DNA from: Palaeococcus pacificus DY20341
GTDB lineage: Archaea > Methanobacteriota_B > Thermococci > Thermococcales > Thermococcaceae
Direction of reading: 5' to 3'
NCBI RefSeq assembly: GCF_000725425.1
Contig: NZ_CP006019.1
Coordinates: forward strand, 248,001-312,000
DNA: 64,000 nt
Positions 1 through 64,000 of the stretch are shown here, piece after piece. Below the pieces are notes generated by a model that saw only the letters and a list, made by a program, of their open reading frames with translations, was not told the origin of the DNA and ran no database searches. Every line of letters begins with the position of its first letter. Position 1 is the first letter of the stretch. The position numbers were made by a program, and so were the translations under genes.

Positions 1-2
1 AA

Positions 3-404
3 AGAACTATGATCGTCAACTTCACAATAGCGAGCATTGCAATCATTTTGATAGGCGTCTTCAGAGTTCAGGTGTTTAAGGTTTTCTTAGACGACCCTGC
101 AGTCATAGCGGAAAGTGCAGTGGTTATGAAGTACTTTTTGATATCCGTCCCATTTTTCAACGGTATATTCATGGTGGTTAACAACGTTTTCCAGAGCGCA
201 GGACATACTAAGAAGTCGATGCTTTTGGGAATCCTCAGGCTGTGGGGACTTAGAATACCGTTAAGCTACCTCTTTGGGTACTACATCCTCATGTCCTCTA
301 AAGGGGTCTTCTTAGGTATGGGTTTAAGCAACTTCATAGCGGCTTCTGTGGGCATCCTATGGTTCCTAAAGGGTTCATGGATGAAGAGGATAATTGAACA
401 CTAA
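3..404 (+). CDS. MATE-family efflux transporter, C-terminal fragment
   Basis: The frame is open from the window edge, so the true start lies upstream and only about 133 C-terminal residues are visible. They form four hydrophobic segments separated by short polar loops. The loop reading NNVFQSAGHTKK followed by a leucine-rich helix resembles the second-half repeat of MATE (multi-antimicrobial extrusion) transporters, which export drugs or metabolites using H+ or Na+ gradients. The fragment ends with a basic tail (WMKRIIEH). Substrate cannot be judged. The next gene starts 43 nt downstream in the same direction. Confidence 0.75.
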   Translation, partial: RTMIVNFTIASIAIILIGVFRVQVFKVFLDDPAVIAESAVVMKYFLISVPFFNGIFMVVNNVFQSAGHTKKSMLLGILRLWGLRIPLSYLFGYYILMSSKGVFLGMGLSNFIAASVGILWFLKGSWMKRIIEH

Positions 405-447
405 CGGCATTAGGAGCAAATTTTTTAACTTTGATGTGTAACATATA

Positions 448-1368
448 ATGATGCGCCTGCCAAAAAAGTGGTTTATTATACTAATTATACTCGCTGTTCT
501 GCTTTCAATTGGGTTAGTCCATAAAAGCGAGGATACTCGTAAGAGTGTGCCTTTTGAGAGGGAAGTATCGAGCCTTACGACAGTTGGATATGACCCATTA
601 AATGAAAAAATCAGCATAGTGTCTCTTCTTCGACTGAATAAATCTAATAGAATTCTCAAAACTAGCAGAAAGCCTTCAAATCCAATAAATGAAACAAAGG
701 TGCATTATGAAAAGCCCTTGATTTTTGTGCATGATGTGACTCCCTATTATTTCTCTGAGCTCAAAGAGGTCGTGCAAGTCATCGATCTCTATAACTACTC
801 CTCAAAAACTGTTCTTTTTGTGATTCCCCGTTTTGATCCTCCTCACTATGGCAATAGGTGGGATTTGAGAGAGAATAGGGAGTTCGTTTTATATCTGCGT
901 AGACTTCAAAAGCGAGGTTATAGAATAGAGCTCCACGGCTATGAGCATACTTACCACGAATTCAACTGCTCATATGATGTTGCTAAAGAAAAGCTGAAGA
1001 ATGCCACAGCCCTTATGAGCGAAGTCGGCTTTGATAATTTTGCCTTTTTCTTGCCCCCTGCATGGGCGTTAAATAACGAATCGATAAAAGCAATTAGAGA
1101 ATACAATTTAACCATTGTCATGCCCGACTACTTCATCCTCCCGAATGGAAGCGTTGAGAGGGTTTGGAACCATGAATACACGTGGTACATAGAGAAGGAT
1201 GACGTTGAAATGCGTTTAGCCTTGGCTGAGCGGGATTACTACAATACTTCCCAAAGAGGCGTGCCCTTCTATCTATCCATTCATCTGGGAGTAGTAAATT
1301 ATGGAGGAGGCCTAAAGTTTTTTGAAGAATTCGTTAAATGGGCGAGCTTGTTAGGGGAAACGAGTTAG
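448..1368 (+). CDS. DUF2334 polysaccharide-deacetylase-like protein, membrane anchored
   Basis: A 306-residue protein with one N-terminal hydrophobic segment (about residues 7-24) after a short basic start, so probably a signal anchor facing outside. The remainder resembles the DUF2334 branch of polysaccharide deacetylase / carbohydrate esterase 4 barrels. A HDVTP motif lies near residue 94 and a HGYEHTYHEF motif near residue 163, fitting metal-binding Asp and His residues at strand ends. Members are presumed to act on extracellular glycans or lipid-linked sugars, but the substrate is unknown. The first ATG (448) is followed directly by a second; there is no strong Shine-Dalgarno, so either could be used. 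It sits alone between the MATE fragment and tRNA genes. Confidence 0.75.
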   Translation: MMRLPKKWFIILIILAVLLSIGLVHKSEDTRKSVPFEREVSSLTTVGYDPLNEKISIVSLLRLNKSNRILKTSRKPSNPINETKVHYEKPLIFVHDVTPYYFSELKEVVQVIDLYNYSSKTVLFVIPRFDPPHYGNRWDLRENREFVLYLRRLQKRGYRIELHGYEHTYHEFNCSYDVAKEKLKNATALMSEVGFDNFAFFLPPAWALNNESIKAIREYNLTIVMPDYFILPNGSVERVWNHEYTWYIEKDDVEMRLALAERDYYNTSQRGVPFYLSIHLGVVNYGGGLKFFEEFVKWASLLGETS

Positions 1369-1472
1369 ATAAGTTAAAGGGGCCTTTAAGAGGAACACAC
1401 TAATACATTAAGGGGGTATAAAAGAAGCTTTACTCTGTAATAAAATTTTCGAGAGCTCTTAGAAAATTCTAG

Positions 1473-1547
1473 TGGGCCCGCGGGGCTTCGAACCCCGGAC
1501 CTCCCGCTTATCAGGCGGGCGCTCTGACCAGGCTGAGCCACGGGCCC
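1473..1547 (-). tRNA. tRNA-Ile (GAT anticodon)
   Basis: Read on the minus strand, 75 nt fold as a cloverleaf: 7-bp acceptor GGGCCCG/CGGGCCC, D-stem GCTC/GAGC, anticodon stem CCCGC/GCGGG with loop CTGATAA (anticodon GAT), 5-nt variable region and a T-arm of CGGGG/CCCCG around TTCGAAG. The discriminator base is A. The next bases read CTA, so the CCA end is not encoded and must be added after transcription. It is 10 nt downstream of the tRNA-Glu gene and likely shares its transcript. Confidence 0.95.
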
Positions 1548-1557
1548 GCGAGAATTC

Positions 1558-1635
1558 TGGTGCCCCGGCCGGGATTTGAACCCGGGTCGCGGGATCGAGA
1601 GTCCCGCATGATTGACCGGGCTACACCACCGGGGC
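1558..1635 (-). tRNA. tRNA-Glu (CTC anticodon)
   Basis: On the minus strand the acceptor pairs GCCCCGG with CCGGGGC. The anticodon stem is CGGGA/TCCCG with loop CTCTCGA, giving anticodon CTC, which reads GAG. The discriminator is A and an encoded CCA follows (positions 1560-1558), unlike the neighbouring tRNA-Ile. It is the promoter-proximal gene of the pair. Confidence 0.95.
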
Positions 1636-1661
1636 GCTGTGTCGATATTGCATTGCTGTAG

Positions 1662-1680
1662 TGACTTTATAAATCTTTCG
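1662..1680 (-). promoter_or_regulatory. BRE/TATA promoter for the tRNA-Glu/tRNA-Ile pair
   Basis: On the minus strand CGAAAGATTTATAAAG places a purine-rich BRE next to a near-consensus TATA box. The box ends about 30 nt before the tRNA-Glu 5' end, the expected archaeal TATA-to-start spacing plus a few leader bases. No second promoter is seen between the two tRNAs. Confidence 0.75.
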
Positions 1681-1721
1681 GTAGTTCATACCTTCTGCAT
1701 GAGTTCATCGGTAGTGCTTGC

Positions 1722-1779
1722 TTACATTTTTTTGTCAATTTTTCAGTTTTTAACTTAAAAAATTAACACAAAAATGTAA
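1722..1779. repeat. Nested inverted repeats upstream of glnA
   Basis: Outer arms TTACATTTTT (1722-1731) and AAAAATGTAA (1770-1779) are exact 10-bp complements. Inside them lies a near-perfect palindrome, TTTTTAACTTAAAAA. The element sits about 50 nt upstream of the likely glnA TATA box (1827-1842) and just beyond the divergent tRNA promoter. It could be an operator or AT-rich curved DNA. Confidence 0.5.
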
Positions 1780-1826
1780 ATGACTCCGGGTGAGCTTTTC
1801 TTTTATCAAAATGACAAACTTTTAAT

Positions 1827-1842
1827 GAAAAAGCTTTTATTT
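1827..1842 (+). promoter_or_regulatory. Probable glnA promoter
   Basis: The purine-rich run GAAAAAG is followed by CTTTTATTT, a plausible BRE/TATA pair. It would start transcription near 1865 and give a leader of about 40 nt before the glnA ATG at 1904. No other TATA-like box in the gap fits as well. Confidence 0.45.
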
Positions 1843-1903
1843 CTTAATTCGTTCAACCAATTATTGGTCATGATGAACAAATAACTATTTAATGGTGATA
1901 AAA

Positions 1904-3226
1904 ATGAACGAAGTTAAAAGCATTCAGAGTGAGGATAAAATGCACCCCAAGTTTTTACAGCTAATTTTTGTTGACATAAATGGCGTTCCAAAAGGTATGG
2001 AAGTGCCAATTTCAAGGTATGAGGAAGCGGTCGAGGATGGTATAGCCTTCGATGGCTCATCCATCCCGGGATTTCAGGGTATAGAAGACAGCGACTTAAT
2101 ACTAAAAGCTGATCCCAAGACTTATGCAGAAGTCCCTTGGGAAGGGATAGCGAGAGTTTATGGTTACATTTACAAAGGCGATAAGCCCTATTGGGCTGAT
2201 CCTAGGGGAGTTCTGAAGGCTACGCTCGACGAGCTTGCTAAGGAAGGTTTAACCGCATACATAGGGCCTGAGCCAGAGTTTTACCTCTTTAAGAAGAACG
2301 GTTCATGGGAGCTCAAACTTCCCGATGCTGGCGGTTACTTCGACCTGATACATCTTGACAAAGCAAGGGAAATAAAGAGGGAGATTGCCTACTATATGCC
2401 ATACCTTGGCCTAACTCCTGAGGTGCTCCACCACGAGGTCGGCGCTGGACAGCATGAGATTGACTTCCGCTTTGATGAAGCGCTAAAAACTGCAGACAAC
2501 ATAGTTAGCTTCAAACACATCGTGAAGGCTGTTGCTGAGATGCACTCTTTGTATGCCACGTTTATGCCAAAGCCAATATTTGGAATGCCAGGAAACGGAA
2601 TGCACCTTCACATAAGCCTTTGGAAGGACGGCGAAAACATGTTTGTTGGAGAAGAAGGTCTGAGTGAGTTTGCCCTTCACTTCCTTGGCGGCATATTAAA
2701 GCATGCAAAGGCCCTATCCGCTATAACCAACCCAACCGTGAACTCATATAAGCGCTTAGTCCCAGGATACGAAGCGCCGGTTTACATCTCTTGGGGATAC
2801 AGGAACAGGAGTGCGCTAATTAGAGTGCCTGCCTTTTGGGGTAAGGGTGCAAGAATTGAGTACCGCTGTCCAGACCCAAGCGCAAACCCCTATTTTGCAT
2901 TCGCAGCTATCATAAAGGCGGGAATGGATGGCGTTAAGAGCAAAGAGGAGCCCTTCGCTTACGTCGAGGAAAACGTCTATAAAATGAGCGAGGCAAAAAG
3001 GGAGGAGCGCGGCATAGAAACGCTTCCATCAAACTTAGGGGAAGCATTAGAGGCCTTGAAGAAGGATAAGGTTGTTAGAAGTGCCCTTGGAAAAGCCTAC
3101 GACAATTTCATCGCCTACAAAGAGAAGGAGTGGGAAAGCTATTTGGCGTACATTGAGGAGAATGGGCTGTCAGGGGATACAAAGAAAGTGATAGAGTGGG
3201 AACTCGAGAGGTACTTCCACATCTAA
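1904..3226 (+). CDS. glnA: Glutamine synthetase, type I (GSI-alpha)
   Basis: Makes glutamine from glutamate, ammonia and ATP; a cytosolic dodecamer in the GSI family. The protein is 440 residues, normal for archaeal GSI. Visible hallmarks are the N-terminal beta-grasp with DGSSIPGF, GPEPEFYLF, the ligand-rich GAGQHEIDFRF, NGMHLHISLW and the YRNRSALIRVP active-site strand. The Tyr adenylylation motif of GSI-beta enzymes is absent (IETLPSNL in its place), so adenylylation control is unlikely. An ATG at 1892 is also in frame, but GGTGAT at 1895-1900 is positioned as ribosome-binding site for the ATG at 1904. The 3' end overlaps convergent moaE by 4 nt. Palindromes upstream may mediate nitrogen control. 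Confidence 0.95.
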   Translation: MNEVKSIQSEDKMHPKFLQLIFVDINGVPKGMEVPISRYEEAVEDGIAFDGSSIPGFQGIEDSDLILKADPKTYAEVPWEGIARVYGYIYKGDKPYWADPRGVLKATLDELAKEGLTAYIGPEPEFYLFKKNGSWELKLPDAGGYFDLIHLDKAREIKREIAYYMPYLGLTPEVLHHEVGAGQHEIDFRFDEALKTADNIVSFKHIVKAVAEMHSLYATFMPKPIFGMPGNGMHLHISLWKDGENMFVGEEGLSEFALHFLGGILKHAKALSAITNPTVNSYKRLVPGYEAPVYISWGYRNRSALIRVPAFWGKGARIEYRCPDPSANPYFAFAAIIKAGMDGVKSKEEPFAYVEENVYKMSEAKREERGIETLPSNLGEALEALKKDKVVRSALGKAYDNFIAYKEKEWESYLAYIEENGLSGDTKKVIEWELERYFHI

Positions 3227-3654
3227 GCCTTTTTGACTTTATCCCCTTCTATCCAAAACTCTCCTTCGTCTGTTATTTCCCTCTTCCAAATGGGAACCCT
3301 CTTTTTCACTTCATCTATAGTCCATCTGCATGCATCGAAAGCTTCTCCACGGTGCTTCGCTGCAGCCACGATTAGTATGGTGTTCTCACCTACATCAAGC
3401 TCCCCGTAGCGGTGCCATATGAGCATTTCCTCGATTGGAAACTTCTCTAGAGCTTCTTGCCTTATCCGCTCCATTTCTTCCAGTGCCATCTCTTCATAGG
3501 CTTCATAAATGAGCTTTTTTACCTTTCTCCCATGATTCTCTTCCCTGACTTTTCCTAAGAATATCACAACTCCCCCTGTGAGGTTTGAAGAGGCTTTGCT
3601 AACGGCTTCATTTAAATCAAAGTCATCCGGCTTTTTGAAGAGTTTTACCAACAT
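3223..3654 (-). CDS. moaE: Molybdopterin synthase catalytic subunit MoaE
   Basis: MoaE is the large subunit of molybdopterin synthase, which inserts sulfur from MoaD thiocarboxylate into cyclic pyranopterin monophosphate. The 143-residue length is typical. Recognisable segments are GGVVIFLGKVRE near residue 27, the central AKHRGEAFDACRWTIDEVK helix and VPIWKRE, which carries the conserved Lys near the active site. Thermococcales use the product mainly as tungstopterin in aldehyde oxidoreductases. MobA is encoded 2 kb away (5692), so cofactor genes are loosely clustered. The 3' end overlaps that of glnA by 4 nt. Confidence 0.92.
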   Translation of the reverse strand: MLVKLFKKPDDFDLNEAVSKASSNLTGGVVIFLGKVREENHGRKVKKLIYEAYEEMALEEMERIRQEALEKFPIEEMLIWHRYGELDVGENTILIVAAAKHRGEAFDACRWTIDEVKKRVPIWKREITDEGEFWIEGDKVKKA

Positions 3655-3769
3655 CTTCTCACCCTCTTATGATTGGTATGTGGTATTAAAAACCCTTACG
3701 AATCTGTGGATGAGAAGTAGAAACCTTTAATTATCCGCTTATAATATCTCAAGCTGTGAGGTGATGAGC

Positions 3770-4543
3770 ATGATAGCTTTAATGTCTTTCCTCCTTGTCA
3801 TTCTGTTTTCAATAATAATCGTGAGAATTGGAGCTGTAGCTCTTGAGATGACGGGATTGTCCAGAGATGTCGCGTCTTTTCAAGCCCACTCCGCTTTTTC
3901 AGGTGCTGGATTTACGACATCTGAGTCTGAATATGTGGTTTCTCACCCTGTTAGAAGAAGGATTATAAGGACTCTAATCTTTCTTGGGAGTGCGGGTATA
4001 ACCTCGGCCATTGCAACATTAGTTTTAACCTTCGTTGGCAAGAGTGCGGAGGAAGCTCAGACGACAGTCCTCTTCCTTGCTTTGGGTTTGATAGTGCTTT
4101 TCTTCTTCTCAAGGTCTAAACTGATAGAGCGGATTATGAGAAAAATTATACGAAAAGCGCTATCGCGCTTCACTTCCCTTAAGATATATGACTATCATCA
4201 GCTTCTTGGCTTGAGTAAGGGCTATTCCATAGCGGAAATAATGGTTAAGAAAAAGAGCTGGCTGGCAAATAAAACCCTTGGAGAACTCCAACTTAACAAG
4301 GAGGGTGTTTTGGTCTTGGGAATCTATAGAAGGATCAATGGGAAGGATATCTTCATAGGAGCGCCGGGTAGTGAGACAAAAATACTTCCCAATGATCTTT
4401 TAGTATGCTATGGGCCTGAGGAGGTTATATTCGCCCTCTCAAAGAGAGTTAAAGGTATGGCGGGTAAAATTGAGCATGAAGAAGCAGTTGAAAAGGCCAG
4501 AATTAGAAAGCTACAAGAGGAAATGGAGCTTAGGGGTAGTTAG
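3770..4543 (+). CDS. Membrane protein with TrkH-like pore segment and RCK_C (TrkA-C) domain
   Basis: About 257 residues. The N-terminal half has three hydrophobic helices (about residues 1-27, 70-93 and 100-120). Between the first two lies HSAFSGAGFTTSESE, which resembles the selectivity-filter loop of TrkH/KtrB potassium transporters. The C-terminal half (about 155-245) resembles the RCK_C/TrkA-C ligand-binding fold (GYSIAEIMV, LANKTLGEL, GAPGSETKILPNDLLVCYGP). One pore-like repeat instead of four implies an oligomer if it conducts at all; potassium or cation sensing is inference. The start at 3770 is preferred over GTG 3761/ATG 3764 because GAGGTGA is correctly spaced. A TATA box (CGCTTATAAT) lies near 3736. 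Confidence 0.7.
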   Translation: MIALMSFLLVILFSIIIVRIGAVALEMTGLSRDVASFQAHSAFSGAGFTTSESEYVVSHPVRRRIIRTLIFLGSAGITSAIATLVLTFVGKSAEEAQTTVLFLALGLIVLFFFSRSKLIERIMRKIIRKALSRFTSLKIYDYHQLLGLSKGYSIAEIMVKKKSWLANKTLGELQLNKEGVLVLGIYRRINGKDIFIGAPGSETKILPNDLLVCYGPEEVIFALSKRVKGMAGKIEHEEAVEKARIRKLQEEMELRGS

Positions 4544-4560
4544 CATAGAAGGTGGTAAAA

Positions 4561-5691
4561 TTGAAGGTTGGTTTAATCGTTAACCCCATAGCAGGCATGG
4601 GAGGAAAAGTGGCTTTAAAAGGGACGGATGGGGTTGTTAAAGAAGCCATAAAAAGGGGAGCTAGACCAGTAGCTTTAGATTTGGCAAAGCTCTTCCTTCA
4701 CGAGCTATCTCACTATAATGAGTCAGGTGAGTTTGAATTTGTAACTGGGCCGAAGGAGATGGGAGAGTATGCTCTAAAAGACTTTGGCTTTAAATTTAGG
4801 GTCATTAAACACCGCGAAGTTGGCTACAAGGAGATTTTGGGCATAAAAATCCCCGATACGACGAGTGAGGACACAAAAATTCTTGCAGAGCTCATGGCTG
4901 ATAAGGTTGATATAATCCTCTTTGCTGGCGGTGATGGAACAGCTAGGGACATTTATTTGGCTATCGATAAGAAAAAGCCCATTTTGGGGATCCCAACTGG
5001 AGTTAAGATGTTCTCCGGGGTATTTGCGGCTTCTCCTGAAAATGCTGCGAGGGTTTTAATAGAGTTCGCCAGAGGCGATGCCCAACTCGTGGAGCGCAGC
5101 GTCGTGGACTTAGATGAAAATGCCTACAGACACGATGAGGTTAAGCCAAAGTTCTATGGGGAAGCTTTGACACCCTATGTCGAGCTTTTGGTCCAAGGGG
5201 CAAAAGAACCGAGCAAAACGGATGAGGCCGAAGATATTGAGGCAATAATTGAGGCCATCCATGAAGAGCTTGAAGATGGGATATACTTCTTAGGAGCGGG
5301 TTCGACGATTAAGAGGCTTAAAGATAAGCTGGGCATAGATGGGACGCTCTTAGGCGTTGATATTGTTGAAATAAAGGACGGGGAAGTTAAGCTTTTGGTA
5401 AAGGATGCCCAAGAAAAAGATTTGCTGAAGTTTGTGGATAAACACCCAAAGATAATCGTAACGATTATTGGAGGCCTCAACTTCCTCTTTGGGCGCGGCA
5501 ATCAACAGTTCAGCGCTGAAGTGCTGAAGCACATACCTAAGGAGAACATAATCGTAGTTGCGGCGCCATCGAAGATTGCAGGAGGCATAATTAGAGTTTA
5601 CACGGGCGATAAGGAAGTTGATGAGAAGCTTAGAGGCTACATTAGGGTTAGGGTGTCTCCATGGGCTGAGAGGATGGTTAAGGTGCTCTGA
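4561..5691 (+). CDS. ATP-NAD kinase family protein (COG3199/AcoX-like)
   Basis: A protein of about 376 residues of the diacylglycerol-kinase/NAD-kinase superfamily. It starts with the glycine-rich GLIVNPIAGMGGKVALKG and carries the nucleotide-phosphate motif LFAGGDGTARDI near residue 125. PTGVKMFSG and a GRGNQQFSAEVL segment follow, also typical of COG3199. Catalytic activity is not established for this branch; NAD or another hydroxylated ligand may be phosphorylated. Start is uncertain: GTG 4552 is in frame, but GGTGGT at 4551-4556 would serve TTG 4561, giving a protein beginning M-K-V-G-L-I-V-N. It is followed directly by mobA with no gap. Confidence 0.7.
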   Translation: MKVGLIVNPIAGMGGKVALKGTDGVVKEAIKRGARPVALDLAKLFLHELSHYNESGEFEFVTGPKEMGEYALKDFGFKFRVIKHREVGYKEILGIKIPDTTSEDTKILAELMADKVDIILFAGGDGTARDIYLAIDKKKPILGIPTGVKMFSGVFAASPENAARVLIEFARGDAQLVERSVVDLDENAYRHDEVKPKFYGEALTPYVELLVQGAKEPSKTDEAEDIEAIIEAIHEELEDGIYFLGAGSTIKRLKDKLGIDGTLLGVDIVEIKDGEVKLLVKDAQEKDLLKFVDKHPKIIVTIIGGLNFLFGRGNQQFSAEVLKHIPKENIIVVAAPSKIAGGIIRVYTGDKEVDEKLRGYIRVRVSPWAERMVKVL

Positions 5692-6291
5692 ATGATGGGA
5701 GTTATTTTGGCAGGAGGAAAATCGAAGCGTTTTGGTGAAGATAAGCTCCTTTATAGAGTGGATGGAAAGCCTCTTATCCTGCACACCACTGAGAGACTCT
5801 TAAAGGCTAGGCTTGTGGAGGATGTCCTGATTGTGACGAGTAAGGAGCGGAGGGAAAAATTTGAAGATCTTGGTTTTAGCGTTCTGGTTGATGAGCTATT
5901 AATAGGCCCAATTGGGGGGGTTTATATCTCCCTTAAGGAGGTGGGGGATGCTTTTGTCGTTGCTGGGGATATGCCCCGGATAAATCCTAGTTTTGTTGAT
6001 TTAATAATCGGGACGTTTTATAAAAGCGAATCTCTGGTGTGCGTCCCTGTATGGGAGAACGGCTATATGGAGCCTCTGCATGCGGCTTACTCGAAGGACT
6101 TCGCTGAGGTTTTAAGGAAGGCTATTGAGAGGGAGGAATATTCCCTAAATCAGGCGATCAGGGGTGTAAATTTCTGCGAAATAGAAATTGAAAACCTTCC
6201 CCCAGAATTCGGGGAGAGCCTCTTCAACATAAATAAGAAAAGTGATCTAAAGAGTGCTCAGCTTCTTGGCCAGAATCACGTTCTTTTCTAG
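5692..6291 (+). CDS. mobA: Molybdenum cofactor guanylyltransferase MobA-like
   Basis: MobA couples GTP to molybdopterin/tungstopterin to form the guanine dinucleotide cofactor. The 199-residue protein opens with the nucleotidyltransferase signature LAGGKSKRFGEDK, then VDELLIGPIGG and the metal/GTP motif VAGDMPRINP near residue 95. Length and motif order match MobA. It starts immediately after the stop of the preceding gene (TGA 5689-5691, ATG 5692), implying one transcript. Its last 45 nt overlap the convergent GNAT gene, so both C-termini are read from the same DNA on opposite strands. Confidence 0.85.
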   Translation: MMGVILAGGKSKRFGEDKLLYRVDGKPLILHTTERLLKARLVEDVLIVTSKERREKFEDLGFSVLVDELLIGPIGGVYISLKEVGDAFVVAGDMPRINPSFVDLIIGTFYKSESLVCVPVWENGYMEPLHAAYSKDFAEVLRKAIEREEYSLNQAIRGVNFCEIEIENLPPEFGESLFNINKKSDLKSAQLLGQNHVLF

Positions 6292-7161
6292 AGGGGTTGC
6301 TCCAAGGTCTTCAACGTCTTTATGGTGCTCTGCAGGGACGATTGTCTTTAAGACTTTGAATCCGAGCGTGTTTGCCCTGTTTCCGGCTAATATAAGTGCG
6401 TCTCTTAAGTTTTTGCCCCAAAAGTACAGCGTGGCGGTCTTCGCATCAAAAAAGCTCCCTTCGAGTACGTAGTAGCCTTCACCTATGTGCCCGCTCTCGA
6501 AGTGAACGCGGTCATCTATCCCTGCGATTCTATCTTTGAAGGCCGTGAACCAGTGGTGGTATGCGCTTTGGAACTTTCCAAGCAGCAGTTCTTTTTCCTT
6601 TATTTCCCTCCAAGTGAACTCTCTAAGCTCTGGCTGAGCATCTCTTTTTGGGAATTTCGAGAGGTCAAAAGCGTAGAGCACTCCCGTGTGGATTACCTCA
6701 TTAATGCCGAGCTTTGAGTAAAATCCGAGGGCGCTTTTATCGGGTGTAACCGTCAGCAGCTGGCATTTCTTCTCTTTTGCAAGTTTTTCTGCAAACTCTA
6801 CAATCGCTCTCCCCACTCCTTTCCCTCTAAACTCTTTGTGCACTTCAATAACGTCCAGGTGGGCTATCCTCGTTATTTTGCCGTTTACGTTTTCTTCACT
6901 TATTAAGAGCTCTGCGTTCCCCACTATTTTCCCATTAAGTTCTGCCACAAGTGAAATTTGCTTTTCAAGGAGGAGAATGTTCAGGTGGGCGGCACAGCTT
7001 TCAACGCTCATCCAGGGACCGCCGTGCCTGTAGCGCTCCCAAATCGTCAGCTCCTCATAGGGAGCCTCACTCCCATCTATGCGGCGCCACTTCTCCACGC
7101 CCGAGCAGTGGACGGCTGTGATATCACTTACATCTTCGAGTTTTGCCATCCTTATTTTCAT
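6247..7161 (-). CDS. GNAT-family N-acetyltransferase with C-terminal extension
   Basis: About 304 residues. The N-terminal half is a GNAT fold, with HLDVIEVHKEFRGKGVGRAI providing the acetyl-CoA pyrophosphate loop (R-G-K-G-V-G) and the ALGFYSKLG helix. The C-terminal half (about 160-304) looks like a second, degenerate GNAT-like domain (FWGKNLRDALILAGNRA, then EDLGATPLEKNV). The acceptor is unknown. GGTGAT just upstream fixes ATG at 7161 rather than the TTG (7173) or GTG (7170) further out. The 3' end overlaps mobA by 45 nt. Confidence 0.8.
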   Translation of the reverse strand: MKIRMAKLEDVSDITAVHCSGVEKWRRIDGSEAPYEELTIWERYRHGGPWMSVESCAAHLNILLLEKQISLVAELNGKIVGNAELLISEENVNGKITRIAHLDVIEVHKEFRGKGVGRAIVEFAEKLAKEKKCQLLTVTPDKSALGFYSKLGINEVIHTGVLYAFDLSKFPKRDAQPELREFTWREIKEKELLLGKFQSAYHHWFTAFKDRIAGIDDRVHFESGHIGEGYYVLEGSFFDAKTATLYFWGKNLRDALILAGNRANTLGFKVLKTIVPAEHHKDVEDLGATPLEKNVILAKKLSTL

Positions 7162-7191
7162 AAAAATCACCAAAAGAGGAGGGAATAAAAA

Positions 7192-8151
7192 TCAGAACTC
7201 TGCTTCTCCCAAGAGCTGCACCAAATCTAATAGCCTTGGATCCTTTATCTTTCCTAGAGCTTTTTTGGCTTCTTCTGCGTCAATCTTGCCGTCTTTAAAC
7301 AGTGCTATTGCTTTGACGCCGTCAAAAAACTCTCTCAGATCTTCAAAGGCATTTGAGAACATGTCCATATTTTCGTAGATTACATCGAACTTATCCTCCA
7401 GCATGAGCTGCCAGATGACGTCTATCAGCGCGTCGAAGGTTATGTCAAGGTACTCTCCTTCTCTGGCCTCAAGCATTGCGTAGAGGCACTCCTGTAAAGC
7501 CGCATCGTAATTTTCCTCATCCTCAAATATCTCCTCAAAGACCAGGTGCACCTGCGCCATCAGCGTTGGTTTGTCCTTTATCCTTGGTAAAAGCTTCGCT
7601 ATATCAGCTTTGGCCTCGCTGACTTCACCGCTCTCAAACTTGAGGTAGGCCAGGTATATGAGTGCGTGCATATAGTCTTCCTCTTTTCCAAGCTCCTCAA
7701 AGGCTTTGGCGGCTTTTTCCATGAGCTCTTTGGCTTTGTCATACTCGGCGAGCTCTTCATGAGCTAGGGCCATGCTGTAGTAGACCTTTGCAATGTTCTC
7801 CTTGTTGCCTTTAGCTGTCTCTTCCTCCAAAAGCTCCCTGAAAAGCCCCAAAGCCTTCTCAATTTCCCCTGTTAAGGCATATAAATCAGCTAAGTGGAAC
7901 TTGGCCTCGAAGGTGTCTTCACTAAATGCAAGCTCTTCAAACTCACTTATCTTATTTACACCCAAAAACTCCTGATAGATGTATGCTATAAGTTTGTAAA
8001 GCTCGTGGTGCTTTTTCTCTTTGGCTAACTCTTCAGCCTTCTTTAAAACTTCTTTAAGCTCTTCATCTTCGAGCTCGTCTGCCTTGTAGTAGAGAAGCTC
8101 CGCAACTTTTTCTGCATCTTTCATTTCCAAAGCTTTCATAATTTCCTCCAT
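7192..8151 (-). CDS. TPR-like alpha-helical repeat protein
   Basis: A 319-residue acidic, almost entirely helical protein. Degenerate 34-residue TPR-type repeats are visible, for example AKVYYSMALAHEELAEYDKA and ALIYLAYLKFESGEVSEA. No catalytic motif or signal is seen. TPR proteins are normally protein-interaction scaffolds; no partner is indicated here. Two starts are plausible: ATG 8151 (weak GAGGG upstream) or ATG 8139, which has GGAGGAA upstream. It is transcribed away from rnz through an 85-nt divergent promoter region and lies 30 nt before the GNAT gene, so the two may be co-transcribed. Confidence 0.75.
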   Translation of the reverse strand: MEEIMKALEMKDAEKVAELLYYKADELEDEELKEVLKKAEELAKEKKHHELYKLIAYIYQEFLGVNKISEFEELAFSEDTFEAKFHLADLYALTGEIEKALGLFRELLEEETAKGNKENIAKVYYSMALAHEELAEYDKAKELMEKAAKAFEELGKEEDYMHALIYLAYLKFESGEVSEAKADIAKLLPRIKDKPTLMAQVHLVFEEIFEDEENYDAALQECLYAMLEAREGEYLDITFDALIDVIWQLMLEDKFDVIYENMDMFSNAFEDLREFFDGVKAIALFKDGKIDAEEAKKALGKIKDPRLLDLVQLLGEAEF

Positions 8152-8236
8152 CTCAATCCCTCATACATAGTTGAGCCTTTGAATATTTAACCTTTGAGAT
8201 GGATAGCCTTTTTAACTCTCTCTCCTATCTTTAATC

Positions 8237-9160
8237 ATGCTTGAGATAACATTTCTGGGCACTGGAGGTATAATGCCAAACAAAGAGAGAAACGTCCCGG
8301 CAATAGCCTTGCGGTATAAGGGTGAGGTTATATTGTGGGATGTGGGGGAGGGCACTTTAAAACAGCTCAGCATAGCTAGAATAAGCCCCATGAAGATAGA
8401 GAAAATTTTTATCACCCATTTTCACGGTGACCATTATCTCGGACTTATGAGCTTACTCCAAACGATGACTCTTTGGGATAGAGAAAAGCCTCTCCACATC
8501 TACGGCCCGAAATATACCTTCGAGTTCATTCAAAACTATCTCAAGAGCGGTTTTTTCAGACCGAGCTTTGATGTTCACGTTCATGAGCTGGGAGAGGCGA
8601 GGTTAAAGTTCAACGACTACGAAATATGGAGCTTCAAGGTAGAGCACGGCATCCCAGCTCTGGGTTATGTATTCAAAGAGAAGGACAAAAGAGGAAATTT
8701 TGATCTCAAGAAAATTGAGGAACTTGGCTTGGGGCCCGGTCCCTGGATGAAAGAGCTCGAGCGCAGGGGCAAAATCGAGGTTAATGGAAAGCTCATTCAC
8801 TTGGAAGACGTCACAGGGAAACCAAGGAGAGGCATTAAAGTAGTATATACGGGCGATACAGCGCCTTGCGAAAGGATTAGGCTCTTCTCTGAGAAGGCCG
8901 ATTTGTTGATTCATGAGGCGACTTATTTAAGCGATGAAGACAGAGATGACAGCTATCACACAACTGTGAGTGAAGCCTGTGAGATGGCTAAAAAAGCAAA
9001 GGTTAAACTTTTAGCACTCTTCCACAGGGCCTTCAGATACACCTATGACGAATACGTTCAAGGAGTGAGAGAATTATGTAACCATAACTTTATAGTGCCT
9101 AATGATTTGGATAGACTCAGAATAAGCGGTGAGGGATATGAGTTATCTTCGCTACGTTAA
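8237..9160 (+). CDS. rnz: Ribonuclease Z (tRNA 3' endonuclease)
   Basis: RNase Z trims the 3' trailer of precursor tRNAs, needed here for tRNAs lacking an encoded CCA such as the tRNA-Ile at 1473. The 307-residue metallo-beta-lactamase fold has the zinc motif ITHFHGDHYLGL (H61, H63, D65, H66), with later ligands in YTGDTAP, HEATYL and LFHRAFRY. The inserted exosite arm is visible around GLGPGPWMKELERRG. Length and motifs match archaeal tRNase Z. The downstream TraB gene overlaps its 3' end by 23 nt, implying translational coupling. Confidence 0.93.
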   Translation: MLEITFLGTGGIMPNKERNVPAIALRYKGEVILWDVGEGTLKQLSIARISPMKIEKIFITHFHGDHYLGLMSLLQTMTLWDREKPLHIYGPKYTFEFIQNYLKSGFFRPSFDVHVHELGEARLKFNDYEIWSFKVEHGIPALGYVFKEKDKRGNFDLKKIEELGLGPGPWMKELERRGKIEVNGKLIHLEDVTGKPRRGIKVVYTGDTAPCERIRLFSEKADLLIHEATYLSDEDRDDSYHTTVSEACEMAKKAKVKLLALFHRAFRYTYDEYVQGVRELCNHNFIVPNDLDRLRISGEGYELSSLR

Positions 9161-9806
9161 GCTCATTGGAACCATGCATGTCTCCCCCAGAAGCAGGGAA
9201 GAGGTTAGGCGGACGATTTTGGAAGAGAAGCCCAATGCAATAGCGGTTGAGCTGGATAGAACGAGATTTTATGCCATGCAGAACCCTCGAAGGCCAAGCT
9301 TTGAAGATGCGCTGAAGTTTGGAAGGAGGGGACTGGTTCAGTATATCCTCGCCAAAGTCGAAGAGAAGCTCGGTGAAGAGTTTGGTATGATGCCCGGCGG
9401 TGAGATGAAGGAGGCTATAGCGCTGGCACAGAGGTTTGGAATACCCCTAGCTGTAATAGACGAGAACATAAGCATAATCACCGCGAAGATGTTAAAAGCT
9501 CCTCTTAGGGAGAAGATAATGCTCCTTTTGGAAAGCTTGGCGGTTTTCTTACCATTCTTGCCTTCGCGGGAAGAGGCTTCAAACCTCATGGATGAGTATA
9601 AATTTATGATGCTTCAATTTAAGCGCCGCTATCCATACCTCTTCCATGTTCTTGTGGAGGAGCGCAACGAGATAATGGCGCATAATTTAAAGGCCATCGT
9701 TGATGACTTAAAGCGCATGGGAATTAAAAAGCCTAAAATTGTTGCTATTGTCGGTTTGGGGCATAAAAAAGGTATAGAGAGGATTTTGAACTCTTACAAA
9801 GATTGA
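9138..9806 (+). CDS. TraB-domain protein
   Basis: About 222 residues of the TraB/PrgY family, related to the Tiki/GumN putative metalloprotease clan. Conserved features are LIGTMHVSPRSREEV at the N-terminus (the GTxHVS motif), AVELDRTRFYAM near residue 35 and IVAIVGLGHKKGIERIL at the end. Archaeal function is undetermined. No transmembrane span is convincing apart from a short hydrophobic stretch near residues 130-145. Start 9138 is supported by GGTGAGGG at 9128-9135; a GTG at 9129 is less likely. The start lies inside the rnz 3' end. Confidence 0.82.
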   Translation: MSYLRYVKLIGTMHVSPRSREEVRRTILEEKPNAIAVELDRTRFYAMQNPRRPSFEDALKFGRRGLVQYILAKVEEKLGEEFGMMPGGEMKEAIALAQRFGIPLAVIDENISIITAKMLKAPLREKIMLLLESLAVFLPFLPSREEASNLMDEYKFMMLQFKRRYPYLFHVLVEERNEIMAHNLKAIVDDLKRMGIKKPKIVAIVGLGHKKGIERILNSYKD

Positions 9807-9932
9807 ATGGGCTGAGCATTTTCTTTTTTCTGCTTTCCAAGGAATGCATATAAAAACTTTTGCCGCATAGTCCAATAAAGTTAAAAAAGGATGTGACTTT
9901 TATAATAATGTGCAGGTTCAAAGGTGGTCGTA

Positions 9933-10112
9933 ATGGAAGATAGGCTAAGGCAAATGCTCCGTGTTGAGATACTTGAGGTGGAAGAGGAAGAGGATAAGAT
10001 TGTAGTCTATGTTCCGAAGGAACAAGTAAAAATTGCTGTCGGAAGCGGTGGAAGCGCGGTAAAAGCAGCCGAGCTAGTGTTAGGCAAGAAGATTGAGATA
10101 AGAGGTAGATAA
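9933..10112 (+). CDS. Single KH-domain (NusA-like) mini-protein
   Basis: A 59-residue protein. VRVEILEVEEEEDKIVVYVP is followed by VKIAVGSGGSAVKAAELVLGKKIEIRGR, close to the GxxG loop and second helix of NusA-type KH RNA-binding domains. It is essentially one isolated KH fold without other domains. The ATG at 9933 is chosen because AAGGTGGT (9921-9928) fits as ribosome-binding site; GTG 9924 lies within that site. It is followed after 1 nt by the M50 protease gene, so the two are probably one operon. Confidence 0.7.
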   Translation: MEDRLRQMLRVEILEVEEEEDKIVVYVPKEQVKIAVGSGGSAVKAAELVLGKKIEIRGR

Positions 10113-10113
10113 A

Positions 10114-10695
10114 ATGGTGTTGGATCTCCGAACACAGGAGCTAGAGGATTTAATAATCTCGTTCATTGTTCTAACGTTTATCTTCTCAAACTTTGAGCTC
10201 AAGTTAATTCCCTATGTTGCTCTAGCGGTATTCACAGCTTTTATATTTCACGAGCTAGCCCATAGGCAAGTTGCTAGAGGTTATGGCTATACCGCATTCT
10301 ATAAGCGGTGGGATACTGGAATAGTGCTTGCTCTTCTCTTGGGGATTCTACGGAAAACTGTAGGCTTGCCTTTCATCTTTGCGGCTACCGGGGCAGTTTA
10401 CATATACGCCCCATACCAGCCTTGGGAAGATAGAGAAGCGAATGGGAAAATAAGCATAGCCGGCCCCGCAACAAATCTTGCTGTGGGGTTAATAGCTCTA
10501 CTGCTCCTGCAGTTCCTGAGTTTGCCTATTACCCTCGGCATTGCTCTATACTATACGGCGATGGTTAACTTCTGGTTAGCTTTCTTTAACTTGCTTCCTG
10601 TTCCGCCATTAGACGGCTATAAAGTCCTGCGCTGGAACACGGGCTATTGGGCTGTGGCAATTGGAATGGCGTTTATATTCCAGTCCCTTCTATAA
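10114..10695 (+). CDS. Site-2 protease family (M50) membrane metalloprotease
   Basis: A 193-residue polytopic protein with about five hydrophobic segments. The intramembrane zinc motif FHELAHRQ (HExxH) is near residue 44, followed by the second catalytic motif NLLPVPPLDGYKVLRW near residue 160, where Asp is the third zinc ligand. SIAGPATNLAVG precedes it, as in other S2P-like proteases that cleave substrates within the membrane. The compact size matches the archaeal minimal M50 class; substrate unknown. It begins 1 nt after the KH gene and ends 2 nt before the pgiA operator. Confidence 0.88.
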   Translation: MVLDLRTQELEDLIISFIVLTFIFSNFELKLIPYVALAVFTAFIFHELAHRQVARGYGYTAFYKRWDTGIVLALLLGILRKTVGLPFIFAATGAVYIYAPYQPWEDREANGKISIAGPATNLAVGLIALLLLQFLSLPITLGIALYYTAMVNFWLAFFNLLPVPPLDGYKVLRWNTGYWAVAIGMAFIFQSLL

Positions 10696-10697
10696 TT

Positions 10698-10714
10698 TTT
10701 CACTCTTGGTGATA
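10698..10714 (+). promoter_or_regulatory. TGM-type operator upstream of pgiA
   Basis: TTTCAC-TCTTG-GTGATA matches 11 of 12 fixed positions of the Thermococcales glycolytic motif TATCAC-N5-GTGATA, the target of Tgr/TrmBL1 regulators. It lies upstream of the likely pgiA TATA box (AGTTAAAATAAG, near 10727). In characterised Thermococcales promoters this placement goes with activation during gluconeogenesis, whereas a downstream placement goes with repression. Confidence 0.75.
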
Positions 10715-10776
10715 CAAGAGGGAAAAGTTAAAATAAGTCGAGTCTCTACTTATAGCAGGACTACGAGGTGATGGTG

Positions 10777-11346
10777 ATGGAGTACAAAGAGCCTTTTGGA
10801 GTTAAGCTTGATTTTGAAAGTGGAATTATTGAGAATGCAAAAAAGCTCGTTAGAAAGCTGAGCGACATGAAGGGCTACTATGTCGACGAGGAGGCCTATG
10901 AGAAGCTCCTAAAGGAGGACCCCATAATATATGAAGTCTATGCAGTTGAGCAGGAGGAAAAGGATGGAGATTTGAACTTCGCCACAACCGTCCTCTATCC
11001 TGGCAAGGTGGGGAGCGAGTTTTTCATGACGAAAGGACACTATCATTCAAAAGCCGATAGAGCTGAGGTCTATTTTGCTTTGAAAGGTAAGGGAGGAATG
11101 CTCCTTCAAACGCCTGAAGGAGAAGCAAGATGGATTCCAATGGAGCCAGGAACTATAGTCTATGTCCCACCCTATTGGGCTCACAGGACGATAAACACTG
11201 GAGACGAGCCATTTATATTCTTAGCCCTCTATCCAGCCGATGCTGGTCACGACTATGGAACAATTAAGGAGAAGGGATTCTCAAAGATAGTGGTCGAAGA
11301 GAATGGCGAGGTTGTTGTGAAGGACAATCCAAAGTGGACTGAGTGA
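10777..11346 (+). CDS. pgiA: Glucose-6-phosphate isomerase, cupin type
   Basis: Interconverts glucose 6-phosphate and fructose 6-phosphate in the modified Embden-Meyerhof pathway. The 189-residue cupin carries metal ligands H88, H90, E97 (GHYHSKADRAEVYF) and H136 (YWAHRTIN). Those numbers match the P. furiosus enzyme exactly when translation begins at ATG 10777, supporting this start over GTG 10768 and ATG 10771. GAGGTGA upstream serves as ribosome-binding site. The gene has its own promoter with a TGM-type operator and is followed 84 nt later by glkA, the preceding step of glycolysis. Confidence 0.96.
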   Translation: MEYKEPFGVKLDFESGIIENAKKLVRKLSDMKGYYVDEEAYEKLLKEDPIIYEVYAVEQEEKDGDLNFATTVLYPGKVGSEFFMTKGHYHSKADRAEVYFALKGKGGMLLQTPEGEARWIPMEPGTIVYVPPYWAHRTINTGDEPFIFLALYPADAGHDYGTIKEKGFSKIVVEENGEVVVKDNPKWTE

Positions 11347-11379
11347 GTATCCTCTTTAATTTTTACAAAGTTTAAATAG

Positions 11380-12828
<1,449 letters not shown>

Positions 12829-12844
12829 CTTTTTCTTTTCTTTT

Positions 12845-12858
12845 AGCAAATTTTATAT
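12845..12858 (+). promoter_or_regulatory. Promoter of the mannosylglycerate operon
   Basis: GCAAATTTTATATAG gives a BRE-like GCAAAT and a strong TATA box. Transcription would start near 12881, leaving a leader of about 70 nt before mpgS, long for this genome. Confidence 0.6.
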
Positions 12859-12897
12859 AGTCAAAGTTACTAAATAGATGTGGATTAATTGTGCTTG

Positions 12898-12918
12898 AAT
12901 TGCTTTTAATCAGCAATT
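12898..12918 (+). promoter_or_regulatory. Hairpin in the mpgS 5' leader
   Basis: AATTGCT and AGCAATT form a perfect 7-bp stem around the 7-nt loop TTTAATC. It lies inside the predicted leader, about 20 nt before the GGAGGTGGT ribosome-binding site of mpgS. Confidence 0.45.
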
Positions 12919-12949
12919 TGAAGGCTTTTAGGATTTTGGAGGTGGTATA

Positions 12950-14134
12950 ATGCTTTTAGAAGCTCCTGTTTACAAGGAGTTATTTGGAGCTGTTGAGATT
13001 TACGAGGTTCAAAAAGTTATAAAACTCGACACTCAAACGAAAGATGTGGGAAGCTTTACGGTCAAAAACGTTCCGAGGGAGGATATATATCGTATACTGG
13101 AGGATATAGCCATTGTAGTTCCTATGAAAAACGAGAAGCTTCAGCTCGTTGATGGTGTTTTAAAAGCTATTCCTCATCAGTGCCCGATTATTCTCGTTTC
13201 AAACAGTAAAAGAGAAGGCCCAAACCTCTTTAAGCAGGAAGTGGATTTGGTGAAGCACTTCTACAACTTGACCCACTCTAAAATAATTATGGTGCACCAG
13301 AAAGATGGGGGAGTTGCCAAGGCTTTTCAGGAGCTTGGATACACTGATATTCTAAATAAGGATGGTTTTGTTAGGAGCGGCAAGGGAGAAGGAATGCTCG
13401 TTGGAATACTTTTAGCTAAGGCCATTGGTGCAAAGTACGTGGGCTTTGTGGATGCGGACAACTACATCCCAGGGGCTGTGAATGAATACATCAAAGACTA
13501 TGCTGCAGGCTTTTTGATGAGCGAGACCGATTACTCCATGGTTCGCTTAAGCTGGCGCCACAAGCCAAAAGTTGGCAAACGCGGCCTGTACTTTAGAAAG
13601 TGGGGAAGGGTGAGTGAGATAACCAACAGATACATGAACTATCTCATAGGCGAAGGTACCAACTTTGAGACTAACATAGTGGTGACTGGAAACGCTGGAG
13701 AGCATGCTATGACGATAAAGCTTGCTGAGATAATGCCTTTCTCAACTGGTTACTCTATTGAGCCTTTTGAGCTCGTATATCTCTTTGAGCGCTTTGGTGC
13801 GTGGGAGAATGTGGAGGAGTACAAAGAAGTTTATGATCAAGGAGTTGAAATTTTCCAAATCGAGACCCTAAATCCACATCTCCATGAAGAGAAGGGCAGA
13901 GAGCATATAGCAGATATGATCCTAAGCTCTTTAGGGACGATTTATCATTCAAAGCTCGCCTCGAATAGACTTAAAACTCGGATTTTAGAAGACTTAAAGC
14001 TCCATGGAATTTTAAACGAAGGTGAGGAGCCTCCAAAGCCCCTAACAATGTCACCCATAAAAGACATTGATGTAGAAAAATGGATGGAAGTCGTGGAGGA
14101 CAACTCTGAAACGCTATTAAAATTTGAAATGTGA
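12950..14134 (+). CDS. mpgS: Mannosyl-3-phosphoglycerate synthase
   Basis: Transfers mannose from GDP-mannose to 3-phosphoglycerate, the first committed step to the compatible solute mannosylglycerate. The 394-residue GT55 enzyme shows [43 protein letters not shown] and the metal-binding [14 protein letters not shown] motif. GGAGGTGGT precedes the ATG. The downstream phosphatase start lies at or within its last codons, so the two steps are translationally linked. The order synthase, phosphatase, guanylyltransferase, mutase builds the whole pathway from mannose or fructose 6-phosphate. Confidence 0.96.
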
Positions 14135-14139
14135 CTCGT

Positions 14140-14874
14140 ATGAAAGTGATATTCCTCGATTTAGATAAAACGCTCATAGGAGATGACTACTCTCCAGAGC
14201 CTGCAAGGGATATAGTTGAAGAACTGAAGAAAAGGGGATTTAGGATAGTCTTCAACTCGTCAAAGACGAGAGCAGAGCAGGAATACTATAGGGAGGAGCT
14301 GGGAATTGGCGATCCGTTCATAGTCGAAAACGGGAGCGGTATTTATATTCCCAAGGACTACTTCCCCTTTAGCTTTAATTTCAGCAGAGCTGTGGACGAT
14401 TATTTTGTGATTGATTTGGGTGTAGAGTACGATCGGATTAGGGAAGTACTGAATGCAGTGGGGGATGAATTTGGCCTTAAATATTATGCTAACTCTACTT
14501 TGGAAGAAATAATTGCGTTTACAGGGCTTCCGGAAGAGTTAGCGAAGCTTGCAATGAAGCGCGAGTACTCCGAGACAGTATTCAGATGGGAGAAGGAAGA
14601 CTTTGAAAATGCTCTCAAAGCTAGGGGGCTCGATGTGTCTAGGGGAAGCCGCTTTTATAATATCCATGGAAAAACAGACAAAGGTAAAGCGGCTGAAGTG
14701 CTGTTATCTCTCTATAGAAGGCTCGGTGATGTTGAGAGCTATGCCGTTGGCGACGGCTTGAACGATTTTCCGATGTTGGACATTGTAGATTTCGCTTTCA
14801 TCATTGGGCCTCTTGAACATCCGAGGGCTAAGAATATAAGTTCTCTTGAAGAAATAATGGAGGTGGTGAAATGA
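14140..14874 (+). CDS. mpgP: Mannosyl-3-phosphoglycerate phosphatase
   Basis: Removes phosphate from mannosyl-3-phosphoglycerate to release mannosylglycerate. A 244-residue HAD-superfamily protein: motif [13 protein letters not shown] at residues 4-15, motif [14 protein letters not shown], and motifs III/IV in [13 protein letters not shown] and [14 protein letters not shown] 14140 gives the expected M-K-V-I-F-L start; the GTG at 14131 overlapping the mpgS stop is in frame but adds only three residues. The 3' end overlaps manC by 4 nt. Confidence 0.95.
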
Positions 14875-16253
14875 AGACGTTGATTTTAGCCGGAGGAAAA
14901 GGAACTCGGCTGTGGCCATTGAGCAGGGAGCTAATGCCCAAGCAGTTCATCAAAATTTTCGACGACTCTTCTTTGTTCCAAAAAACTGTTGAAAGGGCAC
15001 TAAAATTTTCGACACCGAGAGAAATCTATGTAGTTACGAACAAGGATTACAAGTTTAGAATCTTAGACGATTTAAGAGAAATGGGGATTGAAGTTCCGGA
15101 AGAGAACATCCTTTTGGAGCCAGTTGGAAAAAATACGCTCCCTGCAATTTACTGGGGAATTAAGACAATACACGAGAGCTTTGGAAAATCAAAAGTGGCT
15201 GTCCTTCCGTCTGATCATCTAATAGACACAAATGAAAACTATATCAAAGCTTTTGAACGCGCTGAGAAGCTCGCCAATAACTACTTTATAACATTTGGAA
15301 TAAAGCCGACGAAGCCTCACACGGGCTACGGCTACATAAAACCTGGCGAGAAGCTTGAGGGCGGGTATAGAGTGGATGAGTTTAAAGAGAAGCCAGACCT
15401 TGGGACTGCAAAGAAGTACGTTGAGGATGGCTACTACTGGAACAGCGGAATGTTTTTGTTCGACAGCGAGCTCTTCATTGAAGAAGTTAAGATGTTAGCT
15501 CCTGAGGTTTATGAGGCATTTAAGAGCGCCAAGACTATTGAAGAAGCATATGAACTTGTCCCCGAGATATCAGTGGACTACGGCATAATGGAGAAGACAA
15601 ACAAAGCTGCAGTGGTGCCATTAAATACGCTTTGGAACGATTTGGGAAGCTTTGATGCTATCTACGAGATATTTGAAAAGGATGAGAACGGAAATGCCCT
15701 TAGGACAAAGGGTAAAAAAGCTGAATATTTGGGCGTTGATTCTGAGAATAACCTCATAATGACCGAGAGATTGACGGCTACAGTAGGCGTTAAGGACATG
15801 ATAATCATAGACACAGGTGATGCTCTCTTAGTGGCACATAGGGGAGAGGCACAAAAGGTCAAGCAGATATACAAGATGCTTACGGAGAGAAATGACGAAA
15901 GGGCTATTGTTCATAGGACAGCTTACAGGCCTTGGGGATCATACACAGTCCTTGAGGAAGGAGAGAGGTATAAGATTAAGCGCTTAACCGTCCTCCCTGG
16001 TAAGAGGTTGAGTGTGCAGATGCACTACCATAGGAGCGAGCACTGGGTGGTTGTTAGAGGAACCGCTAAAGTCAGAGTAGGGGATAAGGAACTTCTTTTG
16101 AGACCAGGAGAGAGCACTTTCATTCCTGCAGGAGTCATTCATCGCTTAGAGAATCCCGGAAAAGTTGTCCTTGAGGTGATTGAGACACAGATAGGTGAGT
16201 ATCTAGGAGAGGACGACATAGAAAGATTTGCAGACGATTTCGGCAGGAGCTGA
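14871..16253 (+). CDS. manC: Bifunctional mannose-1-phosphate guanylyltransferase / mannose-6-phosphate isomerase
   Basis: Produces GDP-mannose, the sugar donor for mpgS, and probably also interconverts fructose and mannose 6-phosphate. The 460-residue protein has an N-terminal nucleotidyltransferase domain ([41 protein letters not shown]) to about residue 340. A C-terminal cupin domain follows ([42 protein letters not shown]). This fusion is common in bacteria and in mannosylglycerate-making Thermococcales. The ATGA overlap with mpgP indicates coupled translation. Confidence 0.94.
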
Positions 16254-16316
16254 CTTCCAAAACTTTTTATTTATGTATCATTCAAAGTGATAACTAGAGC
16301 TATGAAGGTGGTTGAA

Positions 16317-17687
16317 ATGGGGAAACTCTTTGGAACATTCGGTGTTAGGGGCATAACGAATGAGGAGATAACTCCAGAGTTTGCCATGAAAATAGGGATG
16401 GCATTTGGGACGCTTTTAAAGAGAGAACAGCCAAACAAAGAGCTTTGGACCATTGTTGGAATGGATACTAGAGTAAGCGGAGAAATGCTAAAAAACGCAC
16501 TCATAAGCGGACTTTTGAGTGTTGGAGTGAATGTAATTGACGTTGGGATTGCCCCCACTCCAGCTATACAATTTGCATGTAGATACTTTGGTGCAGATGG
16601 AGGTGTTTCGATAACTGCTTCACACAACCCGCCGGAGTATAACGGAATAAAGCTCCTTGAGCCCAATGGATTAGGATTGAAAAAAGAACGTGAAGCCATA
16701 GTTGAGGACCTTTTCTTCAATGAGCAGTTTCATAGAGCGAAGTGGAATGAGATTGGAAAGCTTGTGGAGAGGGATATCATAAGGCCCTACATTGACGCTA
16801 TAAAAGCCAAAGTGGACGTTGAGGCCATCAAGAAGAGAAGACCTTTTGTGGTCGTTGATACATCAAACGGCGCCGGCAGCCTGACCCTTCCCTACCTCCT
16901 GCGTGAGCTTGGCTGTAAGGTAGTCTCGGTAAACGCCCACCCGGACGGCCACTTCCCGGCCAGAAACCCCGAGCCGAACGAGGAGAACTTGAAAGGGTTC
17001 ATGAAAATAGTCAAAGCACTAGGAGCTGATTTTGGAGTTGCTCAAGATGGGGACGCCGATAGGAGTGTTTTCATAGACGAGAACGGAAAGTTTGTCCAAG
17101 GTGACAAGACATTTGCCCTTGTAGTAAAGGCTATGCTTGAGGAGAACAAAGGTGGCTTAGTTGTTACCACAATAGCGACTTCACACATAATTGATGAGCT
17201 CACTAAGACCTACGGCGGCGAGGTTTTGAAGACCAAAGTTGGAGACCTAATAGTTTCGAGAGCTCTTTTAGAGCATAACGGTCTTGTTGGCGGGGAAGAA
17301 AATGGTGGCGTAATTTTCCCGGATCATGTTTTGGGAAGAGACGGTGCAATGACTGTTGCAAAGATTGTGGAGATTTTTGCCAAGAGCGGCATGCGCTTTA
17401 GCGAGCTTATAGATGAATTGCCCAAGTTCTATCAGGTCAAGACGAAAAGGCATGTAGAGGGAGATAGGAAGGCTATAGTGGCAAGAGTGGCGGAAATTGC
17501 TAGGGAAAATTACACACTGGATACAACTGATGGGACTAAGATACTCTTTGACGACGGCTGGGTGCTCGTGAGGGCGAGCGGAACGGAGCCGATAATCAGA
17601 ATTTTCAGCGAGGCGAAGGATGAGAGGAAGGCGAAGGAATACCTTGATTTGGGATTAGGTCTTTTGGATGAGGCCTTGAAGGGTTAA
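16317..17687 (+). CDS. manB: Phosphomannomutase/phosphoglucomutase
   Basis: Interconverts mannose 6- and 1-phosphate (and probably glucose phosphates), feeding GDP-mannose synthesis. The 456-residue alpha-D-phosphohexomutase carries the phosphoserine loop ITASHNPPEYNGIK, metal loop DGDADRS, sugar loop GGEENGG and phosphate-binding RASGTEPIIRIF. AAGGTGGT precedes ATG 16317; the in-frame ATG at 16302 would place that site inside the coding region. A separate weak promoter (ACTTTTTATTTATG near 16260) may add transcription. Part of the coding sequence, 16861-16985, is markedly GC-rich and C-ending in codon choice, suggesting gene conversion. Confidence 0.95.
   Translation: MGKLFGTFGVRGITNEEITPEFAMKIGMAFGTLLKREQPNKELWTIVGMDTRVSGEMLKNALISGLLSVGVNVIDVGIAPTPAIQFACRYFGADGGVSITASHNPPEYNGIKLLEPNGLGLKKEREAIVEDLFFNEQFHRAKWNEIGKLVERDIIRPYIDAIKAKVDVEAIKKRRPFVVVDTSNGAGSLTLPYLLRELGCKVVSVNAHPDGHFPARNPEPNEENLKGFMKIVKALGADFGVAQDGDADRSVFIDENGKFVQGDKTFALVVKAMLEENKGGLVVTTIATSHIIDELTKTYGGEVLKTKVGDLIVSRALLEHNGLVGGEENGGVIFPDHVLGRDGAMTVAKIVEIFAKSGMRFSELIDELPKFYQVKTKRHVEGDRKAIVARVAEIARENYTLDTTDGTKILFDDGWVLVRASGTEPIIRIFSEAKDERKAKEYLDLGLGLLDEALKG
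16861..16985 (+). other. GC-rich tract inside manB
   Basis: A hand count gives 78 G or C in the 120 bases 16861-16980, about 65%, while the flanking parts of the same gene are visibly AT-rich. Codons in the tract end mostly in C or G. The reading frame and conserved protein motif are intact. A short stretch at 17560-17640 shows a weaker version of the same shift. Confidence 0.7.
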
Positions 17688-17760
17688 TTTTTCCAAACTT
17701 TTCTTATTCTACCAAAAACTTTTATCGAATCTTGTTTCATATATTGCGGAGGGGAATTCA

Positions 17761-18243
17761 ATGAATATGACTGCTATATTTATAAATGCTTTAGCTGTTG
17801 TATGTCTGGTTTTTGCTTTAATAAAAGACCGTGCAAAAACAAAACAAGCACTAAAGATGGCAGTGATCTCATTCTTTAGAATCTCTCCCACTGTTCTTGC
17901 TATAATAATCATCATAGGCTTGCTTTCTGGTTTTGTGCCGGAAAGTCAAATTTCCAAGATTGTCGGTGAAGACGCAGGGTTTAGAGGAGTGCTTACTGTT
18001 GCACTTTTGGGAGCAGTACTGCATATTCCTTCGTTGATATCTTTCCCGTTGGCAGCATCTCTCCTTGAAAGAGGAGCTTCGATTACCTCAGTTGCTGTCT
18101 TTATAACTACACTGACAATGATTGGGATGGTTACTTTACCTCTCGAAATAAGAATATTGGGGAAAAAGCTGGCATTGCTCAGGAATGGGTTGAGCTTTAT
18201 CATTGCGATTATCATTGGGCTCATTATGGGGGCGATATTATGA
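17761..18243 (+). CDS. Permease half, first of a split pair
   Basis: A 160-residue membrane protein with about four to five helices. The motif GAVLHIPSLISFPLAASLLERGAS resembles one of the two internal repeats of COG0701/DUF318 (ArsP-like) permeases, whose full-length members are about 300 residues. The companion half is encoded by the next gene, overlapping by the ATGA arrangement, so the two probably assemble into one transporter. Substrate is unknown. A GGAGG-like site precedes ATG 17761. Confidence 0.72.
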   Translation: MNMTAIFINALAVVCLVFALIKDRAKTKQALKMAVISFFRISPTVLAIIIIIGLLSGFVPESQISKIVGEDAGFRGVLTVALLGAVLHIPSLISFPLAASLLERGASITSVAVFITTLTMIGMVTLPLEIRILGKKLALLRNGLSFIIAIIIGLIMGAIL

Positions 18244-18794
18244 AAAAGATGTCGAAAGAGAAACAGAAAAGAGGGTTCGTAAAAGACATACTCTTTTTAG
18301 GGATTACATTAGTGATTGAGATAGTTTTGTTATTAATATTCCCTGAAAAGAAAGAACCTGTAATTTCATCCTCAAAAGGGTTCCTTATGGAGATGATTTT
18401 GATACTGCCCGCTGTGATGATACTGATGGGACTTTTTGCGGTGTTTGTTCCAAATGATGTCATCGTGAAGTATTTGGGGAGAAGTTCTGGAATAAAAGGT
18501 ATATTCCTTGCTATACTTATGGGAGCATTTCCTACAGGCCCTCTTTATGTTGCTTTTCCCATAGCTGCGGCTTTACTTAAAAAAGGTGCTCGCATTTCTA
18601 ATATTATTGCCTTTCTTTCAGCATGGGCATGTATCAAGATTCCTCAAGAGCTGGTAGAGCTCCAGTTCCTTGGACTGAAGTTTATGATAACGAGGCTCCT
18701 TTTAACTGTAGTCTTTGTAATTATCATGGGAATAGTGATAGAACAGATAATTTTGTGGAGCGAAAAGACAACCAAACATGAACAAACTTCATGA
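18240..18794 (+). CDS. Permease half, second of a split pair
   Basis: A 184-residue membrane protein with a basic, charged N-terminus and about five helices. It repeats the family motif as GAFPTGPLYVAFPIAAALLKKGAR, paralogous to the equivalent segment of the preceding gene. The start overlaps the previous stop by 4 nt (ATGA), implying equimolar coupled synthesis. Together the pair has the size and repeat content of one COG0701-type permease. The C-terminus is short and hydrophilic (SEKTTKHEQTS). Confidence 0.72.
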   Translation: MKKMSKEKQKRGFVKDILFLGITLVIEIVLLLIFPEKKEPVISSSKGFLMEMILILPAVMILMGLFAVFVPNDVIVKYLGRSSGIKGIFLAILMGAFPTGPLYVAFPIAAALLKKGARISNIIAFLSAWACIKIPQELVELQFLGLKFMITRLLLTVVFVIIMGIVIEQIILWSEKTTKHEQTS

Positions 18795-18863
18795 AGATGC
18801 CGGCTCCATTTGTGGGGTTTCTCGGGCTGAGGCGGAGCTACTTCCTTCTTCAGAGTATTTTTA

Positions 18864-18971
18864 ATGTTTATCTCATTGCTCATTGTCTCCTTTTTACTCT
18901 CATTTACGGGCCTTATGTTGAGCTTAAGGGACGGGATTAACGCTGAAAAGAAACATAAGCGTGCCCTCTGA
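18864..18971 (+). pseudogene. Possible remnant of a small membrane-protein gene
   Basis: An ATG at 18864 opens 35 codons with one clear transmembrane segment (FISLLIVSFLLSFTG) and a charged tail (NAEKKHKRAL). The same frame stays open upstream back to a TGA (about 18832), before which it continues as WGFSG; after it the frame reads GGATSFFRVF. No ribosome-binding site precedes the ATG. The remainder of 18795-19035 has no convincing gene apart from the sepF promoter and GAGGTGA site. This could be a disrupted small gene, or a chance hydrophobic frame. Confidence 0.3.
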
Positions 18972-19035
18972 GAGAAAGAAATATAAACATCAAGTTAAAA
19001 AATATTTGTAGCTTAATTCTTATGAGGTGAATGGG

Positions 19036-19443
19036 ATGGGATTGTTTGACAAGATAACTAAAAAAGAAGAGCCTAAGAGGGCGAAGGCATTGAGTGGCCT
19101 TAAAAAGGAAGTAATCCCAAAGAAAAGTGAAAAAGTTGGAGTAGATGTGATACCACTTGAAGAGGATGAATTGGCTAGGGAGATTATCAAGCCTCAAATT
19201 AGATACGTTAAAAAAGTGGTTGTAACCAGCTACTCTGATTTGGAGGTCATTTCCAGTGAGATACAAGCAGGCAACATAATAATAGCGGACCTTACACCAC
19301 TGGAACCAAAGCCTGAGATACTAGAGAAGGTTGCGGAGCAGATAGTCGGAATGGTGAGGGCTTTAGATGGTAGCATTGCTAAGATTTCAAAGTGTGAAAC
19401 AAAGCTATTAATAACGCCGTCAGACATTAAAATTGCAAAGTGA
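19036..19443 (+). CDS. sepF: SepF-like cell division protein
   Basis: Archaeal SepF anchors FtsZ rings to the membrane. The 135-residue protein begins with an amphipathic segment (MGLFDKITKK) suited to membrane insertion, followed by a charged linker to about residue 50. The SepF core comes next: VVVTSYSDLEVISSEIQAGNIIIADLTPLE, then a helix and IAKISKCETKLLITPSDIKIA. GAGGTGA at 19025-19031 supports ATG 19036 over GTG 19027. It is flanked by the split permease and the ZPR1-like gene, all on the same strand. Confidence 0.88.
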   Translation: MGLFDKITKKEEPKRAKALSGLKKEVIPKKSEKVGVDVIPLEEDELAREIIKPQIRYVKKVVVTSYSDLEVISSEIQAGNIIIADLTPLEPKPEILEKVAEQIVGMVRALDGSIAKISKCETKLLITPSDIKIAK

Positions 19444-19518
19444 TTCTCCTGATTTCTTTTATCCTAAACCATGCATTTATAAACCACCCACCTTTCTATT
19501 TTAGTCTGGGGTGAGATT

Positions 19519-20127
19519 ATGAAAGGTGAGATTCAAGAAATTTTGCTGGGTGACTGTCCAATTTGCGGTGCTAAAAACAGTTTAAAGTCCCTAAACTTCA
19601 TCCATGATATTCCCTATTTTGGGAAGGTTATGGAATCGACGATATTTTGTGAAAAATGTGGATACAGAAATGCGGATGTCATGATGCTCGAGGAGAAGGA
19701 GCCGAGGCTCTACACTGTGAAGATTGAGGAGGAGAAAGACCTCTTTACGCGTGTAGTTAGGAGCAAGAGCGGCACAGTGGAGCTGGATGAAATTGGGGTC
19801 AAGATAGAGCCTGGCCCGGCGAGCCAAGGATTTATAACTAACGTTGAAGGACTTCTCGAGAGAGTTAAGGACACTCTTATAATGACGAGACACTTCAAAG
19901 AGCAGGAAAACGACGAGGATGCCATAAAAAAGGTTGATGAGCTTTTAGAATATATTGAAGATGTGAGGGATGGCAAAAAGCCGCTCACGGTTAGAATCAT
20001 GGATCCATTTGGGCACAGTGCACTAATAGGTGAGAAAGTCAAGAGCAGGCTTTTAAGCGAAGAAGAAATCAAAAGCCTCAGCAAAGGGCCCTACGTTGTT
20101 GTAGAGCCCGAAGAGACAGGGCAGTGA
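19519..20127 (+). CDS. ZPR1-type zinc finger protein
   Basis: A 202-residue archaeal ZPR1-like protein. An N-terminal four-cysteine zinc finger (GDCPICGAK then FCEKCGYRNADVM) is followed by a double-stranded beta-helix-like domain with RVVRSKSGTVELDEIGVKIEPGPAS and MDPFGHSALIG. In eukaryotes ZPR1 binds and folds translation elongation factor 1A; an equivalent role in archaea is inferred. A GGGGTGAG site precedes the ATG. It ends flush against the convergent Pbp11-like gene, which is itself related to an elongation-factor domain. Confidence 0.88.
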   Translation: MKGEIQEILLGDCPICGAKNSLKSLNFIHDIPYFGKVMESTIFCEKCGYRNADVMMLEEKEPRLYTVKIEEEKDLFTRVVRSKSGTVELDEIGVKIEPGPASQGFITNVEGLLERVKDTLIMTRHFKEQENDEDAIKKVDELLEYIEDVRDGKKPLTVRIMDPFGHSALIGEKVKSRLLSEEEIKSLSKGPYVVVEPEETGQ

Positions 20128-20436
20128 TTAAGATTGGTACACCTCCAAGATATCGTTTTCTTTAACCCTTATCTTTCCTTCTAAAAGGATGACGACTTCG
20201 TCGTATTCTACAGCAAAGTCTATCTCTTTGTCCCCCTGTTTGAGTCTCCTAACTAAAGCCACACCATCTCCTTTGAGCTTGTAGCCGGGGTATATGACCC
20301 CTTCAAGGACTTCCCCAAGAAGAGCTTGCTTTTCTCCACTTTTGAGCTCTTTTTTGACTCTGAACTTTCCAATGGGATTTCTTGAGGCTATTTCATTGTG
20401 TATATCTCTTTTAAAAATTCTTTTGAAAAAAGACAA
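20128..20436 (-). CDS. EF-Tu domain 2-like RNA-binding protein (Pbp11-like)
   Basis: A 102-residue protein with a basic N-terminus (FFKRIFKRD) followed by a small beta-barrel: GEVLEGVIYPGYKLKGDGVALVRRLKQGDKEIDFAVEYDEVVILLEGKI. This pattern matches domain 2 of translational GTPases and, as I recall, the standalone tRNA-binding protein Pbp11 of P. furiosus; the assignment is by recollection of the family, not a search. Its 3' end abuts that of the ZPR1-like gene with no intervening base. Confidence 0.6.
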   Translation of the reverse strand: MSFFKRIFKRDIHNEIASRNPIGKFRVKKELKSGEKQALLGEVLEGVIYPGYKLKGDGVALVRRLKQGDKEIDFAVEYDEVVILLEGKIRVKENDILEVYQS

Positions 20437-20441
20437 TCAAA

Positions 20442-21119
20442 TCACCCAATTAAATCCTTAAGTGAAAATTTGAACTCTTGGCCTACTAAGTCGGAATATG
20501 GGCTCTTTTTAAATATGACCTTTCCTTCTCCGTGCTCTCCTGATATATAAACCACAGTGCTTGCTATTCTCTCAAGTTCGGGGAGGAGATTGTACTTTAG
20601 CGACAGTGCGACGTTTTTGTCGATTATGTAAAATGCCTTTCTCTTTTCATTACCGAGAAAGCTTTGGATTGAGCCTATCAATGTGTAGAACTCACGGGTA
20701 TTTTGTACAAAGGCAAAGAGCCTTTCCAAACCTAGGACGATATTAACGGCTCTATCAACTTCTGTAAACGTTTTTGAGCTTATTTCTTCATAACGCTTTA
20801 TGTATATTGCCGGCTCACTCTCGATTTTTACCCTTCCAACAACAGTACCTATATTTAACTTTCCGCCGGTTTTTATTACGAACGCGTCTTTGAAGTCCTC
20901 TTCAATTCCTAAAAACCTCAAGTGCTCTTTTACAATGTGAAGGCAGTCGAGATTATCGTCTATTATTATTGAAAGCCCTCCTTTTCTTGCATATTCAAGA
21001 AGAATCATCGTTACTAATTCAGCAGCATAAAACGGCTCATACTCTATAAGAATCATATCGCCAAAGTGAGTCTTATCTATTAATTCAAAGATTTTCTCAG
21101 GAATTTTACCCACACTCAT
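20442..21119 (-). CDS. DUF257 protein, paralogue 1
   Basis: About 225 residues of DUF257, a family found mainly in Thermococcales. It has an alpha/beta pattern reminiscent of a RecA/KaiC core (MILIEYEPFYAAELVTMILLEYAR, LSIIIDDNLDCLHIVKEHL, KAFYIIDKNV) but no P-loop is visible. Function is unknown. ATG 21119 overlaps AGGTGATG; the GTG three codons in is better spaced from that site and may be the true start. A TATA box (AACTATATATC) lies near 21150, so it has its own promoter although it follows paralogue 2 by 57 nt. Confidence 0.72.
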   Translation of the reverse strand: MSVGKIPEKIFELIDKTHFGDMILIEYEPFYAAELVTMILLEYARKGGLSIIIDDNLDCLHIVKEHLRFLGIEEDFKDAFVIKTGGKLNIGTVVGRVKIESEPAIYIKRYEEISSKTFTEVDRAVNIVLGLERLFAFVQNTREFYTLIGSIQSFLGNEKRKAFYIIDKNVALSLKYNLLPELERIASTVVYISGEHGEGKVIFKKSPYSDLVGQEFKFSLKDLIG

Positions 21120-21176
21120 CACCTAATAAAATTAAACGAATTTGAATGATATATAGTTTTTGTCAGTTGATTAAAT

Positions 21177-21842
21177 CTACAGTAACTCACATACAGGAAT
21201 TTTAATTTTCTGTCCGATGAGATCTATCATTGAGCTTTTCTTAAATAAGAGCACTCCTTTGTCCTTTTCTGGTGTTACCTCAACCACGATGCTCGCCACT
21301 CTCTCAAGCTCTGGCAGTGGATTGTACTTTAAGATTGAAGCAACGTTTTTGTCAATTATGTAGAATGATTTTCTCTTGTTATTGCCAAGAAAGCTTTGAA
21401 TACCTATAATCCATGTGTAAAAGTGATTTATATTTTCAACAAATGCGAACAATTTTTCAATACCGAGCACTATATTTATAACATTATTAGCATTTGAATA
21501 AATCTCCTCTCCGACTCTCTCATAGTGCTTTTCATATATCACAGGGTCACTTTCTAGAGATATTCTATTAACCACATTACCCACATTTATCATTCCGCCT
21601 GTCTTCACAACAAGGGCATCTTCAAAATTCTCTTTAATTCCAAATAACTTCAAGTGCTCTCTTACAATATGAAGAGAATCGAAATTATCGTCTATTACTA
21701 TGGGATACCCCCTCATTCGGGCGTATTTTACCAGTGCTAAAGTTATAAACTCAGCTGCATACGAGGGGCCATACTCAATGAGAACAGTTTCTCCGAATTT
21801 TATGTTATCAATTAGTTGGAATACTTTATTGAGCCTATTCAT
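21177..21842 (-). CDS. DUF257 protein, paralogue 2
   Basis: A 221-residue tandem paralogue of the preceding entry, sharing FGETVLIEYGPSYAAEFITLALVKYAR, PIVIDDNFDSLHIVREHLKLFGI, SFLGNNKRKSFYIIDKNVASILKYNPLPELERVASIVV and similar spacing. No catalytic motif is recognised. GGTGAT at 21847-21852 fixes ATG 21842. A promoter (CGAAAGATATTTATTTAATG) is embedded in the last codons of the hydrogenase alpha gene upstream, so it can be expressed independently of the hydrogenase operon or by read-through from it. Confidence 0.75.
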   Translation of the reverse strand: MNRLNKVFQLIDNIKFGETVLIEYGPSYAAEFITLALVKYARMRGYPIVIDDNFDSLHIVREHLKLFGIKENFEDALVVKTGGMINVGNVVNRISLESDPVIYEKHYERVGEEIYSNANNVINIVLGIEKLFAFVENINHFYTWIIGIQSFLGNNKRKSFYIIDKNVASILKYNPLPELERVASIVVEVTPEKDKGVLLFKKSSMIDLIGQKIKIPVCELL

Positions 21843-21892
21843 GAGTATCACCTAAATAAAAATTAAAAGGCATTAAATAAATATCTTTCGCA

Positions 21893-23143
21893 TCAGAGCT
21901 TTACTAAGTGCACGGAACAAGAAATGCACGGGTCAAATGCTCTAACAGTTTCTTCAAGCTTTTGAATGAGGGTTTTTTCATCCAATGTCCCGTAGTGCCT
22001 CTTGGCCTCTTCATAAAGGCTTAGCTCCATTAGAGCGTGGTTGAAGGCCGTGGGTGTTATTATGTTAGAGTAGGCTATGTTGCCCTTCTCATCTATGCGA
22101 TAGTGGTGAACTAGGACACCTCTCGGCGCTTCTACATAACCTATGCCTTCGCCCTCTTGGGGCTCTACTGAAATGTTTTCTCCTTCGACTCCTTTATCTA
22201 AGAGCTCTTTTGCTATCTCACTGGCTCTCTCAAGACCATAAACAAGCTCAATGGCTTGAGCTAGGTTGTTTAAGCTCACATAGCCTTTGGAAAGCCTTTC
22301 CTTATACTCCTCAAAGAGCCTCTTAGCGAGGGGAGTCAGCTTTTCGGCTTTGAGCATCACTCTAGGTAGGGATCCTACCATGAATATCTTATCCTTGTAC
22401 CTGCTTTGCTTTGCAAAGCTGTAGGGAAGAGATTTCTCTTCAATGTGTTCAAAGTAATCAAAGCTTTCCTTGTCGCATGCTATTAGCTTATTGCCATATA
22501 GATAGTCATTGGTCGCGATGTAGTGCTCAGCTTTAGCACCAAAAGGTTCTTGGGACGCGAATATTCCTACAGCCCTTTTTGCAAACTTTATCAGTGCTTC
22601 GCTGTTTTTCTCAATCTTTTCAAGCTCTTCTATGCTTGGATATCTTCCAAATCCTCCGGGTTTAACGTTTATGCCATGGATTTCCCTTCCACCGATTACT
22701 TCGCGAATATAGTTGCCGAAGGCTTTTATTGTCAGACCTTCATTCACTACCTCTCCATGCTTGCTCGCCATTCTTATAGCATCGGCGTACCCAAATAAGT
22801 CGGGTGCTACTAGGAGGTATAGGTGGAGAGCGTGGCTCTCAATAAATTCGCCTATTAATCCGAGCTCTCTCAGGAGCATTATCTCCTTAGGAACCTCGAC
22901 ACCAAAGGCTCTCTCAATTCCAAGCACTGACGCTACCGAGTGGGATAGATAGCAAATAGCGCATATTCTAGCCTCTAAATCTGGCACATCGTAGTAGTGC
23001 CGCCCCAAGGTTAGGATTTCAAAGAATCTCGGCCCCTCGAAGATTTTAACCCTTACCTCTTTGACTTCACCGTCCTCTATTATTATCTCAGCACCACCGT
23101 TTCCCTCAACTCTTGTGAATGCATCTATCTCTATGCTCACCAT
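21893..23143 (-). CDS. shyA: NiFe (sulf)hydrogenase alpha subunit, group 3b
   Basis: The catalytic large subunit of a cytosolic heterotetrameric hydrogenase that exchanges electrons between H2 and NAD(P)H and can reduce polysulfide. The 416-residue protein has the two NiFe cysteine pairs, RICAICYLSH near residue 60 and DPCISCSVH at the C-terminus. The tail after that His (LVKL) is the probable maturation-protease cleavage product. Length and the RICxxC motif suggest hydrogenase II (ShyA) rather than hydrogenase I. Its start overlaps the delta gene by 7 nt. It is last in the order beta-gamma-delta-alpha. Confidence 0.9.
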   Translation of the reverse strand: MVSIEIDAFTRVEGNGGAEIIIEDGEVKEVRVKIFEGPRFFEILTLGRHYYDVPDLEARICAICYLSHSVASVLGIERAFGVEVPKEIMLLRELGLIGEFIESHALHLYLLVAPDLFGYADAIRMASKHGEVVNEGLTIKAFGNYIREVIGGREIHGINVKPGGFGRYPSIEELEKIEKNSEALIKFAKRAVGIFASQEPFGAKAEHYIATNDYLYGNKLIACDKESFDYFEHIEEKSLPYSFAKQSRYKDKIFMVGSLPRVMLKAEKLTPLAKRLFEEYKERLSKGYVSLNNLAQAIELVYGLERASEIAKELLDKGVEGENISVEPQEGEGIGYVEAPRGVLVHHYRIDEKGNIAYSNIITPTAFNHALMELSLYEEAKRHYGTLDEKTLIQKLEETVRAFDPCISCSVHLVKL

Positions 23144-23874
23144 CTAAGCTCCCCCCGTGCAAACGTCTTGAACTTCCTCCTAATGTATTCCTCATCGTAT
23201 CCCAACTCTTTGAGAATCTCAAATTCTCCAGCTGGGTTCGCTTCCTTTGGTAACGGCCCTCTGCATCCGATGCATCCGATACCAGACTTTATGCAGATGG
23301 CATCGCATCCACCGAGGGTTATGGGCCCTAAACATGGGATTTCCCTTTTAACAAGAATGCATTCGTATTCGTTGAGTTTACACTCTATACAGACAGGATA
23401 ATCTTTTTTGGGCGGTTCAACACCTTTTGCTATGTTCATGAGCACTTGGTAAATTTCATCCTTGTCGTAGGGACATCCTGGGAGTGCGTAATCGACAGCA
23501 ACGTACTCTACAATTGGCTTTGAGTCTAAAGCTTTCATGGGATTTGCTTTCGTCCCGTAGACCTTCTCAAGCTTTTCCCTAATTTTGCCTTCGACGCTTC
23601 CCTGTACATCTCCATGTGTTGCACATGTCCCCAAAGCTATTAAATACTTTGAATGGTTCCTTGCGTGCTTTAAGAGTGCTAAATCCCTCTGTGTTGATAC
23701 AGTTCCCGTAACTATGGCAACATCCAAGTGATCGTGCTCCTTAAAGCTTGAAGCCATGTGAAATTCTTTAATCTCATAGAACTTCAGCACATCAAAGAGC
23801 TTCTCATAGAGGAAGAGTATGTTGAGCGCACAGCCTCCACAGTCCGTAAGCTCAAAAACACCAAGCTTGAGCAT
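23137..23874 (-). CDS. shyD: NiFe hydrogenase delta (small, FeS) subunit
   Basis: The small subunit passing electrons from the NiFe site through FeS clusters. In 245 residues it shows DCGGCALN, GTCATHGD and GCPYDKDE for the proximal cluster. Cysteine-rich CIECKLNEYECILV, PCLGPITLGGCDAICI and GCIGCRGPLPKE follow for the remaining clusters. There is no twin-arginine signal, so the enzyme is cytosolic. It begins one nucleotide after the gamma stop codon and overlaps the alpha gene by 7 nt. Confidence 0.9.
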   Translation of the reverse strand: MLKLGVFELTDCGGCALNILFLYEKLFDVLKFYEIKEFHMASSFKEHDHLDVAIVTGTVSTQRDLALLKHARNHSKYLIALGTCATHGDVQGSVEGKIREKLEKVYGTKANPMKALDSKPIVEYVAVDYALPGCPYDKDEIYQVLMNIAKGVEPPKKDYPVCIECKLNEYECILVKREIPCLGPITLGGCDAICIKSGIGCIGCRGPLPKEANPAGEFEILKELGYDEEYIRRKFKTFARGELRW

Positions 23875-24744
23875 TTAAATCAACCCCCTCGTGGATAGAG
23901 CATCCCAATATGTGAAGACGGGTCCATCTTTGCACACGTATTTTATTGAAGTGCTCGTTCCAACAATGCAGTGCCCGCATTTACCGACGCCACAGCGCAT
24001 TCTTCTCTCTAGTGTCATGTAAATTCTTCCTGGTGAAAGCTTTCTGTCCAAGAGCTCCCTTATGACGAACTTATACATCACTGGGGGTCCACAAATTAGG
24101 GCGTAGGTGTTGGTAACGTCAAACTCCTCTCCTCTGAATAAGTCCGTGACAACACCTTTGCACACTTTAGGAGCGAAGCCTTTCTCTAAGTAGATACACG
24201 ATGGGCTTTCAACCTCATATGCGAGCTTTACAGTACAGTTCATTGCTTCTCCATGCTTCAAGAGATGGGTTATCTCATCCCTAAAGAGTATGTCTTCATA
24301 GCTCTTTGTTCCGTAGAAGAGGTATATGTGCTGGTATTTTCCGCTGTCAAGGGCGTACCAAAGCACGGAGCGCAGTGGTGCCATTCCTAAACCACCAGCA
24401 ACGAGAACTAAGTTTGAGCCCTCCATGGTTTCCATTGGGAAGCCATTTCCATAAGGGCCGCGGATTCCAACTATATCCCCCTCTTTCAGCTCATGCACGT
24501 ATTTGGTCATCCTTCCTACCCTTCTAATGCACAGCTGGAAGTAGCCTTCCCTCGTTGGAGTGGAGCATAAGCTAATTGGGAACTCTCCAAAGCCTCTAAT
24601 GTCAACAATTACAAACTGTCCGGGTTTATATTTGAAGTTCCTGTTGATTTCTGGATCAACGAAGCGCAGGGTGAACAGCTTTTCTCTTGATGTGAGCTCT
24701 TTTACCTCCAAAATCCTCGCGTCGTGAGTTTGAAACGTGCTCAT
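23875..24744 (-). CDS. shyG: NiFe hydrogenase gamma subunit, FAD/NAD(P)-binding diaphorase
   Basis: A 289-residue ferredoxin-reductase-type subunit that links the hydrogenase to NAD(P)H. The FAD domain has YKPGQFVIVDIRG and GIRGPYGNGFP; the nucleotide domain has LVLVAGGLGMAPLRSVL and ICGPPVMYKFVIREL. The C-terminal RRMRCGVGKCGHC plus a later Cys bind a [2Fe-2S] cluster. Its start overlaps the beta stop by 4 nt. Close relatives include SudA/NfnS-type subunits, but operon position fixes it as the hydrogenase gamma. Confidence 0.9.
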   Translation of the reverse strand: MSTFQTHDARILEVKELTSREKLFTLRFVDPEINRNFKYKPGQFVIVDIRGFGEFPISLCSTPTREGYFQLCIRRVGRMTKYVHELKEGDIVGIRGPYGNGFPMETMEGSNLVLVAGGLGMAPLRSVLWYALDSGKYQHIYLFYGTKSYEDILFRDEITHLLKHGEAMNCTVKLAYEVESPSCIYLEKGFAPKVCKGVVTDLFRGEEFDVTNTYALICGPPVMYKFVIRELLDRKLSPGRIYMTLERRMRCGVGKCGHCIVGTSTSIKYVCKDGPVFTYWDALSTRGLI

Positions 24745-25745
24745 TCTAAAGCCTCCCTCACTTCATCTAAAACTTTAACATGCTCTATTTTAGCTGGGCA
24801 GAACTCATCACACCTTCCACAGCCAACACAGTTGAAGCCTGCTGAGGGATCAAAATAGCTCTTGCAGTAGTAGCGGTGCCTGAACCTATCTAAGCGCGTA
24901 GGTCTAAAGTTGTGGCCACCGGCAACTAGACCATGGCTTTCCATGAAGCATGAGTCATAGCGTCTAATCCTCACTGACTCATAAGCGTTCGTCCAAAGGT
25001 CGCAGACTTCGTAGCACCTGCAAGTGGGACACACCATGTTACAGCTTCCACAACCAAGGCAAATCTTTTCGTATTTCTTCCATACTGGACTGTTGAAGGC
25101 TAAATCCAGCATATCGGCTAATCCTTCTTTGTTTAATGCCTTTTTAAACGCCTTTGCTCTCTCTTCCTCAAAAGCCCTGAAGTTCTTTAGGTCTTCTTCA
25201 CTCACATCCTCAAAGAGGTTCTCATTTTCCCAAGCAATTTCGTGCCCCTTCACGCTTCCAACTCTAACCAAGTAGCCATCTGGAAGTTCGTGAAGGAACA
25301 AGTCAAAGCCGCTCATGGCAAAATCGGTACCTAAACTCTTGCAGAAGCAGTACTCATCCGGCATACAGCTGATTCCAATTATTATTGAATTTTCGCGTCT
25401 TTTCTTGTAGTAGGGGTCTGCAGGCTCTTCTAGATAGACTTTATCGAGTATCTGGAGTCCATGTATGTCGCAGGAATGGATTCCAAAGAGGACTATTTTT
25501 TCAACACCATTGCACTCTTCCCACTTTTTGCCTTTAAGCTTCAGCATCTCATCTTTGGGCCTTACGAAAAACTTCTTTGGAGGCAGCATGGTTCTATTGT
25601 AGTCCAAAGAAACTTCGCTTAGCTCTTCCACCTTCTTAAAAGAGTAGATATTTCCCTGCTTTGTTGGAGCGTAGACGTTTCCCCACTTTTTCAGCGAGTT
25701 GAAGAACTCCTCAAAATTCTCCTCGGGGAGTTTTACATATCTCAA
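24741..25745 (-). CDS. shyB: NiFe hydrogenase beta subunit, [4Fe-4S] electron transfer
   Basis: About 334 residues, the first gene of the operon. The N-terminal part (NRTMLPPKKFFVRP, FGIHSCDIHGLQILD) is typical of HydB/ShyB. The C-terminal part has two ferredoxin-type sites, CLGCGSCNMVCPTCRC and CVGCGRCDEFCPAKI. The start is placed at TTG 25745 (M-R-Y-V-K-L-P, as in P. furiosus HydB), with GGTGGT spaced 4 nt upstream. GTG 25754 is part of that site. The promoter (ACAAATATAAAAATAG, about 25770-25786) leaves a very short leader. Confidence 0.9.
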   Translation of the reverse strand: MRYVKLPEENFEEFFNSLKKWGNVYAPTKQGNIYSFKKVEELSEVSLDYNRTMLPPKKFFVRPKDEMLKLKGKKWEECNGVEKIVLFGIHSCDIHGLQILDKVYLEEPADPYYKKRRENSIIIGISCMPDEYCFCKSLGTDFAMSGFDLFLHELPDGYLVRVGSVKGHEIAWENENLFEDVSEEDLKNFRAFEEERAKAFKKALNKEGLADMLDLAFNSPVWKKYEKICLGCGSCNMVCPTCRCYEVCDLWTNAYESVRIRRYDSCFMESHGLVAGGHNFRPTRLDRFRHRYYCKSYFDPSAGFNCVGCGRCDEFCPAKIEHVKVLDEVREALE

Positions 25746-25827
25746 TACGACCACCGACCTCTAATGCTTTCTATTTTTATATTTGTAAACACCCCCGATT
25801 TAAGGATTTTTTAAACGATGAGTGTTC

Positions 25828-25844
25828 AACTTTAGGTTCAAAAC
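25828..25844 (-). promoter_or_regulatory. Extended SurR-type operator between hydrogenase and NfnABC-like operons
   Basis: AAC-TTTAG-GTT-CAA-AAC is the reverse complement of GTT-N3-AAC-N5-GTT, the extended site reported for SurR, the redox-switched regulator of hydrogen and sulfur metabolism. All nine fixed bases match. It lies about 45 nt upstream of the hydrogenase TATA box (minus strand) and about 15 nt upstream of the plus-strand TATA box (TTTTATAAAC, 25861-25870), so one bound dimer could influence both operons. Confidence 0.75.
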
Positions 25845-25917
25845 ATGTACTTTAGTGCACTTTTATAAACATTCATGACAAAAATTTATGCAGGGAACAT
25901 TATTGATGGTGATTAAA

Positions 25918-26382
25918 ATGGAAGCCGCTTTTAGTTATATCTATGAATATGAAAAAAGCCCGAGCTCTTTAATTCCACTGCTACAGAAAACCCAGGAAAA
26001 ATTTGGCTATCTCCCTAGAGAGGCCCTTCAGAAGATTTCTGCCCATCTTGGCGTTCCTTTAAGCAGAGTTTACGGCGTAGCTACTTTCTACGCGCAGTTC
26101 CGCTTTGAGCCTCTTGGAAAGTATGTCATAAAAATATGCCATGGGACCGCGTGTCACGTAAACGGTGCTGTGAACATTTCTCAAGCCATTAAAGAAGAGT
26201 TTGGCATTGAAGAAGGCCAAACAACAGAAGATGGTCTAGTTACACTTGAAAGGGTTGCTTGTCTCGGCTGCTGTAGCCTAGCACCTGTTATAATGATAAA
26301 TGAGAAAGTTTACGGAAAGCTTACGCCAGATAAAGTTAGGAAGCTTATGAAAAAGCTCAAAAAAGGTGAGCTAGATGATTAA
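25918..26382 (+). CDS. NuoE-like [2Fe-2S] subunit of a bifurcating NAD(P)H:ferredoxin oxidoreductase
   Basis: A 154-residue thioredoxin-like ferredoxin: helical N-terminus (LIPLLQKTQEKFGYLPREAL), RVYGVATFYAQF, and cluster ligands in KICHGTACHVNG and ACLGCCSLAPV. It matches the small subunit (HydC/NfnC/BfuC type) of soluble complex I-like enzymes. GGTGAT just upstream of ATG 25918 fixes the start; ATG 25888 is in frame but lacks a site. The gene overlaps the next by 8 nt, and its promoter shares the SurR-type operator with the divergent hydrogenase operon. Confidence 0.88.
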   Translation: MEAAFSYIYEYEKSPSSLIPLLQKTQEKFGYLPREALQKISAHLGVPLSRVYGVATFYAQFRFEPLGKYVIKICHGTACHVNGAVNISQAIKEEFGIEEGQTTEDGLVTLERVACLGCCSLAPVIMINEKVYGKLTPDKVRKLMKKLKKGELDD

Positions 26383-28177
26383 AGCTATAGCTGTTGGAAT
26401 GAACTCTTGTGGAATAGCAGCGGGTGCTAAAGAAACTTATGAAGCCATTAAGAAGGAGCTGAAAGAGAGAGGCATTGATATCCCATTAAAAGTCGTTGGC
26501 TGCGTTGGAATGTGTTATAGGGAGCCGCTCGTAGATATAATAACCGAGAATGAAATCATCACCTACGGCCACGTTACCCCTCAAAAAGTGTCGAGAATTA
26601 TTGAGGAGCACGTTATTAATGGGAAGCCTATCGAAGAGTGGATAGTGAAGAAGGATTGGTATGAGAACGGCATAAGAAAGACATGGGACGTTGACGGATA
26701 TTTTGCTAAGCAGAAGAAGATAGTTCTAGAAAACAGTGGTTATATAGACCCTGAGAGCATTGATGAGTACATTCAAGCTGGGGGCTATGAGGCTCTCAAA
26801 AAGGCTCTCCAAATGAAGCCCGAGGAGATAATTGATGTAATCACGAAGTCTGGCCTTAGAGGAAGAGGAGGAGCTGGCTTTCCAACGGGACTTAAATGGA
26901 AGTTCGCAAGGCAGGCAAAGGGAGATGAGAAGTACATAATTTGTAATGCTGATGAAGGAGACCCCGGAGCATTCATGGATAGGAACGTCCTCGAAGGAGA
27001 TCCTCACCGTGTCATAGAGGGAATGATAATTGGAGCCTATGCTATAGGAGCTACTAAAGGCTTTATTTATGTGAGAGCTGAGTATCCCCTTGCAATAAGA
27101 AGACTTAAGATAGCCCTAAAGCAAGCAAGGGAAAGAGGCTTTTTAGGGGAGAACATCTTAGGAAGCGGCTTCTCCTTTGATATAAAGATTAAGGAAGGTG
27201 CTGGAGCTTTCGTTTGTGGAGAAGAGACGGCTTTGATAGCTTCCATTGAGGGTAAGAGGGGAATGCCTAGGCCAAGGCCGCCTTATCCAGCTCAAAAAGG
27301 TCTCTGGGGCAAGCCCACAAACATAAATAACGTTGAGACGTGGGCAAACGTTCCGTGGATAATAAAACACGGCTGGGAAGAGTATGCGAAGCTTGGAACC
27401 GAAAAGAGCAAGGGCACTAAGGTCTTCGCTTTGGCCGGAAAAATAGCCAGGGGTGGAAACGTCGAGGTTCCGATGGGAATGACTTTGAGAGAAATACTCT
27501 ATGAGATTGGCGGTGGGACTAAAACCGGCAAAAAAATTAAGGCCGTTCAATTAGGAGGACCTTCTGGGGGTTGTATTCCAGAATATCTCTTTGATACGCC
27601 CGTTGATTACGAGTCTGTCAACGCCACAGGTGCTATCATGGGAAGCGGTGGAATGGTCGTTATGGACGAAGATACTTGTATGGTCGATGTTGCAAAGTTC
27701 TTCCTAGACTTCACCGTTAAGGAATCGTGCGGAAAGTGTACTTTCTGCCGCTTAGGAACTAAGAGAATGTGGGAAATTCTGGACAAGATAACCAATGGAG
27801 AAGGGACCCTTGAGGATATAGAAGTACTCGAAAAGCTCGCACCTCAGGTGAAGACTGGCTCTCTCTGTGGTCTTGGACAAACCGCCCCAAATCCGGTTCT
27901 AACGACTCTTAGATACTTTAAAGATGAATACTTAGCCCACGTTGAGAAAAAGACGTGTCCTGCCAAGGTTTGTAAACCTCTTATAAAGTACGTCATAATC
28001 GCGGAGAACTGTACGGGATGTACGGCATGTGCCATAATGTGTCCAACTAAAGCCATAAGCGGCGAAAGGGGGAAGCCTCACGTGATAAATCAGGCAGAGT
28101 GCATAAAGTGCGGAACTTGCTATGATGTTTGTAGATTCAACGCCATAAAAATAATGGACGCTCATGAGGGTGATTAA
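26375..28177 (+). CDS. NuoF-like FMN/NAD(H)-binding subunit with extra FeS domains
   Basis: A 600-residue fusion. Residues 1-110 are a thioredoxin-like [2Fe-2S] domain (NSCGIAAGAK, GCVGMC). From about 150 follows the NuoF core with FMN loop GRGGAGFPTGLKW, nucleotide loop GAGAFVCGEETALIASIEG and an SLBB segment. The [4Fe-4S] site ESCGKCTFCRLGT comes next. The C-terminus is a 2[4Fe-4S] ferredoxin (CTGCTACAIMCP, CIKCGTCYDVC). This layout equals HydB/NfnB/BfuB, the site proposed for flavin-based electron bifurcation. GGTGAG precedes the ATG; a 1-nt gap separates it from the next gene. Confidence 0.88.
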   Translation: MIKAIAVGMNSCGIAAGAKETYEAIKKELKERGIDIPLKVVGCVGMCYREPLVDIITENEIITYGHVTPQKVSRIIEEHVINGKPIEEWIVKKDWYENGIRKTWDVDGYFAKQKKIVLENSGYIDPESIDEYIQAGGYEALKKALQMKPEEIIDVITKSGLRGRGGAGFPTGLKWKFARQAKGDEKYIICNADEGDPGAFMDRNVLEGDPHRVIEGMIIGAYAIGATKGFIYVRAEYPLAIRRLKIALKQARERGFLGENILGSGFSFDIKIKEGAGAFVCGEETALIASIEGKRGMPRPRPPYPAQKGLWGKPTNINNVETWANVPWIIKHGWEEYAKLGTEKSKGTKVFALAGKIARGGNVEVPMGMTLREILYEIGGGTKTGKKIKAVQLGGPSGGCIPEYLFDTPVDYESVNATGAIMGSGGMVVMDEDTCMVDVAKFFLDFTVKESCGKCTFCRLGTKRMWEILDKITNGEGTLEDIEVLEKLAPQVKTGSLCGLGQTAPNPVLTTLRYFKDEYLAHVEKKTCPAKVCKPLIKYVIIAENCTGCTACAIMCPTKAISGERGKPHVINQAECIKCGTCYDVCRFNAIKIMDAHEGD

Positions 28178-28178
28178 A

Positions 28179-31079
28179 ATGGTGAAGGTTATAATTAATG
28201 GCAAGGAGATGGAAGTTCCTGATGATAAAACCCTCCTTAAGATTCTTAGGGAAAAGGGCGAGCACATTCCGGGTCTGTGTTACGACGATGAAATAGACCC
28301 TTACGGCTCTTGCCGCCTCTGCCTCGTCGAAACACCCAGAGGTTTGACAACTTCATGTACTCTTAAGCCTATGGAAGGTCTCGCCATTGAGACACTTAAC
28401 GATAGAATCGTCGAGATGCGGAGAACTGCTCTTGAACTTATGCTCTCCGACCACTATGGCGATTGTATCGGGCCCTGCCAGAAGGGATGTCCTGCCCACA
28501 GTGATGTTCAAGGTTATTTAGCTTTGATAGCTATGGGTAAGTACCACGAAGCTGTGAAGCTCATGAAAGAAAAGTATATCCTCCCCGCAGTCCTTGGAAG
28601 GGTTTGTCCTGCTTTTTGTGAGGATGAGTGCAGGCGCAATCTGGTTGAAGAACCCCTCGCGATAAGGCAGCTAAAGAGGTATGCGGCAGATTATGACCTA
28701 GAGCACGGGCCGTGGATGCCAGAAATTCCGCCTTCAACGGGTAAGAAAGTGGCTGTTGTTGGGGGAGGACCAGCTGGATTAGCTTGTGCTTACTATTTGA
28801 GGACAATGGGACATGATGTGACTATATTTGAGGCTATGCCTAAGCTTGGAGGAATGATGCGCTATGGAATTCCTCCTTACAGGCTTCCAAGGGATGTTTT
28901 GGATAAAGACATAGCCACGGTAATAGACACTGGCATAGAGGTCAAGACTAGCTGTGCCCTTGGTAAAGACGTCACATTAGAGGAGCTTAGAGAAAAATAT
29001 GACGCGGTCTTTTTAGGTGTTGGAGCTTGGAAGAGCAGAAAGATGGGCATTGAAGGCGAAGATTTGGAGGGAGTGATGCACGGCATAGAGTTCCTTAGAA
29101 AAGTCAACATGGGCGAGAAGGTTGAGCTTGGAAAGCGGGTTATAGTCGTAGGCGGTGGAAATACTGCTATGGATGTAGCAAGAACAGCTCTAAGGCTTGG
29201 TGCCGAGGTTACCGTTGTTTACAGGCGTTCAAGGGAAGAGATGCCTGCCAACGAGCGCGAGGTGGAAGAGGCTGAGGAAGAGGGCGTTAAATTCATGTTC
29301 CTCACAAACCCAGTCAGGATACTTGGGGAAAGAAAAGTCGAGAAGGTAGAGCTAATTAAAATGAAGCTTGGGGAACCAGATGCAAGCGGAAGGAGGAGGC
29401 CTATACCAATAGAAGGCTCAAACTTTACGGTTGAAGCGGACAACGTGATTTTAGCCATCGGACAGTACTGCGATGAGGAGTTCTTGAAGAGTTTGGGAAT
29501 CGAGGCGAAGAGAGGTAAAGCTTTGGTGGACGATGTGACGCTTCAAACGAGTATTGAGGGTGTCTTTGCGGCTGGTGACCTCGTTTTGGGCCCCTCAACG
29601 GTGATAGAGTCCATAGCCACTGGAAGAAGAGCGGCAATAATGATAGACCTATACCTTAAAGGTAAGCTCGAAAAGGCCGAGAAGGCACTCTTAGAGCCAT
29701 CAAAGCGCATAATGGAGATTGTGGACGATGAGGACTTGTACAGAGTGCTCTTCGACTTGAAGCCATACAACCACTGGAAAGACGTTAGTGAGGAGGACTA
29801 CGCGCACGTGGAGAGGATTCCAAGGGTTAAGGCCAAGCTTAAGGATGCTGGGGAGAGAGCTAAGAGCTTTGAGGAAGTCGAGCTAACGCTGAGCGAAGAG
29901 GAAGTGCTTAAAGAAGCTCAGAGATGCATGTCCTGCGGATGTATGGAGGTCTTTAGGTGTAAGCTTAGGGAGTACGCAACGCTCTATGATGCTAAGCAAT
30001 ATGCCTTTGTAGGTGAACAAAACGCCTTTGAGCTTGATGAAAGCCATCCAAGCGTTGTCTTAGACAACAACAAGTGTGTTTTGTGCGGAAGATGCGTTAA
30101 TTTAACCCAAGAAGTAATTGGCGAAGGCGTTTTGGACTATACTTTTAGAGGCTTTAAGACCATGATTTCACCGCCGTTGGGCACGAAGCTTTCGGACATG
30201 GAGGGCCAATTTATTGGGGACATGATAGATGTTTGTCCTACTGGGGCTATCAGCGAAAAGCTTCCATTCGTTAAGCCAGGTCCATGGAAAACCACGCCGG
30301 TGGCAACGGTGTGCAACGGCTGTGGCTTAGGTTGTGAGATGAATATTGAAGTTTATGGGGACATGCTCGTTAGGGCATCATCAAAGCTTCTCTCATGGAA
30401 CAACGGCCATATATGTGATAAGGGAAGATTTGAGCGTCTCTGGGATCAAAAACTTGAGAAGCCCATCCTTAATGGACGGGAAATAACTTGGGAAGAAGCG
30501 AAAGCAGTAATAAAGGAGAAGCTATGCAATTTGGCAATTGTCCTAACTCCTGAGGTTACTCAAGAAGAAGCGCTCTACTTCAAGGAGCTAGCAGAGAAGC
30601 ACAATCTCAAGCTCGGCGCTTTAGTTAAGGAAGGTATTTCAACAGCAACCCTTGAAGACTTAAGGAAAGCCAAGCGCGTTTTAGTGAAGGCTGATTTGAA
30701 CAAGTATCCATACCTAAAGGTTCTCCTAAATGGCAAGGAGCTTGTGGAGGAGAATTATGACATGGCTATTTTAGAAGCCCCGGCTGAACCCCTCGACGTT
30801 CCAACGCTAATCCTACATGAGGGTGTCAACGAAGTAGGCTTGCTAAAGCTAGGTATCAAAGGCATTCCTAAAGCGGAGACTTACTTAGTAATCGGCCGCT
30901 TAAAGGAGAAGCTCGATGGCTTTACAATAGTGCTCGGTGAAGGAGAGGGCAACTTAATAATCCCCTATAAGGCTTGGGCCGAAAAGGAGGGCACTGTGAT
31001 AAATGTTTTCAACATGGAGCTGAGAGTCGGAAAGGCAAGGGAGTTCAAGGTTGATGTAGAAGAGCTTTTATTCCTTTGA
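28179..31079 (+). CDS. Fusion of [2Fe-2S] ferredoxin, GltD/NfnL-like flavoprotein and NuoG-like FeS domains
   Basis: A 966-residue protein. Residues 1-80 are a plant-type [2Fe-2S] ferredoxin (GLCYDDEIDPYGSC, C-x2-C, later C). GltD-type FeS ligands follow (GPCQKGCPAHSDVQGY, CPAFCEDECRR). A two-Rossmann flavoprotein spans about 190-500 (AVVGGGPAGLACAYY, VVGGGNTAMDVA, FAAGDLVLGPSTV). After about 585 come NuoG-like FeS sites (CMSCGCMEVFRC, CVLCGRCVN, CPTGAI) and a CNGCGLGC molybdopterin-oxidoreductase FeS domain. No molybdopterin-binding domain follows: only about 200 residues remain. This is the NfnA/BfuA architecture, implying NADPH exchange at the GltD-like flavin. GGTGAT supports start 28179. 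Confidence 0.85.
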   Translation: MVKVIINGKEMEVPDDKTLLKILREKGEHIPGLCYDDEIDPYGSCRLCLVETPRGLTTSCTLKPMEGLAIETLNDRIVEMRRTALELMLSDHYGDCIGPCQKGCPAHSDVQGYLALIAMGKYHEAVKLMKEKYILPAVLGRVCPAFCEDECRRNLVEEPLAIRQLKRYAADYDLEHGPWMPEIPPSTGKKVAVVGGGPAGLACAYYLRTMGHDVTIFEAMPKLGGMMRYGIPPYRLPRDVLDKDIATVIDTGIEVKTSCALGKDVTLEELREKYDAVFLGVGAWKSRKMGIEGEDLEGVMHGIEFLRKVNMGEKVELGKRVIVVGGGNTAMDVARTALRLGAEVTVVYRRSREEMPANEREVEEAEEEGVKFMFLTNPVRILGERKVEKVELIKMKLGEPDASGRRRPIPIEGSNFTVEADNVILAIGQYCDEEFLKSLGIEAKRGKALVDDVTLQTSIEGVFAAGDLVLGPSTVIESIATGRRAAIMIDLYLKGKLEKAEKALLEPSKRIMEIVDDEDLYRVLFDLKPYNHWKDVSEEDYAHVERIPRVKAKLKDAGERAKSFEEVELTLSEEEVLKEAQRCMSCGCMEVFRCKLREYATLYDAKQYAFVGEQNAFELDESHPSVVLDNNKCVLCGRCVNLTQEVIGEGVLDYTFRGFKTMISPPLGTKLSDMEGQFIGDMIDVCPTGAISEKLPFVKPGPWKTTPVATVCNGCGLGCEMNIEVYGDMLVRASSKLLSWNNGHICDKGRFERLWDQKLEKPILNGREITWEEAKAVIKEKLCNLAIVLTPEVTQEEALYFKELAEKHNLKLGALVKEGISTATLEDLRKAKRVLVKADLNKYPYLKVLLNGKELVEENYDMAILEAPAEPLDVPTLILHEGVNEVGLLKLGIKGIPKAETYLVIGRLKEKLDGFTIVLGEGEGNLIIPYKAWAEKEGTVINVFNMELRVGKAREFKVDVEELLFL

Positions 31080-31105
31080 CCTCTTTTTGTTTTTGAGGTG
31101 AGAGC

Positions 31106-31627
31106 ATGGAGTTTTTTGATGTGGTTAAAAAGAGGAGGAGTATTAGGAAATTCCAGGAGAAAGAAGTTCCTCGTGAATACATCGAGAAAATCCTTGAGGC
31201 AGCTTTCTATTCACCGAGCTCGAGGAACAGGAGGCCTTGGCACTTCGTAGTTGTTGATGATAGGGCTCTCATTAAAGCATTAGCAAAGACGAGGCCGGCT
31301 TTGAGGTTTTTGGAGACCGCACCTCTCGCTATAGTCGTGTGCGGTGATGAGAGCATAAGCTCCGCATGGGTCTTCGATGCATCAATAGCCGCTGAACACA
31401 TACAATTGGCGGCCGCTGCTTTGGGACTTGGTGCCTGCTGGGGCCACGTGCTCGATAGAGCGCATAATGAGAAGAAGAGTGCCGAGGAATACATAAGAGA
31501 GCTCTTAGGAATTCCAGAGCACATAAGGATTTTATGCGTCATCGGGATAGGCTACCCAGCGGAGAAAAAGGAAGAGCACAAAAAGGATGAAGTAATGAGG
31601 GATAGGATTCACTTCAACCGCTTTTAG
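31106..31627 (+). CDS. Nitroreductase-family flavoprotein
   Basis: A 173-residue FMN-binding oxidoreductase. The family N-terminus FDVVKKRRSIRKFQEKEVP binds FMN phosphate through its arginines. PSSRNRRPWHFVVVDD and AAAALGLGACWGHVLD complete the conserved pattern, and the short length is typical of archaeal members. Substrate unknown. It follows the bifurcating-enzyme genes after 26 nt with GAGGTGAGAG as ribosome-binding site and probably belongs to that transcript. The last 14 nt overlap the convergent aminotransferase gene. Confidence 0.85.
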   Translation: MEFFDVVKKRRSIRKFQEKEVPREYIEKILEAAFYSPSSRNRRPWHFVVVDDRALIKALAKTRPALRFLETAPLAIVVCGDESISSAWVFDASIAAEHIQLAAAALGLGACWGHVLDRAHNEKKSAEEYIRELLGIPEHIRILCVIGIGYPAEKKEEHKKDEVMRDRIHFNRF

Positions 31628-32801
31628 CTCCCAAAATTGAAAAGAGCTCCTCTAAAAATAGTTCTACCTCTTCCTTTGTATTGTAGAGGTGTGGTGAAAC
31701 CCGTATTCCGTAGTGGCCGAGCACTCCGCGGTGGCTTATTGATATGCCCTTTTCAGTTAGTGCTTTCACTACTTTTTCCTCTTCTTCATAGTTCAGCCCG
31801 GTTTTTATCGTTATTATCGACGAGTTGTCTGCTATAACGCTGAGTCCGACGCTTAAAACCTCGTCTCTAATTCTTTCCACGAGCTTTATATTGTGCCTCT
31901 CTATTTCATCAATGCCTATATCGTTTATGAGTGCAAGGGAAGCTTTGAATGCAGCTGCTATGAGGTATGGAGGCCCTCCTCCAAAGTCGAGCTTTCTTGC
32001 ATCCCTCCTCGCTTTATATTCGCCCCAAGGGTCTTTTTCAGGAAGCCCCCACCAAGCTCCCCATTCTCCTGTTGGAGGCTCCAAGTTTAGTATTCCCGTG
32101 ATTGGCGAAGCCTCTTCTATAAGCTCGTCAGATAAATAGATAAGCCCTGCTCCTGTGTTTGGACTTAAGAGCCACTTTTCTCCGCCAGCAGATAAGGCAT
32201 CTACGCCTTCTTTCTTTGGATCTAGCTTTAAAGAGCCTAGATGTTGAGCAGCATCGACTATTAAATAGGCTCCTCTCTCGTGGGCTATTCTCGAGAGTTC
32301 TTTGAGGTTTAGCCTTTGTCCAGAGACCCATTGGACAGTGCTGCATACTATGGCGAAAGTATTATCGTCCACGGTCTTTTCAATATCCTCAAGATGGTAG
32401 AGCCCATTCCTATTCCTCACCACGCGAATTTTGAGGCCAAACCTTTTAGCATAGCTCTTTAAAAGTGCTGAGAGTGTTGGAAACTCCATGTCAAGTGAGA
32501 CTATATTCATCCCTTTCTTTGGCTCGAGGGAGAGGAGAATTCGCTTAAGCCCTTCCGTCGTTTGAATGCTCAGCCCAATGTTCTCTTTTTTAACCCCCAT
32601 GAGTCTAGCGCCTTCGCCTAGGGTGCCCTCTAAAAACTGTGGATCCATAAAATCAACGGAATTAACTTCACCCTCAAAATTGATGACTTTTGAAAGGAGT
32701 TCATTGGCACTCTGCATGGCCGTTAACGGCATTAGTCCCATGCTGGCCGTATTTAAATATGCCTTAAACTTTTTTAGAGCTGGGAACAAGTGTTTAATCA
32801 T
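31614..32801 (-). CDS. Class V aminotransferase (cysteine desulfurase-like)
   Basis: A 395-residue PLP enzyme of fold type I. YLNTASMGLMP opens the fold. VCSTVQWVSGQRLNLKEL and LIVDAAQHLGSLKLD carry the cofactor Asp. SAGGEKWLLSPNTGAGLIYLS holds the lysine that binds PLP, and HRGVLGHYGIRVSPHLYNT binds substrate carboxylate. No active-site cysteine loop typical of IscS/SufS is evident, so a desulfurase role is uncertain; CsdA-like or kynureninase-like chemistry is possible. It is monocistronic, with 14 nt of 3' overlap with the nitroreductase gene. Confidence 0.82.
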   Translation of the reverse strand: MIKHLFPALKKFKAYLNTASMGLMPLTAMQSANELLSKVINFEGEVNSVDFMDPQFLEGTLGEGARLMGVKKENIGLSIQTTEGLKRILLSLEPKKGMNIVSLDMEFPTLSALLKSYAKRFGLKIRVVRNRNGLYHLEDIEKTVDDNTFAIVCSTVQWVSGQRLNLKELSRIAHERGAYLIVDAAQHLGSLKLDPKKEGVDALSAGGEKWLLSPNTGAGLIYLSDELIEEASPITGILNLEPPTGEWGAWWGLPEKDPWGEYKARRDARKLDFGGGPPYLIAAAFKASLALINDIGIDEIERHNIKLVERIRDEVLSVGLSVIADNSSIITIKTGLNYEEEEKVVKALTEKGISISHRGVLGHYGIRVSPHLYNTKEEVELFLEELFSILGAKSG

Positions 32802-32872
32802 TACAATCGCCCTCCCTTTCTTCTCACCATGAGAATTAAAGGTTTTTGGCAGGAAGCGAGAGAAAGGGCAAT

Positions 32873-32929
32873 CTTTATAAAATCCCCCGCTCCAAACCTA
32901 AATGCTTGAATCCCAAAACTTTTATAAGT
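32873..32929 (+). promoter_or_regulatory. Tandem TATA boxes upstream of rpl10e
   Basis: Two plus-strand TATA boxes, CTTTATAAA (32873-32881) and TTTTATAAG (32920-32928), each have purine-rich or A-rich BRE-like sequence before them. The second would start transcription near 32952, about 30 nt before the ATG. The first could be an extra promoter for rpl10e; it points away from the minus-strand aminotransferase gene. Confidence 0.5.
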
Positions 32930-32980
32930 CATGGGAATTTGTTAAAGCATAGATATCATGCTCATTTGGAGGTGAGTTAG

Positions 32981-33523
32981 ATGGGATTAAGACCAGCTAA
33001 GATTGACAGGAAGGTTAAGAAGCCCGCTTACACTAGGAGAGAGTACATTAGGGGTGCTCCTGGTCCAAGGATTACGATCTTCGATATGGGAAACCCAGCT
33101 GGAGATTTTGAGTATGAGGTAAGCTTACACGTTGGAGAACCAGTCCAAGTTAGACAAAACGCTCTCGAGGCCATAAGACAGCAGCTCAACAGATACCTCA
33201 CAAAGAACGTTGGTAGAGCAAACTTCCACTTTAAGATTAGGGTTTACCCATTCCAAGTCCTTAGGGAGAACCCAATGGCTACAGGAAGAAAGGCTGACCG
33301 TTACGGTAACGGTATGAGAAGGCCCTTTGGAAAGCCAATCGGGCTTGCTGCGAGATTAAAGAAGGATCAAAAGCTCTTGACAGTAAGGCTCAACAAGCAG
33401 CACTTGAAGTTTGCTCTCCAAGCTATGAGAAGGGCCAACATGAAGGTTCCAGCAAAGACCTACTTTAGGATATACGACAAGGAAGGAAATGACGTTACAA
33501 CTAAAGTTCTCTCAAGGCTTTGA
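32981..33523 (+). CDS. rpl10e: Large subunit ribosomal protein L10e (uL16)
   Basis: Archaeal/eukaryotic counterpart of bacterial L16, at the central protuberance near the tRNA elbow region. The 180-residue protein has the family start [22 protein letters not shown], the [14 protein letters not shown] segment, [24 protein letters not shown] and a basic C-terminal half. Length is normal. GGAGGTGAG precedes the ATG. It has its own promoter(s) and ends 59 nt before the 2-phosphoglycerate kinase gene. Confidence 0.96.
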
Positions 33524-33582
33524 GCCATTTTCTTTTCCATAAACTTTATACCTTTTCTCTGTGAACTTTTATTGGTGGTGTG

Positions 33583-34482
33583 ATGATTATTGTTGAAGAC
33601 GGCAATATGAGGCTTCCATTCTCACGCGGCATACTTACTCGCTCCATAACTTCCGCAGGTGTAGATGTTGGTGTTGCTTATTCCATAGCTGCTGAAGTTA
33701 TGAAGGATCTTCAAAAAAAGAAGAAACGAATCGTTTCTAAAGATGAAATTAGGGAAACAACTTATAGGAAGCTCCTTGAGCATGGTTATAAAACGGCAGC
33801 GAGAAGGTATATCTTCTGGAGTGAGATTAGACGAAAGGGCATTCCTATGATGCTGCTCTTAGGAGGTACTACGGGCGTTGGAAAATCAACCATAGCAACG
33901 GAATTAGCCTTTAGAATGGGCATTAGAAGTGTTATAGGCACGGATACAATTAGAGAAGTAATGAGGAAGATGATTAGTAAAGAACTCTTGCCGACAATAC
34001 ATGCCTCTTCGTTTCTAGCCTGGAAAGCAATTAACGCACCCTTAAAGGGCATTTCTCCTTTAATCTACGGTTTTGAGAGACAGGTTAGTCATGTAGCCGT
34101 TGGTATAAACGCTCTGATTGAGAGAGCTACGAAAGAGGGATTTAATGCAATACTTGAGGGCATTCACCTAGTTCCGGGATATATAAGCCTCACGGACATG
34201 AGCTTCATGTATATCATTACTGTGGAAAGTAAAGAGGCTCTGAGAGCTAGGTTTTATGCGAGGGGTCTGCAGAGTTTGAGGCCTGCCAATTATTATACGG
34301 ATCACTTGGATGAAATTATGGGACTTCAGGAGTTCATAGTTGAGAGAGCAAGGGAAAAGGGGGTGCCTATTATAGAAAACATAGAGGTTGATAAAACAGT
34401 AAACTTAATAATGGAGGACTTAATGAAGAGGCTCTCAGAGAGACTGAAACAGAAAGGGATTAGAATAGAGGTGGTAGAATGA
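33583..34482 (+). CDS. pgk2: 2-phosphoglycerate kinase
   Basis: A 299-residue P-loop kinase with an N-terminal ATP-cone-like region (residues 1-80, [28 protein letters not shown]). The kinase domain has Walker [19 protein letters not shown] near residue 95 and [15 protein letters not shown] downstream. In methanogens the enzyme makes 2,3-bisphosphoglycerate for cyclic 2,3-diphosphoglycerate, which is not a known Thermococcus solute, so the physiological role here is uncertain. GGTGGT at 33574-33579 supports ATG 33583. It overlaps the HIT gene by 4 nt. Confidence 0.85.
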
Positions 34483-34973
34483 GAACACTGTGGGCACCAT
34501 GGCGCATCGAGTATATACGCTCACCGAAGCATGATGGGTGTATTTTCTGCGACTTTCCAAAGGAGAATAATGATAAAGATAGGCTAATTCTCCATAGGGG
34601 AGAGCACGCTTTCATAATAATGAACAATTATCCATACAACCCTGGACACGTCATGATAGCTCCATACAGACACGTTGGGAAGTGGGAGGAACTGAATGAT
34701 GAAGAACTCTTGGAGATAATGAAGCTTTCTCAACTAATGATTAAGGCTCTAAAGAGAGCTATGAATCCAGACGGATTCAACATGGGTGTTAACTTGGGAA
34801 GAGTGGCGGGAGCTGGAATAGACAGTCACGTCCATTTGCACATAGTGCCGAGGTGGAACGGGGATACAAACTTCATGCCAGTTATAGGCGATACGAAAGT
34901 GATTCCTCAAGCCATACAAGAGAGCTACGATGAGCTCAAGAAGGCTCTAAGAGAAGTTTTGAATGAGGAGTAG
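34479..34973 (+). CDS. HIT-family nucleotide hydrolase/transferase
   Basis: A 164-residue histidine-triad protein. [27 protein letters not shown] carries the N-terminal zinc-type Cxx[20 protein letters not shown] follows, and [15 protein letters not shown] is the HxHxHxx catalytic triad near residue 108. It most resembles Fhit/AP4A-phosphorylase-type HIT proteins that cleave dinucleoside polyphosphates or nucleotidyl conjugates. Translationally coupled to the kinase upstream (ATGA overlap). It abuts the convergent DUF257 gene with a 1-nt gap. Confidence 0.88.
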
Positions 34974-34974
34974 C

Positions 34975-35634
34975 TTACTCCTCTAAACTATCTAAGTCAT
35001 AGTCAAAGGCCTTGTCGTCGATTTCAGGATTTATTGACTTTATGACGTTGAATTGATGTATTCGCCCTTTCTTTTTGATATTTATTACTGTTGTTGCTAT
35101 GGCTTCGAGTATTGGGAGGGGATTGAATTCTAATCCTTCTAAAACGTGTTTGTTAATGAAATAGATAGCTATCCTTCTTTTATCTCCAACATAGAGGGAT
35201 ATATCCCCTATTTCTTCAAGTATATCCAGCTTTGATTCGCTCAGCAGCAGAAACTTTTCCAGTCCTAGAACAGGGTTTAAAAATATTCCTTCATTTTCTT
35301 TTATCGCTTTTTTATATGCCTTTTCATACTCTTTCTTGATTATAGGGCCACTGCGAAGACTTATACTCTCTAAAACATTTCCAACTCCTCTATGGCCTCC
35401 GATTTTTATTACGCTCACGTTATCAAAAATGGATGTGTCCAGCTTTGAGAGTTCGAGGTGGACATTATAGATATAAAGCGTATCGAGATAGTCGTCTATG
35501 AGTATTTTAAATCCTTTTTCCCTGGCATACTTAACAGCGCTGTACAATTCGTAAATAGGAAACGTCTTGGAGTCATACTCAATAAGTACAGTCTCACCGG
35601 GTTTTAGGCTCTCAATTAATTTGTGAAACTGCAT
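34975..35634 (-). CDS. DUF257 protein, paralogue 3
   Basis: About 219 residues, a more diverged third DUF257 member: LIESLKPGETVLIEYDSKTFPIYELYSAVKYAR, FKILIDDYLDTLYIYNVHL, IGGHRGVGNVLESISLRSGP, ISLYVGDKRRIAIYFINKHVLEGLEFNPLPILEAIATTVI. A longer frame begins at 35715, but GGGTGA immediately upstream of ATG 35634 and a TATA box (AGTTATTTAAACTTG, about 35665-35680) show the start used here. Unlike paralogues 1 and 2 it is not next to the hydrogenase. Function unknown. Confidence 0.72.
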   Translation of the reverse strand: MQFHKLIESLKPGETVLIEYDSKTFPIYELYSAVKYAREKGFKILIDDYLDTLYIYNVHLELSKLDTSIFDNVSVIKIGGHRGVGNVLESISLRSGPIIKKEYEKAYKKAIKENEGIFLNPVLGLEKFLLLSESKLDILEEIGDISLYVGDKRRIAIYFINKHVLEGLEFNPLPILEAIATTVINIKKKGRIHQFNVIKSINPEIDDKAFDYDLDSLEE

Positions 35635-35822
35635 AACTTCACCCAAATATGTTCCTACTTTCAAGTTTAAATAACTTGCTAATGTTAGCAACAAAAGAAT
35701 AAAACTTTCATTCAATATTGGAGATATATAAAATTATGAAAAAATCCTTATTGACAATATAGTAATTTTGAATGCACCAATTTAAAGCTCTGCCGAAGGA
35801 TCTTAAAAGAGAAAAATAAAAA

Positions 35823-37505
35823 TCATTCCTCAGTTAGCGCCACACCACGAGGAACTGCTCCTCCTTTTGCTCTCCATTCGCTTTCGACAACGTAAATAGG
35901 CACTTTTCCATGAGGAATTCCTTCCTTTCTGCCGTACCATTCGCTGAGGAGGTAGTGGATTCCTATGAGCAGAGGTATTGCCATTATAAGCAGTATCCAT
36001 CCGCTGGTTAAGCCAACGGCAAATAGGAGCAACATTAGAGCCCCTACTATTGCAGCTGTTAATGCATATGGCACTTGAGTGCTTACGTGATCCATGTGAT
36101 CACAGCCGGAGAACATTGAACTCATAATCGTTGTATCACTAATTGGGGAGCAGTGGTCGCCAAAGACACCTCCAGCAAATACGGAGGCTATGCTCGCATA
36201 GACTACTGGACCGAAGCTTCCGCTCAATTCATAAGCTAAAGGCACCGCTATTGGCATCATTATGGCAAAGGTTCCCCATGAGGTTCCTGTTGTGAACGAT
36301 ATGAACGCTGCGATTATGAAGATCACAAATGGAACCAACCCGGGAGTCAGTACTTTTGATGCGACTCTTACAACATATTCTGCAGTTCCAACAGCATCAC
36401 TGGCGCTTTTAATGCTCCAAGCGAGGATGAGGATCATCATAGCAAAGTGCATCTGCTTCATTCCTGATACTACTGTTTCTTCAACGTCTTTTAAATCCAT
36501 AATTTTCATACCAATAACTAATGCCATTGCAACTACAACCATGGCAAATGAGCCCCAAACGAGAGCCCAAGTTGAATCGGCGTTTGAAAGAACTTCTTGA
36601 ATACCCCCTTCGACGTAAGTTGCGCTTCCTCCTCCGGTAATCCAAAGTCCTAAGAATGTTACCGCTACGAGAGCAAGCACGGGTAATATAAATACCCAAA
36701 CACTCTCTTTCCCTTCTATTGGCATTCCAACGTCAGTCTCTGTGGTCATCATTGGGTGTGCACCATCTCCAATCACTTTGCCTTCTTTTCTTGCTCTGTA
36801 CTCCGCTTTTAGCATTGGGCCGTAGTGTCTGTTTGTAATGGCCACGATGTAAACCAAGAGCACCGCAAGTATTGGGTAGAACCTGTACGGCCAGCTCGCA
36901 AACCAAGCAGAGTATGCGCTTATATTTCCACCAATGCTTGCAATAGCATCCTTGAGGAGGCCAAGCTCGTAACCTATCCATGTTGAGACCACAGCTAAAA
37001 CCGCTACTGGAGCGGCTGTAGAGTCATCTGCATAGGCTAAGAATTCTCTGGAAACTCTTGCTCTATCTGTAATTGGCCTCATAGTATTTCCGACGATAAT
37101 GGTGTTGGTGTAGTCATCAAAGAAGATTATTGTCCCAAAGATGGCCGCCATAATGGATGCAGCCCTGCTCGTTTTAATTTTCTTTGTAACTGCCTTTGCA
37201 ATGGCGTTCATCCCGCCTGCTTTATATATTAAAGCTACACCCGCACCTATGAGTGCATCAAAGAGAAGTATCCTTGTATTCCACAGATCAGTCATTATTT
37301 GGCCGTTTTCCTCCCAAGCAGAGGCAATATTAAAAACTATCCACTTTAAAGTCTGCGTCGTTGCACCTATTGGATTTCCTCCTGCAACTAAAAGACCCCC
37401 AACCCAAACTCCAAAAAACAAAGCAAACAGAACTCTTTTGGTGAGTATTGCCAAGCCTATAGCCACTAGAGGTGGCAAAAGGGATAGTGCACCAAAGTCT
37501 GACAT
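35823..37505 (-). CDS. nhaC: NhaC-family Na+/H+ antiporter
   Basis: A 560-residue polytopic transporter with about a dozen hydrophobic segments. Family landmarks are SLLPPLVAIGLAILTKRVLFALFFGVWVGG at the N-terminus, FFDDYTNTIIVGNTMRPI in the middle, and TGTSWGTFAIMMPIAVPL with FAGGVFGDHCSPISDTTI toward the C-terminal half. Such proteins exchange Na+ for H+ or transport amino acids such as malate/lactate in related clades. GGAGGG upstream supports ATG 37505 over the open frame to 37532. TATA-like boxes near 37595-37630 and a palindrome at 37643-37660 lie upstream. Confidence 0.88.
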   Translation of the reverse strand: MSDFGALSLLPPLVAIGLAILTKRVLFALFFGVWVGGLLVAGGNPIGATTQTLKWIVFNIASAWEENGQIMTDLWNTRILLFDALIGAGVALIYKAGGMNAIAKAVTKKIKTSRAASIMAAIFGTIIFFDDYTNTIIVGNTMRPITDRARVSREFLAYADDSTAAPVAVLAVVSTWIGYELGLLKDAIASIGGNISAYSAWFASWPYRFYPILAVLLVYIVAITNRHYGPMLKAEYRARKEGKVIGDGAHPMMTTETDVGMPIEGKESVWVFILPVLALVAVTFLGLWITGGGSATYVEGGIQEVLSNADSTWALVWGSFAMVVVAMALVIGMKIMDLKDVEETVVSGMKQMHFAMMILILAWSIKSASDAVGTAEYVVRVASKVLTPGLVPFVIFIIAAFISFTTGTSWGTFAIMMPIAVPLAYELSGSFGPVVYASIASVFAGGVFGDHCSPISDTTIMSSMFSGCDHMDHVSTQVPYALTAAIVGALMLLLFAVGLTSGWILLIMAIPLLIGIHYLLSEWYGRKEGIPHGKVPIYVVESEWRAKGGAVPRGVALTEE

Positions 37506-37642
37506 GATTATCCCTCCGTATATTATTAACAACCATTTGTTTTACTGTGGGTGGTGTGTTCCTGAAATGGAAGCACCCCTGGGGAGGAATAACTAGAACG
37601 TTTTTATGTTTTTTGTAACAAATATATCAAAATAGCTAAGTT

Positions 37643-37660
37643 TTGTTCCAAATGGAACAA
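37643..37660. promoter_or_regulatory. Perfect 18-bp palindrome upstream of nhaC
   Basis: TTGTTCCA-AA-TGGAACAA has exact 8-bp arms with a 2-nt centre. It lies 1 nt beyond the stop of the ACT-domain gene and upstream of the nhaC promoter, in the position of an activator or repressor operator. The arms do not fit SurR half-site spacing. Confidence 0.6.
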
Positions 37661-37661
37661 T

Positions 37662-38318
37662 TTACCGCATCCTTCTTATCAGTTCTTCGAGAATTTGGTA
37701 TGCCTTGGGGGCATTTTTCCGATTAATTACAAAGATTGTGTCTTTGTAGCAGGAAATTACCTGAGTTATATTTATCCCGTTTGAGGAGAGTGCTGAGGTC
37801 ATGAAAGCCACTACGCCGGGAGTTTCGATTATCTCTTCTGGGCTTATTATAGTAACCGCTGTCTGATCCCGCAGTATGCTGACGGCTTCTTTTGCAAGAT
37901 CGAGTACTTTTTCTTCATCCTCACTTGCAATAACAATCGTAAATGTTTCCCTCCCCTGAGTCAGCTGAAAAAACCTGGATTCGCTCATTATCCCGGGGAT
38001 ATTTTTCATTACTTTAGCAATACGCTCCTTTGAAATCGTTATTACGCTCACATCAGACTGCAGCTCTATAATGCTGTCCCCGATAACATCTCTCACTCGA
38101 CCTTCTAGAAAGGATTTTTCTCTTTTGAGCTCTTCGCTAAGCCTTATTAGTGCCATTTTAATAGCGGGAGTTGAGGAGTTCAGGCTGAGCTCCTCGATAA
38201 GGAGCCTTGCGAGGGCGCTGTAGTTAATAATCCCTAGGCTCATGCATTCCTTTACAAATGGCCTTCTCATTATTTCATCCCGTATAATGTCTGTTATACT
38301 TTTCTTCTCCTCACTCAT
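37662..38318 (-). CDS. ACT-domain regulatory protein with N-terminal helical (winged-helix-like) region
   Basis: A 218-residue protein. Residues 1-75 are helical (IRDEIMRRPFVKECMSLGIINYSALARLLIEEL, AIKMALIRLSEELKRE) and resemble the short DNA-binding-like region of archaeal ACT-domain proteins. Two ACT-type modules follow: one around DVSVITISKERIAKVM to TFTIVIASEDEEKV, the other TAVTIISPEEIIETPGVVAFMTSALSSNGINITQVISCYKDTIFVI, as in aspartokinase regulatory regions. It likely senses an amino acid. Its 3' end touches the nhaC upstream palindrome, suggesting but not proving that it regulates nhaC. Confidence 0.65.
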   Translation of the reverse strand: MSEEKKSITDIIRDEIMRRPFVKECMSLGIINYSALARLLIEELSLNSSTPAIKMALIRLSEELKREKSFLEGRVRDVIGDSIIELQSDVSVITISKERIAKVMKNIPGIMSESRFFQLTQGRETFTIVIASEDEEKVLDLAKEAVSILRDQTAVTIISPEEIIETPGVVAFMTSALSSNGINITQVISCYKDTIFVINRKNAPKAYQILEELIRRMR

Positions 38319-38379
38319 ATGTTTCCACCTACTAAAAGCTGATCCATCCGGTTTAAAAGAATTTTAAAATTGGAATTTT

Positions 38380-39114
38380 TCACCCTTCTGCTACCTTCTT
38401 CCACTCCTCCTTTGTCTTCTTTAAGCATCCCGTTGGCATTAGCTCCCTTTCTGGACAGTAGCCGAGCCCTATGCATGAGGGTCCGAGCTTAGCCCACCTT
38501 ATTATTGGTCTGAGTTCATCAATTTTTGCTATTTCTTCAAGCATCTTCCAGGCGATGTAGTTTATTTCCCACTGGGCCCTTTCACACGCCCTAAGCTTGA
38601 AGAAGTGTTTAAGCTCTCTTAGATTCATGGTAACGACGATTTTTGTGCGGACAGCCTGGGGGAGAATGAAGCGTGCGTTTTCCTGGTGGACACCTTTCTC
38701 AATGCTCTTTTTATAGAGCTCAATAGTTTTTTTCATAACTTCCCGCCATTCTTCAAAAAGCTCGGGGTCTTCCTTTATCTCATCAGGAATGACGAAGGTT
38801 TCCTCAACATCCTGAAGGTTTAACTTGATATAGCGTTGTGACTGCTGGGTATAGCTTGCTATCCTGTGGCGAACAAGCTGGTGCGATGCAATTCGAGATA
38901 TGCCTTCTATCGCGAAAGTAAAAACCGCATGCTCTAAAATGCTTTCATGTCCATAGCCGAGAACCCTCGGCAAATGCTTTTCCACATCACTCATCGTTGT
39001 CCTCTCAAAGGCCTCACTTTCCCATTCGTCCCAATAGCTTATTAGAGCTGCCCATGTTATTGTTTCCAACGGTCTCTTTGTGTAGTTTATGAGCTTAACT
39101 TTTATTCCATCCAT
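38380..39114 (-). CDS. thyX: Flavin-dependent thymidylate synthase ThyX
   Basis: Makes dTMP from dUMP using methylenetetrahydrofolate-type carbon donors and FAD/NAD(P)H. The 244-residue protein has the ThyX signature RHRIASYTQQSQRY near residue 80 (RHR-x7-S). An Asn/Arg-rich substrate loop (ENARFILPQAVRTKIVVTMNLRELKHFF) and ACERAQWEI follow. Length matches archaeal ThyX. Its promoter (GCAAATATAAAATT on the minus strand, near 39205) lies in a 190-nt divergent region shared with argF. Confidence 0.95.
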   Translation of the reverse strand: MDGIKVKLINYTKRPLETITWAALISYWDEWESEAFERTTMSDVEKHLPRVLGYGHESILEHAVFTFAIEGISRIASHQLVRHRIASYTQQSQRYIKLNLQDVEETFVIPDEIKEDPELFEEWREVMKKTIELYKKSIEKGVHQENARFILPQAVRTKIVVTMNLRELKHFFKLRACERAQWEINYIAWKMLEEIAKIDELRPIIRWAKLGPSCIGLGYCPERELMPTGCLKKTKEEWKKVAEG

Positions 39115-39306
39115 TGAGAATCCCCAACATTTGAAGGCTTACCTTCCTTATTAGCCTTACTCGAAAAGTTAAGCAAATTAAAAACCCTTAAAATTTTATA
39201 TTTGCAAAGTCTTTTTCTCGAAATCTTCGAAAACTTTCGCTAAAACCTATTTTTCAGCGGCGAAATAGTTATTAAAACCAACGTCAAGCTTTAGACGGTG
39301 ATGCAC

Positions 39307-40254
39307 ATGGTAGTTAGCTTAGCTGGAAGGGATATTTTGTGCCTTCAAGACTTTACGAGGGAAGAGATTGAGACAATTCTTAAGACAGCTGAAATGATGA
39401 AGATTTGGAACAAAATAGGCAAGCCACACCGCGTTCTCGAGGGTAAGACTTTGGCCATGATTTTCCAAAAGCCCTCCACAAGGACGAGGATAAGCTTTGA
39501 GGTAGGTATATATCAACTCGGTGGCTATGGTCTCTATTTGAACGCTCAAGACCTCCAACTTAGGAGAGGAGAGACAATAGCCGACACTGCAAGAGTTTTG
39601 AGCCGCTATGTGGACGGTATTATGGCGAGAGTTTATGCCCACAAGGATGTTGAAGACCTCGCTAAATACGCAAGCGTCCCAGTCATCAACGGACTTAGCG
39701 ACTTCTCACACCCATGTCAAGCCTTGGCTGACTACATGACAATCAAGGAGAAGAAGGGCAAAATTGAGGGGCTTAAGGTCGTTTATGTCGGCGATGGAAA
39801 CAACGTCGCCCACTCCCTCATGATTGCGGGAACTAAGCTTGGAGCTCATGTCGTTGTTGCCACACCAGAAGGCTTCGAGCCGGACGAGAAGGTTATCAAG
39901 TGGGCCGAAGCTAATGCTGCTGAGAGTGGAGGAAGCTTCGAGCTCCTTCACGACCCAATCAAGGCCGTTAAAGATGCCGATGTCATCTACACGGACGTTT
40001 GGGCCTCAATGGGTCAAGAGGCTGAGGCAGAGGAGAGGAGAAAGATATTCGCTCCATTCCAAGTCAACAAGGACTTAGTTAAGCACGCAAAGCCAAACTA
40101 CATCTTCATGCACTGCCTCCCAGCCCACAGGGGCGAGGAAGTCACCGACGATGTCGTCGACTCACCAAACAGCGTCGTCTTCGACGAGGCTGAAAACAGG
40201 CTCCACGCTCAAAAGGCCGCTATGGCTTTGGTCATGGGTGGCATTAAACTTTGA
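39307..40254 (+). CDS. argF: Ornithine carbamoyltransferase
   Basis: Forms citrulline from ornithine and carbamoyl phosphate. The 315-residue enzyme contains carbamoyl-phosphate site KPSTRTRISF, HPCQALADY, ornithine-site residues in DVWASMGQEAE and MHCLPAHRGEEV. Start 39307 gives M-V-V-S-L-A-G-R-D as in P. furiosus and is served by CGGTGATG at 39296-39303; the longer GTG/ATG starts fall in that site. A TATA region (GAAATAGTTATTAAAACC, 39262-39279) precedes it. The 3' third is noticeably more GC-rich (68 of 120 bases at 40081-40200, hand count) and favours C-ending codons. Confidence 0.95.
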   Translation: MVVSLAGRDILCLQDFTREEIETILKTAEMMKIWNKIGKPHRVLEGKTLAMIFQKPSTRTRISFEVGIYQLGGYGLYLNAQDLQLRRGETIADTARVLSRYVDGIMARVYAHKDVEDLAKYASVPVINGLSDFSHPCQALADYMTIKEKKGKIEGLKVVYVGDGNNVAHSLMIAGTKLGAHVVVATPEGFEPDEKVIKWAEANAAESGGSFELLHDPIKAVKDADVIYTDVWASMGQEAEAEERRKIFAPFQVNKDLVKHAKPNYIFMHCLPAHRGEEVTDDVVDSPNSVVFDEAENRLHAQKAAMALVMGGIKL

Positions 40255-40263
40255 GCATTTCTT

Positions 40264-40308
40264 CTTTATCTTTTTAGTATCATCTGAGTAAACTTACAAA
40301 AATGATAC
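40264..40308. terminator. Termination region between convergent argF and M1-peptidase genes
   Basis: Just past argF a T-rich run (CTTCTTTATCTTTTTAG) fits an archaeal oligo-T terminator. Next, GTATCAT (40277-40283) and ATGATAC (40302-40308) are exact complements separated by 18 nt. On the opposite strand the A-rich GAGAAAAAGAAAAAATC (about 40375-40391) supplies oligo-T at the end of the peptidase gene. Nothing coding was found in 40255-40390. Confidence 0.5.
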
Positions 40309-40390
40309 ATTCAGTTGTGAAAGTTACTTTGGGATTAACATGAAAAAGCTACCCATATTGCTCTCCATTCTGCATGAGAAAAAGAAAAAA

Positions 40391-42082
40391 TCAATTGATG
40401 AGCACGAATATCCCGTTGACATAATATCCTTTTTCTTTTATCGACAATCCCTGGTTTGTGGTGTTTCCATCACTTATTTTGTTCGCAATCCAGTCGTTGG
40501 GATCTAGGATTATCCTTTTGGGTTTGCCTTTGAGTTCAAATCTTATTGATGCACTTCCGTTTACAAAAACCTTTTTCAATAAAGTGCTGCCACGTTCGTC
40601 CTCCACCATCACTTCAAGAGGCATCATGAAACCGTTTTCTTCCGTGATATTGAGGGTGAGGATGTACATGTCTCCTTTTTCTTTTATTGTGGCGTTTGTA
40701 ACCACGAATTTAGGATAATCGCTCCTATAGAACCACTCATCGAAGAACCAGCCGAGGCTTTGGTTTGAGGTTTCCTCAAAAACGCGTTGCATAATCTTAA
40801 TGGTTTTTGACGTTGTGGTATAGCAGTTGAGCGTTCTGCACTCTCTTAAAAGCTCTTTAATGCCATCGAAAAATGCGTCGTCCCCTATTGTGAACTGGAG
40901 AGAGCGGAATATGAATGCACCCCTTAAGTACAGGTTGGTGTAGTGTTTGCCATTGTTCATATCTATACTCGCTATGGGAGTCCTGTCCTTTGAGGATATA
41001 CACTGCACCTCAAGGAGGTCAATAATCCGTGAATTATTTTCATAGAGTATGTCCGCATACGTGGCGAGGGGTTCGTTGAGGGCTCCAAAGTTTGCATATA
41101 TCCCAAACCAGTTGTGGGCGGTTTCATGGGCGATTAGACCTGTTTTAAATTGGCTCGCAATTATGCCCCCGTACAGTCCATGCCCTTTGTAGTTGCTGCG
41201 CCTCCCCTTGATTTTAATGTACGTGAAGTCTTCATAGGGGTATGGCATGAAAACATGTGAGTAAAACTCAATAATGTCCTTGAGTTTATTGGCTGCATAT
41301 GGCTCGTCGGTTAAAGCTCTTATGGACACGGTCTTATTTCCAATCCTGATGGTGGTGTTGTATAGTTTCTTCCTGCTCAGGAGGATATAGAAGGGTTTGT
41401 GGCCATCTGTCTTGAATGCACCATTTTCTGGTAAGATGGCTCTATAACTCCAGAACGCATTGACCTCCTCCAGTACTGCCAGAGTATAGTTCGCGGGGGG
41501 GTTTATGGTAATGAGTACGCTCTGATTCTTCGATGGCAGCATATCATCTATCACGTAAGCTCGAAGTGGAAGGTAGTAGAAATCCGCAGGGTTTTGATTC
41601 AAATGGTTTTCAATGTATGTCTGCGGCTTATCTTGAAGCGGGTCATAAGTGGAGTGGTAGTATATTTTCACACTCATCCACTCACTCTCGGGGGTCATGT
41701 TAAGCAGGACCGCGTAGAGTGAGCTGTCATAAAATGCTCGGACATCTGCAGAGGCACTTTCCACGACAATCCTTTCTATGTGCTTTTGAGCTACGCTGGT
41801 GTTCTTGAATATTAAGAGATTGGTAATCGTTCGATTGCTTCTTATTTTTATCTCTTCTATGGCATCTATTGAGAGTAATTCCCCTTTTAAGCTAATGTTC
41901 ATTGTGATATTGTAAAGCAAGCCCTCTGGCTCCGGAAGGTCGTCCTTGTGGACTTTGAGGACATCATCTGTTTTTTCATAAGTGATATTCTCTATGATGA
42001 GTGTATGCTGGTCTATTGGGGCCCAATACAAGAACGCCGCAATGCACAGGACAATGATGAGGAGTATTGTCAACCGTCTCAT
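40391..42082 (-). CDS. Divergent M1-like (gluzincin) membrane-anchored peptidase
   Basis: A 563-residue protein with an N-terminal hydrophobic anchor (LTILLIIVLCIAAFLYWA) and a large outer domain. IAHETAHNWFG supplies HExxH near residue 318, and LNEPLATYADILY the third zinc ligand. Only 13 residues separate HExxH from that Glu, versus 18 in classical M1 aminopeptidases. The GAMEN exopeptidase motif is replaced by GHGLYGGIIAS. Asn-rich N-x-S/T sites fit surface exposure. It may be an endopeptidase-like or specialised M1 relative. TATA box TTCTATAAAAACC (near 42100) and GAGGGA precede the ATG. The 165-nt gap to the next gene holds only this promoter region. Confidence 0.75.
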   Translation of the reverse strand: MRRLTILLIIVLCIAAFLYWAPIDQHTLIIENITYEKTDDVLKVHKDDLPEPEGLLYNITMNISLKGELLSIDAIEEIKIRSNRTITNLLIFKNTSVAQKHIERIVVESASADVRAFYDSSLYAVLLNMTPESEWMSVKIYYHSTYDPLQDKPQTYIENHLNQNPADFYYLPLRAYVIDDMLPSKNQSVLITINPPANYTLAVLEEVNAFWSYRAILPENGAFKTDGHKPFYILLSRKKLYNTTIRIGNKTVSIRALTDEPYAANKLKDIIEFYSHVFMPYPYEDFTYIKIKGRRSNYKGHGLYGGIIASQFKTGLIAHETAHNWFGIYANFGALNEPLATYADILYENNSRIIDLLEVQCISSKDRTPIASIDMNNGKHYTNLYLRGAFIFRSLQFTIGDDAFFDGIKELLRECRTLNCYTTTSKTIKIMQRVFEETSNQSLGWFFDEWFYRSDYPKFVVTNATIKEKGDMYILTLNITEENGFMMPLEVMVEDERGSTLLKKVFVNGSASIRFELKGKPKRIILDPNDWIANKISDGNTTNQGLSIKEKGYYVNGIFVLIN

Positions 42083-42247
42083 AAACTTTCCCTCAGAGGT
42101 TTTTATAGAACTATTGGTTGTAGTTATTTTAAAATTTTTTCACTGATGAGAGAGCAACTGATGGAATTTTCCATGTTGAGTCATGTGGGACTATACATTC
42201 AAGGAGATTTTCGACAGCATTCAAATTTGAAATAAAAGAATAAACAC

Positions 42248-43153
42248 TTACTTAATCTTCAGCCCCACAGCCTCTTCTAGCCCCCAAACTCTGCAGAAGG
42301 AGCATTTCTCTCCTTGAGCGGGCATTCCACACACTTTGCACTCTCCAAGAGGGGCCTCCTTAAGTTCGCGCTCGAAGAGGTGCTTCTTCCTCAAAAAGCC
42401 CTTTATGAAGTTTATCTTTGTGCCTGGCTTTTTCTCTTCCATGGCGTTTAGGATTTCCTTGTACTCTATGGTCGTTGCTCCTCTCGCATGTGGGCACTCG
42501 TGGACGATGTACTCCAGACCAACGGCCAGAGCATAGTAAACTACTTCTCTCTCGGTGAGCTCGTATAATGGTTTAACCTTCTTCACGAACTTGCCTTCAC
42601 CTGGTAAAAGTGGTCCCTGCTTGCCCAAATAATCCGTGTTCCAGTGCATTATGTTGCTGAAGATGAAAGAAACCTCATCGTCCAAGTTGTGTCCTGTTGC
42701 TATAGCGTCAAAGCCGTTCTCATAGGCAAACTTGTTGAAGATGTAGCGTTTCGTTATGCCGCAGTAGGAGCAGGTTGGTCTACGCGTCTTAAGCTCGCCT
42801 ATCCCTGCTCCCAAGAGTTCTCTAACCCTAACAATGTGGAGCTTTGCCCCGATGAGCTCGCACTGCCTTTTTGCATAGGCTTCGCTCTCCTCTGAATACT
42901 TTCCTATGCCGAGGTTTATGTGGAGGCACTCTATGTTGTAGCCGAGCTTTTTGAGGACGTAAGCTGTTACAGCCGAGTCCTTTCCTCCGCTGATGACAAT
43001 TAATATTTTTTCATCTGGTTTTAGCAGTTTATATCTCTCTATCGTGCGCTTGACCTTTCGTTCGAAGTACTCAATGAAGTGCTCCCTGCAGAGGAGCATC
43101 TTTGGATAGTGCAATCTTATGTACGCTTCACTCTCGCAGAACTTGCACCTCAT
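42248..43153 (-). CDS. ttuA: tRNA 2-thiolation protein TtuA (TIGR00269/NcsA family)
   Basis: Adenylates tRNA uridine and transfers sulfur; TtuA makes 2-thio-ribothymidine-54, important for tRNA thermostability. The 301-residue protein has an N-terminal zinc finger (CKFCESEA plus a later C-x2-H pattern), the PP-loop ISGGKDSAVTAYVLKKL near residue 52, and catalytic/FeS cysteines in RPTCSYCGITKR. GHNLDDEVS and a C-terminal zinc finger (CKVCGMPAQGEKCSFC) complete it. Domain order and length match archaeal TtuA/NcsA; the two subtypes are hard to separate without alignment. Confidence 0.88.
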   Translation of the reverse strand: MRCKFCESEAYIRLHYPKMLLCREHFIEYFERKVKRTIERYKLLKPDEKILIVISGGKDSAVTAYVLKKLGYNIECLHINLGIGKYSEESEAYAKRQCELIGAKLHIVRVRELLGAGIGELKTRRPTCSYCGITKRYIFNKFAYENGFDAIATGHNLDDEVSFIFSNIMHWNTDYLGKQGPLLPGEGKFVKKVKPLYELTEREVVYYALAVGLEYIVHECPHARGATTIEYKEILNAMEEKKPGTKINFIKGFLRKKHLFERELKEAPLGECKVCGMPAQGEKCSFCRVWGLEEAVGLKIK

Positions 43154-43251
43154 CTTCTCACCCCATGTTTAAACGGAGCAAGACTTTAAAAGCCTTTATC
43201 GAAAGACTTAAATATCCACTTTTACTCATATTTGTATAAGAGGTGGCAAAA

Positions 43252-43842
43252 ATGATGCTCATACTGGAAGAATATTTTAAGAACTATCCCGCAAGGAAGA
43301 AAGTTGCGGAGTTTTTATTTGAGAATGGCTTAAGCGTTAAAAACGGTAAAATATACCTAAAGAGCGCTGAGATTCCAATAAGTGAACTTTCTAGAGTAAT
43401 CGGTGTCAACAGAAAGATAGTCTATCACACCATAGAATACATAGAGAAGACGCCTCCGCTAAAGCTTATCTTTGAGAATCTCCAGCCTTTCCCGAGCCTC
43501 GTTAAAGTGGCCCCAATAATGGGATGGGAGGTTCTCGAGCTTGAACTGGAGAAGCATCTCTACGGCCCAGCACTTTCAGCCCTTATAGTGCTCCTAACGG
43601 AGAACAAGATACCCATAATGGAGATTTTCAGCAAAAATCTTTCCTATGAAGAAGCGCGTGCCTACATCATCATAGATGGCACGATACCTGTAGATGTTTT
43701 TGTCAGGCTCAAAGAGATACCAGGATTTAAACGATTGATACTCCACACGCCAGAGAAAAGAAAAGAGAACTTAGTGTGCTCCTACTGTGAGGTTCGATAT
43801 TGTCCAAAGCGGGTCTTATTTGAAAAAATGACAGTCCAGTGA
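43252..43842 (+). CDS. ACT-domain regulator of amino acid metabolism (COG2150-like)
   Basis: A protein of about 196 residues. The N-terminal third contains a helix-turn-helix-like segment (IPISELSRVIGVNRKIVYHTIEYIEKTPP). The rest has an ACT-like pattern (LSALIVLLTENKIPIMEIFSKNLSYEEARAYIIIDGTIPVDVFVRLKEIPGFKRLILHTP) and ends in a cysteine-containing tail (CSYCEVRYC). This matches COG2150, predicted transcriptional regulators sensing amino acids. GAGGTGG precedes the start at 43252. It diverges from ttuA across about 90 nt. Confidence 0.7.
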   Translation: MMLILEEYFKNYPARKKVAEFLFENGLSVKNGKIYLKSAEIPISELSRVIGVNRKIVYHTIEYIEKTPPLKLIFENLQPFPSLVKVAPIMGWEVLELELEKHLYGPALSALIVLLTENKIPIMEIFSKNLSYEEARAYIIIDGTIPVDVFVRLKEIPGFKRLILHTPEKRKENLVCSYCEVRYCPKRVLFEKMTVQ

Positions 43843-43850
43843 AGCGCTAT

Positions 43851-44126
43851 TTAGTGCGTCACTCTAAAGCCCCTCTCCCCTTGGGGCTCTTCCCATTTTA
43901 CCTCAACTTTTGTTACCCTTGCCATTATTGGCCCCTGATGAGCCCACCCTATTAGGGCCTCTACCCTTTCTCTATCCCCTTCAACTACGGCCTCCACAGT
44001 CCCATCCGGTAGGTTTCTCACCCACCCGCTTACGCCAAGCTTTCTAGCCTCCCGTTGCATGCTCCACCTATAACCCACTCCCTGAACCCTGCCGTAAATT
44101 TTAAGGCGTGCCCTAACTTTCTCCAT
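43851..44126 (-). CDS. acyP: Acylphosphatase
   Basis: Hydrolyses acyl phosphates such as carbamoyl phosphate. The 91-residue protein has [18 protein letters not shown], with the phosphate-binding Arg, and [18 protein letters not shown], with the catalytic Asn. The frame stays open upstream to 44210, but the extra 28 residues are not part of the family, overlap a repeat element, and lack a ribosome-binding site; GGGGAGTGGT precedes ATG 44126. The gene lies downstream of hypF, whose own N-terminal domain is a paralogous acylphosphatase. Confidence 0.92.
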
Positions 44127-44198
44127 ACCACTCCCCAATAAAATCTGGGCGTTTCTTTTTATTAGGTTTTCCGCACTCACAACAGCAGACTGAAAAAA

Positions 44199-44250
44199 CT
44201 TGGGGGGCACGAAAGATGATATAAAAACATCAGAATTGTGTCCCCTAGCT
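44199..44250. repeat. Direct-repeat copy A with terminal inverted arms
   Basis: CTTGGGGGGCAC at the left and CAGAATTGTGTCCCCTAGCT at the right repeat, with a few changes, in copy B at 44403-44453. Within the copy the GGGG...CAC and GTG...CCCC ends can pair into a hairpin (one G-T wobble). It lies directly upstream of the acyP start region. Confidence 0.65.
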
Positions 44251-44352
44251 GGGAGCGTTGTTCTGTTTTCCCCTGTCTTCCTTCAGAGCTCCCCCAAGTT
44301 CTCATCCTTTCAGCAGTTTTCAAGACAACAGAAAACAATCCGAAAATGTGTA

Positions 44353-44373
44353 TTCAGAGTGTTCTCTGAACAC
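44353..44373. repeat. Two overlapping, mutually exclusive hairpins
   Basis: TTCAGAG-TGTT-CTCTGAA (44353-44370) is a perfect 7-bp stem with a 4-nt loop. GTGTTC-TCT-GAACAC (44359-44373) is a perfect 6-bp stem using part of the same bases, so only one can form at a time. They lie between repeat copies A and B. Confidence 0.55.
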
Positions 44374-44402
44374 AACTGAGAGAATGCTGATTAAGGGGGT
44401 AA

Positions 44403-44453
44403 CTTAGGGGGCACGGATGATGTCAGAAAAGAACCAGAATTGTGCCCCCAGCT
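44403..44453. repeat. Direct-repeat copy B with terminal inverted arms
   Basis: CTTAGGGGGCAC and CAGAATTGTGCCCCCAGCT match copy A (44199-44250). GGGGGCAC and GTGCCCCC form a perfect 8-bp stem enclosing about 27 nt. The right end runs into the hypF stop codon, so any hypF transcript would carry this structure at its 3' end. Confidence 0.65.
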
Positions 44454-46764
44454 ACATCGTTAAGTCTTCTCTGCTCAGGTAGCCTTCTAAGTAGAGGCCT
44501 CCTAGGAAAGCCTGCCCGACATTTATTCCATTATCTCCTCTTGGGACTTCTTGAGTTACATAGAACTTCAGACCGCTGGCTTCCACTATTTTCCTTATCG
44601 TTTTAACAATTAACTCGTTGTATGCAACACCACCGCTTATTCCGACGTTTTTTACTCCAAAGTCCTTAGCCTTCTCCACAGCTAACTCACCAAAGGCCCT
44701 TCCCAACGCCAAATGCGTGGAGTATGCTATATCCGCTGGATTAGCTTTGCTCTCAAGTGCCTGCGTGAAGAGGGATTCTACCATTATGTTCTCTCCGTTG
44801 TGCTCAATCCTAAAGTCTAAATCGTGCTTTCCTCTCATCGCTAAGCTTTCGAGCTTCATAGCGGGCTCTCCTTCGTAGGTTCTCCTATATGCAACGTTGA
44901 GCATAACAGCCATTGCATCAAGCACTCTTCCCGTTGACGAGGCATAGCTCACGTTTATATCTCTTACGAGCTGATTCAATGCAACGTTAAACTCTACCTC
45001 ACCGTATTTTAAGCTCTCGATAGCTTTTGGACAGCACTTCTCTATGATACTCCTCAGTTCTCCCGTATCGTAGACCTTGCTTAAAATTCCCATTAGAGCT
45101 CTCAATGGGTAGTAGCTCGCTAAATCACCACCTGGGAGGGGGTAGTAATCAATATGCGCTAATCTCTCAACATCCTCGTAGCTCATGTATATTATCTCTC
45201 CACCCCATGTCTTTCCATCAACACCATAGCCTACCCCATCTAAAGCTATCCCTACAATTTCATCGAGCTTATTTTCAGCCATTACTGATGCTATGTGTGC
45301 GTAGTGGTGTTGGACTTGGAGGAGCTCGACGTTTTCTTCATTTGCTATCTCCATAGCTAATTTTGTCGTATTGTAGAGTGGGTGGAGGTCAGCTATAACC
45401 AGTTCTAGGCTTTTAACTCTGAGGAGCTTCTTGAAGTGAGCTATTGCTTGGCGCATGAACTCCAAAATCTCAAGCTTTGATGTATTTCCTATGTACTGGC
45501 TTGGGTAAATTCTTCCGTTCTTTGCAAAGCCAAAAGCGTTTAAGAGCTCTGCACCCAAAGCCAGACCATTAAACTCGAATGGGATATCAATAGGTAAAGG
45601 CACGAAGCCTCTGCTCCTCCTAATTACCGCTCTCTTCCCGTCTACAAACCTTATGACGCTATCATCGGTTCTGTTGAGTATCTTCCTGTTGTGAAGCAAA
45701 AAGTAATCGGCTAAATCTTTAAGCTCCTCGAAGGCTTTATCATTGTCTTTAACCATAGGTAGTCCGGGGTAGTTCGCGGAGGTCATGACATAAACAGGGC
45801 TTTTTGAGTAGTGGAACAATAAATAGTGGATGCCTGAATAGGGGAGCATAACTCCTATTGTGTGCAGGTTTGGAGCTAGGCTCTCAGGAAGCGTGAAAGG
45901 TTCCTTCTTTTGGAGAGCGACTATAGGCTTGCGGTAGCTTAAAAGCTCCTCTTTCTCATCTTCTCTAACAACTGCAAACTGCTCTATTGTCTCTAGATCT
46001 TTTGCCATTAGTGCAAAGGGCTGTTGAGGTCTTAATATCCTTCTCCTAAGCTCCTCCACTGCTTCTTCGTTTGTCGCATCGCAGGCTATGTGGATTCCTC
46101 CTATTCCCTTAATTGCAACTATGTATCCTTTGTCTATGAGTTCAGCGGTTCTCTTTATTGGGTCTCCGCTTAACTCTCTCCCATCGCGGTCAAAGAGCAT
46201 ATACCTTGGACCACATACGGGACAGCATACTGGCTCTGCGTGGTACCTTCTATTCAATGGATCTGTGTACTCGCTTTCACAGAAATCGCACATATCAAAT
46301 TCTTTCATGGTGGTGTTGACTCTATCGTAGGGCAAATCCTCAATTATTGTAAACCTCGGTCCGCAGTTGGTGCAGACTATAAAAGGATACATGTAGCGTT
46401 TGTCATTTGGGTCGAAGAGCTCTTTAATGCAATCCTCACATATGCTCACATCTGGAGGAATGATAGAGTCTCCGCCGCCTCCGCCTGCTGAGCTCTTTTC
46501 TATGTAAAATGTATCAAACCCTTGGAGAGGAATTTCTTTCTTTTTAATCCGCTCTACTTTAGATAGAGGAGGTGTTTTGTACTTCAGGTCATGGAGAAAA
46601 GCATTTATATCTCTCTCCTTTCCCTCAACTACTATTTCTACACCGGCATCGCCAAGATTTTTCACATAACCCTTGAGATCGTGTTCATGGGCGATTCTGT
46701 AGACGAAGGGTCTAAATCCAACCCCTTGAACGATTCCTTCAACATGAATATGATATGCTTTCAT
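44452..46764 (-). CDS. hypF: Carbamoyltransferase HypF (hydrogenase maturation)
   Basis: Converts carbamoyl phosphate to carbamoyl-AMP and transfers it to HypE, the source of the cyanide ligands of the NiFe site. The 770-residue protein has all domains in order. Acylphosphatase comes first (residues 1-90, VEGIVQGVGFRPFVYRIA), then two Cys4 zinc fingers (CEDCIKELF to CTNCG, CDFCES to CCPVCG). A YrdC-like domain (about 190-380, KGIGGIHIACDATNEEAV, TSANYPGLP) and a Kae1-like domain (QHHYAHIASVMAE, GIALDGVGYG, GISGGVAYNE) follow. AGGTGAGAGG supports ATG 46764. It serves hydrogenases such as the one at 21.9-25.7 kb. Confidence 0.95.
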   Translation of the reverse strand: MKAYHIHVEGIVQGVGFRPFVYRIAHEHDLKGYVKNLGDAGVEIVVEGKERDINAFLHDLKYKTPPLSKVERIKKKEIPLQGFDTFYIEKSSAGGGGGDSIIPPDVSICEDCIKELFDPNDKRYMYPFIVCTNCGPRFTIIEDLPYDRVNTTMKEFDMCDFCESEYTDPLNRRYHAEPVCCPVCGPRYMLFDRDGRELSGDPIKRTAELIDKGYIVAIKGIGGIHIACDATNEEAVEELRRRILRPQQPFALMAKDLETIEQFAVVREDEKEELLSYRKPIVALQKKEPFTLPESLAPNLHTIGVMLPYSGIHYLLFHYSKSPVYVMTSANYPGLPMVKDNDKAFEELKDLADYFLLHNRKILNRTDDSVIRFVDGKRAVIRRSRGFVPLPIDIPFEFNGLALGAELLNAFGFAKNGRIYPSQYIGNTSKLEILEFMRQAIAHFKKLLRVKSLELVIADLHPLYNTTKLAMEIANEENVELLQVQHHYAHIASVMAENKLDEIVGIALDGVGYGVDGKTWGGEIIYMSYEDVERLAHIDYYPLPGGDLASYYPLRALMGILSKVYDTGELRSIIEKCCPKAIESLKYGEVEFNVALNQLVRDINVSYASSTGRVLDAMAVMLNVAYRRTYEGEPAMKLESLAMRGKHDLDFRIEHNGENIMVESLFTQALESKANPADIAYSTHLALGRAFGELAVEKAKDFGVKNVGISGGVAYNELIVKTIRKIVEASGLKFYVTQEVPRGDNGINVGQAFLGGLYLEGYLSREDLTM

Positions 46765-46796
46765 CCTCTCACCTACCCTTAAATCTGAAGAAAGGC

Positions 46797-46885
46797 ATTT
46801 ATACCTTTCCAAAACCAAAAGTTAACAACTAAAGAAGAAATTTTAAACTGAGAGGCTTAAACCAAAGGTTTCACACTTTCGAAAG
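46797..46885. promoter_or_regulatory. Divergent hypF/cutA promoter region with palindrome
   Basis: A minus-strand TATA box (GGTATAAATG, about 46797-46805) would start hypF near 46776. On the plus strand CTTTCGAAAG (46876-46885), a perfect 10-bp palindrome, runs into GGTTTAAAC, a likely TATA box for cutA. TTAAACC (about 46857) and GGTTTAA (about 46886) form a wider inverted repeat around it. Confidence 0.5.
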
Positions 46886-46925
46886 GTTTAAACTCTTCTC
46901 GGCTGAAATTTTCATGGTGGTATCT

Positions 46926-47237
46926 ATGAGCGAGATGGTATTGATATACACAACTTTTCCGGATTGGGAGAGTGCGGAGAGGATAACAAAGCACCTCTTA
47001 AAAGAAAAGCTGATTGCATGTGCAAACTTGAGGGAGCATAAAGCCTTTTACTGGTGGAAAGGAGAAATTCAGGAGGATAGTGAAGTTGGGGCTGTCCTAA
47101 AGACTAGGATAGACCACTGGAAGAAGGTGAAGGAGGTTATTAAGGAAATGCATCCATATGATGTGCCTGTGATAGTTAGGATTGATGTGGATAAGGTCAA
47201 CGAAGAGTACCTCCAATGGCTGATCGATGTCACATGA
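46926..47237 (+). CDS. cutA: CutA-type divalent cation tolerance protein
   Basis: A 103-residue trimeric ferredoxin-like-fold protein, typical CutA length: VLIYTTFPDWESAERITKHLLKEKLIACANLRE, FYWWKGEIQEDSEVGAVLKTR, then HPYDVPVIVRIDVDKVNEEYLQWL. Members bind Cu2+ and are very thermostable; the archaeal role is not settled. GGTGGT at 46916-46921 sets the start at ATG 46926. It is divergent from hypF and 24 nt before the DUF99 gene. Confidence 0.93.
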   Translation: MSEMVLIYTTFPDWESAERITKHLLKEKLIACANLREHKAFYWWKGEIQEDSEVGAVLKTRIDHWKKVKEVIKEMHPYDVPVIVRIDVDKVNEEYLQWLIDVT

Positions 47238-47261
47238 TTTTTTTATTTTGGGGGAATTTAA

Positions 47262-47843
47262 GTGAGGTTCTACAAAATAAAGCCCCAAATTAGGGTTATA
47301 GGGTTTGATGATGGGACTTTCCGCTTTAAAGGGCGAGGGAGGACTATTCTCGTTGGAGTGGTCATGAAGGGAAATAAAGATGTCTTAGGTGTTCTTACCC
47401 GCTGGATTGATGTGGATGGAAAGGATGCGACGGATAAAATGATCGATGCCATAAATAATAGCCGTTTTAAAGATTTGAGAGTTATAATGCTTAAGGGGAT
47501 AACCTACGCCGGTTTCAATATAGTTGATATTCAAAGGCTCAGCGAGGAGACAGGTTTGCCTGTAATAGTTGTGATAAGGAAGAGGCCTGATTTAAAAGCC
47601 ATGGAGAGTGCTTTAAGGAAGCACTTCTCTGATGCAGATGAGAGAATTGAGCTCCTCAAAAAAGCTGGCGAAGTAAGGGTGCTCATTGAAGGGAAGCTTT
47701 ATTATCAAACTTTCAACATGGACTATGGGCAGGCAGAGGAGGTGATAAAAGTCACCCAAAAGAGCTCTTTGATTCCAGAGCCGTTAAGGCTTGCACACAT
47801 GGTAGCAAGTGCCGTTATGTGCGGAGAGAGCAGAAGAGAATGA
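47262..47843 (+). CDS. DUF99 (UPF0215) protein, endonuclease V-like
   Basis: A 193-residue protein with the DUF99 pattern: [13 protein letters not shown] near residue 10, [50 protein letters not shown] and [22 protein letters not shown]99 is related in fold to endonuclease V, but activity is unproven; the Asp pair in GFDDGTF could bind metal. The start is GTG 47262 with GGGGGAATT upstream. It lies 24 nt after cutA and 38 nt before the polyprenol kinase gene, all on one strand. Confidence 0.8.
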
Positions 47844-47881
47844 TTTATAAGCCAAAAACTCCTAAATAATGCGGTGTTGCA

Positions 47882-48553
47882 ATGAGGGGCACGTGGGATT
47901 TAGTTTTGATAGTTTACATTTATGTATTCTCCGTTATTTGGCTTGGACAGTATTTGAGGAAGGGATATTCCGCCGATACGACTAGGAGAATAGTGCATAT
48001 TTTGGCGGGTGATATAATCGTTGTTCTTCCTCTCTTCGCTTCTTTGAAGTGGGTTTTGACTATTCCATTGGGATTAGCTGTTATCGTTTTGGTGGCATTT
48101 ATGCTTGGCCTTCCTATTAAACATGCTATGGTTCCAGAGGGAGATGATCCTCTTCATGCCTATGGCCCAGTTTACTACATAATAAGCATTGGGATACTTG
48201 TAGGGATTTTTGGGACGAAGAGCTTTATCCCTATAGTGGCCACATTTGTAATGGCGTGGGGGGATGGTTTTGCTGCATTGATGGGTAGAAAATTTGGAAA
48301 AAGAAGAATTATCAATGGTAAGACCTTGGAGGGGAGCTTAGCGTTTTTACTCTTTTCTCTCTTGGGAGTTACACTTAGCTATACACTTTGGGCTTACTTC
48401 ACGTCCTCTTCCATAAATGACGTACTCAGCGTAGCTCTCCTATCTTCAATTTCAGGGACTATTTTTGAGCTGCTGAGCGTTGGGAAGTTCGGGGCGTTTG
48501 ATAATTTTACCGTACCTCTTGGAGTGGCCCTAGTATTAAGATTCACATTTTAA
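47882..48553 (+). CDS. Diacylglycerol/polyprenol kinase family membrane protein
   Basis: A 223-residue protein with about six membrane helices. RRIVHILAGDIIVVLPLF, VPEGDDPLHAYGPVYYI, MAWGDGFAALMGRKFGKRRIINGKTLEGSLAF and FDNFTVPLGVAL follow the pattern of CTP-dependent dolichol/phytol kinases and cytidylyltransferase relatives. The K-T-L-E-G-S stretch marks the nucleotide/phosphate site. In archaea such enzymes may phosphorylate dolichol for glycan carriers or salvage polyprenols. Start is the ATG at 47882, after a short GCGGTG leader. Confidence 0.78.
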   Translation: MRGTWDLVLIVYIYVFSVIWLGQYLRKGYSADTTRRIVHILAGDIIVVLPLFASLKWVLTIPLGLAVIVLVAFMLGLPIKHAMVPEGDDPLHAYGPVYYIISIGILVGIFGTKSFIPIVATFVMAWGDGFAALMGRKFGKRRIINGKTLEGSLAFLLFSLLGVTLSYTLWAYFTSSSINDVLSVALLSSISGTIFELLSVGKFGAFDNFTVPLGVALVLRFTF

Positions 48554-48589
48554 AAAAAGGTTATATAGAATGGAGGCTAATCTAAATCC

Positions 48590-49672
48590 ATGACCGATTT
48601 AGATGAGATGATAACGCTCATTAAGAAGGGACTGTGGGATGAAGCTCTTTCTAGAGTTGCTAAGCTGGAGAATAACTTAGATAAGGTGCAAGTTCTAATT
48701 TTTATCGGCACTGAGCTGTATTCACATCATGGTGATCTTGAAGGTGCGCTTCAAATCCTTGGGGATGCGGAATACTATTCCAACAAAATAAAAGCGCCCG
48801 CTAGAAAGGCCATAGCTTACGCAAATTTGGGCTTTGCCTATTCTCTCTTTGGAGATTATGAAAGTGCTGGGGAGTTATTTCTCCGGGCACTTGATAATGT
48901 GGACAAGCTGGACAAGATGGCAGAGAAGGGAGAAGTTCTGGGAATTGTGGCTCAGTATTTAGGAATGGCTGGGATGATAGAGGATGCCATCGAATACTTT
49001 GAGGAAGCCTTTGATTTAATAGTAAACTCGAAGATAGAATATGTCCAGAAATTGGACTTGCTTATAAAGCTCGGGGATTTGATGGTTAATAGCGGGGACT
49101 ACTTACAATCAAAGGAAGCTTTGTACTTTTATGAACGGGCTTATGATTTGTTTGATAAATTGCGTGTGAGTGATAGGGCTGCGGACGTTGAAAAGAAGAT
49201 ATACCTATGCAGAACCCTTCCTTATTCCGGCACTCCTGAAGTTAGAAAAGCTCTTAAAGAGGGTAGATATGCGTATATAACAACCAAAGTGCTACAATCG
49301 GACATGTCAAACAAAGATAAGCTGATAGCTCTTTTAGAAATTGCACTCTGGCTTAAAAAGATGAATATTCTTACATATAAGGATACGGTAGAAGAAGCTT
49401 TGAAGTTAATGGACATCTCAGAGTTGTCTGGTGAGGAATTAGAGCATGTTGCAACACTCCTAACTGAGCTGGGCAAACTAAAACATGCTTTGAAATTAGC
49501 GGTAAATATATCCAATGTGGAGAAGCAGAGTGAGGCGTTTAAAGGGATAGCATTAGCTCTTGCAGGGAATGGACAATTTATAGAGGCTGAAAGAATAATA
49601 AAGGAAATACCAGATCCCGATATTAGAAATGAAGCTATGAATGAATTAAAGAAAATAATCCTGAGCCGGTAA
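48590..49672 (+). CDS. TPR-repeat protein
   Basis: A 360-residue soluble protein made of tandem helical repeats. At least five TPR-like units are visible, for example AIAYANLGFAYSLFGDYESAGELFLRAL, VLGIVAQYLGMAGMIEDAIEYFEEAF and KLGDLMVNSGDYLQSKEALYFYERAY. No enzymatic domain, signal or membrane segment was seen. TPR arrays mediate protein contacts; no partner is indicated. Starts at ATG 48590 preceded by TATA-like AAAAGGTTATATAG, giving a very short leader without a clear ribosome-binding site. Confidence 0.75.
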   Translation: MTDLDEMITLIKKGLWDEALSRVAKLENNLDKVQVLIFIGTELYSHHGDLEGALQILGDAEYYSNKIKAPARKAIAYANLGFAYSLFGDYESAGELFLRALDNVDKLDKMAEKGEVLGIVAQYLGMAGMIEDAIEYFEEAFDLIVNSKIEYVQKLDLLIKLGDLMVNSGDYLQSKEALYFYERAYDLFDKLRVSDRAADVEKKIYLCRTLPYSGTPEVRKALKEGRYAYITTKVLQSDMSNKDKLIALLEIALWLKKMNILTYKDTVEEALKLMDISELSGEELEHVATLLTELGKLKHALKLAVNISNVEKQSEAFKGIALALAGNGQFIEAERIIKEIPDPDIRNEAMNELKKIILSR

Positions 49673-49714
49673 AAGTTTAAATATTCTTTTTTCCTTTATT
49701 TCTGCGGGATAGCC

Positions 49715-50653
49715 ATGATATTTGATGCACACTCAGATTTGCCAACCTACATCTACGACATGAGGAAAAAAGGCAAAAATCAGGTTCTTGAGGAGAATTT
49801 TGAGAAGTTCTTTGGCAACGTTGTGACTAGCAGAGTAATGGCAATTTGGACTAGGGCAGATAAAAGATCAATCGCCTTAAGATATGCCCTCGAAGTTTTG
49901 AACGCCTTTTACAAGGACGTGTCGGAGAGCGAGAGCTTTTCTATAGTAACGAGTGTTGATGGCATGAGAAAGGCAATAAAAAGCGGAAGAGTAGCACTTT
50001 GGCTTGGCCTTGAGGGAGGGGAGCCCATCGAGGATAGCTTAGACCTCTTAGAGGTGTTCTATAAGCTCGGCCTTAGAGTGCTAACTTTAACGTGGAGCCT
50101 CAGGAATGCCATAGGTGACGGCGTCTTTGAAAGAACAAACGGGGGCCTAACGAACTTCGGTGTCGAGGTTTTAGGGAAGTGTGAGGAGTTGGGCATACTG
50201 GTAGACTTGAGCCACATAAATGAGGCAGGCTTTTGGGATGCCATCAATACGACTGCCTTTCCTCTAATTGCTTCTCACTCTAATGCCTACGCTCTCTGCG
50301 ACAACCCGCGCAACTTAAAGGACGAGCAGATTAAGGCCATAGCCGAGCGAGGAGGGGTCATAGGCATAAACGCAATTCCAATCTTTGTCGACAAGGAGAA
50401 GCCGACCTTGGGGAAGATGGTAGAGCACATTCTTTACATGGTGGATTTAGCTGGATATGAGCATGTAGGCTTTGGCTTTGACTTCGTTTACTACCTTGGT
50501 GGAGGGAGGGACAAAAGAGTAGAGAGTTTTTTTGAAGATGAGAGCAAAATTCCAAATCTTATAGAAGTTCTCGGAGAGAGAATGAGCAAAAAGGAGCTTG
50601 ATGCTGTGAAGTTTAAGAACTTTGAGCGGGTGTTTGAAAAAGTCATAGGGTAA
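49715..50653 (+). CDS. Membrane-dipeptidase family (M19) metallopeptidase
   Basis: A 312-residue TIM-barrel zinc peptidase related to renal dipeptidase. IFDAHSDLPTYIYDM has the HxD ligands at the first strand, WLGLEGGEPIED the bridging Glu, VDLSHINEAGFWD and ASHSNAYALCDNPRNL the later His ligands, and HVGFGFDFVYYLGG the final Asp region. No signal peptide is present, so it is cytosolic, unlike the animal enzyme. It probably cleaves dipeptides with relaxed C-terminal stereospecificity. Confidence 0.9.
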   Translation: MIFDAHSDLPTYIYDMRKKGKNQVLEENFEKFFGNVVTSRVMAIWTRADKRSIALRYALEVLNAFYKDVSESESFSIVTSVDGMRKAIKSGRVALWLGLEGGEPIEDSLDLLEVFYKLGLRVLTLTWSLRNAIGDGVFERTNGGLTNFGVEVLGKCEELGILVDLSHINEAGFWDAINTTAFPLIASHSNAYALCDNPRNLKDEQIKAIAERGGVIGINAIPIFVDKEKPTLGKMVEHILYMVDLAGYEHVGFGFDFVYYLGGGRDKRVESFFEDESKIPNLIEVLGERMSKKELDAVKFKNFERVFEKVIG

Positions 50654-50695
50654 ACCTTTGGCAAACTTTAAAATCCTCTTTGAGTAGCTTAAGTC

Positions 50696-51628
50696 ATGCT
50701 TGAAAAACTCTTTAGCTTAGGTTATGCAAAAGACTTTGCCGAGCGCTATTACCAGCTCTGGGGTGAGAGAGCCTTAAGGATAGCTGAAGCTATGGAAAAG
50801 CCCCTTCCAAGATGCTTTCGGGTGAACACGCTTAGGGTTGAAGTTCCTAAGCTTACCAAAATTCTAAATAAGAAAGGCTTTCAGTTTAAAAGAATCCCCT
50901 GGGCGAGGGAGGGCTTTTGCTTAACGAGGGAGCCGTTTTCTATAACCTCAACGCCCGAGTACTTAAGCGGCCTTCTTTATATCCAAGAAGCATCGTCCAT
51001 GTATCCCCCGGTGGCCTTAGAGCCAAAGCCTGGTGAGGTTGTTGCCGATATGGCCGCCGCTCCAGGTGGAAAGACTTCTTATTTGGCCCAGCTCATGGAG
51101 AATAAGGGCATAATCTATGCTTTCGATGTTGGGGGAGAAAGGCTTAAAGAAATGCGCCTAAACATCTCGCGCCTAGGCGTTACAAACACAATAATCTTCC
51201 ATAAGAGCTCCCTCTATATGGACGAGCTTGGCATTGAATTTGATAAAATTCTCCTCGATGCCCCCTGTACTGGGAGCGGGACGATACACAAAAACCCAGA
51301 GAGAAAATCGAGCAGAACAATGGAGGACGTGAAATTCTGTCAAAACCTCCAAATGCAGATGGTTAAAGTAGCGTTAGAAAACCTGAAGAAAGGGGGAATT
51401 CTTGTTTATTCAACTTGCTCACTTGAGCCGGAGGAAAATGAATTCGTCGTCCAGTGGATTTTAGATAACTTTAATGTGGAGATTTTGCCCTTAAGGTACG
51501 GCGAGCCTGCTCTAACTAAGCCCTTTGGAATTGAGCTGAGTGAGGAGATAGCAAAGGCGAGAAGGTTTTTCCCTGATAAGCATGAGACAAGCGGCTTTTT
51601 TGTTGTGAAAATTAAAAAGAATGAGTAA
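50696..51628 (+). CDS. RNA (cytosine-C5) methyltransferase, Trm4/NSUN family
   Basis: A 310-residue SAM-dependent enzyme. RCFRVNTLR starts the N-terminal RNA-binding part. AAAPGGKTSYLAQLM is the SAM loop (about residue 120), LLDAPCTGSGT the motif IV cysteine, and VYSTCSLEPEENEFVVQWIL the motif VI catalytic cysteine. It lacks a PUA domain, so it resembles archaeal Trm4 (tRNA C48/49-type) more than NSUN6-type proteins. The gene starts 42 nt after the dipeptidase gene. Confidence 0.88.
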   Translation: MLEKLFSLGYAKDFAERYYQLWGERALRIAEAMEKPLPRCFRVNTLRVEVPKLTKILNKKGFQFKRIPWAREGFCLTREPFSITSTPEYLSGLLYIQEASSMYPPVALEPKPGEVVADMAAAPGGKTSYLAQLMENKGIIYAFDVGGERLKEMRLNISRLGVTNTIIFHKSSLYMDELGIEFDKILLDAPCTGSGTIHKNPERKSSRTMEDVKFCQNLQMQMVKVALENLKKGGILVYSTCSLEPEENEFVVQWILDNFNVEILPLRYGEPALTKPFGIELSEEIAKARRFFPDKHETSGFFVVKIKKNE

Positions 51629-51654
51629 TTTTTGGTGGACTCTTTAGGCAAACT

Positions 51655-52644
51655 CTAAGATGTTTTTTCTCTTTCCAAAAGGGCAGCTTCTATTTCATGC
51701 AGTTTTTCCTTTGCTTCTTCGCTTAAAAGGCTTTCAAGCTCTTTTCTTGCCGCTTCTGCAACCTCAAACTTAGAATCGAAGCCCTCTGCGACTTTTGCCC
51801 AAGATATCTTCTTCCCTTCGATGAACACATCTATGTCAGCAAAGCGCTTGTACCCTCTATACTCCAGACCTTTGAGCAGAAACTTGATTTTTAGAGGGTC
51901 TTCCCAAGTTATGAGCTTCACTTTGTAAACTTTTATTCTCATAAAGGGTCTCGGGTAGTCCCAGTCCCAGCCTTCACTCACAACAAAACCCAAGTCCAAG
52001 TCCTCCAAAACGAGCAGCAAGCGCTCTATATTTTCTTCGTATCTTTTTTCTGTGTCGTAGATTCTAATTACCACTTCTTCCCATCCTTTTGGAAGTGTTT
52101 TGTAAAGCAAAACGGGCAAATCCAGACTAAGCGTTCTGTAAAAGTCAATGAAGTCCCTTTGAATTAAAAATGCTCCCTTTAAATCGCTCAGCCCAATGGG
52201 GTTGCTTAATTTTTTATCGGTAATTAATAGCAGGGTATCATTTTCCTCTCCTTCGTTAACTCCTCTGGCAAAGCTTGTTTCTTGACCACCATACCTATTT
52301 GAGATAATCAACGAAGCACTTTCTGCACCTTTGGGAAGCCTGAGCACTAGGATATGGGGGCCCAAGTTAACCCTTTCAACAGGGGCCTTTGAGTTTAGAA
52401 GTTCCTTTAAAACGCTGTCACAGCGCATACTTACCAAAAAGGCCCCTCTTTTAAGATTCAACGTGGTTTTCCACTCTTCCGGGGGTGTCACAAATACTAT
52501 TGTGTGAAATTCTTCGCTTTTGGCCATTGCGTCATTCACAGAAAGTTTTTGAACTCCGAAGAGATTGCTCAAAAACTCTTCTCCCTGCTCCACATTGGAT
52601 ACTCTAAGAAACACAAGTGAAGGTCCAAAACGTATTAATCTCAT
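51655..52644 (-). CDS. Unrecognised conserved-looking protein, partner of phosphoesterase gene
   Basis: A 329-residue soluble protein I do not recognise. It has alternating beta/alpha character, acidic composition and a C-terminal charged helix (ARKELESLLSEEAKEKLHEIEAAL). Segments such as GPHILVLRLPKGAESASLIIS and WEEVVIRIYDTEKRYEENIERLLLVLEDL look structured. No nucleotide-binding, metal or membrane motif is apparent. The start codon overlaps the last base of the preceding phosphoesterase gene, so the two are almost certainly one operon and may act together. Confidence 0.6.
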   Translation of the reverse strand: MRLIRFGPSLVFLRVSNVEQGEEFLSNLFGVQKLSVNDAMAKSEEFHTIVFVTPPEEWKTTLNLKRGAFLVSMRCDSVLKELLNSKAPVERVNLGPHILVLRLPKGAESASLIISNRYGGQETSFARGVNEGEENDTLLLITDKKLSNPIGLSDLKGAFLIQRDFIDFYRTLSLDLPVLLYKTLPKGWEEVVIRIYDTEKRYEENIERLLLVLEDLDLGFVVSEGWDWDYPRPFMRIKVYKVKLITWEDPLKIKFLLKGLEYRGYKRFADIDVFIEGKKISWAKVAEGFDSKFEVAEAARKELESLLSEEAKEKLHEIEAALLEREKTS

Positions 52645-53237
52645 TACAATCCCCTCATAAGTTTATATCCTCTTTCAAAGTTTGTGCCGTCGGGATATTT
52701 AACCTTCAAAATCTTTCTGCTGGGAAGGAGTATGAAATTAACATTCAAGAGGCCATTTAATCCTTTAGGGATTATTTTAAAGCTGTGGCCGTAGAGCTTT
52801 AGATCCACATCGTTGAGCTCCAGCAAGTCTTTCGGCTCATGGGCGAGTGCTAGTTTAAGGCCTTCAATCTCTAAAATACTCCTAGGCCTTAAAATCCGGC
52901 TTTTTGTGGTGATCTTTTTTAGAATGTCTATATCATCTTCATTTCCAGGAATAATGTAAATTTTAGCGTCCGAGTTTTCCAAGATGTTCAAAAGATGCCT
53001 TAATGAGTTCTCATATTTATACCTTAATTCGGGCTTTCTTTCGAGTTTTATATTATCCACTAAGTCCCCCGTGTGAATTATGTATTCTGGCTCAATCTTC
53101 TCTATGATATTCAGGATGAAGGGGTATATGTTGTCGGGGGTGTCGCTGATGTGCATTAGCTTAGCTTCTCCGCTTTTTAAAAGCTCATCTGGGATGTGGC
53201 GTTTTCTAAAGAACCTAGAGATGTTGAACGATACCAT
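52644..53237 (-). CDS. Calcineurin-like phosphoesterase with altered metal motifs
   Basis: A 197-residue protein with the YfcE/calcineurin fold order: LMHISDTPDNIY, YIIHTGDLVDN, IYIIPGNEDDIDIL, LALAHEPKDL and LYGHSFKIIP. Canonical D-x-H is D-x-P here, GNH(D/E) is GNED, and the last GHxH is GHSF, so several metal-binding histidines are missing. Activity could be lost, altered, or complemented by other residues. It is the first gene of the pair and its predicted transcript start, from the shared TATA at 53261-53270, falls almost at the ATG, suggesting leaderless mRNA. Confidence 0.7.
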   Translation of the reverse strand: MVSFNISRFFRKRHIPDELLKSGEAKLMHISDTPDNIYPFILNIIEKIEPEYIIHTGDLVDNIKLERKPELRYKYENSLRHLLNILENSDAKIYIIPGNEDDIDILKKITTKSRILRPRSILEIEGLKLALAHEPKDLLELNDVDLKLYGHSFKIIPKGLNGLLNVNFILLPSRKILKVKYPDGTNFERGYKLMRGL

Positions 53238-53260
53238 TAATGTATCTTTTTCAAAAATTC

Positions 53261-53270
53261 TTTATATAAG
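53261..53270. promoter_or_regulatory. Single TATA box shared by divergent genes
   Basis: TTTATATAAG is nearly symmetrical and is the only TATA-like box in the 60-nt gap between the phosphoesterase and lysine-dehydrogenase-like genes. Used in either direction it starts transcription about 25 nt away: near 53240 (minus, at the phosphoesterase ATG) or near 53290 (plus, at the GGTGGT ribosome-binding site). Confidence 0.5.
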
Positions 53271-53297
53271 TTTGGATGAAATAACGCAGGTGGTAAT

Positions 53298-55045
<1,748 letters not shown>

Positions 55046-55141
55046 TATTTAACAATTCCGCATTTAAACACTTACAGCCCACAATTAGTTTTTTATAGCA
55101 TGGCTTCTTAATTTTTTAGAGCGCAATCAGGAGGGTTATCA

Positions 55142-56533
55142 ATGAGGAGAGTGCATGTACTCATAGCGTTTTTAATCGTGGGATATATGCTGAGCATATG
55201 GAACTTCATACTAACTCCAAAATACATAATAGTTTTTGGAATGAAGGGGCTGATAGTATCTCTCATTCCAATGGCACTTGCATTGGCTTTGATATACTTT
55301 GAAATGGAGAGCACAAAGAGAACAAAATACCTCATGTATGAGTTCTTTGTTAAAGCGTCGAGAACTCCAGGCGTTGCGTTGACATTGTTACTGTTTTTGA
55401 CAATAATGCTCAGTGTAACGGCCTACTACTCAAGCTTTGCCATATCGCGAGCTGCTGGCTTGGGGCAATTTTATATAGTTCTCTTGGCAATTTTGACGCT
55501 CTTAGCGTCTGCATTGCTGCTTTTAATAGCTAAAGGGAAGACTTTGGAGTTTATATCTGCAGTTTCAGTGCTTTTCATAATATTCTCCATCGTGACAGTT
55601 ATTTTGATTAGAAGCGAAGCTACAGCACAAATTACAAATAAGGATTCTCTTCTATACTTAACTCAGACTATGGAGTCATTAAAGTCGTTTGACCATAAAA
55701 TGACCTTTGCAAGCATTGTTCAGTTGCTTTTAATTACGCTAGTGGGCTTCGGTTTGGGTGCGGGCTTTTACTATGTTTTAGGAAGCTTTATACCTGAAGA
55801 CATGGATACAAAGAAAGTTATCGCTGGTGTATTGGTTTTGCAGGTGCTTTTGAGCTTTGTGGCTGCTTTGATTGTGGTTTACTCTCTTGGCTTTGCCCAT
55901 CAAAGTTATAGGGCGAGCTTTACAAACCTAGCAGAGTCTCCAGAGAAATCTTTTGAGATGTACAGGCAGTTCAACATGCTTTTGGTTTACACAAGGAATA
56001 GCACTGCTACGCCGTTGGAGTCGATTAACGCAATTTACAGCATTCCTATTATCCTGAAAGAAGGTGGGATAGAGGGGGCTTCGAAAATTATATGGCTCCT
56101 AATGCTATCGATATACTTCGCTGGATTGACGACGATAATTCCTTTAATGGAAATTGGAAGCCACGCTGCCTCTGAGATCATGCAGCTTGGAAGGAAAAGG
56201 GGCATATTTGCCATCTCTCTCTTGAGCATGTTGTTAGTTGCTTTAATGTACATACAGCCCATAAAGGCAGTTATATTGGGAGTACCCTTTAGCATTATTT
56301 TGATAATGGCTGCGATGGAGGCTTTACCCATAATAACCTCGAGAAGAGTCTTTGATGAATCAGTTAGGGGATTAGTGGAAATCCTCTTTGGCTTGTTTTT
56401 ACTCCTCGGATTGTTTGGGCTTTATTTTGCATTCATAAAGGGAACACTGTATGTAAAGCTTGGGGCAGTGATAGGTTTGATACTGCTTATACCCATAGCA
56501 TTCAACAACCTGCTACTCAAGCCGAAAGGGTGA
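55142..56533 (+). CDS. Polytopic membrane protein, probable divergent NSS (SNF)-fold transporter
   Basis: A 463-residue protein with about eleven to twelve hydrophobic helices. Two segments recall neurotransmitter:sodium symporters: GFGLGAGFYYVLGSFIPEDMDTKKVI (compare the TM6-7 glycine-rich region) and GLTTIIPLMEIGSHAASEIMQLGRKR (compare the TM8 LTSxISLLE region). The conserved N-terminal unwound-helix motif of LeuT-like proteins is not obvious, so ion coupling is doubtful. It stands alone between nep1 and the aIF5A gene with AGGAGGG before the ATG. Substrate unknown. Confidence 0.6.
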   Translation: MRRVHVLIAFLIVGYMLSIWNFILTPKYIIVFGMKGLIVSLIPMALALALIYFEMESTKRTKYLMYEFFVKASRTPGVALTLLLFLTIMLSVTAYYSSFAISRAAGLGQFYIVLLAILTLLASALLLLIAKGKTLEFISAVSVLFIIFSIVTVILIRSEATAQITNKDSLLYLTQTMESLKSFDHKMTFASIVQLLLITLVGFGLGAGFYYVLGSFIPEDMDTKKVIAGVLVLQVLLSFVAALIVVYSLGFAHQSYRASFTNLAESPEKSFEMYRQFNMLLVYTRNSTATPLESINAIYSIPIILKEGGIEGASKIIWLLMLSIYFAGLTTIIPLMEIGSHAASEIMQLGRKRGIFAISLLSMLLVALMYIQPIKAVILGVPFSIILIMAAMEALPIITSRRVFDESVRGLVEILFGLFLLLGLFGLYFAFIKGTLYVKLGAVIGLILLIPIAFNNLLLKPKG

Positions 56534-56596
56534 GCAACAAAAACCTAATAAATGATTTTTCGAAATGTGAAATGAGCATTAAAAGGGGGCATGAAA

Positions 56597-57013
56597 ATGG
56601 GAGATAAGACAAAGATTCAGGTAAGTAAGCTTAAACCCGGAAGGTATGTTCTCATAGATGATGAGCCATGCAGAATTGCCAACATTACGGTATCTTCACC
56701 AGGAAAGCACGGTTCAGCTAAAGCTAGGATCACTGCAGTGGGTATTTTCGATGGGAAGGCTAGGAGCATTGTTAAGCCAACGAGCGCGGAAATTGATGTC
56801 CCAATAATTGACAAAAGAACCGGACAAATAATCTCTATGACCCCAGATACAGTGCAAATTATGGATATGGAGACCTACGAGATATTCGACGTTCCAAGAG
56901 CCACAGGTGTTGACGACGAAATTAAAGACAAGCTTACCGAAGGAATAAACGTTGAGTACTGGGAGACATTAGGTAGGATTAAGATAATGAAGCTCAAAGG
57001 AGAAAGCAGCTGA
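56597..57013 (+). CDS. eif5a: Translation initiation factor 5A (aIF5A)
   Basis: Binds the ribosomal E site and relieves stalling; activity needs (deoxy)hypusine made from spermidine. The 138-residue protein begins [21 protein letters not shown] and has the modification loop [12 protein letters not shown], in which K37 is the modified lysine. The C-terminal OB fold ([17 protein letters not shown]) follows. ATG 56591 is in frame, but the family start is ATG 56597. The next gene is agmatinase, a spermidine-pathway enzyme. Confidence 0.95.
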
Positions 57014-57060
57014 AGCCTTCCTTTGTTTTTAATTCTTAGAAATTGGGAAATTATCATATA

Positions 57061-57089
57061 GCCCTGTCCGTAAGGGCGGGGTAGTTCAC
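57061..57089. mobile_element. Possible remnant of an IS200/IS605-type right end
   Basis: GCCC-TGTCCGTAA-GGGC followed by GGGGTAGTTCAC is a short hairpin and flank that stands out as GC-rich in an AT-rich gap. It recalls the conserved 3' ends of archaeal tnpB-bearing IS200/IS605 elements (recollection, not a search). No tnpA or tnpB frame is present nearby, so at most a relic remains. The speB promoter (CGCAATTTTTATAAC) begins at once downstream. Confidence 0.35.
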
Positions 57090-57139
57090 TTTCGCAATTT
57101 TTATAACTTTGAGCTCAACACTCTCCTTGAGGTGAGAGT

Positions 57140-58009
57140 GTGGAATTCTTTTACACTTACAAGAGCATAGAGACGGCTTTACCTTTAGTTGATGTTGAGA
57201 ATGCAAAATTCGCGATATTGGGTATTCCTTTTGACGGTACGACCTCGTATAAGCCCGGGGCAAGGTTCGGCCCAACGCTCATTAGGCAGGGTACAGTGAA
57301 CCTCGAGAGCTATATATTAGATTATGATATAGACTTAGCAGAGCTTAACATAGCGGACATTGGAGACCTTGAGGTCGTAGCCGGCAATCCCTTGCAGACA
57401 GTAAAGATGGGCATTGAGACCATAAGAGAGCTCAAAGAGGCCAACCCGAATGTTATTCCAATAATATTGGGCGGTGAGCACTCAATGACCTACGCCCCTG
57501 TGAAGGCATTAATGCCAAAGAGCTACGTCGTCTTTGATGCCCACCTCGACTTAAGGGATGAGTATGAAAGTAACCCATGGAACCACGCTTGCGTTGCGCG
57601 CAGGATTTCAGAGCTTGGCGTTGAAATTGCTGAGTTCGGCATAAGGAGCGGCATAAGAGAAGAAGTAGAATATGCCAAGGAGAAGGGCATAACTTGGGTC
57701 CACGCAAGGGAATACAGCGTTGAGCGCTTTAAGGAAGTGGTGAAAGACTTGCCGGAGCCAGTCTACGTCTCAATCGATATAGATGCATTCGATCTCTCCA
57801 TGGTGCCAAGCACCGGTACCCCAGAGGCAGGTGGCTTAAGATTTTGGGAGGTCATAGAGGCACTGGAGTGGCTTGTTAAAAACAAGAGAATAGTGGGCTT
57901 CGATATAATGGAAGTCGCAGGGATGGAGATTGGTGATGTTACTGCCCTTACAGGTGCAAAGCTCCTCTTCTACTTCATCGGCATGATGGAAAAGTTTGGG
58001 AAGCCTTAA
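57140..58009 (+). CDS. speB: Agmatinase / aminopropylagmatine ureohydrolase
   Basis: Removes urea from agmatine or N1-aminopropylagmatine on the route to putrescine/spermidine; in Thermococcus the second substrate is thought physiological. The 289-residue arginase-fold protein has all manganese-binding motifs: GGEHSMTYAPVKAL, FDAHLDLRDEYES and VSIDIDAFDLSMVPSTGTPEAGG. The start is GTG 57140 with GAGGTGAGA as ribosome-binding site. A TATA box (TTTTTATAAC) lies at about 57097-57106, next to the putative IS remnant. Adjacent aIF5A depends on spermidine for its hypusine. Confidence 0.93.
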   Translation: MEFFYTYKSIETALPLVDVENAKFAILGIPFDGTTSYKPGARFGPTLIRQGTVNLESYILDYDIDLAELNIADIGDLEVVAGNPLQTVKMGIETIRELKEANPNVIPIILGGEHSMTYAPVKALMPKSYVVFDAHLDLRDEYESNPWNHACVARRISELGVEIAEFGIRSGIREEVEYAKEKGITWVHAREYSVERFKEVVKDLPEPVYVSIDIDAFDLSMVPSTGTPEAGGLRFWEVIEALEWLVKNKRIVGFDIMEVAGMEIGDVTALTGAKLLFYFIGMMEKFGKP

Positions 58010-58035
58010 TTTTTATCTTTTGAACACTTCTTCCT

Positions 58036-59775
58036 TCACTCTATATACATCCCCTCAAGCCCCTTGTAGTATGCTTTATAGATGTCCCTCTTAGTCACAA
58101 CTCCAACGAGCTTTTTACTCTCTAAGTCCTCAACGATAGGCAAAAGGTTTTGATCATACTCAACTAGCTTTTCAAAGGCACTTTGGGCGGTTTCATTTAA
58201 GCATGCGATGGCAAAGGGCCTGTTGAGAAAACGCTTCACCGGGAGGGCTTTAATCCTTGAGGAGCGCTTTAAGAAGTCCTTTACTCCAATAATACCCAAG
58301 ACCCTAAAGTCTTTATCAACAACGGGGAAGCAGTCGTGACCTGTTTCAGCTACCAAGTGCTCCACATCTATGAGTGGCGTGTCTTCATACACGAAGACAG
58401 GCTCCTTGTTCATTATTTCCTTGACAGATATCATTTCCAAGACTATTGGCTTTCCTGTTCTTATGTGGATTCCTTTTTTCTCAAGCTTCAATGTGTATAT
58501 TGAAGAGCCTTTGAGGAAGAACCTTGCTGTTAAAAAGCCCACGGTGGAGGAGGTCATTACTGCAGGGAGGAGAGCATAGCTCTTTGTTAACTCTGTTACC
58601 ATAAGTATCTGTGTTATTGGTGCTTGTGTTAACCCGCTGAAGAATGCTGCCATTCCAGCTAGTGCATAAGAAGAGGGGTTAATCCCCAAGTCCGGAAAGA
58701 GGACACTTAAAATTAGTCCAAAAGCTGTTCCAAACATGGTTCCTATATAAAGGCTTGGGGCGAATATCCCACCGCTGTGTCCTGAAGATATTGTTAAAGA
58801 TGTTGCGAGCATCTTGGCGAGTCCAAGTGATATCAAAAGGCCTATTGGAAGGAGTCCGCTTACAGCCATCTCCATTCCGCTGTAGCCAACCCCAAAAATG
58901 CCGTACTTTGGAAAGAGCATTCCTATCAAACCAACTCCAAGTCCTCCAAGAACTAAGTTCCATGCTCTAGCTTGTTTTTCAAATACATCGGTCAGCAGGT
59001 AAATGAACTTCGCGTAGGCTGCAGCTAAAACTCCAAAGAGCAGTCCCATAGCAAAGAAGAAGGGCAGCTCAACCAAGGCATGTCCGGTGTTTAAGGGGAT
59101 TGATACTTCAAATGCTCTTTTTAGCATGAGTAGTGTTACAGCATTTCCTACAACCGCAGCTATGACAATAGGAACGAGATTTATTGAAAAAGCACCCATA
59201 TATATCACTTCAAGGGCAAACATGGCCCCAGAGAGAGGAGTATTAAAAGTTCCTGCTATTCCCGCGGCAAGCCCACATGTGGTCAGGAGTTTTCTCATCT
59301 CGGGGGAAAGTTTAAACTTTTGAGTCAGCATGGAGGCTAATGAAGCTCCAATAAATCCTATAGGGCCTTCCCTACCTACACTCCCGCCGGAGCCAATAGT
59401 TATTGAGGTGGCTATAACTTTTAAAACTGCAAACTTTTTCTTAATAATGCCCTCTTTAAATATCACGGCTTCTATGACTTCTGGAATCCCATTCCCTTTA
59501 AGTTCCGGACACTTTTTTATGATCGGAATAACTATGATGCTCCCGAGGGCAGGGAGGAAAATGTAGCCAAGGTTGTAGCCGTGGAACTCAAAGGTTATTA
59601 TCGGTAGAACCATCTCAAAGAAAATCGAGTGGGTGTACTTTATTAACTCCCTGAAGAGAACTGCTCCTAGTCCTCCAACTATCCCTGCAACAGCTGAAAA
59701 GCTCAGAACTACTGCCCACTTTTTAATGTACTTCGTGGTCTCCCACTTCATGTTCAAACGTATGCTTTTATCCAT
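58036..59775 (-). CDS. ClC-family chloride channel/transporter with CBS domains
   Basis: A 579-residue protein. The membrane part (about 1-430) carries ClC signatures GSGGSVGREGPIGFIGASLAS, including the gating Glu in GREGP, plus GSG-type selectivity motifs and SGHSGGIFAPSLYIGTMFG. Two CBS domains (about 445-575) follow: VKEIMNKEPVFVYEDTPLIDVEHL and FEKLVEYDQNLLPIVEDLESKKLVGVVTKRDI, which often bind nucleotides. Whether it is a channel or Cl-/H+ exchanger cannot be decided. Its start overlaps the upstream DUF2238-like gene by 8 nt and lacks a clear ribosome-binding site. Confidence 0.9.
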   Translation of the reverse strand: MDKSIRLNMKWETTKYIKKWAVVLSFSAVAGIVGGLGAVLFRELIKYTHSIFFEMVLPIITFEFHGYNLGYIFLPALGSIIVIPIIKKCPELKGNGIPEVIEAVIFKEGIIKKKFAVLKVIATSITIGSGGSVGREGPIGFIGASLASMLTQKFKLSPEMRKLLTTCGLAAGIAGTFNTPLSGAMFALEVIYMGAFSINLVPIVIAAVVGNAVTLLMLKRAFEVSIPLNTGHALVELPFFFAMGLLFGVLAAAYAKFIYLLTDVFEKQARAWNLVLGGLGVGLIGMLFPKYGIFGVGYSGMEMAVSGLLPIGLLISLGLAKMLATSLTISSGHSGGIFAPSLYIGTMFGTAFGLILSVLFPDLGINPSSYALAGMAAFFSGLTQAPITQILMVTELTKSYALLPAVMTSSTVGFLTARFFLKGSSIYTLKLEKKGIHIRTGKPIVLEMISVKEIMNKEPVFVYEDTPLIDVEHLVAETGHDCFPVVDKDFRVLGIIGVKDFLKRSSRIKALPVKRFLNRPFAIACLNETAQSAFEKLVEYDQNLLPIVEDLESKKLVGVVTKRDIYKAYYKGLEGMYIE

Positions 59776-60391
59776 TATTAAGTTTTAGCCTAAATGGAAA
59801 TCTCTTCTCTTCTACAAGATATAAGCCAAAAAGGGCACCTAGCGTGTCCATGATTATGTCTCTTACTTTATTGCCTGCTGTTTCTCGAATAAAAGAAATC
59901 TCACCTTCACTAAGCTTTTCTGCTATCTCCCATCCTATTCCGAGAGTGAAGAAAAGCAGGAAGGAGTAAAGGATAAATTGACGCTTTTTTAAGCTGAGGT
60001 GATTTGAAAACTCATTTACTACCTCAGCTGTGATGAGCCAAACGGTCAGGCCACCCAAAAAGTGGCTTATCATGTCAGCATCTCTCCATTCCTTGTGAAA
60101 GAGATCTATGGTTGTGAAGGGTACATTTACAAGAGAAACATGAACTGCTATAAAAACTCCTAAAACCGCCATTGTTTTATCGTTGTAGATGGGCTTTAAG
60201 ATATGTTTAAGCTTATCTGGTGGGTGTGGAAACTTATTTTGGACTATATCAGGGATATAGAGACCAATTAAGGCCACCAAACAACGATAGATGTGGTCTA
60301 TGCGCCAATACATGAGGCCGCTTATTAAGCCGATGAAAACAATAAAACGAGATATATTAAGAACAAACTTTTCTCTTGATATGGCGATCAC
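59768..60391 (-). CDS. DUF2238-like integral membrane protein
   Basis: A 207-residue protein with about six hydrophobic helices. MISHFLGGLTVWLITAEVV, FFTLGIGWEIAEKLSEG and VRDIIMDTLGALFGLYLV fit the Asp/Glu/Gly pattern of the DUF2238 (YjdF-like) family, whose function is unknown. The annotated start is GTG 60391, but the sequence GGTGAT there would itself serve as ribosome-binding site for an ATA codon at about 60382. No ATG exists near the N-terminus. It may be co-transcribed with the ClC gene, which it overlaps. Confidence 0.65.
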   Translation of the reverse strand: MIAISREKFVLNISRFIVFIGLISGLMYWRIDHIYRCLVALIGLYIPDIVQNKFPHPPDKLKHILKPIYNDKTMAVLGVFIAVHVSLVNVPFTTIDLFHKEWRDADMISHFLGGLTVWLITAEVVNEFSNHLSLKKRQFILYSFLLFFTLGIGWEIAEKLSEGEISFIRETAGNKVRDIIMDTLGALFGLYLVEEKRFPFRLKLNNG

Positions 60392-60424
60392 CTAAAAAAT
60401 TTAAAAAGAGAAAGATTTAAAGTT

Positions 60425-61699
60425 TTAGCTCGCTACTTGCACCGCTGAATCTGCTCTAACTATGCCATATCCATAGAAGATGTCGTATCCTGAACTTCCT
60501 TTATCATCAGCTGTTGAGTGAAGTATTCCTCTAACTGTATTTGGTTCGGTGTCGTTGAAAGTACCCACGGAAATAACGGTTCCATATTCGTTGTAGTGAG
60601 CGGCTTGAATTAATGCAACGACTCCACTAACATGTGGTGTGGCCATTGAAGTACCGCTTAGGGTCTCGTAAGTGTCATCAGGGTAAGTGCTTAGTATGTC
60701 TACTCCCGGAGCGGCTATTTCCGGATTTCTGTTGCTCCACCATGGCACTTGATCGTTGCTGTCCATTGCCCCAACGGCTATTACCTCTGGGTAAGCCGCC
60801 GGATAAATTGGACTCGAAGAACCTTCATTTCCGGATGCAGCAACTATGACGACGCCATAGTCATAAGCTTGTATAATGACATCATGAAGGGCTTGAACGT
60901 CGCTTGAGCCACCGAGGCTCATTGAGATTACTTCGGCAGTGTCGTCATCAGGGTCGCCTACAACAATCGTATCATTGTCTGCATCGAGGATTCCGTCGGG
61001 ACCGAGCAAAGCCTGCTCAATTCCTAATATTATGTCGCTGTAGAAACCGGTTCCACCGTTGCCTAAAACTTTAATAGCGTAAATCTCCACGTTAGGCGCG
61101 ACACCAACGACGCCGATGTCGTTGTTTAATGCTGCTATACTCCCCGCTACATGTGTACCGTGGCCATTTTTATCTTTGTAATCTCTTGGATTAGTTGAAA
61201 CTTTGCCTCTAAGAGTGCTAACTCCCCAAGCGATGTTTTGAGCCAAATCTGGATGGTCGTAGTCTATCCCAGTATCTAGAACGGCAACTTCTATAACTCC
61301 ACCGCTTGAACCAGTTGTAATACTCCAAGCATTTGTTGCGTTTATTCTCTCAATCCCCCAAGGAATTTCCTGTGGTGGTTGGGGCCGCTTGGGCTTTCCT
61401 TTGCCCGGGGGCTTACCCAAGATTTGTGCTTCTGCATCATACTCTACTCTCACGACTCCCTTGGCTTTCTTCAAATGCTCTACTGCGGGAGCTGGAAGTT
61501 CTGCAATGACTATTGGAAAGAGCCTGCCTTTTGCTAAAACTTTTCCTCCAAGTGTTCTAACCGAGTTTTCGTTGAAGTTCCCTCTATCAATTGTTATTAT
61601 CACGCGGACTTTTTCTAAGGGTGCGGCATTGCTAATGCCGGCTAATGAAACCACTAATAAAAAGATCATTATTGTTACAAGAACCCTATCAAATCGCAT
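60425..61699 (-). CDS. Secreted subtilisin-like serine protease (Tk-subtilisin type)
   Basis: A 424-residue S8 protease precursor. A signal peptide (residues 1-25) is followed by an I9-type propeptide (about 26-106, VRVIITIDRGNFNEN to VEYDAEAQIL). A Pro/Lys linker leads to a catalytic domain with Asp142 (AVLDTGID), His180 (NGHGTHVAG), oxyanion Asn291 (ASGNEG) and Ser351 (SGTSMATPH). The Asp-rich loop at 234-252 (GPDGILDADNDTIVVGDPD) matches the calcium-dependent insertion of Tk-subtilisin. GGAGGTGA and a TATA box (CTTATATATAATTG, about 61750-61763) precede the ATG. Confidence 0.95.
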   Translation of the reverse strand: MRFDRVLVTIMIFLLVVSLAGISNAAPLEKVRVIITIDRGNFNENSVRTLGGKVLAKGRLFPIVIAELPAPAVEHLKKAKGVVRVEYDAEAQILGKPPGKGKPKRPQPPQEIPWGIERINATNAWSITTGSSGGVIEVAVLDTGIDYDHPDLAQNIAWGVSTLRGKVSTNPRDYKDKNGHGTHVAGSIAALNNDIGVVGVAPNVEIYAIKVLGNGGTGFYSDIILGIEQALLGPDGILDADNDTIVVGDPDDDTAEVISMSLGGSSDVQALHDVIIQAYDYGVVIVAASGNEGSSSPIYPAAYPEVIAVGAMDSNDQVPWWSNRNPEIAAPGVDILSTYPDDTYETLSGTSMATPHVSGVVALIQAAHYNEYGTVISVGTFNDTEPNTVRGILHSTADDKGSSGYDIFYGYGIVRADSAVQVAS

Positions 61700-61845
61700 A
61701 TGTGTTCACCTCCAAATTAAGAAATTCTACTATCTTTAGATATGTTTCAATTATATATAAGATTTCTGTAATTTTGTAATGACTCTAAGTTTCAAGTGCA
61801 GGGTTGTAATTAACCATTGGTTGCAAAAAAGTTGTTTTGAAAACC

Positions 61846-61856
61846 CTTTTATATGG
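61846..61856 (+). promoter_or_regulatory. cbiM promoter TATA box
   Basis: CCTTTTATATG lies about 28 nt before the predicted transcript start (near 61880) and about 55 nt before the cbiM start. The NikR-like dyad begins at the 3' edge of the box. Confidence 0.6.
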
Positions 61857-61883
61857 TGCTACTTGATCAAAATTCGATAGCAT
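61856..61883 (+). promoter_or_regulatory. Candidate NikR operator at the nickel/cobalt transporter promoter
   Basis: GTGCTA-N16-TAGCAT is a dyad with 5 of 6 complementary bases and the 28-bp geometry of the characterised E. coli NikR site (GTATGA-N16-TCATAC). Extending one base per side keeps the outer pair complementary (GGTGCTA/TAGCATC). It covers the start-site region just downstream of the TATA box, where binding would block transcription. Confidence 0.55.
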
Positions 61884-61908
61884 CATTTAGCAATGGAGGT
61901 GAAGAAAG

Positions 61909-62523
61909 TTGCACATACCTGATGGATTGTTGAGCACGCCTATGATAGCGGTGACCTATTTGATTACTCTCCTCGGAGTAGTATACTCCACAAGGAAGCT
62001 TAAGGACTTCCCGGAGGATAAAATCCCACTCTTGGGACTTTTTGCAGCGGGAGTTTTCGCAGCTCAAATGGTGAACTTCCCGATTATAGGTGGAGTTAGC
62101 GGACACCTCTTAGGGGCAACGCTCGTAGCTATCCTACTAGGGCCATACGCAGCTGTTCTTGTGATGACTGCAGTCCTCTTAGTTCAAACGCTCCTCTTCG
62201 GGGATGGTGGAGTTACTGCCATAGGAGCAAACATCTTGAACATGGGTATCGTTGGAGCATTTTTGGGATATGCAGTCTACACAAAGCTTAAAAAGACCAA
62301 TGAGGCCCTTGCAATAGCAATTGCGTCATGGCTTTCTGTCTTCACTGGAGCGCTTTTGACTGCGGTGGAGATAGGGTTGAGCAAAAGCCTTCCCTTTGGA
62401 AAAGTCATATCCTTAATGGCCGGTTATCATGCCATAATAGGAATTGGAGAGGCCATATTGACCGTAATTATCGTACAAGCCGTTAGGACGAGGCTTCCTG
62501 AGGTGGGGGGTGTGCCTGCATGA
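61909..62523 (+). CDS. cbiM: Nickel/cobalt ECF transporter substrate-binding membrane component CbiM
   Basis: Core membrane component that binds Ni2+ or Co2+ via the extreme N-terminus. The start is TTG 61909 with GGAGGTGA upstream (61895-61902), giving MHIPDGLL, the conserved metal-binding N-terminus in which His2 is a ligand. IGGVSGHLLGATLVAILLGPYA, LFGDGGVTAIGANILNMGIVG and about six helices complete the 204-residue protein. It begins an operon of four overlapping genes. Metal choice is not encoded visibly, but the hydrogenase and hypF genes make nickel likely. Confidence 0.93.
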   Translation: MHIPDGLLSTPMIAVTYLITLLGVVYSTRKLKDFPEDKIPLLGLFAAGVFAAQMVNFPIIGGVSGHLLGATLVAILLGPYAAVLVMTAVLLVQTLLFGDGGVTAIGANILNMGIVGAFLGYAVYTKLKKTNEALAIAIASWLSVFTGALLTAVEIGLSKSLPFGKVISLMAGYHAIIGIGEAILTVIIVQAVRTRLPEVGGVPA

Positions 62524-62768
62524 GGGCTATACTAAAGGGCTTAATCATTATTATAGTATTACTTGCCATTGCACTTCCATTCGCATCAGAAAACCCCGAC
62601 GGCTTAGAGGCTACGATGGAAAAAGTGGGCCTTGAGGAGCATGCATTTTATGAAGCTCCCCTGGACTACGGCGAAACATGGGGACAGAGCTTGGTCATGG
62701 GAATGTTGGGTATAGTTTTAGTTTTCGCCCTTAGCTACGGTCTGACAAAGGTTTTCAAGGGGGTTTGA
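62520..62768 (+). CDS. PDGLE-domain small membrane component (CbiN/NikN-like)
   Basis: An 82-residue protein with two helices (LIIIIVLLAIALPFA and LVMGMLGIVLVFALSYGL) around an outer loop beginning ENPDGLE, the PDGLE domain signature. Such proteins accompany CbiM in Ni/Co ECF systems and replace CbiN or NikN/L. The ATG overlaps the cbiM stop by 4 nt (ATGA), and the following gene overlaps its own stop, so all subunits are translated together. Confidence 0.88.
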   Translation: MRAILKGLIIIIVLLAIALPFASENPDGLEATMEKVGLEEHAFYEAPLDYGETWGQSLVMGMLGIVLVFALSYGLTKVFKGV

Positions 62769-63427
62769 GTTTGTACCTCCCTTTCATTTTAGTTTACACT
62801 TTTTTGGTGGCGACTAGGAGAAGTTTAATGGAGCTGGCTTACTTTGGAATAATTTTAATTGGGTTAATCATTATACTCAAGCCAAAGAGGAGTATTTTCA
62901 AGCACTTGGGCTTTCTGCTCGGCTTTGAGGGCCTCTTGTTTGTACTAGCACTATTCAATCCAGGACAGCCCATTTTGAATACTCCCTTTGGAGTTGTAAC
63001 TCGAGAGGGAGTTTACTCCTTTGTGCTCCTATTCTCGAGGGCGTTTTTAGCTTCTTCCGCTGTCGTAGTTGTATCAAACTCCATCGGCTTTCCGCGGATT
63101 TTGGCGGAGATGGAAGCTTTAAAATTCCCTCGCATTTTAGTGCTGACATTAGCGTTTACCTACCGCTACTTGGACTTGTTTAAGGATGAGGCACTCAGGA
63201 TGAAGCGGGCTTTGGACTCTAGGACTTTTGGGATTGGCAAGAGAGAGTACTACAAAAAGCTTGGGGCTTTGATAAGTGAAATCTTCGTCAGAGCATATTT
63301 AAGGAATGAAAAGATTTATATGGCGATGCTCTCAAGGGGATTTGGAGAGTTTCCGAAGCTTGAGGAGGAGATAAGCTTAACGCCTTTCGCTCTCGCTTTA
63401 GTGACCCTGCTGGGTGTTTTGATATGA
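62765..63427 (+). CDS. cbiQ: ECF transporter transmembrane coupling protein CbiQ
   Basis: A membrane protein of about 220 residues that couples CbiO ATP hydrolysis to CbiM. ALDSRTFGIGKREYY and MAMLSRGFGEFPKLEEE are the two Ala-Arg-Gly-like coupling motifs that contact the ATPase. Start is uncertain: TTG 62765 overlaps the previous stop, while TTG 62771 is better spaced from GGGGG at 62759-62763; both give nearly the same protein. The 3' end overlaps cbiO by 4 nt. Confidence 0.88.
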   Translation: MSLYLPFILVYTFLVATRRSLMELAYFGIILIGLIIILKPKRSIFKHLGFLLGFEGLLFVLALFNPGQPILNTPFGVVTREGVYSFVLLFSRAFLASSAVVVVSNSIGFPRILAEMEALKFPRILVLTLAFTYRYLDLFKDEALRMKRALDSRTFGIGKREYYKKLGALISEIFVRAYLRNEKIYMAMLSRGFGEFPKLEEEISLTPFALALVTLLGVLI

Positions 63428-64000
63428 TTGAGCTCATAGATGTTCACTTTTCCTATAGCGGCAGAGAGGTCTTAAAGGGTATAACTCTTGGAATTGAGCA
63501 GGGAGAAGTTTTTGGCCTATTGGGCCCCAATGGGGCAGGTAAATCCACTTTAATAATGCACCTAAATGGTGTTTTGAGGCCTCAAAAAGGTAAAGTCTTA
63601 GTGAATGGCATTGATGCTGCTAGGAGCCCCAGAGAAGTGAGGAAAAAAGTGGGTATAGTATTCCAAGACCCAAATGACCAATTATTTTCCCCTACGGTGT
63701 TTGAGGACGTTGCCTTTGGTCCCTATAACCTCGGGCTTAGAGGAGAAGAGCTTAAGGAGAGAGTCTTTAAAGCGTTAAAGCTCGTGGGCATGGAAAGTTA
63801 TGCAGATAGGGACGTAAAGAGGCTCAGCTTTGGTGAGAAGAAGAGGATTGCCATAGCAACGGTTTTAGCGATGGAGCCCGAGGTTTTGGTATTTGACGAG
63901 CCCTTTGCAAACTTGGACTTTAAGGGGAAAAGAAAGCTTAGAGAGTTAATCGAGCGCTTTAGAGGTGAAAGAACCATAATTTTAGCGTCGCATGAAGCTG
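63424..64000 (+). CDS. cbiO: ECF transporter ATP-binding protein CbiO (5' part)
   Basis: Starts at ATG 63424 within the cbiQ stop and runs off the window after about 192 residues. Visible ABC motifs are Walker A GLLGPNGAGKSTL near residue 37, Q-loop VFQDPNDQLFSPTVFEDVAFG typical of ECF ATPases, signature LSFGEKKR (instead of LSGGQ), Walker B VLVFDEPFANLD and switch His in LASHEA. It powers the CbiM/CbiQ importer. The remaining C-terminal portion lies beyond position 64000. Confidence 0.93.
   Translation, partial: MIELIDVHFSYSGREVLKGITLGIEQGEVFGLLGPNGAGKSTLIMHLNGVLRPQKGKVLVNGIDAARSPREVRKKVGIVFQDPNDQLFSPTVFEDVAFGPYNLGLRGEELKERVFKALKLVGMESYADRDVKRLSFGEKKRIAIATVLAMEPEVLVFDEPFANLDFKGKRKLRELIERFRGERTIILASHEA

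Follow-up and report, generated by a model that had tools for sequence, protein, structure and literature searches.

A probable shared SurR operator between the divergent sulfhydrogenase II and Nfn-Bfu transhydrogenase operons of Palaeococcus pacificus

The closest described counterpart of the locus studied here is the SHII/NfnI promoter of P. furiosus, T. piezophilus and T. barophilus, in which a sulfhydrogenase II (SHII) operon likewise stands back to back with a divergent transhydrogenase operon. In T. piezophilus, one long SurR motif, GTTN3AACN5GTT, lies between SHII and NfnI and has been tabulated from both sides. The SHII operon of P. furiosus is reported to be down with sulfur. There nfnI falls too, while nfnII rises (PMC6405883), so that the direction agrees with that in P. 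pacificus. The surR/pdo promoter is also a divergent pair with common SurR sites, but it governs neither electron-bifurcating nor hydrogenase operons, and its sites are placed differently. On the enzymatic side, the three-subunit transhydrogenase considered below has already been characterized from T. sibiricus (Nfn-BfuABC) and Sporomusa ovata (StnABC), and Nso of T. litoralis is the same enzyme; the T. sibiricus enzyme reduces ferredoxin with NADPH only if NAD+ is present (PMC9304861). The publications on these three systems treat the enzyme, and we found no statement on SurR control in them. Members of the Thermococcaceae carry either Nfn-Bfu or NfnAB, not both (Schut et al. 2022).

The genome of the deep-sea archaeon Palaeococcus pacificus DY20341 is a single contig of 1,859,370 bases, and the window is the whole 64,000-nucleotide stretch of it that was analyzed; coordinates below refer to the window. 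Two divergent operons are separated there by an intergenic region of 163 bp. Locus tags were derived from the positions of PGI (PAP_01425), GLK (01430), PGK (01540) and HypF (01595), with an increment of five per gene; on this count the hydrogenase genes are PAP_01490-01505, and those of the bifurcating operon, together with a nitroreductase-like gene, are PAP_01510-01525. The genes are as follows:

21893-23143, minus strand: shyA, sulfhydrogenase II alpha (NiFe) subunit, PAP_01490, above the NCBIfam NF040828 cutoff
23137-23874, minus strand: sulfhydrogenase II delta subunit, PAP_01495, above the NCBIfam NF040831 cutoff
23875-24744, minus strand: sulfhydrogenase II gamma subunit, PAP_01500, above the NCBIfam NF040830 cutoff
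24741-25754, minus strand: shyB, sulfhydrogenase II beta subunit, PAP_01505, above the NCBIfam NF040829 cutoff (true start likely the TTG at 25745)
25918-26382, plus strand: NuoE-like subunit, BfuC/StnA, PAP_01510, with a Shine-Dalgarno-like GGTGAT at 25908
26375-28177, plus strand: NuoF-like subunit, BfuB/StnB, PAP_01515, top PDB match 9n5u_B
28164-31079, plus strand: GltD-NuoG fusion subunit, BfuA/StnC, PAP_01520, top PDB match 9n5u_A
31106-31627, plus strand: nitroreductase-like flavoprotein, PAP_01525, the fourth plus-strand gene

All four subunits of the left operon exceed the NCBIfam equivalog cutoffs in the order beta-gamma-delta-alpha, which identifies it as sulfhydrogenase II (ShyBGDA). 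The name SHI, given to this operon in a published transcriptome report (PMC6981617), was dropped in view of these models; the SHI-type operon of this genome is another one, at a genome position of about 557.8 kb (PAP_03240-03255). The right operon combines NuoE-like, NuoF-like and GltD-NuoG fusion genes. Its NuoF-like product matched 9n5u_B, the NfnB of the NfnABC complex, best in the PDB (1253 bits), and residues 2-968 of PAP_01520 were covered by 9n5u_A, with 8oh5_C of Stn matched too. Given this subunit make-up, the best relative 9n5u and the strong match to Stn 8oh5, the operon is identified from its genes as encoding a predicted Nfn-Bfu (Stn-type) bifurcating transhydrogenase. It is doubtful that PAP_01525 belongs to the complex, though it is counted in a published "complex I" set. 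Thus, the partner of SHII here is not NfnAB (NfnI) but the unrelated three-subunit Nfn-Bfu. Two DUF257-like genes lie directly downstream of the hydrogenase operon (20442-21851), and a third, judged by eye only, at 34975-35715.

What, then, lies in the space between these operons? The first-pass annotation had proposed an extended SurR site upstream of both TATA boxes. Indeed, all nine fixed bases of the motif are present on the minus strand, and the site occupies an activator-like position with respect to both divergent promoters. To this we add a second core and a third GTT, which together extend the site into an array, as well as a 14-bp palindrome and the SHII type of the hydrogenase. The elements are listed here:

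25797-25804, minus strand (25804-25797 as read): TATA box of the SHII operon, CTTAAATC, kept in 36 of 38 Nfn-Bfu/SHII loci
25805-25813, minus strand: A-rich BRE-like run upstream of the SHII TATA, by sequence
25814-25844, minus strand: predicted tandem SurR array, GTTTTGAACCTAAAGTTGAACACTCATCGTT, 31 bp, GTTN3AACN5GTTN3[A/C]ACN5GTT
25822-25830, minus strand: core 2, GTTGAACAC, one substitution from GTTN3AAC
25828-25844, minus strand: predicted extended SurR site, GTTTTGAACCTAAAGTT, perfect GTTN3AACN5GTT
25836-25844, minus strand: core 1, GTTTTGAAC, within the extended SurR site
25846-25859, no strand: near-perfect 14-bp palindrome, TGTACTTTAGTGCA, between the SurR site and the Nfn-Bfu TATA
25862-25869, plus strand: TATA box of the Nfn-Bfu operon, TTTATAAA, with TTATAA at a fixed distance in 38 of 38 loci

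The long motif occurs twice in the window against 0.38 expected; genome-wide it has 30 matches, the reversed control 20. The chance of a match within the 163-bp intergenic region is about 0.003 by first-order resampling. The full 31-bp array, whose period is 14 bp, occurs at zero mismatch once in this genome and never in the reversed control; because the [A/C] choice in its pattern came from the alignment itself, this count is slightly favorable. Across 94 related genomes, most array matches fall at the SHII/Nfn-Bfu locus. The motif pattern by itself is thus only modestly enriched, and it is conservation that lifts the site well above chance. P. pacificus also has a SurR orthologue (L141:818-1519, minus strand; PAP_07220 by position), which matched the solved PF0095 with a phmmer E-value of 4e-87, keeps the redox CxxC as CTEC, and has a long SurR site of its own. 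Judged from motif and conservation, the stretch 25828-25844 almost certainly serves this sulfur sensor as a binding site.

The spacing of these elements is nearly rigid. The centre of core 1 lies 25.5 bp from that of the Nfn-Bfu TATA in all 38 Nfn-Bfu/SHII loci and 39.5 bp from the SHII TATA in 36 of them; the spacing of core 2 to the centre of the SHII TATA is therefore 25.5 bp as well. As at SurR-activated promoters, the motif is in the promoter and upstream of BRE/TATA, and no further GTTN3AAC was found in 25701-25960, including downstream of either TATA. A TTTACAAA-like element on the minus strand at 25780-25790, between the SHII TATA and the start, is strongly conserved across loci; it is perhaps concerned with promoter melting or is a degenerate SurR core.

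The sequence upstream of shyB was compared among 63 family loci. At 38 of these the divergent neighbor is the NuoE gene of Nfn-Bfu, and at 23 it is the first gene of NfnI; of the remaining two, one has an unrelated ORF in between (G076) and the other lies too close to a contig end for a neighbor to be assigned. All 38 Nfn-Bfu/SHII loci carry the perfect long motif, as do 22 of the 23 NfnI loci, with a match at a shifted position in the NfnI locus L015. Neither the nine fixed bases nor the third GTT of the array varies among the 35 distinct sequences from Nfn-Bfu loci, while the spacers average 70% identity; core 2 is of the AAC type in 28 and of the CAC type, as in the window, in seven. Two genomes with the same SHII neighbor and array as P. 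pacificus (G078 and G077) are presumably those of T. sibiricus and T. litoralis. An Nfn-Bfu-like operon in G002 (NuoF 63% identity) was found without such a SurR site. At L178 of G076, an insertion of about 1 kb near the shyB start cuts the gene off from the array, from its own promoter and from Nfn-Bfu. The NuoF homologues of G013, G021, G024, G032 and G043 each contain one TGA within the matched stretch, which could simply fall at the C-terminal end.

The palindrome was matched in 21 of the 94 genomes, one copy each. Twenty of these copies are at the SHII/Nfn-Bfu promoter, and the other is at the Nfn-Bfu promoter of a genome that lacks SHII (G023). In P. pacificus, which has one perfect copy, a search for a palindrome regulon returned only three sites with one mismatch; two of these lie within genes and the third between an EamA-type and a DHPS-type gene, and they form no coherent set. 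This distribution suggests that a second regulator may read the palindrome on the Nfn-Bfu side.

Genomes with Nfn-Bfu in which the SHII operon is missing or decayed constitute a natural test of which operon the array serves. There are five of these (G017, G023, G026, G049 and G057). In G017 (L173) and G026 (L174), SHII has decayed to remnants, here too adjoined by DUF257-like genes, beside an intact Nfn-Bfu operon with the array kept; in G023, G049 and G057, other neighbors take the place of SHII. The full array, comprising both cores and the third GTT, precedes Nfn-Bfu in five of five loci, whereas conservation ends at the SHII end of the array and the SHII BRE/TATA is lost. Since G049 and G057 probably share one common loss, these loci represent at least three independent events. 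The retention of the array in five genomes that lack a working SHII argues that the Nfn-Bfu operon is itself a selected target, and we take this comparison as strong evidence that Nfn-Bfu in its own right would need the array. One of these genomes, G023, fits T. kodakarensis KOD1, as we assume; the SHII-less genomes, with a genetically tractable organism probably among them, make the claim directly testable.

The expression check that the first-pass annotation had asked for, RNA-seq of both operons with and without sulfur, had already been published for P. pacificus. In that study, which concerns steady growth and not a sulfur shift, PAP_01490-01505 are down 2.66-3.20-fold with sulfur and PAP_01510-01525, named "complex I", are "slightly downregulated" (PMC6981617). 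Both operons thus fall, and these data together with the comparative results support the annotated idea of joint SurR control. The second hydrogenase operon, PAP_03240-03255, has no perfect SurR site (its best has one mismatch) and showed no response to sulfur in the same study (PMC6981617); it therefore acts as an internal control for the SurR reading. Other genes complicate the picture. The hypF gene (PAP_01595, 44452-46818) has a perfect extended SurR site at 46813-46829, just upstream of its TATA, and is nevertheless up 10.8-fold with sulfur; SuDH, whose promoter in this genome combines an upstream core at 25.5 bp with a GTTCTAAAC core downstream of the TATA, is also up; Pdo is unchanged, and SurR (PAP_07220) shows no evident change (PMC6981617). 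A rule by which upstream position alone predicts activation was dropped, as SuDH and hypF rise with sulfur despite their upstream sites: position does not settle the sign of the response.

The explanation that we consider probable is a shared tandem SurR operator through which the two divergent operons are co-activated in the absence of sulfur. In this scheme, 25828-25844 would be the upstream half of an operator common to both operons. Without sulfur, reduced SurR would bind the array and, with each TATA box 25.5 bp away from the centre of its nearest core, would recruit or stabilize the transcription machinery at the two promoters, and the co-produced sulfhydrogenase II and Nfn-Bfu would manage H2, NADPH, NADH and ferredoxin. 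With sulfur present, the CxxC of SurR would be oxidized, binding would be lost, and both operons would fall. In view of hypF, SuDH, the slight response of the Nfn-Bfu operon and contradictory results from T. onnurineus, we go no further than to infer that SurR binds at this site and activates the two promoters directly.

Could the site serve the hydrogenase only and lie near Nfn-Bfu by accident, the latter being driven from a promoter of its own together with the palindrome? SurR control of SHII is established in relatives, and Nfn-Bfu of P. pacificus responds weakly. We nevertheless regard this reading as unlikely: the distance from core to Nfn-Bfu TATA is invariant, the perfect core is the one closest to Nfn-Bfu, and both cores and the third GTT persist in five genomes where SHII is absent or decayed and its BRE/TATA gone. 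That same persistence is left unexplained if a palindrome-binding regulator, or a general effect of growth rate, drives the sulfur response of Nfn-Bfu and SurR plays a minor part. The palindrome abuts the Nfn-Bfu BRE/TATA, is conserved and is almost unique to this promoter, and sulfur triples the growth rate of P. pacificus, with 336 genes falling (PMC6981617); we consider such an origin of the response distinctly unlikely all the same.

A further alternative is that SurR represses Nfn-Bfu while it activates SHII, as with the repressed SuDH/NfnII-type operons. The upstream core of SuDH at 25.5 bp, in a gene that rises with sulfur, would agree with it, and in the T. onnurineus proteome one NfnI subunit was found only in sulfur cells. 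The other subunit, however, was found only in cells without sulfur; nfnI of P. furiosus falls with sulfur, as PAP_01510-01525 do in the published P. pacificus data. SurR repression reportedly needs downstream or paired sites; SuDH has a GTTN3AAC downstream of its TATA, whereas none follows the TATA of Nfn-Bfu. Taken together, repression of Nfn-Bfu appears highly improbable. A chance match in AT-rich promoter DNA, to which the modest genome-wide excess over the reversed control might have pointed, is refuted by the conservation in both classes of loci and by the contrast between fixed bases and spacers, unless some other factor keeps these bases constant; its probability is negligible.

Co-activation through a shared operator would place the Nfn-Bfu/Stn transhydrogenase in the SurR sulfur-redox circuit of the Thermococcaceae and would indicate a physiological condition for it, H2-producing growth without sulfur. 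Control of the bifurcating complex from this site had been annotated as new. For Nfn-Bfu this stands as far as our literature search extended: it returned no paper on the regulation of Nfn-Bfu, StnABC or Nso and no report connecting SurR with Nfn-Bfu, the Thermococcales scan of Lipscomb et al. 2017 lying outside the search, and the text of a T. kodakarensis transcriptome does not mention the Nfn-Bfu operon under the tags or terms looked up. It does not hold for the arrangement as such, the SHII/NfnI site having been tabulated in T. piezophilus. As NfnI stands elsewhere behind the same SurR site, and nfnI of P. furiosus responds to sulfur in the same direction, Nfn-Bfu would add a target to those of a known regulator and would not constitute a novel type of regulation. 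What distinguishes the present promoter from the SHII/NfnI system, besides the partner enzyme, is the tandem 31-bp array and the palindrome on the Nfn-Bfu side.

The two arrangements also offer a locus-level explanation for the either-or distribution of Nfn-Bfu and NfnAB, which in nearly all SHII loci take up one and the same position behind a common operator. A possible, though tentative, reading is that the array acts as a conserved regulatory socket, behind which the unrelated Nfn-Bfu and NfnI would have been exchanged while the SHII promoter stayed in place, with a second regulator reading the palindrome. Genus g4 includes loci of both kinds. Between them, the array is 90-100% identical and the SHII promoter 88-93%, and identity falls to 36-45% just past the palindrome, a pattern that fits a swap of one transhydrogenase for the other behind a kept operator. 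A remnant of the palindrome, 71-88% identical, persists in the NfnI loci of this genus.
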